A stretch of DNA of 64,000 nucleotides from Perkinsus chesapeaki (Eukaryota > Perkinsozoa > Perkinsida > Perkinsidae), in NCBI GenBank assembly GCA_013115145.1, contig JAAPAO010000047.1, positions 40,425 through 104,424 of the forward strand, read 5' to 3'. The notes beneath the pieces are model-generated. The model was not told the DNA's origin, ran no database searches, and saw only the letters and a program-made list of their open reading frames with translations. This document shows positions 1 through 64,000 of the stretch, piece by piece; position 1 is the stretch's first letter, and the number at the start of each line of letters is the position of its first letter. A program made the position numbers and the translations under genes.

Positions 1-1122
<1,122 letters not shown>

Positions 1123-1496
1123 TCTGATATATCAAGAGATCGATCAGAAGATGAAAATAATGTAAAGAAAAGAACGAAAGATGCGCTGTTGAAACGTCAC
1201 GCGCCACAAAACTCGAAAACTGGCACGTTTCGGGAAAGAAACTCAATTGAATAGAGGTGAGTATCCATGCTCCATTACTCCCCTTTTTTAATGCTTTTTC
1301 GGCCTGATTGCTGTTAAGTATTATGCCTTCTGCCCCATGTTATGCTTACCAAAGCAAGTATTGTGTTTAATAGTAGAGAGTTGGGATCAGTTAAATACGC
1401 ATGGTTAATGATTTTTAGAGGGTATTCCCGCGGAATTATCAGAGTCCCTGAGGAATCTTCGGACGGTCTTTCCCGGAGCTAGTTGATATTATCAAA

Positions 1497-4400
1497 ATGT
1501 CTGACGATGAAGCTGAGATGGCAGAGCTGAGGGCAGTACGGCAAGGTAGAGGATTTAGTAATAGGGCAGCTCGAAGGGAACAAGAGTAATAATACCAGTG
1601 GTGGATTGAACTAGGGGAATAAGGGTTACAGGTGGGCAATATAACCGTAACCTACAAAGACTGTTCAAAATGGCCGAGGGCTTAGCACTGATCCTACTGA
1701 ACTATTGAAGAGCAGCCTAATCCGTCTGTTATTGTCCTTTAGATTTTGATGACGAAATATCACCCCCCCATCGAGTGTAATAGAATCTATTTTACATTTC
1801 AACTTCCGTCTAACTCTCACATGGCGCTTTACACATCTTAACAACACTATTTTTCTGATATCTTGCATAGGCTTTCGGTCCATTCTGTGGCGCGTGACGG
1901 AACAGTCGATACGTGCTCGCGGTTCAAGTCGGCAGCGTTCTGTCAAGAACATAGTGACAACAATGCGTTATTTAGTATGCAAGTCTAACGACGGTGCTGT
2001 CGCCAGCTCATTGTTCAAAATCAAGGATCAGAATCATTCACTTACGGAACTGCGGCTATGGTTGAGTAAATATTGTTATTATTCGGAATAGAGCTTGACG
2101 ATCTTTCTTCAACATCTTCATTTTAATATCAGATTGTCACTTTTGAAAGTTACTAAAGGTTAGCAAAATTTGTGTAGTGTGGTTGGGGTGTCCAAAAGCT
2201 TTTCGTAGATAGGAACTTGATGGGTTATAAACTTAACAGTAATGACAGCAGCAGCGATGATGTGCTATTATTTGATGTGTTAGACCTGAAGAGGCAAGCA
2301 CGTCCTCTGGTATGGAGAGGACAGGCTCTGCCTCATGGCTACTGCCTCCACCGGAAATGAATTTACCGACACGGTTTGGGAGGAAAGGAAATCGAATTGA
2401 TGAAGAAAAGGTTCATAAAGAGTAATTTAATAATGCTTTGTATTTGGGAAGTGATCACTCAGCCATCTGAGGCTACCGGTTGAGGAGCCTCCTACTGTAG
2501 CAGCGCAGGCATTGGCAAGTGAAGAAGACTCTGGCCAGCATGAGGTGGAGGAGAATATACGGGAGGGACCGTAGGCGGAGGGATGGGGCACTCAATGGGA
2601 AATACAATCCTCAGCGAGTTGAACATTAATTCATACTGCATTGGCTAACCAGGGCTGATTAGCATTCTCCGTACGAGATCGCTTCCTCAGGAAGCGAAGG
2701 GTGTGGATTCTAGCTGATGAACGTCGGCTGCCTTCCACACACCGCCACTACATGACTTTGAAAATTCGTAACCTTTCTGTACCTCTTTATACATATAGGC
2801 TTATTTATTCCAACACGACACATTTCGGTTAAGCTATCCTGAAGATATTTTTTCAGGAGTAGGATCCCCGACACCCATGAGATTTGCCTGGATCTTTGTC
2901 CCGAGTCTCATAAGTAATAACCTAGTATATCCCCCAGTAGTATTGTGTTATATAGATCTCTCACAGCATTAAGTATGGACCCCAAAGGCAGTCGAATGGT
3001 CACTGGTGGCACGGATGGTGTGGTGAGGTAATAAGGCAAAGAGGGATCATAGTGGAACTATATCAAAAGGAACGCTCTCAACATTTACCCCCGAGGAACT
3101 CCCTACCAAGTGTAAGGGGAATAATTTTCAGACTTGGAAGGAAAAATTTTTACACCCCGAAGTTTACGTAACCGAATGATACGCGTAAGTCACTTGACGA
3201 ATCCTGGACACTTTATTTTACCCAGATGTTATCGACGAACGAATTCCTGATTCAGCATAGGCGGTGTCTAATACCTGATTCTATGAACTGTGACTCCATC
3301 GAATTGGAAAATTTCGAATTGGGAATATAGAGAAGATTGTTACCGTATGATACTCTTCATTTCGTTGGTACATTATTGACTGGTTTGAAGGCACTAGCAA
3401 TTTGCACTTGGGTAAAATATTGATATTTACAGGTTCTGGGATCTCAATGGTATCAATGCCATGGACCCGAAGCCTTTCAGAGAGTTCACTCCACAAGAAG
3501 GATATCCTATCAATTGCGTTAGGTAGAATATTAAATCGTGGAAGTGTGGTATTGGCCTGCATTAGGTTCAGCAATAGCGGTGGGCAAGTATTAGTGTTAC
3601 CAGCTGATGCGAGATGTAGAATGTAATAAGGGGGATGTTATTGGTAGTACTGGCGCTCATCCACACCGAAATCTGGGGTAGGACAGTATCCTCTCTCACT
3701 TGCAGATGATGATGATTCGCGGAAATACATCGCTAGGAGCTGCCATTTGCCAATTTGTTCGAAATGTGTTATATAATTGTATATATTGTATTTGTGTATG
3801 AGGGATTACAGTATAGTTCTCAAATCGACCGCCCGCGTGAAGGTATTGGCTGTGGTGGCAGTGTCCGCCGTCGACTGCTGTGTTGTTGGTATGATCAGAC
3901 ATGATCGCAATGGTACCAGTACCCCTGTACAGCAGACTATTAAGGGTGACCAATATATAAGGGATTTACAGCACACAAAGGGGCATACAGCTACTATAAC
4001 TGATGGTAATATTGATGCATCCATGTGGTGAGGAAAAAAATCGGCAAGAATTTCGGGAAATTCTATAGATTTCCGGAACACCGCGGAACTCGATAGCTAG
4101 ATTAATGTTATGGACTAATAAGGGAATAATATGTTATTATTATCTGTTATTTTTAAATATTGTATTATCAATAATAATGGTGATATTAATTTCACTCGGC
4201 GCACCTTGCTTTTTGAACAGCTTTCGGACTAGCGATTTCGACGTTTTTCATCTCAATAGGCCATTGGCACCCAATGGACCCTTCCAAGTGGATTACCTCC
4301 AGTCTGGATTGCACTATAAGGATATGGGACATCAACACTCCTGGCACAGGGATGGTACGGCTGCTGCATCGCTCCGCTAAGAAATGTGTTTTGTATTATT

Positions 4401-7400
4401 TTTCAGGATATGTGGATACCTTGTATTCATACACTCAAATGTGTGGATAAGAGGGGGATCTGTGGTGGACGTGGGGGAGTGGAGAATCAGTTATTTGTTA
4501 ACTCATGCGCGTGAGTGGGAGGAAGAGCATATCTTTGAAATAAGAAGAACTAGATTGGGAATCTTTGCAGTGCGATACGGTTACGATTGAGCTAGTATAG
4601 CTAAGTAGATATAGTACTGATGATATGCAAGCAGCTTCCGTTGGAAATGTTCATTAAGGAATCTGGCTTCATTGGAATGATTCGGACAAAGTGCAGTAGA
4701 GCATCGTAGAATTGAGGCATCCTAGGTAGCCCATAATAGTCCAGGAGATTCCCCATTGATAACACAGTCAATTTATGATACTATGTCACTTTGTGTGATA
4801 ATATCAGTTTCGCTTCATATAAGGTGGTTAATATTGTAGTGCCTGCGATCCTGTCAGCATTATGATTGTCATCAGATATAAGCCCTATGATGGAGGGTTC
4901 ATTGTGGCTGGCTGCAGTGATGGCAGTTTGCAGTTGTTTAATGAGCGAAAGAGGCAAGTTGACTCATTTGTTACCGGCGAGAGCTGTGAGAGCTTACAGT
5001 ACATCTTTTCTAATGCTAATAACTTTGCAATCTTTAAATTGGGACTGGTTCTGTGTGAAATACTTAAGAAAGACTTTGATTTTACAAGTAAACGGTGTAT
5101 TATTTTTACTTTCAAATTCTCGAGATTACCCCTCCCATATCCACTAGCCTTGACTCACCTCGACGCTGCCTGCCCCCTTTAGATACGGCGAGGCTGATAT
5201 GATAGCCAGAACAGCGCATACAGATGTTGTTACTAGTGTGAAGGTGCTGGAGGATGGGCAGAGAATGTTGAGTCGGAGCTTGGATGGTAAGTAGGGAGCA
5301 CGCGGAGCAAACAAAAGGGGACGAAAGATTCTCCGTAGAAGAACTAATGTGGTGACGGTCGGAGTATCCCTTCCATCTCGATACAGATAATAACCTCATA
5401 TATTTTCCATGCAAGATCCCTCTGCCGATCATGACTCAACGTCAAAGTCCAAGTGTGTGTTTTTGAAGTATACTGTCATTTCTGTACTACTGAGTGGTTT
5501 CCAGTTCTGAAAGGCATTACTTTTTTGCGGCTTGGAGAGGGAATATCTGACTGCACCTATGTCAAGCTAGCGAAGATGATCTCGATATCGATATTTTAAT
5601 ATCCCTGTTTTTGTACTATTTATATTTGATCAGGCACAATGAAGATGTGGGACTGCCGTAAGCTCCGAGCATCTACTCCTGTGAGGACTTGGGAGAATCT
5701 TCCATGCACAGATGAGCATACAGACATCACAATCTCGCCGGATGAGAGCATGGCTTTAACTGGTAAAGTCATTATCAGAATTAAAAAAAGAATTCCTTTG
5801 AAATTTTGACGGGATTTTTTGGACACATCTGTGCAGGCACAAGTGATGGTCGAGTTGTTGCTTTCGATATGCATTCGGAATCTGGCGAGCCATTGAAGGA
5901 GTATACGTTCCGAACTCAGAGTGCAGTTAGGGTAGGTAGAGACTTGACCACCAGTCGAGGCAGGCCACTACTTGGTTGGGGAAAGCCGCACCTTTCTCGG
6001 TTCATCATCGACTTCAGTACATATTTATCCACAGTGCAAATTCAACATTATCTGAGAGATAAGAGTTGCCGTAAAGAATTCTCTCTCGGTTCACTTGTGC
6101 GTGCTTCTGTTGATCGAGGCCGAGGAATGTAGCAAAATGAGCTGAATAATAACCGGTCCTACACAATAGGCTATGCTTCATCAGACTATTGGTATCTTTG
6201 CCAAACGCGTAGCATCTGGAGAAAATGAAGTATTCAAAATCTATGTAGTGCGTTCCGTATATCCTTCCCCCCGCACTCTTCGGATGATAAGGTACCCTAT
6301 TGTTTCAGACATTATGGCATCCTATACTTCAGCAAATAATCGTAGCGTGCAGTGATGGCAACGCTTACTTCCTCTACGACAGATATCAGTCTATTCATGG
6401 TGAGTGAGGGGAGGCGTGGATGCCAGGATTTCCATTACAGGTGCTTTGCTCTTTGCCCAACACAGTGCTCCTAAGAAGAAGGAACTTGAAGAACAGTATA
6501 TGCCACAGAAGGTTTATAATTATGATGAGATGGTTCAGCGAGGCGGGCAATTCAGGGAGACGAGGAGTGGTGAGTCTCATTGGAGTGCCATTTACTTTAT
6601 TTGCCGTGTTGCGGTCCGAAGTTTTCCAGCAATCCTACACTCGATCTCTACAATATCATCATGCTTTGTAATTTGTTGCATTGCTGTAAGGAACAGATAA
6701 TGAAATCTCATGCTGGATGGGGCGGCGGCTGTGGCTAATGTTCGTTTTCCCTGCTCATGGTCCGAGTAGCTTACTAAAGTGATGTTAGGGTAACTGATTC
6801 ACAGCATGCACCTGAGTCTTCTGTTTTCGTTACGGCGCATCCGAGATTTGACAAAAGCATGTCACTATTTAATTAGCATCATCATCATCGGTAGATGTAT
6901 TGAGAAGTGGAACAGGACGATGATGTTATGATCCTTCACATTTCAACCTGTCTTGGTATCGACTTGTTCATTTTATCACTGATAACTTTTTCGCCTGAAA
7001 TGCGTGAACTTTCCTATGTAAGGTAAACTTCGTCGAGTGAGAGATGCCGACAAACGGCGCGACAAGAATCGCCGTGAGAGGATGGGCATTCCGGATCCCG
7101 ACGAGCAGCACAAGGTGAGCATTCATAAGCTCATCAACGACCGGATCTAACTTTGGTGCAGATCAAACCCGCGGCCCCGCCGCCCGAGAGCACCAGCGAG
7201 CCTGCAATGTTTGCTAATAAGCTAGGAATCGAAAAGGAGAAGTATATCGATGAGGATCCACAAAAGGTAGAAACGTCTTCACCGCGGATCGAACCCGGGA
7301 CCTCTTGTTTTGCAGGCACTGCTGGCGGTCGATACTAAGAAGGGCGATTCCTTCGTCAGCCAAGCGTATGCCAGAACTCAACCTCAAAATATCTTGGATT

Positions 7401-7597
7401 ACTCCGATGTCAAGAGTGCGGTAAGGCACAGAATTGGCAATTTCGTGGCGCGCTGGATTTTTCTTCAGGGTGATCGTCTGTTGAGTAAGAAGCGGTACTG
7501 TCCGAAATGTGGTGTGAAGATGTGTACGTGCGGGTACCTTACAGCTTTGGAGAAAGAGGAAGCGCGAAAGAAACGTCGAACTGCTGAAGTACAATAA
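1497..7597 (+). CDS. WDR70: WDR70-like WD40 repeat protein
   Basis: Nuclear WD40 scaffold of the WDR70/gastrulation-defective family, linked in animals and yeast to DNA damage response and chromatin. Exon 1 (1497-1585) begins MSDDEAEMAELRAVRQGRGF. Acidic and Ser-rich exons follow (2.2-2.6 kb). The WD repeats start near 2.98 kb (GSRMVTGGTDGVV), then FWDLNGINAMDPKPFREFTP, GDQYIRDLQHTKGHTATITD, WITSSLDCTIRIWDI, YDGGFIVAGCSDGSLQLF, GTMKMWDCRKL and GTSDGRVVAFDM up to about 5.9 kb. The C-terminal tail has VACSDGNAYFLYDRYQSIHG and FVSQAYARTQPQNIL, the latter matching the SPAYSKTQPK region of WDR70. The order of all blocks fits WDR70. About 15 introns are implied. The last exon adds CPKCGVKMCTCG, a zinc-binding-like motif that I do not recall in animal WDR70. 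The intron at 7267-7315 is tRNA-derived (separate entry). Confidence 0.85.
7267..7315 (-). other. Intron made of an antisense tRNA-Cys 3' half
   Basis: This 49-nt phase-0 intron lies between CAA AAG and GCA CTG of the WDR70-like gene. On the minus strand it reads as the 3' half of a tRNA: loop CTGCAAA (C32, U33, anticodon GCA, A37, A38), 3' stem ACAAG, variable region AGGTC, T-arm CCGGG / TTCGATC / CGCGG (four of five pairs), then an acceptor-like TGAAGAC. The anticodon GCA indicates cysteine. The 3' splice site TTTTGCAG is exactly the reverse of the anticodon loop start. No 5' half is present in the flanking exon. The tRNA resemblance is seen directly; the origin is inferred. Confidence 0.75.
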
Positions 7598-7887
7598 TAA
7601 GAGTATTTCAATCTATATAGTGTTTGTTATTTCAATTGAAAGAGTGGTATAGTAGATAGCTAGCTGTTATATCGTCATGGGCACTTTACACTTGACCGCC
7701 TCAAACGGATTGTCGACCAGTCCCGGGAATTTTAATTGGTAAAATATCGAACGTATCGGCTATGGTGCCGTTGGGACTGTCTAGAAGCCTCTGTGTGGCA
7801 TACGTTTGAGGGATGCGACTTCCGGAACTATCGTACCTTCGGGAATGCTAGTAGCACGATTTTCTTGGGCAGTTTTTTCTTATTATT

Positions 7888-9968
7888 ATGGCTGCTGCTG
7901 CCGCCCTTGGCCCTTTTGACATACCCACAACATGGATAGCGTACAGCTTACTGCTCATAGTCATGTTTACACTATCGGGCTGGCAGGTCGAGGGGAAAGT
8001 TGTTTTTGTGAAAGAGCAGCTAAACCCTCTCACGTTCTCCCTTTATCGGCAAGGCAAGTCTGAGCAGCACCTCTGGTTTGTAGCAGACGCCTTGTTGGTC
8101 AGGTTTGACGGCTATCGTGCTGCTCTGCATAATCGACCGGACTTTCAAATCTCCATTGAAAGCTGATCTGCCACTGTTAGCCTATCTTGGAGCTGCCACT
8201 GGTGGATCTACAGTTGCCTTCCTTGTTGGTAAGCAACAACGCCGATCGGCAGAATATATCGAGTTCTGCGCCATTCTTCATGACCATAATGATGATTGGG
8301 TTAGTCTCGGAGAGCTGCGCCTCGTTGCTGGCTTCCAGGATCTCTGATGTTCACTTTGCTACCCTCGCGCATCTCCCTCATGACTACTCGCCTAGGGTAG
8401 CCGGCACCATCACTGCACTGACTGTGTTCCGTGCAGGTCTGGAGCTGTCAACTCCTTTGATAGCGTCAATGCTACAACCAACAGTGTTGGTATTTGCCTA
8501 TATCCTGGGCATGCTGCGTGGGTCTGAACATTACTCCAAGAGACGAGTTCTCGGTGTCGTGATGTGTGTGTCTGCGGCTATTGGAGCTGTCATTAGCGGG
8601 GAACATATCGACGGTCAGTGCTGCTTCTGCTTCTGTTGCTGCTGCTGTGAGTCTTATGACATCTTCTTGATTCAGATGCTCATCCTATAGATTGGCCTGT
8701 CCTTATGGGTGGCCTGCTGATCCTTCTCCAATGTGTCTTCACCTCATCTATTATAGTACTTCAACGTGGGCTTCGTCACCTCTCTCCTCCATATCTTACG
8801 GGTCGGTTGCTCATCATTGCCGCCTGCAATGCCGTACTTTAGGTTTTTCCTATCTTATTGGTTCGATTACTACTCTGTTACTACTATTTAGGTGGGCCAC
8901 TTCCCTTTCTAACTCCTTTTCACCTTCATTCAGTTGGCGTACCGGCTGCACTGTCTTTGACGCCAAGTGTGCGGATATCACTCTGGGTCTTACTTATTCG
9001 GGATCATACAGTTCCGAAGGTAGCTCCTTCATATACTGCATTATCCATGTATGTATAGTCGATATAACACAGGCTCTTGCAAGCGCAATTCTCATTGCCC
9101 TTGAAAAACAGGATCTAGGAAGTTTTCCCGAAATTACAGTCACTTTTTCCACCTCCAAATGGGAAGGCCCGCACAAACTAGGCGGCTAGGTTGGGGTTCA
9201 ACTTGGCCAGTTCGGGAGATACCCAGCGCGGGTTTCCATAACCGTTGATGGCTGCTTTCTCGTCAGGCACGGGACTGCTGGTTTATGCTGTCATCTTCGC
9301 TACATGTTTTGTGTATTGTGCCATGAACTGGTGTAACAGACAAACATCGCCATCTGTGGTAAGCCATAGTATTTCTATACCGTTTATGCGTCATCACTGG
9401 CAGGTGGCTAGTTTCATGACACTTCAACCAGTCACAACAGCTATAGTACAGTATTGGCTGCTAGGAGAGGCGCCATCGCTAATGCAAGTAAATACTATTA
9501 CGATTGGCTTTTCTTGCAAGTTCGCTCCAGTGAGAATCCATATAACTCACATCATTGCCTGTGTACTTTACGCAACCAATTGGGGGCGTGTAGCCTGAAG
9601 AACAACGAGCTCGATAGAAAATTGAGCCGGGAGATAGTGTTTGCGTCTGTCTTACCGAAGCCACCCGGAGGATTACCTACTACTACGCGCTATCTTATCA
9701 CAGTACCGTCACACCATCACGCAACCGGCGATGTGGTTTTGGTGTTTGCTACTAGATTTCACCGGAAGAACAGCGAGCCTTGTATTATCAGGTACTCTTC
9801 TTCCCCTTCATCGTACTTGGTGTCACATTTGTATCATCATCCGGACATCAGGCACGTACGCTAAACGCTGTTGTCGAGAAGGACCATGAACTGCAGCGGA
9901 TTGAGAGCCTCGAACAGGGCAACAGCGAAGGCATCACCAATGGGCGGCGAGGGAATGCTCTTGAATAG
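7888..9968 (+). CDS. EamA/DMT-type transporter, copy 1
   Basis: Multi-pass membrane protein of the drug/metabolite transporter superfamily; the substrate cannot be read from sequence. The ATG at 7888 gives a short N-terminus, then TM1 (WIAYSLLLIVMFTLSGW) and LNPLTFSLYRQ, a typical first-repeat motif. Later exons give AIVLLCIIDRTFKSPLKADL, LSTPLIASMLQPTVLVFAYI, VMCVSAAIGAVISGE, VYAVIFATCFVYCAMNWCNR, and FMTLQPVTTAIVQYWLLGE, the second-repeat signature (TLQPVxTAxxxYxxLGE). The charged tail ends at TAG 9968. About eight introns are implied and some exon limits between 8.2 and 9.2 kb are uncertain. It lies head-to-tail with a diverged paralogue 117 bp downstream, so the pair arose by tandem duplication. 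Confidence 0.75.
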
Positions 9969-10084
9969 TTTGCTATTTTTGTGATTTGTCACTGCAACAC
10001 TTGTTGTTCTATTTAAAATTTGCTCTGCATGTTAATTGCGTTCATTTGCGTAACTCGACGTAAAATCCCGGCAGTGTATTAATA

Positions 10085-11898
10085 ATGTCGACCGCAGCCC
10101 CCGCGGTGGTCCCGAGGCGGTGGTCTGTAGCCCCAGCTACTTGGGCGTACATTCTGCTCCTTATCAACATCGTTATTGGAGCGGGATGGGAGGTGTTATC
10201 GAAGCTAGTGTTATCAAATGTAACCATCAATGTACTCACGCTGGCCTTTTACCGGCAAAGTAGGCAGCAGCTTACTCCACTTGTTCCATACCACACTTCT
10301 CTCAGTTCTCAGCGCAGTGGTATTACTTGGGCTCCTCGACCGCACCTTCAAGCTCCCAAAGAGGGAGGACGTGTCTTCTCTGGCTAAATTAGGCATTTTT
10401 ACCAGCTTGGGAATTATTTGTTTTTTCAAAGGTAGAACACGTCCCTGAATTTCCTTTATTTCCTTCCTCTCAGGTATCCGGCTTGCAACCCCCATCATCT
10501 GCTCCTTGTTGCATCCGACGTTCCTTGTCTTCTGTTATTTCTTTGGGCTCATCCAGGGATCTGAAACTTACTCTCGGCACAAAGTGGGGGGCGTGGCATT
10601 GTGCGTTGGTGCTGCCATGGCGGCATCCCTTATGGGAGAGGAACTTCGCCAAAGTAAGCGATGCTAACGTTGTTAACATCATTTGAGTACCAAACTTGTC
10701 CCGCCGAAACGAACGCTATGACTGGCAATTTGATCTCCGAAATTACTAGGTTTAATGTCGCCCGCTTTGGGCCTGTCGGGACAGGCCGCTTGTCTTGCCG
10801 AGATTTGATGTAGCTCCGAAGCGGCGACCTTTACCCTGAGGCTAATCGAGTGCAGTGTCAGCAGCACGAAGTAATACCCTCGGCATTTAGGTACCGGAGA
10901 GCTCAATTGGAGCGTCCTCTTTGGCACTTTGCTCCTCATGGGTGGAACAATCTTCGCAGCGCTCATGGTGGTATACCAGCGCGAATCTTTCCATCTCCCC
11001 CTCGTATACGTTGAAGGTAAATAATTCCAACGTGGTAATTATTAGTCTGCTTCCCTCAGGCTACGCTTATGTATTTGCAAGCGTGGTTACATTAGTATTA
11101 GTGACAGTGTGAGTTGGAAGTCACCTCCTCGAAGCTTTCTACGTTTTGCTGATTCAGGTCACAATTTTTCTGCTTAGTGTCCGGTAGCGAATGTGCAGAT
11201 ATGACTTTCGATCTGGGTTTGGTCGGAGAAAACGGAAAGCTTCATTTCGAAGGTAAGCATCACCGCTATTGCTGTTAACAATTCTACATACTTATTCTGG
11301 CACAAATTCTTCGTGTGTCAGTGAGAGATCATACTAGTGTAAGGCAACTATAGGAAATTTTGAGCTCCTTGCCACCCACGGAATGGAACGATTAAGCGAA
11401 GAAATTTTGGATCTTCCACAGAATCTACCCGTGTGTTGGTATACCTCATAGGTTGACATATTCTTGTTTGCTGGTCAGGCTGGCTACTGCTCCTTTACGG
11501 TGTTGTATTGATGTCTTGTGTCCTCTACTGCACTATCAACTGGGCCAACCGGCAGACTTCGCCAGCAGTGGTAGGATACTCCCATCCTCAACCTCTGAGA
11601 TGATGCTTCATAGGTTGCTAGCTTCGCCACATTACAGCCAGTCGGCACTGGTGCAGTACAGTACTTGGCTACTGGTAAGCAGGTCATCTCACTAGCTCAG
11701 GTGAGGCCTTTCCAGATGTCGAAACGGTTAGAAGGTTTTCTTTAGGTCGCGATGTATCTGTTCGCGGTTGTTGGTGTTATATTAGTGTCTTTTGGGCCTC
11801 CTACGAGCCAACAAGAGATGACCGCTAAATCAACCGAATATAAGACGGCAGCGAGTGACGTTGAAACTGGTGACTCTGAAAAAGAGCAGCTTGAATGA
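10085..11898 (+). CDS. EamA/DMT-type transporter, copy 2
   Basis: Paralogue of the preceding gene with the same exon order. It begins MSTAAPAVVPRRWSVAPATW at 10085, then TM1 YILLLINIVIGAGWE, LTLAFYRQ, VVLLGLLDRTFKLPKREDV, a first-repeat block ending ATPIICSLLHPTFLVFCYFF, VGGVALCVGAAMAASLMGEE, VLFGTLLLMGGTIFAALMVV, LLYGVVLMSCVLYCTINWAN, and the second-repeat signature FATLQPVGTGAVQYLATGKQ. The hydrophilic C-terminus is acidic and stops at TGA 11896-11898. RQTSPAVV and DRTFKxP are shared with copy 1, but most positions differ, so the duplication is old. Introns are short; the one around 10.7-10.9 kb is longer and contains a perfect hairpin at 10770-10787. Likely located in a cell or organelle membrane; the substrate is unknown. 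Confidence 0.75.
10770..10787. repeat. Short perfect palindrome in DMT copy 2 intron
   Basis: GGCCTGTC and GACAGGCC are separated by two bases, giving an 8-bp perfect hairpin stem in an intron. It belongs to the class of fold-back repeats seen throughout the window. Confidence 0.8.
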
Positions 11899-12565
11899 TG
11901 TTTCCTGACGTAGTCTTTTCACATGAAAGATGATTCTCAACTGTTAGAGCTTGTTCTACGGTGAAACGCTTTTTGGGCTTGGCCCCAGTATAGATTTGAC
12001 GAGCCGCCCCGCGACCAGGCATAGTGGTTATCGACGCACATCTCATCCGTGTTGTTATGAAACTCGAAGTGTCCCAACTAAGCGACACCTCATTCACGTC
12101 GATTAATCTTTAGATATGACAATTGGAACTCACTCGGCAGCTGTGCCATTTTATAGCCTCATTATCATAAATCATCATCATGTCGAGTTGAATTAGATAT
12201 TAATCGGGATAGCCTTCCTTGTCGCCGACAAGTTGTCGGTTTGGCCTGGCAATTGGCCATGGTGAAGACAATTTGCTGTCAAACGAACATCTATGTAGCC
12301 CGGGGTCTATAGAAGGGGTCCGGGATCCGGCCTGCAGATCGGTGTTGTTGAATTCGAACTTGTTCAGTTCTAGGTAGTTTTCCAACGGGGGGCTCCTTCT
12401 ATAGAAGCTTGCTTTCTAAAGAGGCTTCTAAAGCGTGTAGACTACCAGTGGCACTACTATTCACAATGGCCTTCAATTGAGCAACGTGCTCTTCACCACC
12501 TCTTTGTGCGCCTCTCGCAATCACTCACCATTGGTTGTTTATGAGATGGTTTGTAAGGGTTTAGT
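11899..12565. other. Intergenic region with fold-back repeats
   Basis: No convincing gene is visible between the second transporter and the small gene at 12566. At 12219-12238 there is TTGTCG, c, CGACAA, g, TTGTCG, a three-part zigzag palindrome with one-base spacers. A second inverted pair, CTATAGAAGG near 12310 and CCTTCTATAG near 12400, lies about 80 bp apart. Confidence 0.7.
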
Positions 12566-13165
12566 ATGAGCCTCACGGCAGCCATCACCCTACCAGGCAT
12601 TCGCTCTCACTATACACCTTATGCCCCCATGGATCACCTTCCATACACCGCATCGGTGTCGGCGCACTCCGGTCTTATTTACTTCACGGAAGCCGCTGGT
12701 CAGTCCCGTTCGGTCAATGGGGACTCAAGTAGCATTGTCGTTGATCCTCTTCTCTATGTCTTTAACATTTCGTAGGCACTTGCTGCCCTCGCTCACGTAC
12801 CAGAGAACAATGGGGCTCTCTCTAATGTAGTGGAAGGATCGTCGAAGTTCCCGCAGTTAGTCGAACTGAATAATAGCGATATTCAGAACACCTCTGTATT
12901 CGATAAGATCAAACATAGGAGAAAGTAGTCCATATTGAGGCCACCTTATAGCAGCACTGTGTTGCTTTTCAGACGTGGCAGCCGATCAGCGCTGGCGATT
13001 TATACCCCACCAAGCCAGTTGAATGGCGTCAGTGAATTTGCAGAAAGCAGGGATATCTCCATGCAGTTTACATATATAGCTCGAGCTTCGGTCAGGACAG
13101 TCGCGTTTGAACTTTTGCTGGTTCACTGTTTCGTGCAGTTAGTATGGACGGAATTGGTCTGTTAG
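12566..13165 (+). CDS. Unrecognised small three-exon gene
   Basis: I do not recognise this product. Exon 1 begins MSLTAAITLPGIRSHYTPYA and runs to about 12735. A short intron ending TTTCGTAG at 12775 leads in frame to ALAALAHVPENNGALSNVVE and onward to DKIKHRRK, ending near 12924. A second intron (about 12925-12972, ending TGCTTTTCAG) joins in phase to RGSRSALAIYTPPSQLNGVS and a C-terminus that is hydrophobic (VAFELLLVHCFVQLVW), stopping at 13165. The last two exons keep frame across a good GT-AG intron, which supports them. The first donor is weak (GTCGTT or GTTGAT), so exon 1 is less sure. The total is about 190 residues. No signal peptide or known motif is evident; the C-terminal hydrophobic stretch could be a membrane anchor. 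Confidence 0.45.
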
Positions 13166-13460
13166 CAGTTGTATATTTCGCCACCGTTTGGCGAACAGCC
13201 CCCTAGGAGAAACTGTCTGTTCTTCATTATTTTGTGATGGAGCGTTTGAATGGCCGCCATTCACGGTAAACTTATGATAATGAATATCAAATAAATGCTA
13301 TATATAAATAATTCACATCATTCGAGCTGTTCTACAATAGGGAAAATTATGTTTCGGCTGTTAGCGTAACGAACTCGGGGCGCACATGGTACTTTAGTGA
13401 AGTAGTGTACCCGTTCAGATACGTGATGTATCAGTATGGCAGTCCATTGGTTTCCAGACG

Positions 13461-15976
13461 ATGCGGCAACTGAAACAGTTGAATACCACAGACATTGCCG
13501 CTGTCGCTCGAGCGATGGCATCCATGGGCTATCGCGATACCTTTGTACTGAATGGCCTGGCAGATGCTATGTGGTGCCTCGCTAAGGTTGGTAAGCAGCA
13601 GCGGACGGTTCACCATTGATGAGTTAGATGAGGCGAGGAAAGCTGTTTGACTCATCGGAGATACTCTATTCCTTCCGGAAATTGAACTTCATTCCAAGAA
13701 TGGTCGCGCTCGATGCTATTACGGCCGACTTGAGGAGACAAGGCTGGGATAAGTACAAGTGGCGCAGCGCCGACATTTCCAGAATCTTTTTGTGAGGACT
13801 CTGAAAGGAGCTTGTGGGTAATTATGCTCCACTGGTCAGATACTACTCCTCCCTGCCGCCGAGGGTAGCGGACAAGCTTCGCGACCAAGATTTCCTTCCT
13901 GATTTAGAGGCCCACATTGAAGCTAAGCTTGGAAGAATGTCCGCAAGGGATCTCTCGTTGATATCTCGAGCCACTAGCATTGATCTTGATCGCATCACTG
14001 AGGCGTTGCTGCGGTCGAAGGACATCTCTACCGATAACTTGCTTTACTACTGCGTTACGCTCTTGAAGGCGGGGGTCACCAGACCACCGGCAAACTTCAT
14101 GAATCGCGTGAGGCGCGAAATTGACTCGACCTTCACGCAGCTGAAACCGGCTCAAGTGGAAAGATTCCTGCACATTTTTATGAACTTCGAGAACTTCAGT
14201 GATGAGAGGATTCTTACGTGTTTGGCGCGCGCCACGGAATCCAACTTGGAACGGATGAGCCAGCGGCGGCTGAGGTCGATTCTCCTTGCCTTTTATCGTC
14301 TTTGCAAAGCCAATAACTCTATGCTGCCCCAGTTGGCAGCGAGAGTGCGAGCGACTGTTCCTCGAGAAGATATCCACGCAGAGACAATCGTCATGCTTAT
14401 GCGTGCTTTCACCGCCGAGACACCTTTGAAACAGCAACAGAATATCCGGCTCATTATGAATGACCTTGGGCGGCAATTGGTCGAGCGGCTGAAGCCCAGA
14501 GGGCAACCGCTAGGGCGAAAAGCACGAGACAGCGGAGCCGCCACCCCGAACATCACTACGGACTCGGGGAGTAGGCATATGGAGGCAGTCGTACCAACAA
14601 AGAATATAGAGACTTCGAAGCTCGAGGCCGGGGCAGGCCGCCGCAGGGAAGAGCAAGCTTCGCCTCCTTCGCCAGCTGCGGCGCGAACGAGCGTCGAGGA
14701 AACGGCGGCCCGGAACGGAGACCAGATTTTAAGTATCAAGTATGCACCAGTCAGCTCCACCGTAGACGATGAAGCTGGCATGGAGTTGGATGAAGATCAG
14801 CTTGCTGTGCTCAAGCAAATGGAAGAGGAAGTTGAAATTATGCAAAGTGTGAAATCTCACGAGATCGCTGGCAAGGAAGCGGCCGAGATGAGTACGCCTC
14901 TTGACCTCGGTCCCAGAGGTGAATATGAGGAATATATCAACTCGGATAGGGTGCCCCGCCTAATGCACGTTATTGCTGGTAAACACCCTGCACACAATCG
15001 GCTAGTGCGCAAACTGAGGCGTATGGAGAGGAAGTTGGCCGATGTTTACCCCGACAAGGACGATGATGAGCCTGTGATAAGGTCTCGAGAATACAGGGAG
15101 GTCGTTCGGCGATGGAAGGCCCGGAAATCGAGGGAGCTCACCGGTGTGGAAAAACACCGACTGGCTGCCGGCTTCGAGAGATTCACTATTCGGTGGAGGA
15201 AATGGAGGCGAAGAATTCTTGCTCGGTACACCAACGTGGACTTTGATTCATTGAAAAAAAGCGGACCCGCTAAACTAAGAAGCGGCGTACCCCGACCTAA
15301 GAAGCTAGCCTATCCACAGAAAAACTTCTTAGCGTTGAGAAAGAGCGTCGCCTTAGCTGAGGCGTTGAAGGACTCAGAGGGATTGGCTTGCCGGTCTGAA
15401 ATATACGAGTGTCTGGTGCGAAATGCCCGGACGCATATTCGGGTCATTACTGACGCCAAGACAGCGGTGGACGAATTTTCCGAACTTCTTGTGGCCATCT
15501 CGGCCAGCGGCGAGCAATTTGATGCGTTGGATGGACCTGTTGTGGCTGGGCTCACAGAAGCTTTGAAGCGAGATGGAGCGAACGGTGCGTACTTAAACTT
15601 GGCTACTGCCTATACCGAAATAACGAATTACACTGGTGAGGTAGATAAGGACGTTGCACGCTCGTTGCTTGATCGATGCTTGGACGACCCGAGTGTGCGA
15701 CCTGATGATCTTGTGATACATGCTCGGGCCGTAACGGTTTTGGTTACCGCAATTGGAGAGAGAAGACAGGAGGTGAAGCATCGTGTGGCTAGCGCATTGG
15801 CAACCCCATCAACTGAGGTTCTCTCTTCGGCATCGGTGCTCCAGAATTCTCTGGCATGCCTATATATTCTCGGGGAGGATGTCAAACCAGTGTGCAAGCG
15901 CTTGTCACTGAGTGAGGAAACGGTCGAGAGGGCTGCGGCGGCGATACGTGCACGTTTTCCGTATGTTTCTGCATGA
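13461..15976 (+). CDS. Large helical, basic protein; possible organellar RNA-binding repeat protein
   Basis: The main exon (13808-15976) encodes about 720 residues, mostly alpha-helical with no clear enzymatic motif. Its N-terminal half has repeating 35-40 residue helical blocks such as LSLISRATSIDLDRITEALL, LTCLARATESNLERMSQRRL and LLAFYRLCKANNSMLPQLAA. This pattern is typical of RAP/FASTK-like and related helical-repeat proteins that handle organellar RNA in alveolates, but a RAP domain is not visible. A central acidic and Arg-rich linker follows, then more helices. Upstream exons MRQLKQLNTTDIAAVARAMA (13461) and RRGKLFDSSEILYSFRKLNF (13631) look like the same repeat type and are joined by a 43-nt intron. 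The junction to the main exon near 13795 is out of frame by any GT-AG choice I can find, so a frameshift, an assembly error or an unusual intron is present. Function is inferred. Confidence 0.65.
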
Positions 15977-16718
15977 TGTTTCTTTCACTTGTCATACTGT
16001 CGCGTTCGATAGTTGAGTTAAACACTCCTTGCGAGTTAAAGAAACAGTTACATCGCTATCAGCACAATTCGAGCACAGGACAAGAATATATGGCACAAAC
16101 AGAGCTTAGGGGGGTCAAGAAAGTTCCTGTCGTCTACGGTAGACGGTCTACCCACTACTGCGGTAGAGTCCACACGTTGATCCCACAAACATTATCAACC
16201 TGTCATGCCAGTTCCGAATTCCGGCCACTTAGGCTCTTCAAAAGAATACTTTCGAGTGAAATAAATAATTGATGACGGCCAGGTGTTACACGTTTGTTGA
16301 AATACTTCGCGTAAAGTCTTAGAAGATTCGGAGATGAAGACTCCCGTTGACTCTTTTTCAGTCAGTCGCAACTCGCTCTAAAGTTGATACTTCATGTAAC
16401 TCGGGTTTGAAACCGCTGGATTCAATGACATGGCGCGAGGTAGCCCACAATTGCGCCATGGAGAGGGCTCGATGCTAGCTTACTATTACGCAGACGTCAT
16501 TAGAACCGTGGCTATGTCTTGACCACGTTGTGTGTTGACTACACTGATACTACGTACGCATTGTAAGGTACGATGTTCGATAAGGATACAACAACCAATC
16601 TTCGCCAATCTATTGTGCGGACGTGGCGCACTCACCAGAACGGCTCACGTCACCTAACAGTGGAAGCGCGTCACTGGATGGTAATTCAAGACAGAGGCAC
16701 AGCTGAAAGGCGTTCATA
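15977..16718. other. Intergenic region with zigzag palindrome
   Basis: No gene is evident. At 16132-16151 the sequence reads GTCTAC, g, GTAGAC, g, GTCTAC: a hexamer, its inverse and the hexamer again, each separated by a single G. The remainder should contain the promoter and leader of the 550-aa gene that follows; I see no clear core motif. Confidence 0.7.
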
Positions 16719-18371
16719 ATGCGACTCTCTTCCTTCATTATTACTCTGGGCCGATACGTGAGCGCGGAAGGCTTCGCTGGCGGCGCCCAACACTACGAGT
16801 TCATAACCGAAGTGAGGCAACATTGTGTCCAGGATGCTGTGGACGCTCATGACAATCTGATACCGTGCAAAGAGTCCAGAAAAGCTGAGACGCTTGGGAT
16901 GACATTGCCTGGAATGGAAGATGGTATTTTGACTACAAGGAGCCATACTATTGTTACTGCTGATGGGGAAGTTGCTGTAGAGGCTCATCCTAGCCATCCG
17001 TATCAGTACTTCATGAACATCAAGACAGCCGATAGCTATCGAGTTGAACATCTAGTCGGTGGTCGAAGCTACCTGGTCGGTGAAATTGCAACGCATCCAC
17101 GAGTGGCTCCGACATTTGGCGGGTCGGCAACTCTCGAAGAGGATGAATGGACTTTTGACGAATCCAGGTGCGCTGGTAACACATGTGAAGATGTATGGAC
17201 TAAAGACAGTCTCGTTGAGCCCGGGACACCTAATGGCATACACTTCACTGCTATGTACTCCAGCAACCTTATGCCAAACAAGTGGACTCTTTATATGAAC
17301 CACTACGATTATACGCCATTACGAATCGTTGCCTCCAATGACATGCATGAGGGAACGGTTCACCAGGAAGTTATCTTTAAAAGGTTCCACAAACACAGTG
17401 GACATCTATCGGTGCTCGAGGCCCGTGAACGCCTCTTGGATATATATCAAACTAAAAGTGATGCTCGCGGACTCAGCCCGGTGGAAGCAGGAGGTCTTGC
17501 CGGGCATACACACCATTTCAGAAGCCAGTTGCTTCATGGTATGATACCCGAAATATCCAGACTGCCATCCGTCCTATCCGACTGGCACCAAATCAACGAC
17601 TCTACTGGCGTCGCCACTATACGGTATGATATTATCGAACCTGGGTCAGCTGCGGACTTGTACTTCTCAGCTCTTGAGGATCGGCGTGTGTTAAATGAAG
17701 TGATGGACTTTGAGTACCCCAAGGGATGCGCTAAGAAAAATATTTCAGATCACTACTGTCTGTCTGTAGATGCAAACGAGACAGTAGCAGAGGACCAGTT
17801 CAGCTTGGAGGCTGGTATCACTATCCCCGATGTTCATCATCCTGCTGATACTGCAACACTAAAACTCCATGCCATTCTAGGTCTCAAGAATGACAACGGC
17901 TTAGCCCTCGACTTCTCCCTCGAGGCCCAAGGATGTGCAGTGGTGTGGCAAGGAGGCGTGGTTGTGAGTCTAGCAGTTACGGCTTGTCTATCGGCTCATG
18001 CTACTGGGCACGACTTGCTCGATCCAGCTACCAGGACTTTCAGTGGCGCCATTACCGTTTCTATTATTTTCCATCTAAAGATTCCCAAATGGCATGTTCC
18101 CGCTGCGGTGCAAGTAGATGGAACTATCGGCTGCTCAGCTCACCCGTCTAATAATATCACGGCTTTTGGAAGACTGGGTGTAACTGTCAGTGTTCCCCAT
18201 GCAGGGGCCAGCATGATCTTCGATTTGGCCGCAGCAACCACTGACCACAAAGCAAACAGATGGGAGTTCGCTTCCGGTGTGAGCCTTTCTGCGTGGGTGA
18301 AAGTGTGGTTCTGGAAACCTCGATGTGATCGGAGGTTTCCTTTGTGGCATGTAGGCCCTACAACTTTTTAG
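16719..18371 (+). CDS. 550-aa probable secreted or surface protein, intronless
   Basis: One uninterrupted reading frame of 550 codons, unusual among the intron-rich neighbours. It begins MRLSSFIITLGRYVSAEG, a short weakly hydrophobic leader compatible with a signal peptide cut after SAEG. The mature part has several Cys residues, NIS/NET/NIT glycosylation sequons, and beta-rich stretches (GVATIRYDIIEPGSAADLYF, DFSLEAQGCAVVWQGGVVVS, ITVSIIFHLKIPKWHVPAAV). It ends VWFWKPRCDRRFPLWHVGPTTF. I recognise no catalytic motif. Its general build resembles the 296-aa protein at 47555-48445, which also has a leader, a long beta-rich body and an aromatic end, but I cannot prove homology by eye. Lineage-specific secreted protein is the safest description. 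Confidence 0.7.
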   Translation: MRLSSFIITLGRYVSAEGFAGGAQHYEFITEVRQHCVQDAVDAHDNLIPCKESRKAETLGMTLPGMEDGILTTRSHTIVTADGEVAVEAHPSHPYQYFMNIKTADSYRVEHLVGGRSYLVGEIATHPRVAPTFGGSATLEEDEWTFDESRCAGNTCEDVWTKDSLVEPGTPNGIHFTAMYSSNLMPNKWTLYMNHYDYTPLRIVASNDMHEGTVHQEVIFKRFHKHSGHLSVLEARERLLDIYQTKSDARGLSPVEAGGLAGHTHHFRSQLLHGMIPEISRLPSVLSDWHQINDSTGVATIRYDIIEPGSAADLYFSALEDRRVLNEVMDFEYPKGCAKKNISDHYCLSVDANETVAEDQFSLEAGITIPDVHHPADTATLKLHAILGLKNDNGLALDFSLEAQGCAVVWQGGVVVSLAVTACLSAHATGHDLLDPATRTFSGAITVSIIFHLKIPKWHVPAAVQVDGTIGCSAHPSNNITAFGRLGVTVSVPHAGASMIFDLAAATTDHKANRWEFASGVSLSAWVKVWFWKPRCDRRFPLWHVGPTTF

Positions 18372-18951
18372 ATTTTTATTAGGGATCATTTCCCACGTTT
18401 TACTCCGTGGATTTTTGGGGGTTTTCATTTATCCCAATTCATCATTTATGGGTGCATCGAAGAGCTTTGGAACGACGAAGTCTACAAGCTCTCCGGTTTC
18501 CCATTCAGAGAATTTCGGTGCCGAAAGTAGTACAGTAGTTTTACCGGAAATTATGTGCTGATTTCACTTGTCAATTAACGACAAGATTCTGTGAGCTCCG
18601 TCCGGCGAAGCAGCCTGGGCAGGTTTTGTCCGACATTAGAACCGCAAGAGATTTCCAGGGTTTGGCTTGAAACGCGCAGTGTTACCGGGATTGCAGTGAA
18701 CCTTCAAAGGGCTTCAAGTCTTCAACTAATGTAGCTTGAATATTAGTTATTCAGATTTCAAACACATCAATTATCGTTACACTTCTCGAGTTCGACCCGT
18801 AGCTTTGGTACGTTAGGACGTCCATCTCATTAAACTCATAATACAAGACATTTAATTATGGACAGTGAGTTTAGCGAATCTTATGAATCATTTTACCGTC
18901 GAGTTAGTAAAGCTATCAGTTAGCAGAATAGCAAGATATTAAGTCGACCCT
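18372..18951. other. Intergenic region between converging genes
   Basis: The 550-aa gene and the ApiAP2 gene end towards each other here. No further coding signal is seen. A GAGTTCGACCC-like B box near 18788 is isolated, lacks a T-stem, and was not called a tRNA. Confidence 0.6.
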
Positions 18952-20857
18952 TCAATGGGCCGAAATGTTTGTGGTGTTGCAAGTTCCTGAGAAAGATATC
19001 CCCAAGCAAGACACAAACGGCGTTACATTGCCGCCGGACGGCAGCGAGATTTCTCCATGCTCCATCTCCTTTGGGCGCAGAAGCTTCTCGAGAATCTTCT
19101 CTGGAACCATCGTCAGATGCGCTCTCCCTAAGCGTGCAAGCTCCTCCTTAGTTTTCCCTGCCGCTTACACCGATACACTATCAGTTTCTTCCCCTTCCTC
19201 TTCGGTACGGCTCTCGGGGGCCTCCTCAGTCAGAGGTTCGCTCTTCGACTCCCACTCATCAGAGTAAGCTTTCTTAGCTAAACTCGATGCATCGCCATCC
19301 TCCTACACAAAAAATCCATTTTCAATTCCGCCCACCAATATACTTTAGTAAGATCGCTCCTTGTTATTCCCATCTTGCGAAGGCGACACTCTTCAGCCAG
19401 CCGATAAGCCCGAGCAAACCCGAACCTGCGCCGAATCGGCGTCAAGTGCCAGCAGGGACCAAATCGGTGGCTACTTTTTTATAGAGAAAGTCTTACTCTT
19501 AACCTTGCCATCTTCATCCCAGCGAGCCATCCAACTCCGGGCTACAAGACAACAGTTTGCCGCAACGACATAACGGTTCATTCATCATACTCCCCCCGAC
19601 CCATGTGATGCCTTTCACTCTAGGATGAGCACTCGGTGGTGGAGCTGGTACGACCCTCGATCTATTGCCAGAATCGAACTGGTGGTGAGCATCGCTGCGG
19701 TGGACCTCAAGGACAGTCGTCCCGTATTAGAAGCGGGAATATTGTTACCCTATCGAACCCTTCCGCACGAGCAACCTTCGAGGCTCGATGCGTATCACTT
19801 TGGTCATCCTCTTGCGGCCGCTCTTGACGCCTACTTATCACCATTATTACTCTTACTCCCTTCCCACTGCTACTTTATGCCATAGAACTTCTCCATCTCA
19901 GCCCCCCATGCCGCTCGGAGGTCGGACCGTTCCTGTAGTAAATTGTGCCTGAAGGTTATTATCTCATATTACCGAGTTATCCGCTCCGTTCCTATCTGTC
20001 CATGATGCACCAGAAGGTTGACTCTGAAACCAACAGCAGGCATTCACGTCATCCCTCGCAATGGCTTCTCACCGAGTGTGCAGCATGTCCAATCCGAGCA
20101 GCCCACGCTCCCCCAGGGGATGTCGCAGAGGAGGAGGCAGGACCGCCAGTGGTCCTAATAATAGAGTCAAGATCACCAATATACGACCATCCCAAACTTC
20201 CACTCTTCAGCTTAGGTCGCCTCACATAAAAATACCGGAAAGATAACAACAAGCAACGATCCCGCCAAAGGGGATTCCTCGGATGGCTAGACCCAGACTA
20301 ATCCTAATATCTCCATCGGCAAAGGGGATCCAACAATTTCTCTCCCATGGACGCGGCAGATTTCCTCTAGTAATACCCCGCAAGCCCCTGTACCTCATAG
20401 ATTGAGCAGGAAATGGTGCTCGTTGACTGGTTGGTGATGGGGAGTGTCCTGTATGACTCCCTGCTGAAGTGTGCATTGCCGCCGCTTGGGTCATCCTCGC
20501 GTAAGAAGTAGCGTAGTTCCTCCGGAACTGAACGTTGATAGTTATCTCAAGCTGACGGAACGGCTTACTACCTTGGCCCACTCCAAGCCAAGTCTTTGTT
20601 TTTCATATTCCACTCGTCTTCGCTCATTCTTGAGGGCGAACAACAGAGTGGCGAGGGATTCCAGAGTCGATTCCAGTGCAGACTGAAACAAGGTGCAGGC
20701 TGCAGTACTAGGCTAGTGAACAACTTACAAGGGCATCGATATTGGTAGTGACCGAGGAACTGGCTTGTCGCTGATGGGGCGCACCACAGCCCAGTTCGGA
20801 CAGCATGCCCGGCCCGCTGGTAAACAGCGGTGGAGGAGGCGGACTTCCGTGATCCAT
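18952..20857 (-). CDS. ApiAP2 transcription factor with one visible AP2 domain
   Basis: Sequence-specific DNA-binding regulator of the alveolate ApiAP2 family. The proposed start is ATG 20857 (MDHGSPPPPPLFTSGPGML). The exon SALESTLESLATLLFALKNE follows and is helical. The AP2 domain (about 19345-19625) is split by two short introns: RVKGITWVGG, then TRSWMARWDEDGKVKSKTFS, then IKK joined to FGFARAYRLAEECRLRKMG. This gives the three strands and the amphipathic helix of AP2, including the WxARW and SFxIKKxG cores; phases at both introns fit exactly. After DLTK a phase-0 intron leads to an acidic tail ending with TAA at 19165. Downstream the same frame stays open for about 70 codons to 18952; a 30-nt intron (19147-19176) would remove the stop. 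Exons between 19.8 and 20.5 kb are uncertain. Target genes are unknown. Confidence 0.75.
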
Positions 20858-21337
20858 TCTTGGGTAAATCTTCAAGCACAGCCAACACCGAGACGGGGCC
20901 ACTCCTGAGCTCTTTGGAGACGAGACGCCGACGAGGATGATGACGATGTCTCGCGCCACGCTAATTCACTGAGAACGCAAGACTGAGGTGCAGGAAGCGT
21001 CGCTGCTGTTGCTAGCCGTAGGCAGTATATTCATAGGAGAGTATAGTACGATGGTAATTAATGGCAACGATCATGCTAATATCCGAACGAGACTTAAATG
21101 TCTCATCGGTACCACGATTGCCATAGAGTAATAATACAGTAATACGAAACCAGCAACAACAATCAATCGAGTGACATACACCGAGACGACGGTCATGAGA
21201 GGCTTACAGAAATAAACAGTAGAAAGCAGGTGTAACGTTTAGAGCTCTTTTCATGGGCCTATCAACCGAGACTGCGATGACCGTTAACTGCTGTTGTTGT
21301 TGTTAGTTCGAAAAGTAGTACTGCAACCATAGGAGGT

Positions 21338-21876
<539 letters not shown>

Positions 21877-22361
21877 TTAAGAATAACGAAGGGAAAATAA
21901 CAATGCCTACTGGTCTCTTTCGAATACGCCTGTGACGTAGGTTAAAAACGCAATTAATAAAACCCAGAAACTGTTGATCGATGTTGATGCAGACTATCCT
22001 GTGTTCATGGCTCAAAGCTCTACCTTCTCGCCACTACCCAGAGGGTGACGGCTATCGAGAGGGACAGAGATTGTGCCAATAACGATGTTGATGTTAATGC
22101 TGAGGTGTAAACAATCTTATAAACATTGATTCCTAGAATAGTAATAACTATATCTGAGCCTCTGCCACCGCCGCCGCTACCGCCCATTGTGTAATGACGC
22201 AACTGCTGATGGTGGTCTAATGGCAACTGACAATATCAGTGTAACAAGTGTATTAAGTACGGTAACAGCATCATCATAATCATCACCGATGCCTAAGGTC
22301 ACCATCAGTTCGTCTTAAGCTGCATGGGCAGCAGCAGCAGTAGTAGCTAGTTCTCTCTTCT

Positions 22362-23350
<989 letters not shown>

Positions 23351-25577
23351 ATGAGTCGCAGTAGCACACTGAGTGATGCTACAACCCGGCTTGATGAGTA
23401 CCTCAGCAGCCAAGAAGGAATAGAACTCCCATATAGAGCTGTGGGTTTGACTTGAGAATGATTAGTTGTCATTACTGGTCATCCCACCAGGTGACACCGA
23501 ATCAACCTGAAAAGTATCCTGTGAAGACCATCTTGTACTCTCAAGGCATTCCTGTGGCTAGAAAAGTAAGCTCTGTCCTTGCTATAGGTTTGAGCTCTAT
23601 CCTCAGACAGTCCATCACAGTCTGGATACTTCCAAGGTTGGATTGATAAGGAGTAGCGACACGTACAGGCGGGTGAGTGAGCCGTCTGAGATTTCCTTTC
23701 TACGGACAGGAAGTTTATCAACGGATTGGTATGTGGAAAACTCAATTGATAAGGAAATCGTCGGTATGGGAAATTGCTTTATGAGATTTCCCAAAGGAGG
23801 TGAATACATCCAAATCATCCTTTTACTTTGGAAGTTCATAATCCAATCACCTCTGAGCGGATTCTCCAGCGCTAGCTCAGATTCTCTTCTTCAAGCTCTT
23901 CGGATGTAGCCTGTCGCACATATGCTCACCTTTTCACGGCTTAACAGGTTCGTCTTAGGCCCTTGATGATGCCACCGATCATCGACCCGAGCCTACCTGG
24001 AGTGTAAGTGTTTCGCTTGGCCTAGGGGGGTTATTTAGTAGCTTGTTTGTGTGCTAGACCTACCTCGGGGTGGTTTACGTTGTGAACTGCGGTAGTGGGG
24101 TGAATCTTTCATCTGGCTACGGGAGTTCCTGTGCTTGTTAGATAAATACAAGGCTGCTATGACTTATATGATCTGAAGCTTCTTGTCATTTATCACATGA
24201 AATTCCTCCATGTCCTCGTTCCCGCTTTAAGTGTCGGTAGGTCCCACTGAGTCGTAGCTCCTATACTCCAGCCGAATGCAAAGTGTCCGCGTTGGACTTG
24301 CCGCCGGCTAAATTTGAATGTGATGATGAAGTTGTGTCGGAATACCTGCGAGGTTTGAGAAGGATGATGAGTACATCCCGCGGCCGTATCAGTTCCAGCC
24401 AAGAGGAGTTCTTTCAAAGGTGGGTTTCTTTGTCGTAGGGCGGCGGCACTGAAATCGATGTGTGCGGTCAGACGCGCCGAGAAACTGCACGAGACGCTGA
24501 CACGGCGGCTGGGAAAGATGAGTATGTATTACGAATGCACGGGTTGGATGTTTCCTCAGTTTCGCGACGAAGTAAAACGGAGCGTAGAAGGCGAAGCCGG
24601 TTGAGAGGTGTGGATCTGAGTCCAGTCTCAATCGATGGGGATATGAGCCCGAGAAGGCCACCTCAGAGGATCAAGTCATCTAGGTAGTATGAGGGGCGAG
24701 TGTACTGCAGTTCATTATGTTAGCTGGGTTACAATCTTATCGTATTTTTGCTGAACCTGGACTTTTTGGAGATCAATGCCGATTCTCTGATCACCATCTT
24801 GTGTTTTGCTACAAATTGAAAGCTTGACTGAGATGCTTTATCACCTAATTCCTGTGTCTTCTATCCCTCGGTGCTTCTAATCCATACCGTATGTACCTCT
24901 ACCGCTTCAAAAATTTCCCAAATTTTTCCTGATATTTTCCTTCCTCCTTCCTAACACACGTAGGTGATGACCAGACGAGTGAGTTGCTGTCACTGGAATC
25001 CAGTGCTACTAAAAGTTTCATTCTCTACGCTATTATTGTTAACCTTCGCTATATATTTACATCTAAAGCTTCCCTACCCTCAGCCCATTGTCACGTCGGA
25101 TGATCGCCGATGATTACTATGTAGACCGAGGACTGCGTAGTAGCAGTCAGGGAAGGAGGGTGATGTAATTGTTATGGCTGTATTGAGTATCGGTACGTGT
25201 TCAGAGCTCGGAAATTCAAGCCTCTAGGTCTGGCTGGGGGTTGCCTAGGCACTCGGTTGAATCATTGCCGAGATCCACGCCTGAGAGGTAATTTCGCCCC
25301 GCATTCGAGCTGCTGTAATGGCCCATACCACTCCTTTGTCAGTTCCTGCGTGGGCTACCCTGTGCATCATTCACGACAAATTCCCTGTCGCCGTTCATGT
25401 GATACTTTTGAGATACTTTCAGCAGATGGGAGTAGAAAGCCCGAACCTATTCTAATAACTGGCTTTGAGGAATTCGACGAGGAATCAAAAGAGAGGAGGC
25501 GAGAGTCTGGCAGAGTGCTCATTGGGTCTACGGAAGATATATACGCCGCAATGGAGCAGGATACTGCGAAAGACAAG
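23351..25577 (+). CDS. Unrecognised multi-exon Ser/Arg-rich gene
   Basis: A run of protein-like segments on the plus strand, of uncertain splicing. In order: MSRSSTLSDATTRLDEYLSS (23351), VTPNQPEKYPVKTILYSQGI (about 23490), RSSDTYRRVSEPSEISFLRT (23645), AKFECDDEVVSEYLRGLRRM (about 24310), a basic stretch up to RGVDLSPVSIDGDMSPRRPP (to 24687), DDQTSELLSLESSATKS (near 24967), and a C-terminal exon FEILSADGSRKPEPILITGF to YAAMEQDTAKDK with stop at 25577. The SP-rich motifs could be phosphorylation sites. I recognise no domain. It may be one gene or two; only the first and last exons have clear boundaries. Confidence 0.4.
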
Positions 25578-25968
25578 TGAGCTGCTGGAAGTGCGAGTGT
25601 CAAGTGATTGGGTTCGGGTCGACTAGGAAGACATTTACTTTTGTGTGGGTGAGAAATACTTTAGTTTGGAATGGATGACCATTTCGGATCGTTGATTTAG
25701 GCAGATGAAGGCAAAGATAGTGTGCTTCAATTACTAAGAGGGAACATATGTTGTAACTTTGAAGATAATGTTCTAGCAACAAGGCTTGCTGCTTTGCATC
25801 TCACACTCGATGGAAAACAGTGACCGGCTCATCGCATCACTCATCATCGTTTGGTGTGATTCTCTCTCATTTTTTCTGTCAGGTTCAGGAAATGTACAGA
25901 GCTGCCTCATCTGCCTAGGGAACCTAATCAAGGTCGTGTTGCGTTCGTACGTTATACCATATTTTTGT

Positions 25969-26330
25969 TTAATCGTATTTAGGTAGTGGATGTCGCTTTA
26001 CTTCTATTGACTTCATGGATAGTCGGAAGTCAGCTTTGTTGTTATCGAAGAGCTCACCACCAAGATAGCCATCAGTCCCACGGAGAACCATGTGAGCAGT
26101 AGTAGATTTGATGACAATGGGGTCAGTGGGTGAATACCCTTGCGCAGAAAGATCCACATATGCACATGATATTGTAAAATGTAGAATACTAAAATTTACA
26201 TAACTGAGCTTGTGGAAAATATAAATGTATTTTCGGAATTGGTCCGCAATAGGGTTGACTCGGAATATCTGTTTGATTTGTACTTGTTGGAGTTTACACC
26301 TTGTTTTAATTAGCGTATGTGGCAGCATGC
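25969..26330 (-). CDS. Unrecognised gene, C-terminal exon
   Basis: The minus-strand reading frame ends VDLSAQGYSPTDPIVIKSTT ... HMVLRGTDGYLGGELFDNNK ... IEVKRHPLPKYD, stop at 25969-25971. The segment with GTDGYLGGELFDN has the look of a real globular beta-rich protein, but I cannot name the family. Sequence farther upstream on this strand (to about 26.5 kb) is AT-rich and may hold the intron and the first exon. Limits on the 5' side are guesses. Confidence 0.35.
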
Positions 26331-26710
26331 CAAGTATGCCCCCGTACTTCAGTTACTTCGACCATGTCCAGTTTCCATCATCATTACCATTGTTGTTGTT
26401 GTATCGATTTGAGCTTTGTCCTCGATGCTGCCTGGGAGGGAGGATGACCTCTACATTCGGATATCTGCAGAAATCCGGCCATTATAATCAAAATCAAGAA
26501 TATTAAAAGTTATTCAAGCTAGTATGATTCGGATGATTTTGAGGGGAATTCCATCCTTCAAAATTCTCGTATGCATGAGCATGCGCCCCTTAATAAGGTC
26601 CAATGGATTCTACCGTTGTCATTTCACTGGTCACTTGGTTGCTAGCGAATCTATTAGCTCAATTGAGACGCTGATGGGCTTTGTACGAGTACAAGGTTGC
26701 ATACAGTTGC

Positions 26711-28090
26711 ATGTTAGCCATCACCACCGCTATCATCTACTCATTTCTATACTCATGTCTATTATCCTCCTCGGTCATCACAGCTCAATATTGGGATAAA
26801 GATCCCCAAGCGAAGGTTATCATACTCCCACAGGAGCGACTTGTTAAATCTGATGGTAGTAAAGGAGGCTGGGGCTTTGCTCAGAACATACAATGCCAAC
26901 AACGGAAGTTACGAAGGCTTTGGGATAAGTGAGAATAGGGAGTTTAAGTTTCGAAGATGTTTTTGTTTAAGTCGAGATTATTGAATGGCTCTTAAATACC
27001 GTGTGATTCAAAGTCTTCAGGTTCATGGCATAACACTCAAAGGGAGAAGATCGACTTTACTGATGCTTGCGGGTATGCAGCCTGTCGAAGCAGATTACTG
27101 CTATCCATTCTCGCTGTTTCTCCGCCATTTCTTTCTTTCATCATTGAAGGTACATTGCGCCGACGGTTGAGGGTGGACCAAGCTCACACTTGCTATCGCA
27201 CGGTTGCCAGCTGTGGTTGGCTGGAAACTACTCGGCTGGGAACCAAAGACAGCTTGAAAGGGAGGCTTTGGTAGATCTGTTCTATGAGCTTAATGGTATG
27301 GATTGGCGCAATAGAGATGGCTGGCTTATTGGTGAGCCATGCTGGAATGATTGGTGAGAAGCTTGGTATGCACGCATGCGCAAGAGCTGGTCTTAGGTAC
27401 GGTGTGGAATGCAACGAGTTCGGATATGTCCGCTCTATTTCGTTGGCAGACAATAGACTTAAAGGGCAGGTCCCAGCAAGTCTTAGTTACCTTATATATT
27501 TAGAGGTGGGCACAGGTTCGAATCCCGGCGGGGGCACTTTAGGCATTATTTACCACTTGCTTAGGAAATATATCTTCACAACACAGCAGATGCATTTCAT
27601 TCCTTTCCAAATCGTGATGCGAACAGAATAACTGGCAGCTTGCCCAGGCTGGGCTCACTTAGGCGGCTCCAGGTAGGCATATCTTATGGTATCTTAGGAA
27701 TCTTGCGAGTGCGTTGCAGGTCTTAGATGTAAGTGGCAATGAAATAGAAGCGCTTCCCTATGATCTGTAATGCATTTAGCCCTCTCCATTCCCAGCCATC
27801 TCGAGCCTAGGTATCGCAACACGAATCTTGAGATTGTGTCGGCCTCGAGAAACCGTTTGACGAAGCTACCGACGTATCTTGGGAGATTGCGCAACCTGAA
27901 GATTCTTCAGCTCCAAGATAACCTTATAGACGATATGTTGCCGATAGCAGAGGTGAAAATCTTCCGGGTGCGCAAATGGAGTATCTTTGTTTGGCATGTG
28001 TAGATTTGCAAGCTACTGAGTATCCAGGTTTTTGATCTTGGGAATAACACAATATCAGGAAAGCTCAGGTGAGCTAGGATGTGTTGGCTA
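26711..28090 (+). CDS. Secreted leucine-rich-repeat protein
   Basis: Extracellular or surface LRR protein; partners unknown. The start at 26711 gives a signal peptide (MLAITTAIIYSFLYSCLLSS, then SVITAQYWDKD). An N-terminal cap typical of plant-type LRR proteins follows: REALVDLFYELNGMDWRNRD and GEPCWNDWYGVEC. Repeats: VRSISLADNRLKGQVPASLS, then after the 27506-27564 intron DANRITGSLPRLGSLRRLQ, VLDVSGNEIEALPYDL, NLEIVSASRNRLTKLPTYLG, NLKILQLQDNLIDDMLP and IQVFDLGNNTISGKL near 28060. Further LRR-like pieces (GLIGEFPTS at about 28330 and LTLLEGNLSDTIDC at about 28730) suggest that the gene continues, perhaps ending at a TAG in the tRNA-like element near 28811. Each repeat sits in its own small exon. 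The exact 3' end is uncertain. Confidence 0.7.
27506..27564 (+). other. LRR-gene intron with sense tRNA T-arm and acceptor
   Basis: This 59-nt phase-0 intron runs from GTGGGC to TTGCTTAG. Its first 31 bases read like the end of a tRNA in the sense direction: ACAGG, TTCGAAT, CCCGG (three of five T-stem pairs), then CGGGGGC and A. No anticodon arm is present. It shares the T-loop core with the antisense elements at 7267 and 29528 but lies in the opposite orientation to them. Confidence 0.55.
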
Positions 28091-28780
28091 GTCGAACTAC
28101 GTCAATGAACGTGGGAGTTGTCACCGCGGCATGACCGCGAATTTCGTGTTAAAGGCAGATCAACCATAAATATCAGGATAGAGATTCCCCTTTTCGATTC
28201 ACCTCGAATTTTCGGAGTCAATTTTTATATCCTTGCATCTTAGTAACTGCCTATCGAGACTTGACCCATTATTATTTGATATCTCCGCTTCACATCCAAG
28301 AGGTATGCCAGTTGGTAAGGGCCTTATTGGAGAGTTCCCCACATCAGTAAGAGCTATTAGTATGTATAGGGTAGGTTATGGTAGGTAATACCAGCTTGGA
28401 AGAATATACAGGATGGGTATCTATCGGTATACTTCCAGTTCTATATGACTGGTCATATTGCTAGTGCTTGCAGCGATATACGTTACTGTTATCAGTAGGA
28501 CCCATATGGTGGTGTGAAATTCCTAATGCACGGATATGAATGGGATTTTGAGAAAAATCAAAGCATCGAATATTCTGCGGTGAATATTATCCTGCTGTGC
28601 TTAATCCTCGATGCTCTCTCCTATTTAAGGCTCATAGTGTAATGGTGCTTTAGGTTTATGTATGATACTCATGGTGACCTTACATGGGCCAGTGCGGGGG
28701 AAATACCGGATGTTGTCATGGAGACTGTTAACCTTGCTCGAGGGCAATCTGTCTGATACTATAGACTGTTGGGTTAAAAA

Positions 28781-28824
28781 CACCGTAGCCGGGGATCGAA
28801 CCTGCGCACTGTAGATTCTCACAG
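28781..28824 (-). other. tRNA-like 3' half between the LRR and GcvH genes
   Basis: On the minus strand from 28824: CTGTGAG, then AATCT, a spacer, GCAGG, TTCGATC, CCCGG, CTACGGT, G, followed at 28780-28776 by TTTTT, a Pol III-type terminator. If CTGTG is C32-U33-GTG the anticodon would be histidine. No matching 5' acceptor half is present upstream. On the plus strand it supplies TTCTCACAG, a good splice acceptor 20 nt before the GcvH ATG. In a spliced-leader organism this could be the trans-splice site; that is inference. Confidence 0.5.
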
Positions 28825-28843
28825 TCTCTGATCCAACACTGTA

Positions 28844-29700
28844 ATGCTCGTCGTCGTCGGCGCCCTCCGCCAAACAGCCGCCAGCAGCGTATTGGGCATG
28901 CGAGCTGCTGCTGCCTTGCGCATGCGTGCATACCGCTCCTTCGCTACAACTACAGTTTTTACTAAGAGCCATGAATGGATTAAAGTGGACGGCAATAATG
29001 CTACTGTTGGAATAACGAACTATGCTCAAGATCAATTGGGGGAGATTGTGTAATAACTAGCTTTAAGATATCTTACTCCGAATCCTAGTCGGTGGGATGA
29101 TAGCCACACGGTTACTTGAAGGGGCTGGCTTTTTTCAAAGCTATAGAGGGAAATATTTTGAGTTCACAAAAAAGAATCACCGTAAAGGGTTAGCATCGTC
29201 GTCTGAGAATCGTTATTCTGGCATGATCGGTAGGGGTTGGCTGTCACTAGGTCCCTACTGGTAACAAAGTATGTGCAAATTCAGGCGGCTGCGGGTTCGA
29301 TTCCTGGGACCGTTTATTTTTTCGTGTTTTTCCTTGGCAAACTCGTGATAGTGTACGGTACTTATTATATACTTTTATAGTAGGAATTACTGACAGACAA
29401 AGAGGAATCTCATTGCTGGATTTGAGTGGCTGTTTGTCAGGTATGTTGACTTTCCACCGATAGGAACTAAGCTTAAGGGAGGAGATACAATGTGTACTTT
29501 GGAGAGTGTTAAGGCAGTTGGGGAAGTGTAATGTCGGGGCCAGGGATCGAACCAGGGACCTTTAGTGATTTAGGTATTGTCCGTTACCCAAAGGAGGTGA
29601 AGTGACGGAGGTTAATAGCGCTCTGGAGGATAGCCCATCACAAGTTAATGAAGCAGCTGAAGGAGATGGATGGCTGGTTAAACTCAACTTCGAGTACTGA
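28844..29700 (+). CDS. GCVH: Glycine cleavage system H protein, mitochondrial
   Basis: Lipoyl carrier of the glycine cleavage complex; it shuttles the aminomethyl group between P and T proteins in mitochondria. Exons are 28844-29049, 29441-29527 and 29574-29700, giving 139 residues, near the usual length. The N-terminus ([20 protein letters not shown] through [10 protein letters not shown]) is Ala/Arg-rich, as in a mitochondrial targeting peptide. The mature part begins [20 protein letters not shown] and continues [20 protein letters not shown]. The lipoylation lysine is in [10 protein letters not shown]. The end reads [20 protein letters not shown] then LVKLNFEY. Between GE and EVTE the usual APVSG is PLPKGG. 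Both introns are phase 2. Intron 1 holds a tRNA-like gene at 29250; intron 2 is an antisense tRNA half. Confidence 0.92.
29250..29312 (+). other. tRNA-like sequence with T-run in GcvH intron 1
   Basis: Begins GGTCCC and ends GGGACC, a perfect 6-bp acceptor-type pairing 63 nt long overall. It contains GTGCAAATTCAG (possible GCA anticodon, cysteine), then GCGGG, TTCGATT, CCTGG, a T-arm with four of five pairs. It is followed by TTTATTTTTT, a Pol III-type stop. It is too short and lacks a proper D-arm, so it is probably a degenerate tRNA or tRNA-derived repeat rather than a working gene. Confidence 0.5.
29528..29573 (-). other. Intron made of an antisense tRNA 3' half (Phe-like)
   Basis: The whole of GcvH intron 2 (46 nt, GTAATG to GATTTAG). 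On the minus strand it reads CTAAATC (loop), ACTAA (stem), AGGTC (variable), CCTGG / TTCGATC / CCTGG (T-arm, four of five pairs), CCCCGAC, A. The stretch CTAAAGGTCCCTGGTTCGAT matches what I recall of eukaryotic tRNA-Phe exactly, with the anticodon loop changed. As in the WDR70 intron, the tRNA part begins at base 32 and its reverse provides the splice acceptor AG. Confidence 0.75.
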
Positions 29701-30127
29701 GGCTTGATGACCGCGTCGATGGAATCTCACAAATTTCGAAATGCTGCGGTCGGTCACCGGCGCTGACGAAAATGGGAGAACTGTTGTTATCGATTGTCTT
29801 TGAGTTGTGCCCTTATTTTCAGGGGCGAGATCCAGGCCGATGGTGACAATTTTTTAACAGCCGAGCAGTACCAGGAGAAGGTTGTTGTACCGGGCGAGTA
29901 GTCTAGTGGCTTCAAAAGGCTACATTTCATTTGCAGGACCATCAGTCTAAGGTTCACAGTCTATATAAATGTGCTTGGTGTTCTAGTCGATGTCACCGTG
30001 GGGTAGGGAGCCGCCAACCTTTCCCTTGTTACTCGGAGTATCTGAGGGCTGGCCTCGGCCCGAGATCTAAGCGTTGATTGAAGTGATATCTTCTGAAGTG
30101 CGTTTAGGGATAACAGCTTTGGTGTGA
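29701..30127. other. Intergenic region
   Basis: Between GcvH and RPA1, both on the plus strand. I see no further gene. It must hold the GcvH 3' end and the RPA1 leader. Confidence 0.5.
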
Positions 30128-33100
30128 ATGGCGGCGGCTGGTGGTTATAATCCTCCGGAAGCGAGTATGCTCACTCGTGGGGCAATAAGTCGTCTGGCTG
30201 AATTGAGCCCAGGCGAGCTCTCCGGGTAAGAGGGATGGGATATCTAAAATAGGGAATTACTCCAGGGCTTCCTCGAAGGTGAAGCGATATCGGCACAATA
30301 TCTTTTATTCATATCGAACCCCTTTGAAGAAAGCCTGGTACATTTCTTGCGCGGGCATTTTTTAGAATATTCACGGGTGGCCGCAGTCGGGGCTGAGGTG
30401 AGAATTTCATGGAGACTATGATGATATAGGTTTCTTCTTACCTGTATATAATTCCACCTCAGCCCCGACTGCGGCCACCCGTGTATTGTATTGAAAGAAA
30501 TATGATACAGTATTGAAAGAAATATGATACATTTTATCATCTTGATGATAATCTGATAACACCATATTATTGCTAATATCCGCTACTGTCCTTCTCACTT
30601 CCAATAGGTTCCATCCAACCCTCCAAATAACTGCCGTATCAGCGATGGGGATAGCGGAGAATGGCGTCCGTAGACTGCGTGTGGTCCTCTCAGATGGAAC
30701 GTAGGGACTTGACGATCTTTGTTGGTCCACAGATGTTATCAGACATTGCTCCAGTGCAATGCCGTTCGGTCCCCTCCTGCAGAGTAACGTCCAGTTCCGA
30801 CAGTTCGCATTGGTACGGTAGCCTTGGTCTTTTGTCACTTTCTGTATTATTGGCGCAGGGTCGCTGTACTTTTGCATCAGCGAATGTGAAGGGGAAGCAT
30901 GTGGTGCTGCTGAAGGAATATGAGGAGGTAACGAAGGGTTCTGGGGGCATTCTTCGGGGGGCATAGTGGAAGTGGATAGTATTATAGGATAGTTTCTATT
31001 GAATGAGATGGAGCTTTACGGTAGTTAGGACCGAACCAGGATTTAGTTGAATTGGTTGAAACAGATTAGAAACAGCAAAAGTGAAATAGCCAATTACCAA
31101 CCCTCGCTCTTCTTTCAGCGGTTCTGATTTCCTTTGTTTTTTCTCATACTTCTTAACTGGAAGTATGTGGAGGGTATTACTGATAAGAGAATGCGCATAA
31201 GGGTTTTGTGTTGCTGTTTATCAGGTTCGGCCGCCACTTCGTGACACCATTGGGAATCCAACCCTCTACCGTCCAAGCTCAGCTGTGGCTAATAACGCCA
31301 ATCATGAGAATGCGCCTTCTCATGGGGTGATCTCCTCTACCCCCAGGAATCAGCGCTCCTTTCAGAATGGCATGGGACAGCAAAATGCCGCGATTCACCA
31401 GAATCCACCACTGCACCAATACCCTACACTGGATGGGCCACCGCAGGGGAAGCAGCAAGCTGGCGGTTATCAATATGGAGGAACTGTAGGGGTGAGCCTA
31501 CCTGAGCGGACTTCTGCATCTGAGTCTCATCCTTTGGCGTGTTCAATGGCTTGAAATTAAGGTTGGTTACAAGTCGACTATCGGTGAGAATTAGAAGATG
31601 GAGTTGACCCCGTTGATGGCGATGGCACATTAGTTGAGCCAAGGAGATGTGAACGAGTTTGAATATCTCATGTTGACTCTTACGCCGCCATAAAGATTAA
31701 TAACACTATGTCATCTGAAGTTTTATATGAATGCAAAGGCGCTTTATATTACTATTGTTATGGAATGACTTTATTTCTTTTAGACTCAATATCAACAGCA
31801 GCAGCAGCAGCCTCATAGTGGAGGCAGTAGTAGTGGCCTTGGGAGTAACAATGGCTCTGCTGCTTCAAGTGGGAGGCAATTACCGACTTATATGCAACAA
31901 CAACAACCACTGCAGCAGCAGCAGCAGAATCAGCATAAAGTTGCTGGGCCTCCTCTACGAGCACATCCTACAAACCCATATCAGGTAGTGAGGGTCTTCC
32001 GTTCTCTACGTGACAATGTCCCTTGTTGATTCGACGAAAACTAGCCTATGGCAAATTTATAATGTGTAAAATATTACTCTATATCATCCCCTCTATAGTG
32101 TACTTCATTAATTCCTTTCGCATCATGGTTTTCTTTTACAGCAACAACCAATCGGTGGAGGGATGCTCGCGCGTCAACAAAGTGTAACACTTGGTGGTAA
32201 TCCTCAAGGCCCGTCGGCCTATGGTGGTAGTACCGGAGTGCAACATCAGCAGCAACAACAAGCGGCAGCATCAAGGCAGCAGCAGAATCCATACGGGGCA
32301 GGAGCGCATCACGGAGGTAGTAGAGAGGGGAGGATGGCGATGGTGGGAGGAAATGCCATACTAGTCTCAAGTTTGTTCCTGTGAATCGATAGAATTAGCA
32401 TATGCTATATTGGCCTTGTGTACCTGTTGGCCATTTCTATTTGGTGGGAGCTCACTAGATGATTTCGTGTATTCTTGAGGTGACAATTGGTTTTCTTGTT
32501 CAGGTGGTGGCCCTGTTAGCTATAGGCCTGTGGCTAATGATATTATCCCTATATCACAGCTTAGCGTATATTCACAAAAGTACTAATATGCCGGCGGGCA
32601 TTCTGTGGGCAATTTTTGTGCCGTTCAGATGGACCATCAAAGGTCGAGTATCCAGCAAGTCTGATGTCCGTACATTCACTAATAGCCGCGGAGAGGGGCA
32701 ATTATTCTCCATTGAGATAGTCGATGACCAGAGTGCAGAGATTCGAGCCACATTCTTCAACTCGGTAGTAGTTGGGCAGGGGTGGTTGGGTGGATCACAT
32801 TGATTCCTAAGCTCTTTCCGACCAGCATGTATTGTGTATATCATGAACTTTATTTAATTATAACCGCCAATAACATAGACAGGGATAATAAATACAAGTA
32901 TACGAAAGCCTCGAAAGGTAGTTCATTTATAGAACAGGTAAGATACTATTGATATATAGGAGAAAGTTTCTTCAAAGTGACTTTACCATTTTTAGTTCCG
33001 AAATTGTGTGACATATTTTCCGCCACTTTCCATCAGGCCGTTACGAAGTTCTTCCCGATGATTCAGCAAGGAAGAGTGTATACGTTTAGCAAAGGCCAAG

Positions 33101-35766
33101 TTAAACAAGCGAATGCTCGATTCAACCCTGGAGCCACTTACGAGGTAAATCGAAAGCGGCCTAGAGAGTTGCCACAGTAGGCTGAATGCTTATTAGTTGA
33201 CTTTCAACGACGATGCTATCATAGAGGAATCGACAGACTCAGTGGAGATTCCGAGGATAGTATACAAGTGATAGGGAGGCGATGAGGGTGGGAATAGATA
33301 TGGCTTGTTTAGGATATCTAAGATTGCAACTATACAGGACAGGAATCCGGATGAATTTGTCGATCTATGTGGTATTGTTACCCACTGTTCGCCAGTGTCC
33401 ATGGTAATAGAGATGGGCTTTATGGGTTGGGAGACTTTTATTCCAATTGGAGCTTCCGTGCTGGCATGCATCTTTCCGTTGTCTCGCACAAACGCTATTT
33501 GAGATACGTGCGCGATTGTGGCCCCTTGCAGTAAGGTAGGCGAAAAAAGCGAGGAAGTACTGCATGCCGCTACGCAGAGATTCTGTCGTATATTAGCATG
33601 TACAGTAAATGGTGTTTTATTGATTAGGTGACAATAAGGAATTCTGGTAATGAAAGAGCTAGGCGTAACTTCACTATAGCCGATGATAGTGGATGCTCTA
33701 TAGAGATGACCGTCTGGGGAGATATGTAATACAGTGGGGCTCGAAACAAATCGGGGACCATCGGAGTTTCGCTGGCCGAACGTACGCCTGTTCTGAATGC
33801 TCTTTTTTGTATGATCTGAAGTAGTGACGATGTTTGAGTAACGTGGCTCATGTAAATTAAATTTAGTTGTAATTGGCACGCACAATATTCAGTGGTAAAT
33901 GGAAGATTCATCTTGTCCCTTTGTGTCAGGGCGCAGAATTGCGGTGTGGACGAGAACAGGGCGCAGTACCATCCTGTTGTGATGATCAAAAATGTAATAC
34001 ATACAGCGCTTCGCTCCGCTAGACTATCTCGTTTCCCCAGGCCAGGATTGGCAGCTATGGTGGTAGAAGTCTCTCTGCGGTTGGAAACACTAGAATCGAA
34101 GTCGACCCGGATGACTCTAGGGCTTTTGAGGTGAAGAACTGGTGGATGCAAACTGGCCAGGGAGGTAATGGTATTCTCCCATCCTTGGACAACTCGGTGT
34201 GCTGCGTTAGGTGCTGTACAAGCATTATCTACTGGAGGTGGAGGAGGGGGAGGCAATGCTCCAGTATCGGTCATTGAGTAAGGTGCAGTGGGCCTTGGCG
34301 AGCCAGTATATTATATCAGCTGATATTATCACCTATAAGTTTTACCTGCAGCAGTACTCCATCATCATGATCACTTCATCATCTGTCAAACGTGTATGCT
34401 TAATCTTGAGTGCAACATTTTACTGGACTGTGGGAAATAATGGGTCTTAATCTTAGAAAGCAGTGTCAAGTGGTAAATGTAGGAAACTTGTAGTGATGTA
34501 ATTGTCAGATAGTAATATGTATGTGCTATAAGAGCGTGTAGTGGTGTGTAGTTGGAAGCAAAACTCTCTTCGTCAAAGCGTCTCTATTTTGCCCTGCCTG
34601 TCTTGGGCGAACCTACGACTCTCGCCAAAAGAACAAAGAATCCGCGAGAGAGGCGGCCCATGTGCTGTTGTGGTATATTGTGTTTGATAATTGTTTTGGC
34701 TTTTTCAGAGTTATGCGGATGGATAACAACCTTTTCCTGGCCTTGTCGGGTCAGTCGGATGTTCCCAATGCTCGTCCAGTAAACACTCACACTTTACAGC
34801 GAGCTACTGTCTCTCAGATCTTCAAAACTGGAGATAGGGTAAGGTTATAATTGCGGCTTTATGGCAGCTCTTCTCAGCCGCTGTACTATACGAGTTGCAT
34901 TTCTGAGATTCAAGACGGACGAGGAGGAATGCGTAAATGTAGCAAGAAGGTTGAAAATGATCCAACCACAGGGATATGGTCATGTAAGTTGAAGGCTCTC
35001 GCGCCCCGCTGGTATTAGTACCAATAGATGTATCCACAACTTAGCCGGATGGACCTACTGTGGGCCTCTAGGCGAGGAATATTTCGCAGGAGTTGGGGGA
35101 CACTTATGCTGATGAGAGTTCTAAAAGTCAACAGGGACTCGGTGGATTTTCTATAAATTTTGCCGGCATGTTAAGGTTGATATAGTCCAACTCGGGAGTA
35201 GCGTCTGTAATACTTTCCCTCACTACAGGGGATGTTAGACACTGTATAATATATGCGATTGATCTCAGGTATAGATGGTCACCAAAATCAACAGTGCATG
35301 CCACGCTATATTATCAATCTCAAACTCGCCGATATGTCAGGTTAGTGGGCATGTAGGATATATGAAAGTCATTTCTATTATATTTTAGGTGAGGTACTTG
35401 TTCGAGCATTCGATGAGCAAGCCCAGGCTCTCCTTGGGGTGGGGTTGGTCTGCTTGGCTTAACTCTCATCAGTTATCGTTCCCCAGGTGTCAGCGCAGGA
35501 GATGATGCAAAATATGGGGGAGGAGGATATTGAACAAGTTATTATCCGTGCTCAATTTAAGAAAATTAATGTGAGTTTCGATGTTGCCTCGAAGGGGGAG
35601 GATGAGCGAGGTTGAAATTGAATCTGAGTAGGCGCGTGTGAGGTCGAAGAAGGAGGTCTACACTGATGAGGAGCGGGTGAACGTATCGCTTACTGATTTT
35701 ACAGCGATAACCGATCAGAACCTGCAGCAGGATGCGCAACAAATGATGCAACTTATTAATACGTGA
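30128..35766 (+). CDS. RPA1: Replication protein A large subunit (RPA70)
   Basis: Single-stranded DNA-binding subunit used in replication and repair, nuclear. Exon 1 (30128 on) encodes [20 protein letters not shown] and [12 protein letters not shown]. The N-terminal OB fold includes [14 protein letters not shown] and ITSVDQ-like flanks. A long Gln/Gly/Ser/Asn-rich linker (31.2-32.3 kb) contains CAG/CAA runs. [24 protein letters not shown] and [20 protein letters not shown], then [48 protein letters not shown] zinc region: [13 protein letters not shown] then [19 protein letters not shown], and [20 protein letters not shown]. The end is [10 protein letters not shown] then [18 protein letters not shown] and LINT, stop TGA 35764-35766. 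Block order matches RPA1 completely. At least 15 introns; one at 30229-30655 carries a 29-bp inverted repeat. Confidence 0.9.
30372..30483. repeat. 29-bp perfect inverted repeat in RPA1 intron 1
   Basis: The arms 30372-30400 and 30455-30483 are exact reverse complements (CACGGGTGGCCGC... against ...GCGGCCACCCGTG) with a 54-nt AT-rich centre. The GC-rich arms contrast with the AT-rich intron. It could be a very small MITE-like element or a fold-back duplication; no target-site duplication is obvious. Confidence 0.9.
30489..30531. repeat. Two tandem 21-nt repeats
   Basis: TATTGAAAGAAATATGATAC plus A occurs at 30489-30509 and again at 30511-30531, directly beside the right arm of the inverted repeat. 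Confidence 0.9.
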
Positions 35767-36541
35767 TAATGTCAGTCGGATGTGTGGATGGTATTTTTGA
35801 CTTAGGTATTTGCAGAAAGTGGATCCCAATGGCTCAAGGATTTGAATTATTAAATGATTTGGAGATTCACGGTTTCAAGTCTCCTGTTTCCTGTTGGGTT
35901 ATCGATACCTAGGGAGTCTACATAAGTGTCCGTATACCCAACTGAAACCGTATGCCGTACGGCGGTCATTGTTTACGAGGTCTGTGAAAGGACGGTATGT
36001 TCAACAAAACCAGTCTAGAGCATTTACTTTCTGTAGGCCTCGCGAGAGTCTAGAAGTCTTACGGAGAGGGAACCCAGTAGAAATCGTGTGCCTTCGAAAA
36101 TAAGTAGAATGCGTAACTGGGGAAACCTTGAGGAATGAGTAACCCTTGAGAAAGCCCAAGATGATTCCTCTAAAACAAGCTCTTAATTGTTTCAGTTTTC
36201 GACTTGGTCAACAAAGTGTTGCTATACAATTACACTGGCTTGACTAATTTGTCTCCATGGAATTCCCTGCCTTTCGAGATAAACGATGGATCTCTGCAAT
36301 TATGGAAGGTTTTGAGCTCCCAGTGAGTGGTCTCTCCACCGATCATTCAATAGCTACGTCATCATCATCATCGATCAGAAGGGAGTTCTTGAGGATGCCG
36401 ACATCACACCAGAGTATTTAAGCAAGGATCCGACGGCCGGGTTTTTTGTGAGGAAAGTTGCGAACGTGAAGGATCAAATACGGCGAGCACTTTTCCGGTA
36501 AACGGTAAGTACGCTAATCTATATTATGACCGATCCGAAGT

Positions 36542-36681
36542 AGCGGGAATTTGTCGGCCTGCAGTGTATTGAAATATCACTACAATGGTTTGGTAAACAT
36601 TTGTCCTTCCCGAATGCGCCGAGACCTCCCATAGGCAGCGAGTCTATCAGTTCTTCTAAGTTCTTCTCTTTAGTTATATCT
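36542..36681. repeat. Dispersed 140-bp repeat, copy 1
   Basis: About 95 percent identical by eye to 53955-54094. In one plus-strand frame both copies read REFVGLQCIEISLQWFGKHL followed by SFPN(A/T)PRPPIGSESISSS, so it may be a copied exon. Confidence 0.8.
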
Positions 36682-37136
36682 GATTCTGATAACAAAACCG
36701 ATCGAAATGTGGAACCCTTTAGTATCATGAGATCGGGGCCGAGTGCCGGAATATAGTGTTAAGTCTCTTTCGGGCTGTTTAATACCGCGTGAAAGTTTCA
36801 CTGTGAAACTTATTGGCTGCCAGTGTTACTGTGCGCGGTGGAGCGCGGCCAATTAAATGACCCATCACAATCGATAAGAGGTTGTGAATTGAGAGGGTAG
36901 CTTCTTCTATTATATCTGTCCACTAGGGTTACTTTACTCCCATTGGTTCACGTTTAGCTATGCTGCAAACACCAGGAACGTTACATCAGCAGACATCCGA
37001 GGGTCGCAGGTTATCGAGTCCTCCATGACAGGCACTGTTTGTTCAAGATCCAGAACGTGGAAGTGCAGACGTTGCGAAAAGAGTGTGAAGAGAAATCCCG
37101 CTGGGTTGATGAAATCCGGCAACTCAGCGATTCCGA

Positions 37137-37390
37137 TACAAACTGGGTCACTTGGGCTGCCACTAAGAAGTTTTCTCGACGAAGCAAAGAACCGTTCAGT
37201 GTTGTACGGAAAGAACGGTGGACTATTAGACGGTGAGAAGCTTACGATGATTGCCCTTTGAGAAGATGAAGGGCTTTTCGGGAGGATTCTGTGCCGGTCA
37301 CTCGGTATTTCGAGTGTCCCTCCTCAGATGCGGTGCTGCAATCCCATATGATATTATATATTTTCGTGAAGGCGGTGATGGTTTTTCCAC
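37137..37390. repeat. Duplicated segment, copy 1
   Basis: Closely similar to 49840-50104. It contains the plus-strand reading GFSGGFCAGHSVFRVSLLRC and IPYDIIYFREGGDGFST. I do not recognise the protein. The second copy is followed by a copy of the CFAP299 tail, so the CFAP299 locus was probably duplicated together with this upstream block. Confidence 0.75.
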
Positions 37391-37532
37391 ACGAGTCATA
37401 CCTGTACGGTGGATGGATCGCTTGCGTGGTGTGTACTTTTATTACTTTGAGTGACATGAGGTTTCTGCTGTTAATGTTCTTCTATGAGTTGTTAATTCGT
37501 TGGATAGCTAGAGGTGTCAGAAAACCAAAACG

Positions 37533-39127
37533 ATGGCAACTCCCGAAAGTGAGGAAGGCGTTTCCGCTACAATTGCCGATGAGAGCCTCGATAGCGAGGA
37601 GTTCTTTGAAAAATACCCAACCTACGAAGACTACCTGGATGCACAGATCACTGCCAAGGATACGTAAGGGCTCTTACATCACAATCCCGCTGTGTGGAAG
37701 GCTCCCCGAATGTTAATCTCCAATTGAGTGGCGCTTAGTGAAACATTACAGCAAACTTCGCCTGGAATACTAACTTAGTATTCCAGGCAAAGGTCGCACT
37801 GAAATTTTCTGAGTGAATCGCCGGAAGAAATCGTGAATAAATCATCCCTGAAGCTATCAGTGTAGATGCCTACGGGTTTCCCCGTTAAGGCGCGTTGACC
37901 AAAGCGTTTCGAGCACCTCTGCGTTATTTCATTCTTTACTCGGCCCAGCCAGGGTCTCGTGTATAGGTTTTATCTTGGAGGCAGCGACCTTGCACGCCAG
38001 TTGGTAGAGCTCGGATGTAGGAGAGGAGAAGTAGGGCGCTCTGATGGGGAAGGCTCCTGATAGTATAAGGGAGTATTAGGTTCTATCTCGAGAAGAATTT
38101 AAGGAAAAACGGGAAACTGCTGAGCGAGAGCAGAGACGCCGACTCCAGAGTATGGTCAAGGTTTGTCATACATTCTGGCCCGATCAGCATGTCTGGGAGT
38201 TAGGTGCTCGCTTCAGCAGACAAGGACCTCACAGCCTTCCCGATGTTGAGGTAGGTAGACGTTACAGTTGAGAACTGGATAGTTCTGATAGACACTTGGC
38301 GGCTCGCGAAGAGATGGCTCGAAATGGGAAGATTGCCAGCATAATCTTCATCAGAGACAGAAACGCCAAAGGGCAGGAAATAAGCGGATATATAGATTAC
38401 GGACATCGACTGAAGACGGAGAACTTTGATGCATATTTCTCAAGTTAAGTCACTAAGGCATCGACGCTATTTCCGAACAGTCGTAGTTCACCTAGGAGCA
38501 GCTCAAAAGATAACTGTGGGAACGTGTCTTCCGAGATTGTCTTTTTAGGGCAGAAGCGTCTTCTGCCACGACCGACAGATCTTTGCTTTTATAACTGGGA
38601 GACGCAGAATTGTAGGTCATGGCGGTCTTGTGGAGTATAGGTCTTGGCTGAGGTACCGCTAACGAGAGCCCCAACTTCCAAGTTGTCCCAGACACAAAAA
38701 TGGGATTACTGTTTCGGGTAAGTCTAGGCGTTCTGCATCATGACTGCTCGACCCTGTCGATAATCGTGGACTTTCAGAACAAGAGAGATCGAAAGCTCAT
38801 CCACGTCAATCCAAAACATGATCCCGGCGACAACTCAAAGCGGCACGATGTCACGTAGGTGCCTTATCCCCAGCGCGGAGCCCGCCTGAGTCGCGTGTTG
38901 TCTCTCAAACCTTAGTAATGTTAGTGATATCCCGCAGTGACGAGTCTGTTGAGCTTTTTCAGAAAAAAAATATTTTTTTGCAAAATGTCCTTTAGAAATT
39001 TATTTTGACGTCAAGGCGCGCTTGTGACTGTAGGAATGTAGGCATGGCCAAACGGTGCTCATGCTTCAGAACCAGCGAGTACTTGCAAGTAGTCATCTTC
39101 GATCACATGCCGAGGCGAAAAGCATGA
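37533..39127 (+). CDS. CFAP299: Cilia- and flagella-associated protein 299
   Basis: Conserved axonemal protein, known as C4orf22 in animals. The ATG at 37533 gives [20 protein letters not shown] and then [20 protein letters not shown], matching the family start NTYEDFLDSQIT. Following exons: [86 protein letters not shown], and [20 protein letters not shown]. The last exon is [18 protein letters not shown] with TGA at 39125-39127, the standard end QVVIFDHISRRKT of the family. About seven introns. Some middle exons (38.5-38.7 kb) have loose boundaries. The intron at 37670-37960 holds a 12-bp hairpin. A degenerate copy of the last exon lies at 50316-50403. Confidence 0.88.
37760..37788. repeat. 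12-bp perfect hairpin in CFAP299 intron
   Basis: GCCTGGAATACT and AGTATTCCAGGC flank a five-base loop. Confidence 0.9.
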
Positions 39128-40534
39128 TGTGTTGGATAATATGTGCGCTCTCGGATAGACTGCCGTCGAGTTTGATGCTTCAATACTATTGGAGGGCTCG
39201 TGATACTAAGGCATGTTGCTTTCGTGGTATCTCTCGGGTTGCTTGCCAAGTCGCCCTCAACGCACTCTGCTGGCAGCTGAGTTCAAGCTTTGGACTCCAA
39301 TGTTGAGTATTGGCCTTCATAAGATAGACGATTCAGCGCGCGTGTATGACCGGAAAATGCGAGATTGTGGGCGGAGTCGTGAACTCGATACGCCGATTGA
39401 CCTATCCGATTGGCGACTCTGGTAACACAATGTCAAAGGCTTTATAAAGAATAATGCTTAGCGGGCAGGCAATAGAACGTCGAGGTACGATGGCTTAAGA
39501 TCTCGGAGGCAAGTAATTAAGCGTAAGTGAAGTAGGCCGTTAACTCCTAGCTTCTCACAAACAGCAAAGGCACAAGATCCTGGCGAAGCTTCTATTGTAG
39601 CTAATTAATCGTACGCAGCTAAATGTGGCCGACCAGAATCGATTCATATACAATATAGGAGGCAGTGTATACTCATTTTACTGTTCTAAACAGTAAAGTT
39701 AATGACCAAGGTGGGTTTCTGCCGGGAATCTGACAATGCTGCTTATGAGAAGTTGAAGTCATTGAAGTTCAGCGATTGAAATATACTTTGGAAGCTTCAA
39801 ATGTCTAAGTTGGGTCTCGCGTATCCAGCAAACCCCAAATCATAATCCGTGGGCGAAAACCTAGGATGCTGTTGACCTACGTGTTGACACTCTTCCTCTC
39901 GAGATTGTCGTCTCACACTCGCCGCGAACTTTGCCCGTTGGAGGAGTTCTGCTTCTCCCTACGTAACATTTTGTTCGACAGTCTCGACAGTTATAAAGAA
40001 TTGCATTAACGTGCTCAGTGACCGCCGCTCACCGACTAAACGCAAGAAGTACTTCAACAAGTAAATGCCCAGGATGAGAGAAGTTTATATGGAAAGTGTT
40101 TTATAGGGAAAAACCGTTGGCAAGAGGGCTTTATTCAGGGTTCGTCAAGCTGCGTCTCTTCTTCAAGAAGGCCTAATGGTGGTGATCTATCATGTGCCTG
40201 GCGTGGCTTTATCCCCTTCAAAAGAAAAGTTGATAGAATATTAACCTCAACTCAAGTCTAACTTTTCTGCGAAATGCCCTAGACTATAGAAAAAAAAACG
40301 AATCATATGCCGCATGAAAAGTTAAACAACGCACAATTGGTTGTAGTGAGTCAATTCGTTGAAAAAGCGAAGTAAATAAGGCCCGTTAGATCCCCAGCCG
40401 AGCGAGCTAAATGACCAACGAGGGGAGTTTCAACAGTTATTCAAGCCACTTCTGGATGACGCTACGTATCCTCTTCAAGACGTTCCTGATCGCGCACAAG
40501 AGAATCCCAATGCACACTTAGGATGACAGCAACC
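39128..40534. other. Gene-poor stretch
   Basis: No gene recognised. A 9-bp hairpin, TTTACTGTT, cta, AACAGTAAA, lies at 39677-39697. Short open frames near 39.2-39.4 kb show no family resemblance. Confidence 0.5.
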
Positions 40535-42680
40535 TTACTCGTCGTCCTCATTGCACCAGTAGCAATGTGATGCATCCCCCACCTGCATTCAATACAACAT
40601 CGTTTTCTTCACCTGCTCTTACCATTTGCACTTCAGGCCCTTCTCCTTCTTTGAAGATAGATGATGGATACCACGGATCAGCATCACCACTAATCGATAG
40701 TACTGTATATTAGTTGTATTGCGGAAGTCTCCAACATATTTTCTGAGTTCTTCGACTCCTTTGAGTGTCTTAAAAATAGTAAGCAATATCGAATTCACAA
40801 TACGAACCTCGTCTATGGATATTCCAAAGCCTTCTCGACATAACCAAGTTCTATAGTCAAGCCAACTATTTTCGATCCGCGTGAAGAAGGGGCACGTTGT
40901 AGAATTGCAGGTCGCAATTAGCCCTCTACTGGAACAGGCACGAAAATGATTCGGCCTCTCAAAGTCAGAAATCTTCTCGTCTTTTAACTTGAGTGCAAGC
41001 GAACCTCACGACTAAGACCAATTCTAGTTTTAAGACCGACTTAGCGAGTACTTCTTTTACTCTCGCGGCCAAGTCTCTTCTAAATTTACTGGGCTTGAAA
41101 ACTGTAGCCAGCATATCCAGTGGAGTTGCCCAGAATGAAAGCTTATCAATCAACAACAAAATTTCAACAAACTACCCTTCCGTAAGCTTCTTGCAGACCT
41201 TCTTCACCTTACAATATTCACCCTTACATAGCGGGTCATTGTTTTGTACTACCAAACCAGTGCTTTGACCAAGTAAAGTGCTAAACCAGGAAAAACTTTC
41301 CTATGAACCGCTCGTAAGTTGACAACTTGAAGTGAGCCCAGGAGCTCACAGAGTTGTCTGGGCTTCGCGAGTCTCCAAGTCCCCTTCATGTATATCAAAT
41401 GTCTTCTCGAGCTGTCGACGCCCTTCCGGTGAGGCTAACTTCTCGCCAATAGCCGAGTGCGCTTCCTTCAACTGCACAAAACTGTAAGCGTTTAAAAGTG
41501 GTGTGCTCTCACCGCTGAGAGACACTAAGTGCTCCCTCCCAATCCACGATTAGAGAAGTCCTTTCCCAGGACCTTGGTATACCTTAAAAAATATTGCGAT
41601 GAAATTACCCGTAGAGCAGAGTGTAGCGATGTCAATAGCGAAGAAACTTGACAGAGAGTATGAAAGATATGCTCAAAATGAACATGTTCGTTGTACATGG
41701 CCATACTCAGGATTCTCTAGTTGAAACTTCAGTGGAGCTGAAGACAGAATTGCCCCATCAAAGGTGAGTGGGTAATACTTTCGAGCCAAAGCTGCAACCG
41801 TCTGAAATAAGAAGCATCCAACGTATATGCATAAGACTCTTATGATAAGGGGATATCGGCTACTCCTCCAGCGCTGCACCCGAAAAGGATTATTCTTATT
41901 CCAGGCAAACTTGATTTGATATTCTGACCCACAACGACCACATCTTGGACCGACTGAGGTACCGTGAAAAGCTTCCTCAGCGTCCCCACTGAGAAATCCT
42001 TCTTAGGCCAGCTTGTACCGGTATACCTGTGGGCAACATCGAGGGGCTGGAAAGCACCTAATCGGCTTTTGCATGATGAATAAATACCTTTGCTCCACGA
42101 TGGCGATGCTAGCCCCGAGGTCCTTAGCAGCGCGTACTATGTCTTCTAAGGCACGTGTGAGGGGCATTATAGCATTAACCCCCAGGAACAATACCTAGGA
42201 AAATTGTAGTGGGCTGGACAAGATGAACGCTCCACAGTAGAGCCTCCAATCAAGTTCATACTGAACGTTTACTGCGGCAAGACTTGGTATGGCTTACCGG
42301 CTTCTTTGGATCATAGAAGTCATCATTTCTCATGACGTACATAACAAAAGTACCTCCTTTTTTACCTAAAATACCAGCCGAATACTCTGTACTATACAAG
42401 CACTAATTGTAAGTGTATAGTGTTGAGCACACCAGCTGTGAAGTATAGCAGACAGTCTGCTATGATAGCCGTCTGCTGCAGACTGCGTATAGAGACCACT
42501 CATACAGAGGATAGATTAGCTAGCAATTATGCCGTACCTTTTGAGTGGTCCACCGGACATTCCACAGTTTCCCCATACCAGCCACCTAAGCGTTGCGAGG
42601 ATCTCTCTGATGGATATCTGAGATTGCACAAGCAGGTTCCAGTAATAGGCAAACCCAAGCTCTGTCATTCACAGAGAATA
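40535..42680 (-). CDS. S28-family serine peptidase (Pro-X carboxypeptidase-like)
   Basis: Secreted or lysosomal serine peptidase that would cleave after proline. The 5' part has YGETVECPVDHSK (family motif QxxDHF). Next come GGTFVMYVMRNDDFYDPKKP and VLFLGVNAIMPLTRALEDIV, then the family EHRYYG region here as IVEQRYLF. The nucleophile elbow reads FGCSAGG (GxSxGG) near 41880, followed by ALARKYYPLTFDGAILSSAP. Later pieces: FVQLKEAHSAIGEKLASPEG, KLSFWATPLDMLATVFKPSK, SGDADPWYPSSIF with the catalytic Asp (about 40680), and SHCYWCNEDDE with the catalytic His, stop at 40535. Ser, Asp and His are all present, so it may be active, although several family-typical residues are changed. Introns are many and short; the first exon and signal peptide are not placed with certainty. 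Confidence 0.7.
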
Positions 42681-43024
42681 TGCTGGCCATATAGGCATAT
42701 ATTATAAGCTGCATCATCCACAGTCAACCATGACACACGGTGTTTATTTTCAAAGGGCCTATCCCTTGTAGTTTTTTATTGCGAGAGAGTGAGGGCTGAA
42801 GACTCATACCATTCGAAAGCTCTCCTTGTAAGAGATGGCAGCGAACTGTGCCATGGAAGGAAGCGTCACGAAACAGGTGGCAGAGCTTAACTCCAGCTCT
42901 GCCACCAATGGTCTCCTGCAAGGAGAGTCTCCTTAGGAGACCATTGGTCACTGACCAAAGCGGCTCGATATACTTGATATGGCCCTTCTTGAATTAGCAC
43001 CCTGTATGAGGGGAGAATGCCTTA
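42681..43024. repeat. Two adjoining strong hairpins
   Basis: GGTGGCAGAGCT (42876-42887) pairs with AGCTCTGCCACC (42895-42906). Overlapping it, ACCAATGGTCTCCT (42904-42917) pairs with AGGAGACCATTGGT (42935-42948), with a nested AAGGAG / CTCCTT inside. Both are perfect. The rest of this interval has no gene that I can recognise. Confidence 0.9.
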
Positions 43025-43876
43025 ATGATGCCCACGACTACCCGTCGAATGGCCACGTCTGATTATGCTGAGCCAATGAAGCCGAAATACAGTAAAGGAA
43101 GATCTGTAGACGCATTTCCTTCTTTTAACACTAACACATATGGTAAGACTAGAATGGGCAACCACACAAATCACCAGCAACCGCGAAGTGAACCGTCCCT
43201 CTCGGCATCTATCGCCACCCAATCCACGTTGTAGAGTCGGTGTGGTTTATGGAGCACCGCTCCGTGAACGTGAGCTATATTACCAGCAGCTGGCGCCGTT
43301 TGCCCTGCGCCACCTTGTTGAATGCTCTTTGGTAGTTTTTTTGTCACTTACGTTTTCGCGAACGCCTCGAGTCGATAATATTATCACCAATCTAGGCGAC
43401 GTTTCCTCGATTCTAATCGCTAGGGTGAATCTGATGGATCTGCTCCCTTTAGACGAGGTCCCTGGGCTCCCTGCCGACACAGGCTGGAGTGCAATTTTTA
43501 TACATCTCTCAAAAAAGCGCTCATCATTACTCTGACGGTGAGCATCCTCGCCTAGTCAGATCAATCGCATCGATGCTACCATTTCGGCTCGTCGATCAAT
43601 ATGGATTGCACAGTATGACTCGTGGTAATTTACGACCGGTGGAGACTCCGAGTCGGAGTGGGCCACCATCCTTTGGAATTCAAAGTTTGGATTTCTATTT
43701 TTTTGTGAAGCCTCTGTGATCCCACCGAATTCCGCATCAGGAAACACGCGGAAATTGCAGCGGCAGAACATAACGTACATACCTCAAGTCGGACATTTGG
43801 TTCGAGAGCCGATAAACCGAAGGAGCGAACTGATGCGAAATGCTCTATATGCGCGCAGGTCGGCGGCGTGACGTGA
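43025..43876 (+). CDS. Unrecognised gene, four or so exons
   Basis: Plausible coding pieces on the plus strand: MMPTTTRRMATSDYAEPMKP and YSKGRSVDAFPSFNTNTYG (43025-43140), RVGVVYGAPLRERELYYQQL then APFALRHLVE (about 43210-43330), NIITNLGDVSSILIARVNLM and LDEVPGLPADTGWS (43375-43490), and a last exon DPTEFRIRKHAEIAAAEHNV to SICAQVGGVT with TGA 43874-43876. The pieces change frame at likely GT-AG sites. No known domain. The GRSxDAFPSFNTNTYG start looks like a structured conserved protein, but I cannot name it. Confidence 0.4.
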
Positions 43877-44365
43877 GAACTGTTGTAACCAATTCTGATC
43901 GACGAGTCATTTCTCTGAAGTTAAGACTTAAGCGTATTTTTGTCGATTAGCAACCACCTTCACTGCCTTTCACATCGGTGGCGTTTCAGGAACCACGATT
44001 ATTATGTTTATACAGTACAAGTATACTCACATTCACTTCAATAATATTAGAACAGTAGAGTAAGATTCCTAGCGCTGTCTGCTATCTCGTTTAGTAATTC
44101 ACAGTGTGATCGAACACAAAGGTGGCGACTGTGGGCCTCTTAGAGCAGATGTCCATACCATAGATTGGTTCCTGACAGGAGCTTCCTGTGTGGAAAGAAC
44201 CTGAACTGGGCACTTCAGGTAATACTATAAAGAGAAATTACTACTAATAATACTAAGAAGCATCTACTTGGCAAACTGCTGCTTCTTGGATTCACCTCTA
44301 CCATTCTTCAATAAGAGCTCATCTAATGAGCCTGGTTCCTGGTAGGTAGGAAGTCAGGTGAAACG

Positions 44366-44590
44366 GTGGCATTGAATACCATTGGTATTACGCTTAGCGG
44401 AGCGAGATTGACAGAAGCTGTCCACAATCTGTTATTGCCGGAAGGAAGTCCTCGGATGGTGATGATTCTATGGATTCTCTGTTGGTCGTCCGAACTTCCG
44501 GAGCGAATAAGTTTTCCAGTTGGCACGCGTTATGGGTCAAAAAATATGGCGAAATTAAACTCCTTTACGACACTCAACTCAATAGCATAG
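44366..44590 (+). CDS. Possible vWA-like domain exon
   Basis: The frame TIGITLSGARLTEAVHNLLL then PEGSPRMVMI and ERISFPVGTRYGSKNMAKLN resembles the middle of a von Willebrand A domain (GTxTxxAL, then xPKVxVLxTDG, then IxxFAVGVG). The MIDAS aspartates are not visible and no neighbouring exon was found, so this may be a degenerate fragment. Confidence 0.3.
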   Translation: MALNTIGITLSGARLTEAVHNLLLPEGSPRMVMILWILCWSSELPERISFPVGTRYGSKNMAKLNSFTTLNSIA

Positions 44591-44717
44591 CAATAGCATG
44601 AAAAGATAGTTGGGTAGACTCATTAAGTAGAGATACTTTGCCAGAGAAGAGGAGATTGGTCAACATCGCAGTGCTTGTGGGAGAATAAATCACCGATATT
44701 CTCTCGCAAGGACTAAT

Positions 44718-44884
44718 CACTGTGAGTAACACATAATGTGTCGTCACAGTGCTCCTCTACTCGGCAATGAAAAAAATTGATAGTCAAGTGGTATGATTCA
44801 CTGCTACACTGTTGGCTTGGAGGGCTAGCTAAGCTGCAGTACCTTCGCGCACACACGCTTGTTGTGTGCGACGCACACTGTGCG
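44718..44884. repeat. Cluster of three hairpins
   Basis: At 44718-44751: CACTGTGA ... TCACAGTG enclosing ACACAT, a, ATGTGT. At 44848-44870: CGCACACA ... TGTGTGCG with a seven-base loop. At 44872-44884: CGCACA, c, TGTGCG. All stems are perfect. Confidence 0.9.
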
Positions 44885-45095
44885 TTGTCTACCTTTTGTC
44901 GCTTGGTCGTTCAAACATCACTTCTGCGCCGCAGAGTTCGACGGAACGCCTGGGCTCGAAGCCTGTTGCAGTCTTTCGCATTCTATAACAATGCTAGATG
45001 AGGGAATCCGCTGAAGTTCTAACATTTGGCCTACCTGTTTAGTAGTGACTCCATTTCGTTTTTCTTCCAGAGTCGAGAATCCAGGTCCTAGTGCA

Positions 45096-45440
45096 TTACA
45101 GAACCACCACCGCTGATCGAGAGATACATTCTGGTTCGTTTTCAGCAAGATATTTCCTGGGTGGATCGACAGGGAGAGTTTTCGACATGCGGTAGGGCTG
45201 ATGAGCACATAATTGCTGTCTCCTGTTTATCCTCACTTCTCCGGGATCGTCTTGGTTTTTGCAGAACATCCTGATCTTCCCATCGTCGCCAGCGGCCATG
45301 AAGCCGCCCCTCGACCATAATATCATGAGACGATAGGCCCCTCTGTCGACATTATCGTCGTCATAACGTTGATGACAAACGTTTGCTAAAATGTCAGTAG
45401 CATCGCGTCGTGCTGTTGGATGGATGAAAGTCAGTCGCAA
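45096..45440 (-). CDS. WD40-type protein fragment
   Basis: The minus-strand frame holds LMILWSRGGFMAAGDDGKIR and then MFCKNQDDPGEV. The first block is a convincing WD40-type strand set of the kind found in large flagellar WD proteins (CFAP43, CFAP44 and CFAP57). The downstream frame SRSAVVVL stops at 45096. I could not extend it confidently in either direction, so it may be one exon of a broken or highly spliced gene. Confidence 0.4.
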   Translation of the reverse strand: MRLTFIHPTARRDATDILANVCHQRYDDDNVDRGAYRLMILWSRGGFMAAGDDGKIRMFCKNQDDPGEVRINRRQQLCAHQPYRMSKTLPVDPPRKYLAENEPECISRSAVVVL

Positions 45441-45670
45441 TTTTTAGACGACTGTTCCATCCCTTGTAAACCGCTGGAATCATAAGAAACTGCTCGCCAT
45501 AAAATTTCCGATGCCACCGAGGACCGGTTGTGGCACGACATGAGCTAATGATTAGATACGAACTATAAGCTTGTGGTGAATAGCAAGAAATGAGGCACAG
45601 TGAATATCAGATCGAGCATATTAATAATGCCCTAGTTAGTTAGTTTAGTGCCAGCAGCAGGAATCCTGAG

Positions 45671-46366
45671 TTGCAACTCGAGTTTTTGTTGGCTGAAGCA
45701 CATCGGTCGTCACACAAAGTCTGTCCCGTTAAGGGAGGACAAGATAGGCTTGTGTCAGACAATACAAAAGACATTGCGCTTGAGCGTAGATTGATCGATA
45801 CTGAGCCACACGCTCAGCCTAGAGAAGCAGAACGTCTTCCATTCGTCCATAACCGATCGTGAGTCGGGCCCACTGGGTCGCACGAGTGGAAATATGTGTC
45901 ACACTGCGTGAAGGCTGATGGGCGGAGCAGTTAGTTTCAGTTGCTTGAAAGAGAGGTTAGAAGCTTCTCATATTCGTTCTCTTGATGATTGCTGAGAATA
46001 CAATAGTTGGTGTGTGGAAGCTGAGTTTATGGTCAGACTGACCACTGAGTTTATGGTCAGCGTTGGCGATAGCTGCGATGGAAGGAAGAGCAGTTGCAAC
46101 AGTTGTAGATTCTAGTCTAGTAACTTCTCCTCTAGTAATACTAGACAAGAAGTTTCGGTTAAGGGTGCGCGCCATTGAGACGCATGTGTGCCACCACGCG
46201 TGTGCATGACGGTCTCGTGGATTTCCGCGAAGACGAAATTGTGATGGGGAGTTTGCGAGCAGTTGATCGTAGGCCACCGCCGAAGGCTCCGGAAGAAAAT
46301 GTGGGCATTTTTGAGAACGTAGTGCTGACAGACCCGCCTCACGGTGCCATGGTATTAGGAGTATAA
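45671..46366 (+). CDS. Two unrecognised coding-like segments
   Basis: 45671-45862 encodes LEFLLAEAHRSSHKVCPVKG and onward to AERLPFVHNRS. 46175-46366 encodes CATTRVHDGLVDFREDEIVM, GSLRAVDRRPPPKAPEENVG and NVVLTDPPHGAMVLGV. Both have balanced composition and may belong to one gene, but no family is recognised and the joining intron is not fixed. Between them lies the repeat at 46021-46060. Confidence 0.3.
46021..46060. repeat. 16-bp direct repeat with inverted centre
   Basis: CTGAGTTTATGGTCAG occurs at 46021-46036 and 46045-46060. The 8 bases between, ACTGACCA, include CTGACC, the reverse complement of GGTCAG. This is the X-n-X'-X layout seen elsewhere. Confidence 0.9.
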
Positions 46367-46560
46367 TATCATCGTGCATAGCGCGCTTAAGAAGCGCCGC
46401 TTATAGGCTGCTGGCCCTTCGAGTAATAGTGGCGACGTATTCGAGACTAATCAAAGCATAATTGTTCGATCTCAATTGTTCAACAATGTTCAACAATGTT
46501 CGAAATGTTCAGCGAGTAAACTACCACAGGTATTCTGAATACCGTATACCTGGATGCTCG

Positions 46561-46581
46561 TCGACGAAAAGTTTTCGTCGA
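46561..46581. repeat. 10-bp palindrome with one-base centre
   Basis: TCGACGAAAA, g, TTTTCGTCGA. Perfect stem. Confidence 0.95.
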
Positions 46582-46652
46582 AAACACGGAGTATAATGGG
46601 GGTTGACCAACTTTTACGAGTTCTGGACTCGGTGAACCGGCGGCGTTATTAA

Positions 46653-47257
46653 TTGCCCATTGTCGCTGCGCTGCAAAAGATAGTGGAGGGAAGCTATCTG
46701 CATGCCATTGGCGTGAGCTCACTGCTATTACATTTGCTGTGCTGCTCACTGCTAGGGCGCGAGTCTGCATCTTCAGATACGTCGAGAAAGGTTACAAAGC
46801 AGACTGATGGAAATACTGGAAGCTCCAGTCTGGAACGCGCTGGTTATAGAGGCCCTCCAGAGCAACGTTTTACGTTTTTCTGTTCATACTATGAGCTTCG
46901 TAGTTTAAATATCTGTGTCTGCCCTGCAGGGTTTCGCGTTACCCTGAATAATTTCATGCAAAACGCAACTAACCGCTAGTAGCGGCTCGCTACTGTTCAG
47001 CAGTAACCACTGTATGCTGGAGAGGTGCGCATTATAGATCGCTCTCAGTGTTGCTATACTGAAATTTCAAATTGTACAGATGTACAATCCGCTTCCCTGA
47101 AGAATTGATCGCTCCAACCGAACGCGACCCAACTTGCTCAAACGGAAATGCCTATATGGCGAAGCTTGAACTGAGGCTACTGACACCAGAATGGATCTCA
47201 AGTTGCACCCCAATGGCAGTGAGTCGTTGCCACTGTAACCTCTTTCCGTTGCAGTGA
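46653..47257 (+). CDS. Possible secreted protein, weak
   Basis: A plus-strand frame (46653-46979) contains VSSLLLHLLCCSLLGRESAS, which could be a signal peptide, then a hydrophilic stretch and NNFMQNATNR. A second frame at 47072-47257 ends CHCNLFPLQ. I recognise neither. A palindrome at 47071-47088 (ATTGTACA, ga, TGTACAAT) lies at the start of the second frame. Confidence 0.25.
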
Positions 47258-47512
47258 GGGCTGCCTTGAGTATATCTAGGCCTTACCAAGGCCGTCATAG
47301 AGATGAAATGATAACAATACGCATGTTATCCTATCATATCTTTATACATATCTAGTAGCGGATACACGTTTGTTCATAGACTCAGGTGCGAAACACCGGT
47401 TGATCTAGACTATCACTGAAATCGTTGACGCGGACAATGATTAATATAGAGTTCCAACAATGGCTTGTCAATAGCAAAAAAGAAGTACATGGATTAGTGG
47501 TTTGTCGGAAGC

Positions 47513-47547
47513 ATAATATCAGCGATATTATGTGATATTATATCACA
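47513..47547. repeat. Overlapping palindromes
   Basis: ATAATATC, agc, GATATTAT (47513-47531) overlaps TGTGATAT, t, ATATCACA (47531-47547). GATATTAT is present twice directly and once inverted. Confidence 0.9.
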
Positions 47548-47554
47548 AGATAAG

Positions 47555-48445
47555 TTATACGGATATAACCTCAGAAATGTAAGTGTACGGGAAATGGAAA
47601 GTGCTTATGGGAGTCTTGATGAAGATATCCGCCTTCCCAAGGAGAGCCCACTTGTGAAAGTCATTCTTCACAGTGTGAAGGCTTAACTCAAGAGATGCAC
47701 CGCCACTAGCTTCAAACGGAACACCCGGAATAGCCTTTTCATAAGAAGCCGACATGTTAAAGCCGAGATTGAACTGTTTACCGGCAAAAACGTCGCTTGA
47801 CTGAACCGGAACACTCTCCACGTCCATAACCAGATAGCCATATGCATACAACTTGATGTGGACATTGGATACAAATGAGTTGCGCATGATGCCTAGCTGA
47901 CCAAGGTTATAAAGCTCCTCAACATGGGTAGCAAGGAAGATTGATACCGCAGCTTTGTTCTTATTGCCATAAGAGAGCAGTTCAGCGTGACCTTCAGCGT
48001 CAACGTCGAGCTTCTGCACCTCTTCATCTTCATAGACAGCTTTGAGACCAACAGCTGTACTCTCGTTCGGGTTGAATATGTCAAAGAAGTCGACAACAGC
48101 GTGAACACGTGTTTCTTTAGTTGTGTCATCAGTTGCTTTGTTTTGTCCTTGAAGTGAGCCGTGGAAGCAATAAGGATAACTTTCATTCCGGCTGGTTGGG
48201 GTACAATTAGCCGGGAATGAGAAAGTGTCATTGGACGACACTGAAGCTTGTTGGACATCTCCGTGGAAAGAGGCAACTCGTTTCTCATTTACTTTCTTGT
48301 TTTCAGCCTCCGCTTCCTTGAGAGTTGCGATCAGGTCGGACAATATATCATCATCGACGTTGAACAAAGAGCTTTGACTTGGACGATTCTGGATTATGGC
48401 GACCGAGGTCGTTGAGCAGGAAATGATAAGTAAAGTTACCTTCAT
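47555..48445 (-). CDS. 296-aa probable secreted protein, intronless
   Basis: A single frame starting MKVTLLIISCSTTSVAIIQN at 48445, a standard signal peptide. The body has an acidic coiled region (DDILSDLIATLKEAEAENKK), several NxS/T sequons, and a beta-rich second half (NSFVSNVHIKLYAYGYLVMD, GASLELSLHTVKNDFHKWAL, STFHFPYTYISEVISV). I see no catalytic motif. Like the 550-aa protein at 16719 it lacks introns, which sets both apart from neighbours. Lineage-specific secreted protein, function unknown. The gene is directly followed upstream by the tandem duplication at 48.48 kb. Confidence 0.7.
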   Translation of the reverse strand: MKVTLLIISCSTTSVAIIQNRPSQSSLFNVDDDILSDLIATLKEAEAENKKVNEKRVASFHGDVQQASVSSNDTFSFPANCTPTSRNESYPYCFHGSLQGQNKATDDTTKETRVHAVVDFFDIFNPNESTAVGLKAVYEDEEVQKLDVDAEGHAELLSYGNKNKAAVSIFLATHVEELYNLGQLGIMRNSFVSNVHIKLYAYGYLVMDVESVPVQSSDVFAGKQFNLGFNMSASYEKAIPGVPFEASGGASLELSLHTVKNDFHKWALLGKADIFIKTPISTFHFPYTYISEVISV

Positions 48446-48478
48446 GCTCGAGATGGGACTCTACAATAAGAGAAAGCC

Positions 48479-49520
48479 TGCAACCAAATGTGGAAACACG
48501 CACTCGAGGGGAGACGCAGAGCCCCAAGGGACGAGAGGCAGGATCCTATTTTGAATCTCTCATTGGGGAGTATTCCGACAATCGAAACCGCCCGCTAAAG
48601 ATTGTGACCGCGAGGGTTTTTTGAACGTACCCCCATGTCCGGCTCCGGAGACACTTAGATCATCGAGGATTGGCCACACAGCAAATACAAATTGATGGTT
48701 ACTCATCAAGAATACCACTAGGTGCACAGTGTAGATGATGAACCACGAATGCGCCGAGAGCTTCGGCATAGAACAGGTGGAATTGTGCTCTCCGAGCCTC
48801 TGTTTGTGTTAGACAACTAATGGCGCCACCATAATGATTATGGAGCTCTCACTGGTGGTGACGTAGAGATTATCGATTTCAAGATCGGGACGATAGATGG
48901 ACAGTATACCTGAATGTGTGTCGATTTGTAACTCTTGAGCATGTCACCCTGGAATGAACGATCCGGCTCCGTTCTCGTAGCCACGACGGGTGCGGAAATC
49001 GTTTTCGGGCTGATAGGATAGCGGAATTAGGTAAGAGCCGATTGTGAAAGCATAATTCGGTCTCGTCGTACCCTGCAAGCAAATGTGGAAACACGCATTC
49101 GAGGGAAGACGCACAGCCCCAAGGTGATAGAGGCGGAGACCTATCAAGGATCTCTCATTGAGAAATATTCCGAATGGGTAATTCGGAAGTAAAATCTATA
49201 TCAGGTGGTGAAAATTGTGACCGCGAGGGTCTTTGTACTCATGCCTATGTCCCGCTTCTAAGGCACTTAGATCCTTGAGGATTGGTCACACAGCAAATAC
49301 AAATTGATAATCACTCATCAAGAATACCACGAGATGCGCAGTGAAGATGATGAAGCACGAATGCGGCGAGGGCTTCGGCATGGAATTGGTGTATTTGTGC
49401 TCTCAGAGCCTCTGTTTGCGTTAGACAACCAATGGCGCCGCCATAATGATTATGGCGCTCTCACTGGTGGTGACGTAGGGATTATCGATGTCAAGATCGG
49501 GACGGCGTCCCGATCCGGGA
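48479..49520. repeat. Tandem duplication, two units about 600 bp apart
   Basis: Unit A (48479-48890) and unit B (49074-49503) align along their length: both begin CAAATGTGGAAACACGCA, share GATTGTGACCGCGAGGGT-type and CACACAGCAAATACAAATTG blocks, and end GATTATCGAT(T/G)TCAAGATCGGGAC. Unit B keeps a frame RRGLRHGIGVFVLSEPLFAL then DNQWRRHNDYGALTGGDVGI, while unit A has a stop at the codon after LDN. This suggests a decayed gene family. After the shared end, unit B carries the extra palindrome at 49495. Confidence 0.85.
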
Positions 49521-49535
49521 CCGTCCCGGGGACGG
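49495..49535. repeat. Four-fold zigzag palindrome
   Basis: GATCGGGAC, ggc, GTCCCGATC (49495-49515), then CCGGGAC, c, GTCCCGG (49515-49529), then CCGTCCC, g, GGGACGG (49521-49535). The hexamer CGGGAC alternates with its inverse four times. The paralogous unit A has only the first GATCGGGAC. Confidence 0.95.
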
Positions 49536-49884
49536 TAGTAGGGATATAGCAGTATCAGACGCCAGCCATCAGTAAAGTTCCCAGTCGCCAGCCATGTGGA
49601 TAGCGTAGGAAAGTAGTTTGCCCTGTATAATTCACACAAGACATATGGAGTCTTTCCTGTCTATTGCACAATTGTCGCATGATCGTATCACTAGCAGTCT
49701 GATTGTGATACGACAATAGGCACCAAAGTGCAGTAAAACTAGGAGGGAGGCAACATCATCGGAGCTCGATATATAGTGGAGCTATGGAAGCGTAGACTCG
49801 AGAAACTGTACTTTAAACTGAATTGAATTCGTTCATGCGTACAAACTGGGTCACTTGGGTTGCCACTAACCCAGTTTTACTGCA

Positions 49885-50400
49885 TTGGCTTCTTTCGACG
49901 AAGCAAAGAACCCTTCAGTGCTGTACGGAAAGAACAGTGGACTATTAGACGGCCAGAAGCTTACGATGATTGCCTTCGAGATGAGGGGCTTTTCGGGAGG
50001 ATTCTGTGCCGGTCACTCGGTATTTCGAGTACCCTTCCTCAGTTGCGGTGCTGCAATCCCATATGATATTATATATTTTCGTGAAGGTGCTGATGGCTTT
50101 TCTACTGTAGTAAGAGTTCAGCAGTCTCTTTTGAGCTACGCATCGTTGGAGATCTCTCAACGATTCAGCGTAGTTGAGCTGCTGAACTTCAGCATCGCTT
50201 ATCATGTCGCGACTTGGCAACGAGGACGCACGGACATTCGATCAACTCGGAACTTGCGCGTTAACTTGTCGAACTTGCATGGGAAAAAGTGTCGAGGCGT
50301 TGGTGGCAATCAAAACATGGTCAAACGGTGCCTATACTTGAGAACCAGCGATTACCTGCAAGAGGTTATCCTTGATCACATGCCGAGGCGAAAAGCATGA
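49885..50400 (+). pseudogene. Chimeric reading frame ending in the CFAP299 tail
   Basis: A continuous 171-codon frame. Its first part (SFDEAKNPSVLYGKNSGLLD, GFSGGFCAGHSVFRVPFLSC) copies the block at 37137-37390; its end, [18 protein letters not shown] with TGA at 50400, copies the last CFAP299 exon. The middle of CFAP299 is missing and is replaced by the 72-bp fold-back at 50116-50187. Without the conserved CFAP299 core it is most likely a remnant, although the frame is open. Whether it is expressed is unknown. Confidence 0.6.
50116..50187. repeat. 72-bp nested hairpin inside the chimeric frame
   Basis: GTTCAGCAG pairs with CTGCTGAAC at the ends; CTACGC (50136) with GCGTAG (50168); CGTTG (50144) with CAACG (50158); GAGATCTC forms the tip. 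The nested pairs stay in register, so the whole stretch can fold back on itself. Confidence 0.9.
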
Positions 50401-51205
50401 TGATGCATCGGATGATGCGTTTGCTATGGATTAGAAATCTTGTCAAGTGGTTTTACTCTATCCTCCTGGATAGGTCGCCAAAGCATACTACCCGACTTGT
50501 GCGATACGTCTTGGTTGGCCTTGGCGCACACACGCATAAAGTTTTTGGGTCGGAAAAGCGTTTTACTCACTCCGTAGTAAGCAGCTGATCAGTGAGGGCT
50601 TGGCCGGCGACGATAATTATCGTAAATTACGATTCGTAATGGTTAGATAAGGGGCTTGAGTTGCTAAAATCTTTTTTCTCACGAATCCGAGGTACATGAT
50701 CATCATAGACGCTAACTGTCAAGCCTTAACCGTCCGGTTGTGTGGGGCAGGGTACATGAGCAACATGTGGTACACAGTACACGTTATCGTCAGTAGGCCG
50801 GTAGTCCGATCAACCTGAATCTACCGTCTCTGACGTACCTTAGTGGCATTCATTTCAGCTATCTAAATCACAATATATGACTATCTATCTGGTATACCAC
50901 GTGCGCAACTTCAGACAGATGGCTAGGCCACTTGTAGGAAACAGGTTAGCTGGGTAAGTTACTTCTAAGCCTAGATGATGATTAAAGGAGGCACGCTGCA
51001 GGAGGATAACAGGAGCCAAGGCACAATCAGAGCTTTACGATTACCTCTTCGAGTCTGGTCGGTTATTTTCTGGTATACTTCGCCTCAATAGTCTTCAGGT
51101 GACCTAAACCAAGTCACGCCTTGAGATCGGGCATGAACAGTCTTACCAGTAGACACTTGAATATTGCATATTGTAGTTAGTTCACGCTCACTTTCTCCAG
51201 GATTT
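50401..51205. other. Gene-poor stretch
   Basis: No gene recognised. The first 25 bp still resemble the sequence after CFAP299 (39128 onward), showing that the duplication extends past the stop codon. Confidence 0.5.
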
Positions 51206-51469
51206 ATGCGACTCTTCATCAGCACTATCGTTCTATCATTTCTGGTGCCTCTCACTCTAGCAGGCAGCATCGATCCCAGCAATAAGGATCTGTTGCGCAA
51301 GCTCAAGATAATAACACTGTTTGAAGACTGTTCTGATGACAAATGCCACTGCGACTATATGACCGGTGAGTCACCGGCGGTGACTGCCACTGCGTTTAGC
51401 CACAACTTCAAGCACTGTGGCACTTTTGGTGTTTTGGTAGCATTTGAACCATCAGAAGAGTTATTATAG
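51206..51469 (+). pseudogene. Small secreted Cys-rich peptide, frameshifted by a palindrome insertion
   Basis: Starts MRLFISTIVLSFLVPLTLAG, a clear signal peptide, then SIDPSNKDLLRKLK and EDCSDDKCHCDYMTGE. The paralogue at 53118 has the same layout and ends TGDCHCV. Here a 14-nt insertion inside the codons for TGDCHCV shifts the frame, removes the last cysteines and adds a 30-residue unrelated tail ending at 51469. Without the insertion the bases that follow would read GACTGCCACTGCGTTTAG, identical in sense to the paralogue end. It could be a new longer peptide rather than a dead gene. Confidence 0.6.
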
Positions 51470-53117
51470 AGACTGGGTAAGATCTGTCTTCCATGGTCTC
51501 ACGTATGCACCTTCAGTCGCAGCGACTGAGTCGCTCCGGCTTGCACTCCAGCTATCATCAACTTTGTATGTCTGATAAAGTTAACGCTAGGTCGGTGCCT
51601 GAGTCACTACGTGCTTTCTGAGAAAAAACTGACGATCCAAGTTGTATGTCTCTGCCTTCCAACTCCAGCCGCTGTGTTTAGTCGATTCTCGAAAGCTGAG
51701 ACAGAAAGACTCAAGCCAGTGAGGCAATGTGGACGAAAGTTCTCCTGGAAGGAGTGATCTTATAAATTTTCAGTAAAACGACATACGTACCATTGCCAAA
51801 GTCTGTGTCACAGAAGACATGCAAGTTTGATTAGCCCGGGTCACAACTACTGCAATCATTTACGCGGTGCCCGTCCATTGGTATGAATATGGGTGGGAGT
51901 TTTCCGCTTTCATGGACACTAAGTATATCTCATGGTTATCTCCGGGCTTTCCCTGTGAGGTGTTCCATACTATTTGCTAGGGAGAGCGTGGACGATATTC
52001 CGTGCTTCGCATTCGGTTTTTTGATGAATAACCAAATGATTAATTAATGAATTGGTCATTTAATTTAATTTGGTAATTTGTTATTGAATAATTTAGTCGT
52101 TCCCGGCAGCTCTTGAACAACCATTATCATTATAGTACGATAGGAGGTTTATTCGAAAAAACTCGCTTTGAACGGTTGTATGACATCGTCTGTTTCATCC
52201 CAGCTGGAATTATATGCTACATGTGCCAAAATCTCGTGATGAAATCTGAGTGTCGTCTGCGCACCGAGCAGACAGAAAGGACTCTAGCAGAAACCTTCAG
52301 AAGGATTCTGAAGATGAAAATCATTTTCAATTTTCAATTTTCTGGCAATTTCCCCCAGAAGGACTCCTTCTGAAACATAACCCGCGGCACAGATGAACGT
52401 TATAAGCTCAGTACAGGCCGCATGAAGTATAATAGAGCGAGAGCAGTTTAACGTACGATTGGCGAAGTAGTTCAGCTGTTAACAGGCCGTTACTGACTTG
52501 CTGGAAGTCTATTCCCACGCTTACGGGAATGAGCCCCCTTTAATGAGATCACGCGAGTGGCTTTAGGATGCACTGCAGGGGAACCGAGTCTGCTGAACTC
52601 GCCTATCATCCTCAAAACCAATAACCGAGCAGCACAGCGACATGCATGTTGCATGATGCAACGTATCCTTGATGTCATCGTATCGTTCGCGGAGCGAACT
52701 TCGCTCTCTCGTCACAATGATGCTTGTTCACAACCATCGCTCACTTGTTCATGCCTAGAGTACGGCAATATGGTATGGAGCCAGGCTGACTCCTTTCTTT
52801 TCCGTCTTGACTGGCGATTCATCTATATCCGGTATTGTGTAACTCGGCTTATAAAGAGCGCCACGCGCAATGGTGTGAAGCAAGTAACACTGGCCGTAGA
52901 AGCGCTGTAGTGCACTATTCTGGTGTATGTATACTTTATGATGAATTCTAGCATGCAAGGATGAACAGATTCATCAAATGAGGAACATATCCAACACAAC
53001 TAAACTTTGGAAAATGGCTCTCATTTAAGACAGCGCCAAGAGTGAGGAGGCTCGTATTTGCGCGGTGCATAATTGGCTTCGCAAATGCGAGATCCATTTC
53101 CCATTTCCCCTACATTC
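51470..53117. other. Gene-poor stretch rich in palindromes
   Basis: No gene recognised. Perfect fold-backs: CAGTCGC, a, GCGACTG (51514-51528); CTTCAGAA, gga, TTCTGAAG (52295-52313); CAGAAGGA, c, TCCTTCTG (52356-52372); GAGCGAA, c, TTCGCTC (52692-52706); and TTGCAT, g, ATGCAA near 52647. Confidence 0.8.
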
Positions 53118-53291
53118 ATGCGCTTCTTCATCATTATCGTTGTATTATTCCTGGGAGTCGTCTGTATCGAATGTGATATCGATAACAACAAGAGAGATTT
53201 GTTGCGTCAGCTGCATCTGAAGAGGCAATGTGAGCATTGTTCTGCTGACAGTTGCTACTGTAGCCATACCGGTGATTGTCACTGCGTTTAG
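53118..53291 (+). CDS. Small secreted Cys-rich peptide
   Basis: A 57-residue precursor. The signal peptide is MRFFIIIVVLFLGVVCIECD; the mature part has NKRDLLRQLHLKRQCEHCSA and a Cys-rich end, DSCYCSHTGDCHCV, with six to seven cysteines. KR within KRDLLRQ and KRQC could be processing sites. The intact paralogue of the gene at 51206, 1.9 kb away in the same direction. The function is unknown; small disulfide-rich secreted peptides often act outside the cell, but nothing more specific can be read here. Confidence 0.6.
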   Translation: MRFFIIIVVLFLGVVCIECDIDNNKRDLLRQLHLKRQCEHCSADSCYCSHTGDCHCV

Positions 53292-53954
53292 TCACGACCC
53301 TATAACCGGCTCAGTCTAAGATCCAGCTTATGCTTATATGAGAAAACTAATGCTTTTGTTCGACACATTTTACTATCAGATCTTGCGATGGAACCTCTAG
53401 TTGCCCAAGCTGAATGTCTCTGTCATCTAACTTGCAGTCTTGTGTTTATCATGTTATACACGGCAGAGGCAGAATGCTCTGAGCCATCATACCAATCGAA
53501 ATCTTCCACTTGTTCGCGACGCTTTGATTGTTCAAAACGACACAATGAAATGTTGATGGGAAACGATAAGTGATTTATGGTTACAATGGTATCAGCGTCT
53601 TACTGAGTCGAGCCGAGAGAAACGGTCGCCGTCTTTTCATATAAGTGCACGTCAGGTGCAGCACGTGGCCAGCCGCATATTGACACAAAGCTGATACTAG
53701 AAATCACATGGGAAACCTTCGGCCCGCACGCCGGATTGCGGAGATAGTCGTACACAGTCGGGCATGTGAACTCCTGAGAGGCAAGTTTAGAGAGAAGGGA
53801 AGTGGGAGACGGGCGATGGGGCCTATACAGACCCAGCTTGGAAAAATGGGGATGAGTGATCGCAAGTAGAGAGGCCTTATCACTTCTTCCGCGAGTAAGC
53901 AACAGAAACCGCCGCGCGGGGGCGAGCGGAACACCCCTGTGTAGCGGGGTGTAG

Positions 53955-54094
53955 AGCGGGAATTTGTCGGCCTGCAGTGTATTGAAATATCACTGCAGTG
54001 GTTTGGTAAACATTTGTCCTTCCCGAATACGCCGAGACCTCCCATAGGCAGCGAGTCTATCAGTTCTTCTGAGTTCTTCTCTTCAATTATATCT
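53955..54094. repeat. Dispersed 140-bp repeat, copy 2
   Basis: Matches 36542-36681 at all but about six positions. Just after it, CCGTTTC, gttgat, GAAACGG forms a hairpin near 54109-54128. Confidence 0.8.
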
Positions 54095-55042
54095 ATATAT
54101 TTTATACTAAATCGATCGACCGTTTCGTTGATGAAACGGCTGGTCAGCCGCCTATACTATGGAAGCTTTCTCGAATTTGAGCTTATTCAGCCGTGTACTT
54201 ATAAAAGCGAAGGCAAAGAATTTTTCGCTGGTCTTCGGTCATAAGGTATTGAGCTGGTGTTGGACCCAACATATGAGAGTTCGAGTGAAAATGAGCTACC
54301 AAGTGAAAAATGTTACAGTCTGCCCTGGCACAGTCCCAGCAGGCGTTTAGCATCCTAGAAATGAGTTAGTGGTGCATTCTCTGGTAGGATATGTCATTTG
54401 GGATACTCTGGGCAGGATGCAGGGTATTGACCTGGCTATCCATGAAGTGTATAACCTACTTCGTGACAGTTGCATAACAAAATCGCACGCTGGGCGCGCG
54501 CGAAATGTAGCTGTCTCGGCGACGTCCCTTCTTACCGTAGTATTGATCATTTAACGTTGTTGAGTCGCCTTTGCTGCCATCAGTCATTTTCTGTCTTGCG
54601 AAGACTATATTCCGTTTGTTGCCTGGCAACTCATGATGGCTGCCTTTTAAGTATCACAAATAGCCTTGGGTAAATCTCTTCTAGTGTCTCTTCTCACGTA
54701 ATGTGAATGTGATTTGCGTTAGATGCGAGTGTCAGTCCTCTAGCGTAGCCTTACAAACCCACATCATCGACAATGAAACGGTCGAATAATTTTAATTGTA
54801 AGGCTGGTTGACACGAGTCGTTCCGAACCACTGCATCACATATTCCGCTCGATCCCAGGACTGGGCAGTGCCACTTGAAATGTCCTCTACTTGGAGTAAA
54901 CGCAAAGACTTTCATTCAATTCAACCCACACCAGTCACACTTCATGATCCAACGTCAGGGCGAGATGCTTCATCAGATCCCGCCGATTCCTTTGGGAAGA
55001 AGTAAACCCTAAAAATGCGATACAGCATTTCCAACCATTCCC
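54095..55042. other. Unassigned region with a possible C-terminal exon
   Basis: 54808-55005 on the plus strand reads WAVPLEMSSTWSKRKDFHSI ... SGRDASSDPADSFGKK with a stop just after. It looks like a hydrophilic protein end, but no family or neighbouring exon could be placed. Confidence 0.3.
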
Positions 55043-58000
55043 TTACGGTAGATGATTCTCGTTATCTTCTAGATATTTCGTAAGGCATTCTTTAATTGCA
55101 CCCTTCCATGAGGGTGGCAACTTCCCCTCCATTTGGGCTAGCATCTGGGCAATGTATCACTAGCCGGAATACAATCGAGAGTGGTACCTCATCCGTGATT
55201 GCTTCTTCATTCGCTAGCAGTTCACTGCTCCCCTCTATCACTGCTCTGACTGGCTCAATCACTTCCTTATCCTTATCACTTGCCAGCATTTTCATAAAGC
55301 TGGTGAACCTGGATGCAGGCAAAGACTCAATGTGATACGGGTTGAATGGGCGACCAACTAGGGCGTCTATAACAACTTAGTTAACGCTCATCACTTTTCT
55401 GGCCGATCATGCTACATATAATAATATGCGATTCGTATTTGGGATTGCTAACCCCTACTGACTAGCATGTGAAAGCACATCATTTTATTTTATTTACCAA
55501 ACTCAGAAGGCAATACGGTGCGGATTCAGAAGGCACGTTTGCCTCCGCATCTACTGACCCTTCCAGATGGGTATCGAGAAGGCAAAAAACCGAACACTGA
55601 TTATAAAACTACTTTACACTTCTTAATCTGCTCATACCCATCATGGACTAGGGCCTGACCCCAATCATCATCCAAATAGTCTACAATCGACTTCACTTGA
55701 CCATCTGAGCATCTGTTAGACCTACGAGATTCATCCTCCACCAGACAAATGCCGCACTTACAAGTTATTAAGATATGAAACAGGCATGCCTACAATGCTC
55801 CACAAGTTCTGCAGCTCTAAAGGCTCACCTCCGAGGTACCTAACATTCCCCTGTGCTTCGAGCTAGGGGCCTTCTATGTACGTGAACTCGGAGACTCTGC
55901 CTAATTTATCGATTGCTAATCGACAGTACTGGCCTGTGGCTGATGAAAGATCAAGGTCATCTGTCACAATGGTATCTAAACTGCCCTAAGCTAATACACC
56001 GGGTAGGCCACATGTCTCACCGGATGTGATTGCTGGGAGATGCTCGTCGGCAGGCGCAATGAGCCGGTAAAAGTGCAGCAGGCCGGGTAATAATCCAGCC
56101 GTTACGTGTGGTGAAGAAAAACGAGGCAACTTGACATCCTGAAGGAGTTCGGTGAGTAGTTGAGTTAGTTGAGAGAGTGAAACCCTTACAAGGCACTTCC
56201 CCTCGTTATTCGCTTCCGACTGAACTTCGTGTGAACAGCAGCAGCTGCTGTATGAGAGATCGCCAGACGCTTCGGCTGCTGCATGTTGGGGGTCTATACA
56301 TCTGACAGATAGTGAATGAAGACCAAAACAGGAAGCGATTTTCACAACTCTAAATGAGCATCATCTTATACTTGTATCATGAAGAGCTGAGTTGATGATT
56401 TTGAGCTGCTAGAGTAGGGCGGCTCTGCCGGGTTAACAAATCTTAAAATGTTACTCGTGATAGACTAGCCTGTGAGTTTACAATTGGAGTGGGATTACAG
56501 TGTAGGTTCCGTTTTCAGAAGGTGAAATGAGCTAGGTTCTTAACATTGTACAATCATGATAAATCTCCATCGAAGAAGCGACCATCCTCAATAGACGTAT
56601 CTCACTTCACTATTGCCTCCGCCAACCTGTCGCCAACTTCTCTCCCGTTGTATTTATCTTGACGAAGGCTCTGATGGAACTCTGTCATACCATATATAAC
56701 ATAAAGTAGTCGAGTATTTTCCGCACTACTAGCAATCTTTCTTCCATCCAATGGGGCTACTTTCACATACCGACGGGAGAACTCACACAAGGTCCCCGCG
56801 GCAAAAATGTTCTTATCAGAAGTTCGGAAAAGATTATCGACAATCAAACGGCCGTCGTATCTGTTCGAGAGACTATTCGGTAGTAGCTCAAGGAAGGCCA
56901 CATGGCTTACACGAGCTGATTATCGTGTATGCATGCAAATACACGCGGATCGATACTGTGACCATCGGCCGTTATCAACACTCGACAGGTAATCTTATAT
57001 CTGATATCATTGAGATGCTTTCGACACTCCATAGGACTAAGTGAACCTCGGAGGGCTGTCATCTCCATCTCTAGGTAGATTTTCAAGTACACCACGAACC
57101 TGACAATGTCATATGATTGTAAAGGATAGTCTACAACAACCTACAGTGTTCCCTCTTGGCCCGTGTATTGCAGCTGGCCTCTCCTAAGATCATGGAAATG
57201 CAGGTCGAGCTCAGCTTATGATGGCTCACCTCTTCACCCAAGATGCCATCTAAGCGTACTGCACAGAGACGCTCACGACTATCAAGTTGAACTCCTGTTA
57301 ATCGGAGGTCGTTGTGGATTCGCACCTGCATGCCACCGTTAGACGGTATTTAGCAGCTATCAACTACGCCAATGCTGAGAAGAACGTCATGAAGCTTCTC
57401 CTCAACGATATCCCCCTCTGCGAAGGCATCCACGGGCAGCACTTCATCCTCATCAGGTATAGTCTCTCGACCTAATGGAGGAGGAGTAAGGATGGATATC
57501 GATAGTAGTGCATCACTCCTCCTCGGGGGTAAGACTAAAATTATCTTCTCAGGAGGAACAAGTCTTCCGAGCAAGCCCTGAATCTGAAACGGTTACTCAA
57601 GACGTGCTGATCAGCAGTAACAGTAGCTTACTGCACAATAAGCATCCAAACTTCTACCATAGATGACAACATAACTCAAAGGGTTCCACATAAGGGACTT
57701 AAGAAGTATAGAGCCATCAGCCAGGATATCATCCAGTGCAGCATCGGCAGTTGATAGGCCTACAAGTCGTACGAGACTAATGCGTGTTTTTCCTGCCTTT
57801 AGCTTCCTACACCCGTTAACATGTTTATAGCCATCAGGAATATCAGCAACTCCGAGAGAGCGAATGTTGAGGGAATGTAATGCATGCTCTTGCAGGCCAC
57901 AGGTGAGGACCTTTAACATGATGTATGAGATTGTGTAAATGATAAGTTACAGGTACCAAGTAGTCGTAAGGAATATCGACGAGATCATTATGATCTCTCG

Positions 58001-61000
58001 TTCCTAAATGGCTGGGTGTCACAGAGATTTGCCTGCTTTCCTTGTCGAGTGCTAACATTCGGGCGTCGAGGATTCTGACTCTAGAGTCCATCATAAGTCG
58101 ACGGAGCTCCCTTGGATTAAACCTGTCGGGTAGACTGTTGAGCGGGCTCGCAAGCATGTTTGATTTACGCGACGGTCGAAGCTGTGAGGCTCCTAACTCG
58201 TCTCAAAGAACTGGGAAGACCTTTCTCAGACTGCTGGCTTTTAAATAACCGAGATAGAGACTCATCTCGACGGGAAGTACCTGCGTGAGAGATTCGATAC
58301 CTTTAGCATGTAGCGAGGTTGCCAGAATGAGCGAAGGGAGAGGTTCTGGTACGATGGGTGATAGACGGCACTATAGTTGGATGGCGCTCCGTATGAGCAT
58401 AATCCCCAGCCCAGTGGTATGGTGGGCCGCTCAGTAGAGAGGTTCGCAGTACTTCCATGGGTTAGCACACGAAGCTTCCTCAGAACAGTGATTGGTGGCG
58501 ACCGCACAGTCACCTTCAAGCTCATCGTCCAGGAAGTAGTTGATACCACCAGGCGCTAAAAGCGTGAGAGAGGTGAAATGAAGAGTTGGTGTAGACAGGA
58601 GGTTGGCCAGCATAGACAGCCCAGCATCAGATGCTCCAACAACAACCTTGAGATTACCAGTGACGCTGAAAAGCGTGGTAGGCTTACGATTCTGGAGTTC
58701 ACAAGGCTCTTCGGGTATAGCATCATACTCTTAGTAATGATCTTCATCGATTGGCACTGCTCATGGTTTTGATACCTGACATGACGATTCTCATGCCGAT
58801 ATGTGATTGCTAAGCAGGTGCCCCGTTAAGCAAGGAAATGGGCGCCTTCGACACAGTGTGGGAACGGCTCTACTAAACTGTTTCGGAATTCCTTCAGATA
58901 AAGCTTGCGTCGTGGAACTATGCAGCAGCAGGCTGCCTATATGGCACAGCTCTACCAGATTCTGTTCATAGAAGAATGGACGTACGATTCTGCCTCGATG
59001 GATCTTCTCCTATCATACTGCTCCTTAAGCAGCATCTCCTGCTTCCCTCCTTCACTTTCAACCCATTCACGTTGTTGCCAGTTTGACATAGATGAGCCAG
59101 ATTGATCCATCTGTGGTAAAGATGAAACACCATGTGCAGTGGAGTAGGGCGATAAATAGGGCTACGTTATTAATACATTCACTCGTATTTCATCTTAATA
59201 GGAGAAAGTCTAGTAATGCAGAGGAGAGCTACACGTCACGACAAAGATGAGCATATCAACCCAGCAGTCGAGTGAATATCAAGTGCTCAAGAATGCGGGG
59301 AGGTTACATCGGCGAATGATGCCGGAACAGGAGGAATCCTCTTGATGGTTTTCACAGCAGGCAGGCGTCGAGGTGTAAGGTGGACCTGCGAAACGAGGTC
59401 AAATAACGATCTGTGAGGTTACCGTACGAGTTCATCGTATATGCCAATTCGTCCAGCATCGCTATTGTTAGCCCCTCTAGTTCCATTTCCAATCCCTGTG
59501 ATAGCAGTATTGTCGATTGTGGTATACCTTCAGGGAAGTGGTAGGGTGGGCGGAAGAGATCGGCACCAGACGTACATTAAACGAGTGCCGAGTGCTGTGT
59601 TTGCCATGTGCAGGAGCCTCCTTGTCTGAACTCTAAGGGACGGTACCACACTCCAATAGGCTAGACGGCAGCAGTAGCTTGCTGGTTTGTAGACAGGTGA
59701 TGATGATATAACGACATCTTCGACATCATAGCAACCTAGATACGAGTTGAGTTGGCATGGGGGCTGCAGAGATGGTGGCGGCACTCACTTCGCAGCATGT
59801 CGATAAATTCGACTGGATCACACTGGTCTATCGGAGGCATTTCAACCTGACATCTAGAGTGAGTGGTGTTTTACCAGTGTGGCTTACCCCGAGTACGGCA
59901 ACAATCTGATTATCTAATCCTATCGTAACAACAACAATCTCATCACTCTGATAGGCACTGACCAAGCGAAACGCTGCTGTATAGAGCTAAATGAATAGCC
60001 TTACCTTTGCAATGCAGCTCGATCATCCTCTCCTAAAGGCGCTGTTGCTGCCCCGATCTTTAACCAATCGAGTGAGCCTTAAAGGAATAGCTAGGCTATC
60101 ACACCTCGCTGGCTACTTCGCACCTTTCCCCGAGCTGAGCGGCAACACGGTAACCTGCCAGTGAGGGTTATGCTGCTGTGATAGTAGAGGACTGCCGGAC
60201 AGTCTAGAGAGGACAGAGTTTCTGCTGGCGAGATACCTACGGCAAGAAGAACTAACGAGTGCTCACTAACGGTACGAAGGAAGAGATGGAAAACTTACAG
60301 GACGTGATGGAAAGTACTGTTGACTTTAGGTTTAATTTGCACAAACATTGATGTGAGTAAGTTACTCTGTGGTAGCTCATGTGGCTGTGTTAAGATGCAG
60401 TACTTCTTGTCTGGGAACCTAAGACGTCAAAAACCAATTCAAACGAGACGACGCTGAGAAACACTATTGCTTGAGGTAATGGTTGCGGTACTAATGAGTA
60501 GGTATAAGATCTCACATGGAAAAGGCGGGCACTAGGAAGTCGTAGCTCTGGCGTTGGTATTGGTGGTCCAAACACAGCATAGTGATGCAAAAGACATCTT
60601 TAACTGATCTGAGCAAGAACTGTTGCACTTTCCAAGAAACAGACTATGGAGTACTGTGGAGCATCTGCTAGCCAGAGATCGTCTGAGGCAGGAAGGGTTA
60701 TCTTGTAGCTCTCTTCCTTGTTCTGTTTTGGCGTCACCGGTGAAGGCATACCATCGATTGCAGGGAGCTCAACCAGTCCAGAGATATTCCTGAGGGCTTT
60801 GTTCGCTTTGAGGCATAAAATACAGTGACGCTTACATGATAGCTTCCTCGAGTATGTCGGATGGGATGACGTCCTCTACTACTGAGGCCTGCGGAATGCC
60901 GCCCCATAGAGTCAGAACCCACGGAAGCACTGCTGCTCGATCCGACTGAAGGAACATACTGGAACTCCGGTCAATCGGCCTGCAACAACCTACACCAGAG

Positions 61001-63260
61001 CTGCCCTCTTGCAGACAATCAAGTATCGTGCTCATACTGAAGGTCTTCAAGCCGGCAGAGGCCTCAGTTTCTGAAAGGCACGCAACTGATGAGAACGGTA
61101 CGCGCAGCGTACCTTGACAGCCCTCTGCATCCGAGGTAGTCTCCATTCCTTCTGCTGGTAACAGAGCCGGGCACCTAACACACCTGGATTTAATATAGTT
61201 AAGCAATCTTTGAAAGATAAGAACGAGCAATATAGATGGGAGAATCGGCCAAGTTGCCTGAGTAGTGAATCTCACATCATTGCCCGTGCGGCAAGCATGG
61301 CTTCGCCAATACCCTTTAGGGTATCCTTTTGAATGGCTAGGAATGCGTCGATCTTATCAACAAGCTCTGCAATCGGCAAAGAAGAAGTCTTCTGTCTGAC
61401 TTGGCCCAACTCGAAGGTAACAAGTTTCACAGCTTTACAGCTCCGCGGTGAAGAGAGTCTCCAGGGCTTCCTTGAAATGATCTTTTGCTGCCTTCACGCC
61501 TCTATCAGCAATAGCCTCGTCCAATGCAGCAAGGGTTGCCAATAAAAAGGCGTTTATCTAAAGACACGGAGCCTCTGAGACAGGTTTTCTTGCGGTCGTA
61601 GCTGACATCGACTTTGCCGCCAGAAGTGTTGCCTTCTTCTATCTCTTCGGATAACGCTTCCCAAACGGCATCGAGATCGAGGGACCGTAGTGTATGCTGG
61701 AGCATATCTCCCTCCGTGAGACGGCTGTCGTGGCCTGCCCGGGGTGGGAGGTTCCACAAATGACTCTGGTGGCTCGAAACCTCACCCTCGCCTGCTGAAC
61801 TCCTTCGACTTCCATTGTTCGACCCACCAGAGGTTGCCATGGCTCTGTGAGCCATCGCAGCGAACCTGCATGGAGATTCTGAATATAAGAACAACTGCAT
61901 CAGTCGATACCGACTTTGACTTGAGCAAGAAATCGTAGTCCTCAAGATGGAAGCATTTGGTAAGAATGTTAACCTGTGGAGGTAGGATACACAGGTTGGT
62001 GATGTTAGTGTATCACATCGACATCAGAAGTGAGACACATCAGCCCTACAGCCTTGCCTGCTTCACCATTCCCGCAAGCATCTAATAAGACGCGTGAGCT
62101 GGACCCTTTATGATGAGCGTACTATTGCGTGGTTCTGCTACGAGAGACTTGTGTGTATCGTCCTGTGCAGCTATGAGCTCAGCTAAGAAGTATCTTCGGA
62201 AAACAGTGTCGTAGATGCATCCAAGAACTGCTCCCTACTGCCCGTAGACGTCAGTAATGACATCACTCTGGGCATCAAAGACTTCTACCAGATTGTCGTG
62301 GTCTTCTACGATCGCTGGGCGTACGAGAAGAGGCGGAAGAATCTCTGCCCGCGAGCTGTGGTAACTAGGAGTAGATTTGTTTTAGATTCAGGTGTATACT
62401 AATTTACATTGTATATCCTGACCTAGCCAATGGTCCGCCACCGGTGACAAGTGAATCTGATAGAGACCTTTCGAAATGACATCTACCGAAGGCAGGACCT
62501 TGAAGTTGGTGGAAAAGGTCAAGATAGGGTCGCAGTCCTAAAGTAAGTGCCTCGATGGCTATCTCGTTGTTGACATGCCTGATAGGTAGCTGCTGAACGC
62601 GCAGGGTAGACATGAGCAGCTCACAAAAGAAGATGGTTTATCTCTGGGTATGTTGCCAGGATCCACCGGCATGCTTCACGTAATACTGAAGGCTGAAGCG
62701 GACTCACGGCGGTGAAGCATCTGACAATAACGATTCTATTTGTCAAGGAATATCCTTGAAGTCAGAGCCTCGTGATATCGGAACCAACCAAGTAATGATG
62801 TGAACGTTATATAGCTGTTTTCTCACCTGAACCATAGCGAGTTGTATTGATATATATTATCATCCTCTGATAGGCATTTCCATTGATGAAATCTGATCGC
62901 CGTTAATGTACTATTCCTGGTATCTTCTATGTGTCACATTAGATTTGGACTCTCGTCACTGTTACTGCTTCCCTCTGTCCTGAGAACGCTTAACTTCCAC
63001 CAAACAACAACCGGAGAAGTTGTGTCCCACGTTTTCGTTATGATGCATGTTTCATCGTGTGCTTCTTCAGCCATCCCTGAAAGCCATGGATTGTGTCTTA
63101 ATACGCCTCAATTTGTCAATATACTATTGGATACTATAATGAAGCCTTTCGCACCTTCCATGCAAGCTGGATAGGTGTCCAAAGTGGCAAACCCGACTAT
63201 TGATGCGTCATCGTCTTCGATAATGACGGATATCGACCTATTATGAGCTGCAGTATGCAT
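55043..63260 (-). CDS. CFAP61: Cilia- and flagella-associated protein 61
   Basis: Large axonemal protein of the radial spoke and calmodulin-complex region, with an N-terminal acetyltransferase-like fold and a C-terminal FAD/NAD-binding-like fold. From the N-terminus: IEDDDASIVGFATLDTYP (about 63220), IVEDHDNLVEVFDAQSDV (about 62300), RYFLAELIAAQDDTHKSLVA (about 62190), a variable Ser/Gly linker (61.5-61.9 kb), VVVGASDAGLSMLANLLSTP (about 58640), LRRLMMDSRVRILDARMLAL and DIPYDYLV (58.1-57.96 kb), YDGRLIVDNLFRTSDKNIFA (56.86 kb), HVTAGLLPGLLHFYRLIAP (56.1 kb), DLSSATGQYCRLAIDKLGRV (55.95 kb), and GRPFNPYHIESLPASRF to the stop at 55043. Each matches the family in order. Many short introns, one of only 28 nt (55145-55172). 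The first exon and start codon are not placed. Confidence 0.85.
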
Positions 63261-64000
63261 GCCGTGTATTAACGCGCTTACGAGGTTTCTATCAGTTGCG
63301 AGATGTCTTCCAAATCACATTGATAGAATTTCTCAATTCGTGATTGAGCTGTCCGATCTGTTGATGCATCATTACTGATAATAACATTTTGTCATTGACA
63401 CTTCACTGTGATCTCTAAACACGTTACCTTCTATAAAGTGCAATAATAGCTTTAATATCGGTTCGTCTAGCTCGCCGTACTGCCAAGCGTACATCTGCTG
63501 CTGTGTTCATCGAGTGTGTGCTATATTTAATTCCTACGCAGTACCTTTCCTAAACGATGTATGCTAAGGAATAGGATGGAAGTGATAATTTTCCTAGTTA
63601 GCTTCATATCGTAGTGATTGAAGAGAATACGTACTCTGAACAGCGCCGTACCATATTAAGATGAAAGTGCGCTCAGGCGCGCGCGACTCTTATTGTTTCC
63701 GCGCACGCCCCTGTCGCGCAAAATCGAATATCCTCCGCCATAAGCTTACTGGGCACCGGAAAATGCTACCGGCGCCCCAAAAATACCTCGCTCGCCCCAA
63801 AATTACTTTTCTGCCCCCTAAAATACTTACAAACTCCCTCGGCGCCTGCGGCGCCGACATGTCACTTTTACTTCTCTTTCGTTCATCTTTCCCATGCACA
63901 TACGAGCCTACTTTCTACTGAACCTTAACCATTGATGGCTCCTCCTCAGAAAGATCATAAATTTCGCTCACTTCCTCGGTTTGTGTTGAATAGTTCAACA
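63261..64000. other. Window end: CFAP61 upstream region
   Basis: May contain the first CFAP61 exon, not identified. TCGGCGCC, tgc, GGCGCCGA (63839-63857) is a perfect GC-rich hairpin in C-rich sequence. Confidence 0.5.

Follow-up and report, generated by a model that had tools for sequence, protein, structure and literature searches.

Short sequences derived from tRNA genes appear to serve as whole introns in the Perkinsus chesapeaki genome. Nine such elements are introns as judged by protein homology, five lying antisense and four sense, and the presence of tRNA-derived introns in this genome is well supported at the level of sequence. The preliminary description of the stretch analysed here (64,000 nucleotides in all, the window, carried by contig 412 of an assembly of 35.4 Mb and 884 contigs) had taken one intron to be a tRNA 3′ half; that a 3′-half sequence can make up an entire intron holds repeatedly, in these nine cases. 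The best explanation, and in our judgement a rather probable one, is that tRNA-gene-derived elements are dispersed in the genome and removed as introns when they lie in coding exons.

The intron first described lies in a WDR70 orthologue, whose best-matching protein comes from Perkinsus marinus (88% identity across 61% of the query). The features concerned are:

7162..7266, + strand: WDR70 exon 5′ of the 49-nt intron, assigned by eye, reading frame closed
7267..7315, + strand: 49-nt intron of the WDR70 orthologue, predicted from letters, homology and frame; antisense tRNA 3′ half running from tRNA position 80 to 32
7270..7310, − strand: match to the element profile, 38.4 bits, tRNA positions 37–77
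7316..7421, + strand: WDR70 exon 3′ of the 49-nt intron, assigned by eye, reading frame closed

The letters and coordinates had been described exactly, with GT at 7267, AG at 7314–7315 and a length of 49 nt. Reverse-complemented, the intron becomes CTGCAAA / ACAAG / AGGTC / CCGGG-TTCGATC-CGCGG, in which every tRNA element previously named is present; the T-stem has one mismatch (4/5 pairs). When the spliced protein was aligned with its 50 best homologues, no row had an insertion at the junction between DPQK and ALLAVD, where P. marinus WDR70 reads DPQKTLLAVETK. Since the homologues lack an insertion there, 7267–7315 is read as an intron, as had been proposed, and its retention would shift the frame and bring a stop at codon 24. 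Its GT...AG ends, and a predicted removal that restores a conserved protein, are those of a spliceosomal intron. By its sequence this intron is an antisense tRNA 3′ half, extending from base 32 to the T-run after base 73, and the profile that scored it was built without the window's own rows. Neither ARAGORN nor Rfam (at gathering scores or at E up to 10) reported a tRNA in the window; the likeness to tRNA is one of letters, not of fold. Two further WDR70 introns, 7115–7161 (47 nt) and 7422–7469 (48 nt), have no tRNA likeness.

The genome was searched with a pattern covering tRNA positions 32–61 (C32, U33, RGGTC, GGTTCGA and C61, one mismatch allowed). This gave 544 matches, against 6 for the same pattern reversed as a control. 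Among the 100 matches listed of the 544, all of them mismatch-free, 28 were taken for tRNA genes, because the same string recurred or resemblance was close. The remaining 72 were all inspected (69 in 67 stretches, two in the window and one in L010), and together with L011 they form a set of 73 rows. A profile was built from 71 of these rows, leaving out the window's two and ignoring bases 32–36, and was run over 257.6 kb comprising the window and 20 stretches chosen for tRNA genes, not for these elements. At 13 bits or above there were 51 matches, of which 24 carried tRNA-gene labels and a further 8 could be recognised as such genes, leaving 19. The same 258 kb gave no match reaching 13 bits when shuffled by trinucleotides (four times) or when searched with column-permuted profiles (six of them). 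Ordinary introns that resemble a tRNA 3′ half by chance might be expected where introns are short, as they are in this genome, and where C-U reversed gives AG; with 544 matches against 6, and 19 against none in shuffles and permuted profiles, we reject this reading as hardly credible. The density of non-gene elements, one per 13.6 kb, extrapolates from the 19 in 258 kb to roughly 2,600 copies genome-wide if the sample is typical. Few profile matches in the 258 kb scored between 5 and 16 bits, that is, few copies are partly decayed. In stretch L021, three tRNA-derived elements lie on both strands within 0.5 kb (8140–8623). Near-identical tRNA-Arg(TCT) genes form clusters, on both strands or in tandem, in L017 (contig 440) and L013 (contig 328).

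Beyond the letters of the pattern, the 73 rows share A37, A38, C40, A42, A43, C or G49, C50, T59, C60, C62, G70, C72, A73 and TTTT at 74–77, while bases 34, 35, 51 and 66–69 and the far flanks are near random. A73 and TTTT are conserved though absent from the selecting pattern, and the T-run resembles a Pol III terminator in form. The elements carry a B box and a terminator-like T-run at tRNA spacing, as tRNA genes do, the B box having belonged to the selecting pattern. No column past base 77 is conserved in the 73 rows, and so there is no SINE-type body or tail. In a second form of the element, which looks as though a different type of tRNA had been its source, GGGC or GCGC before GCAGG replaces AGGTC; this form occurs in the window at 27500 and 28777, in L016 at 7174 and 7935, in L020 at 9156 and in L022 at 86.

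The class does not keep the tRNA fold. T-stem pairing was found at 49–65 in 26/73 rows (34.9 in shuffles), at 50–64 in 46/73 (43.1) and at 51–63 in 34/73 (28.1), and acceptor-stem pairing is limited to tRNA genes and L046 (7/7 pairs, with 0.5 expected in the set). Because both kinds of pairing are lost, a direct tRNA origin rests on the letters. The tRNA covariance models put forward in the preliminary description as a detector proved unsuited: RF00005 matched one of 60 loci tested (L092–L098, L010 and L011 lay outside this test) and nothing in the window. With unpaired stems as well, a structured tRNA is rejected for the class. The one locus matched, L046, holds a tRNA-like sequence of 54 nt at 490–543, which scored 31.7 bits; it lacks a D-arm, and its acceptor stem has 7 pairs.

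A single recent master copy is not seen either. Among the 90 elements compared, a part of those in the genome, none were near-identical; the best pair reached 0.86 over bases 37–73, and identity over the variable columns was 0.27. The best match of any element to a tRNA gene was 0.76, among 26 sequences that form part of the genome's set and one entered by hand.

Evidence that these elements are introns came from protein homology. The antisense cases are those in genes for WDR70, GcvH, DnaJ, Sof1 and adenylosuccinate synthetase. In DnaJ (L042) the predicted splice junction is free of gaps in the homology alignment. Pfam was applied to 30 candidate splices, and in six the match, judged from its residue ranges, spanned the junction above the curated cut-off:

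Sof1 (L097), antisense element: residues 1–86 on profile positions 2–87
Adenylosuccinate synthetase (L052), antisense element: residues 7–109 on 208–310
DUF726 (L034), sense element: residues 4–97 on 146–239
ENTH (L084), sense element: residues 24–99 on 2–77
Dynein AAA_7 (L088), sense element: residues 14–92 on 90–168
PAP2_C (L033), sense element: residues 32–88 on 1–59

There was no match in 17 of the 30 (E 0.01), and in seven it was weak, partial or irrelevant. The introns in L088 and L033 are multiples of three in length and read without a stop if retained, so that homology is the sole argument for their splicing. Retention in L052 changes the frame, yet meets no stop in the stretch read.

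The fifth antisense gene, for glycine cleavage H protein (GcvH), lies in the window, where the following were found:

27500..27540, + strand: tRNA-derived element, sense, 19.7 bits; AG after it, no intron evidence (score 2.3)
28777..28817, − strand: tRNA-derived element, 31.5 bits, a short way 5′ of the start codon of GcvH (28844)
29279..29319, + strand: tRNA-derived element, sense, 20.8 bits, within the 391-nt GcvH intron 29050–29440
29528..29573, + strand: 46-nt intron of GcvH, predicted from letters and homology; antisense tRNA 3′ half, last base at tRNA position 32

The alignment has no gap at the 29528–29573 junction, and an insertion of two residues follows a few positions later. The 391-nt intron was assigned by frame and by homology of the joined protein. 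Three elements thus lie in or just before one gene (28777–29573): the first precedes the start codon, the second sits within a longer intron and the third forms a whole intron. At 28823–28824, 19 nt 5′ of the start codon, there is an AG that one may guess to be a spliced-leader acceptor. Nearby, 30374–30481 is a long inverted repeat, MIR2118_2-like by Rfam at 48.8 bits, far below the family cut-off of 120.

A codon model, for which 45 of 107 long reading frames served as the training set, was added to the homology; it replaced an earlier four-gene model that was weak. Intron scores of at least 6 were obtained for 39 of the 90 elements (22 sense and 17 antisense). Random places gave about 5 per orientation, about 10 over both, and therefore some 10 of the 39 may be false. 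Among the profile-found elements, for which no CT was required, 9/19 reached this score where about 2 were expected; one of the nine is probably false, namely the element at 28777 read in sense, which overlaps coding sequence of GcvH.

Splice ends for the 39 candidates were searched in preset ranges, which bound the scatter of the 5′ ends. Antisense candidates started at tRNA positions 76–83 in 14/17 and ended exactly at base 32 in 11/17, all 11 coming from the set picked for CT at 32–33, so that this peak is partly built in. Among the four profile-found antisense candidates, two end at 32 (WDR70 and GcvH) and the others at 27 and 40. Sense candidates ended at 78–82 in 11/22, with starts scattered from 2 to 42. 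The four sense introns by homology run over 35–80, 2–85, 26–85 and 42–86 (the last, L088, from its letters), ending at 80 in one and at 85–86 in three. In antisense copies the AG is U33-C32 reversed and the GT lies beyond the T-run; in sense copies the 3′ site is T-rich sequence and an AG after base 73. The D-loop (GGTAGAG) is possibly the modelled sense 5′ site at 13–19 in L039, L081, L092 and L013. Intron ends thus fall close to element ends.

These positions bear on the origin first suggested, in which halves of mature tRNAs, here tRNA-Cys, were reverse-transcribed or ligated and inserted only in antisense. The proposal that C32-U33 brings its own 3′ splice site finds support in the 11/17 antisense candidates that end exactly at base 32, tempered by the part that the CT-requiring pattern had in producing that peak. 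A 5′ half, moreover, is recognisable in just 12/90 elements, against 3.3 expected, counting the 84-nt intron of L084 at only 2.5 bits. Mature halves do not fit the 3′ end, where the profile has TTTT after A73 and no CCA. Antisense insertion describes five of the introns by homology, and the four sense introns make the class wider. Nor was tRNA-Cys the closest tRNA gene compared. Over 42 columns, 7267–7315 resembles the sole tRNA-Cys gene compared (L015) at 0.57 and tRNA-Arg(TCG) at 0.60, and the anticodon letters are near random across the 73 elements; a tRNA-Cys source was rejected on these grounds. Taken whole, the mature-half origin is very improbable.

A different reading is that the sequences are kept for a function, such as TFIIIC binding at their B box (GGTTCGANNCC) or some influence on splicing, and that they lie in introns because a compact genome has its free space there. 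Elements were picked by letters outside the B box, which was left unscored, and of 34 candidates in the 258 kb, 11 had 0–2 B-box mismatches, one had 3 and 22 had at least 5. These counts, the scarcity of decayed copies and the retention of letters but not stems would suit such a function, as would human intronic mitochondrial-type tRNAs, reported to raise splicing in either orientation (PMC7722341). The profile itself, however, was built from elements picked for their B box, and a B-box role leaves the match of intron ends to element ends unexplained. We consider this reading quite unlikely, though the few decayed copies and the B-box counts hint at some factor other than age that may preserve the sequence.

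Under the favoured explanation, many short tRNA-gene-derived elements are scattered over this Perkinsus-like genome, most of them reduced to a tRNA 3′ half with the T-run after base 73. The likely route would be by way of Pol III-type transcripts retaining the 3′ T-run, most of them cut short on the 5′ side, giving units that span from within a tRNA to just past the terminator-like T-run, in either direction. Such units would have founded introns by insertion into exons. An element in a coding exon would be removed as a spliceosomal intron because tRNA-gene sequence has splice-site-like motifs on both strands. In antisense these would be the AG from U33-C32 and a GT(A/G) just past the T-run. 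In sense, the T-rich sequence and AG after base 73 would be joined to a 5′ site in the variable loop (GTAAGGTC or GTAGGTC), in the stretch around C32 or possibly in the D-loop.

Against this founding view, few copies are partly decayed (5–16 bits), which is odd for an old neutral family, and there are neither recent copies nor a signal of target-site duplication; at the splice sites of the 39 candidates the mean longest repeat was 3.67, against 3.74 in the control. It could also be that pre-existing introns received the elements or were overwritten by them, and that introns look founded by elements where they are about as short. The 47- and 48-nt WDR70 introns that lack tRNA likeness favour this, as does the element at 29279, which sits inside a 391-nt intron. 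In the short introns by homology (46–60 nt), however, the element spans from splice site to splice site, and repeated end-to-end replacement would need a special process. We regard pre-existing introns as an unlikely source of the pattern.

tRNA-derived SINEs and tRNA pseudogenes are dispersed, of Pol III type and often truncated at the 5′ side, and the elements here are alike in all three respects. They differ from SINEs in having no body or tail past the T-run, no target-site duplications and no recent copies. Introners and introner-like elements (PMC9860276; Amoebophrya, PMC7789003) are described as one dispersed element found in many introns and spliced whole, and here too the same element is found as many introns of one genome (nine by homology, 39/90 by the codon model). 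In contrast to introners as described there, the present element is tRNA-derived and used in both orientations, and for it no terminal inverted repeats are described and no duplications were found. By term search the main text of PMC9860276 mentions neither tRNA nor SINE, and PMC7789003 mentions tRNA twice. Human nimtRNAs are likewise tRNA sequence within introns and are reported to act on splicing even as the reverse complement, T-arm deletion being most harmful; they keep the cloverleaf and lie inside introns (PMC7722341), whereas the present elements have lost the fold and themselves make up the intron. PMC3443670 reviews seven mechanisms of intron gain, and none of its section headings refers to a route by way of tRNA genes; the nearest of the seven are transposon insertion and intronization. 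Among the matches listed in the literature, which took in few subscription papers or preprints, no title or abstract opening describes introns made of tRNA sequence.

The origin of introns is an old open question, and these data suggest that scattered tRNA-gene fragments can turn into introns. The evidence is evenly poised on the broader claim that tRNA genes are proto-introns on both strands, their near-miss splice sites being letters required in tRNAs in any case (U33 with C32, the D-loop, the variable loop and the terminator), and that their dispersed fragments founded introns numbering on the order of a thousand in the lineage. A search by tRNA covariance model would overlook most introns of this kind, since their letters persist after the fold has been lost. 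If pieces of tRNA genes do found introns, their source would be common to all eukaryotes and their splice sites would stem from letters conserved in tRNAs, so that the idea could be put to the test with reporter genes and in other genomes.
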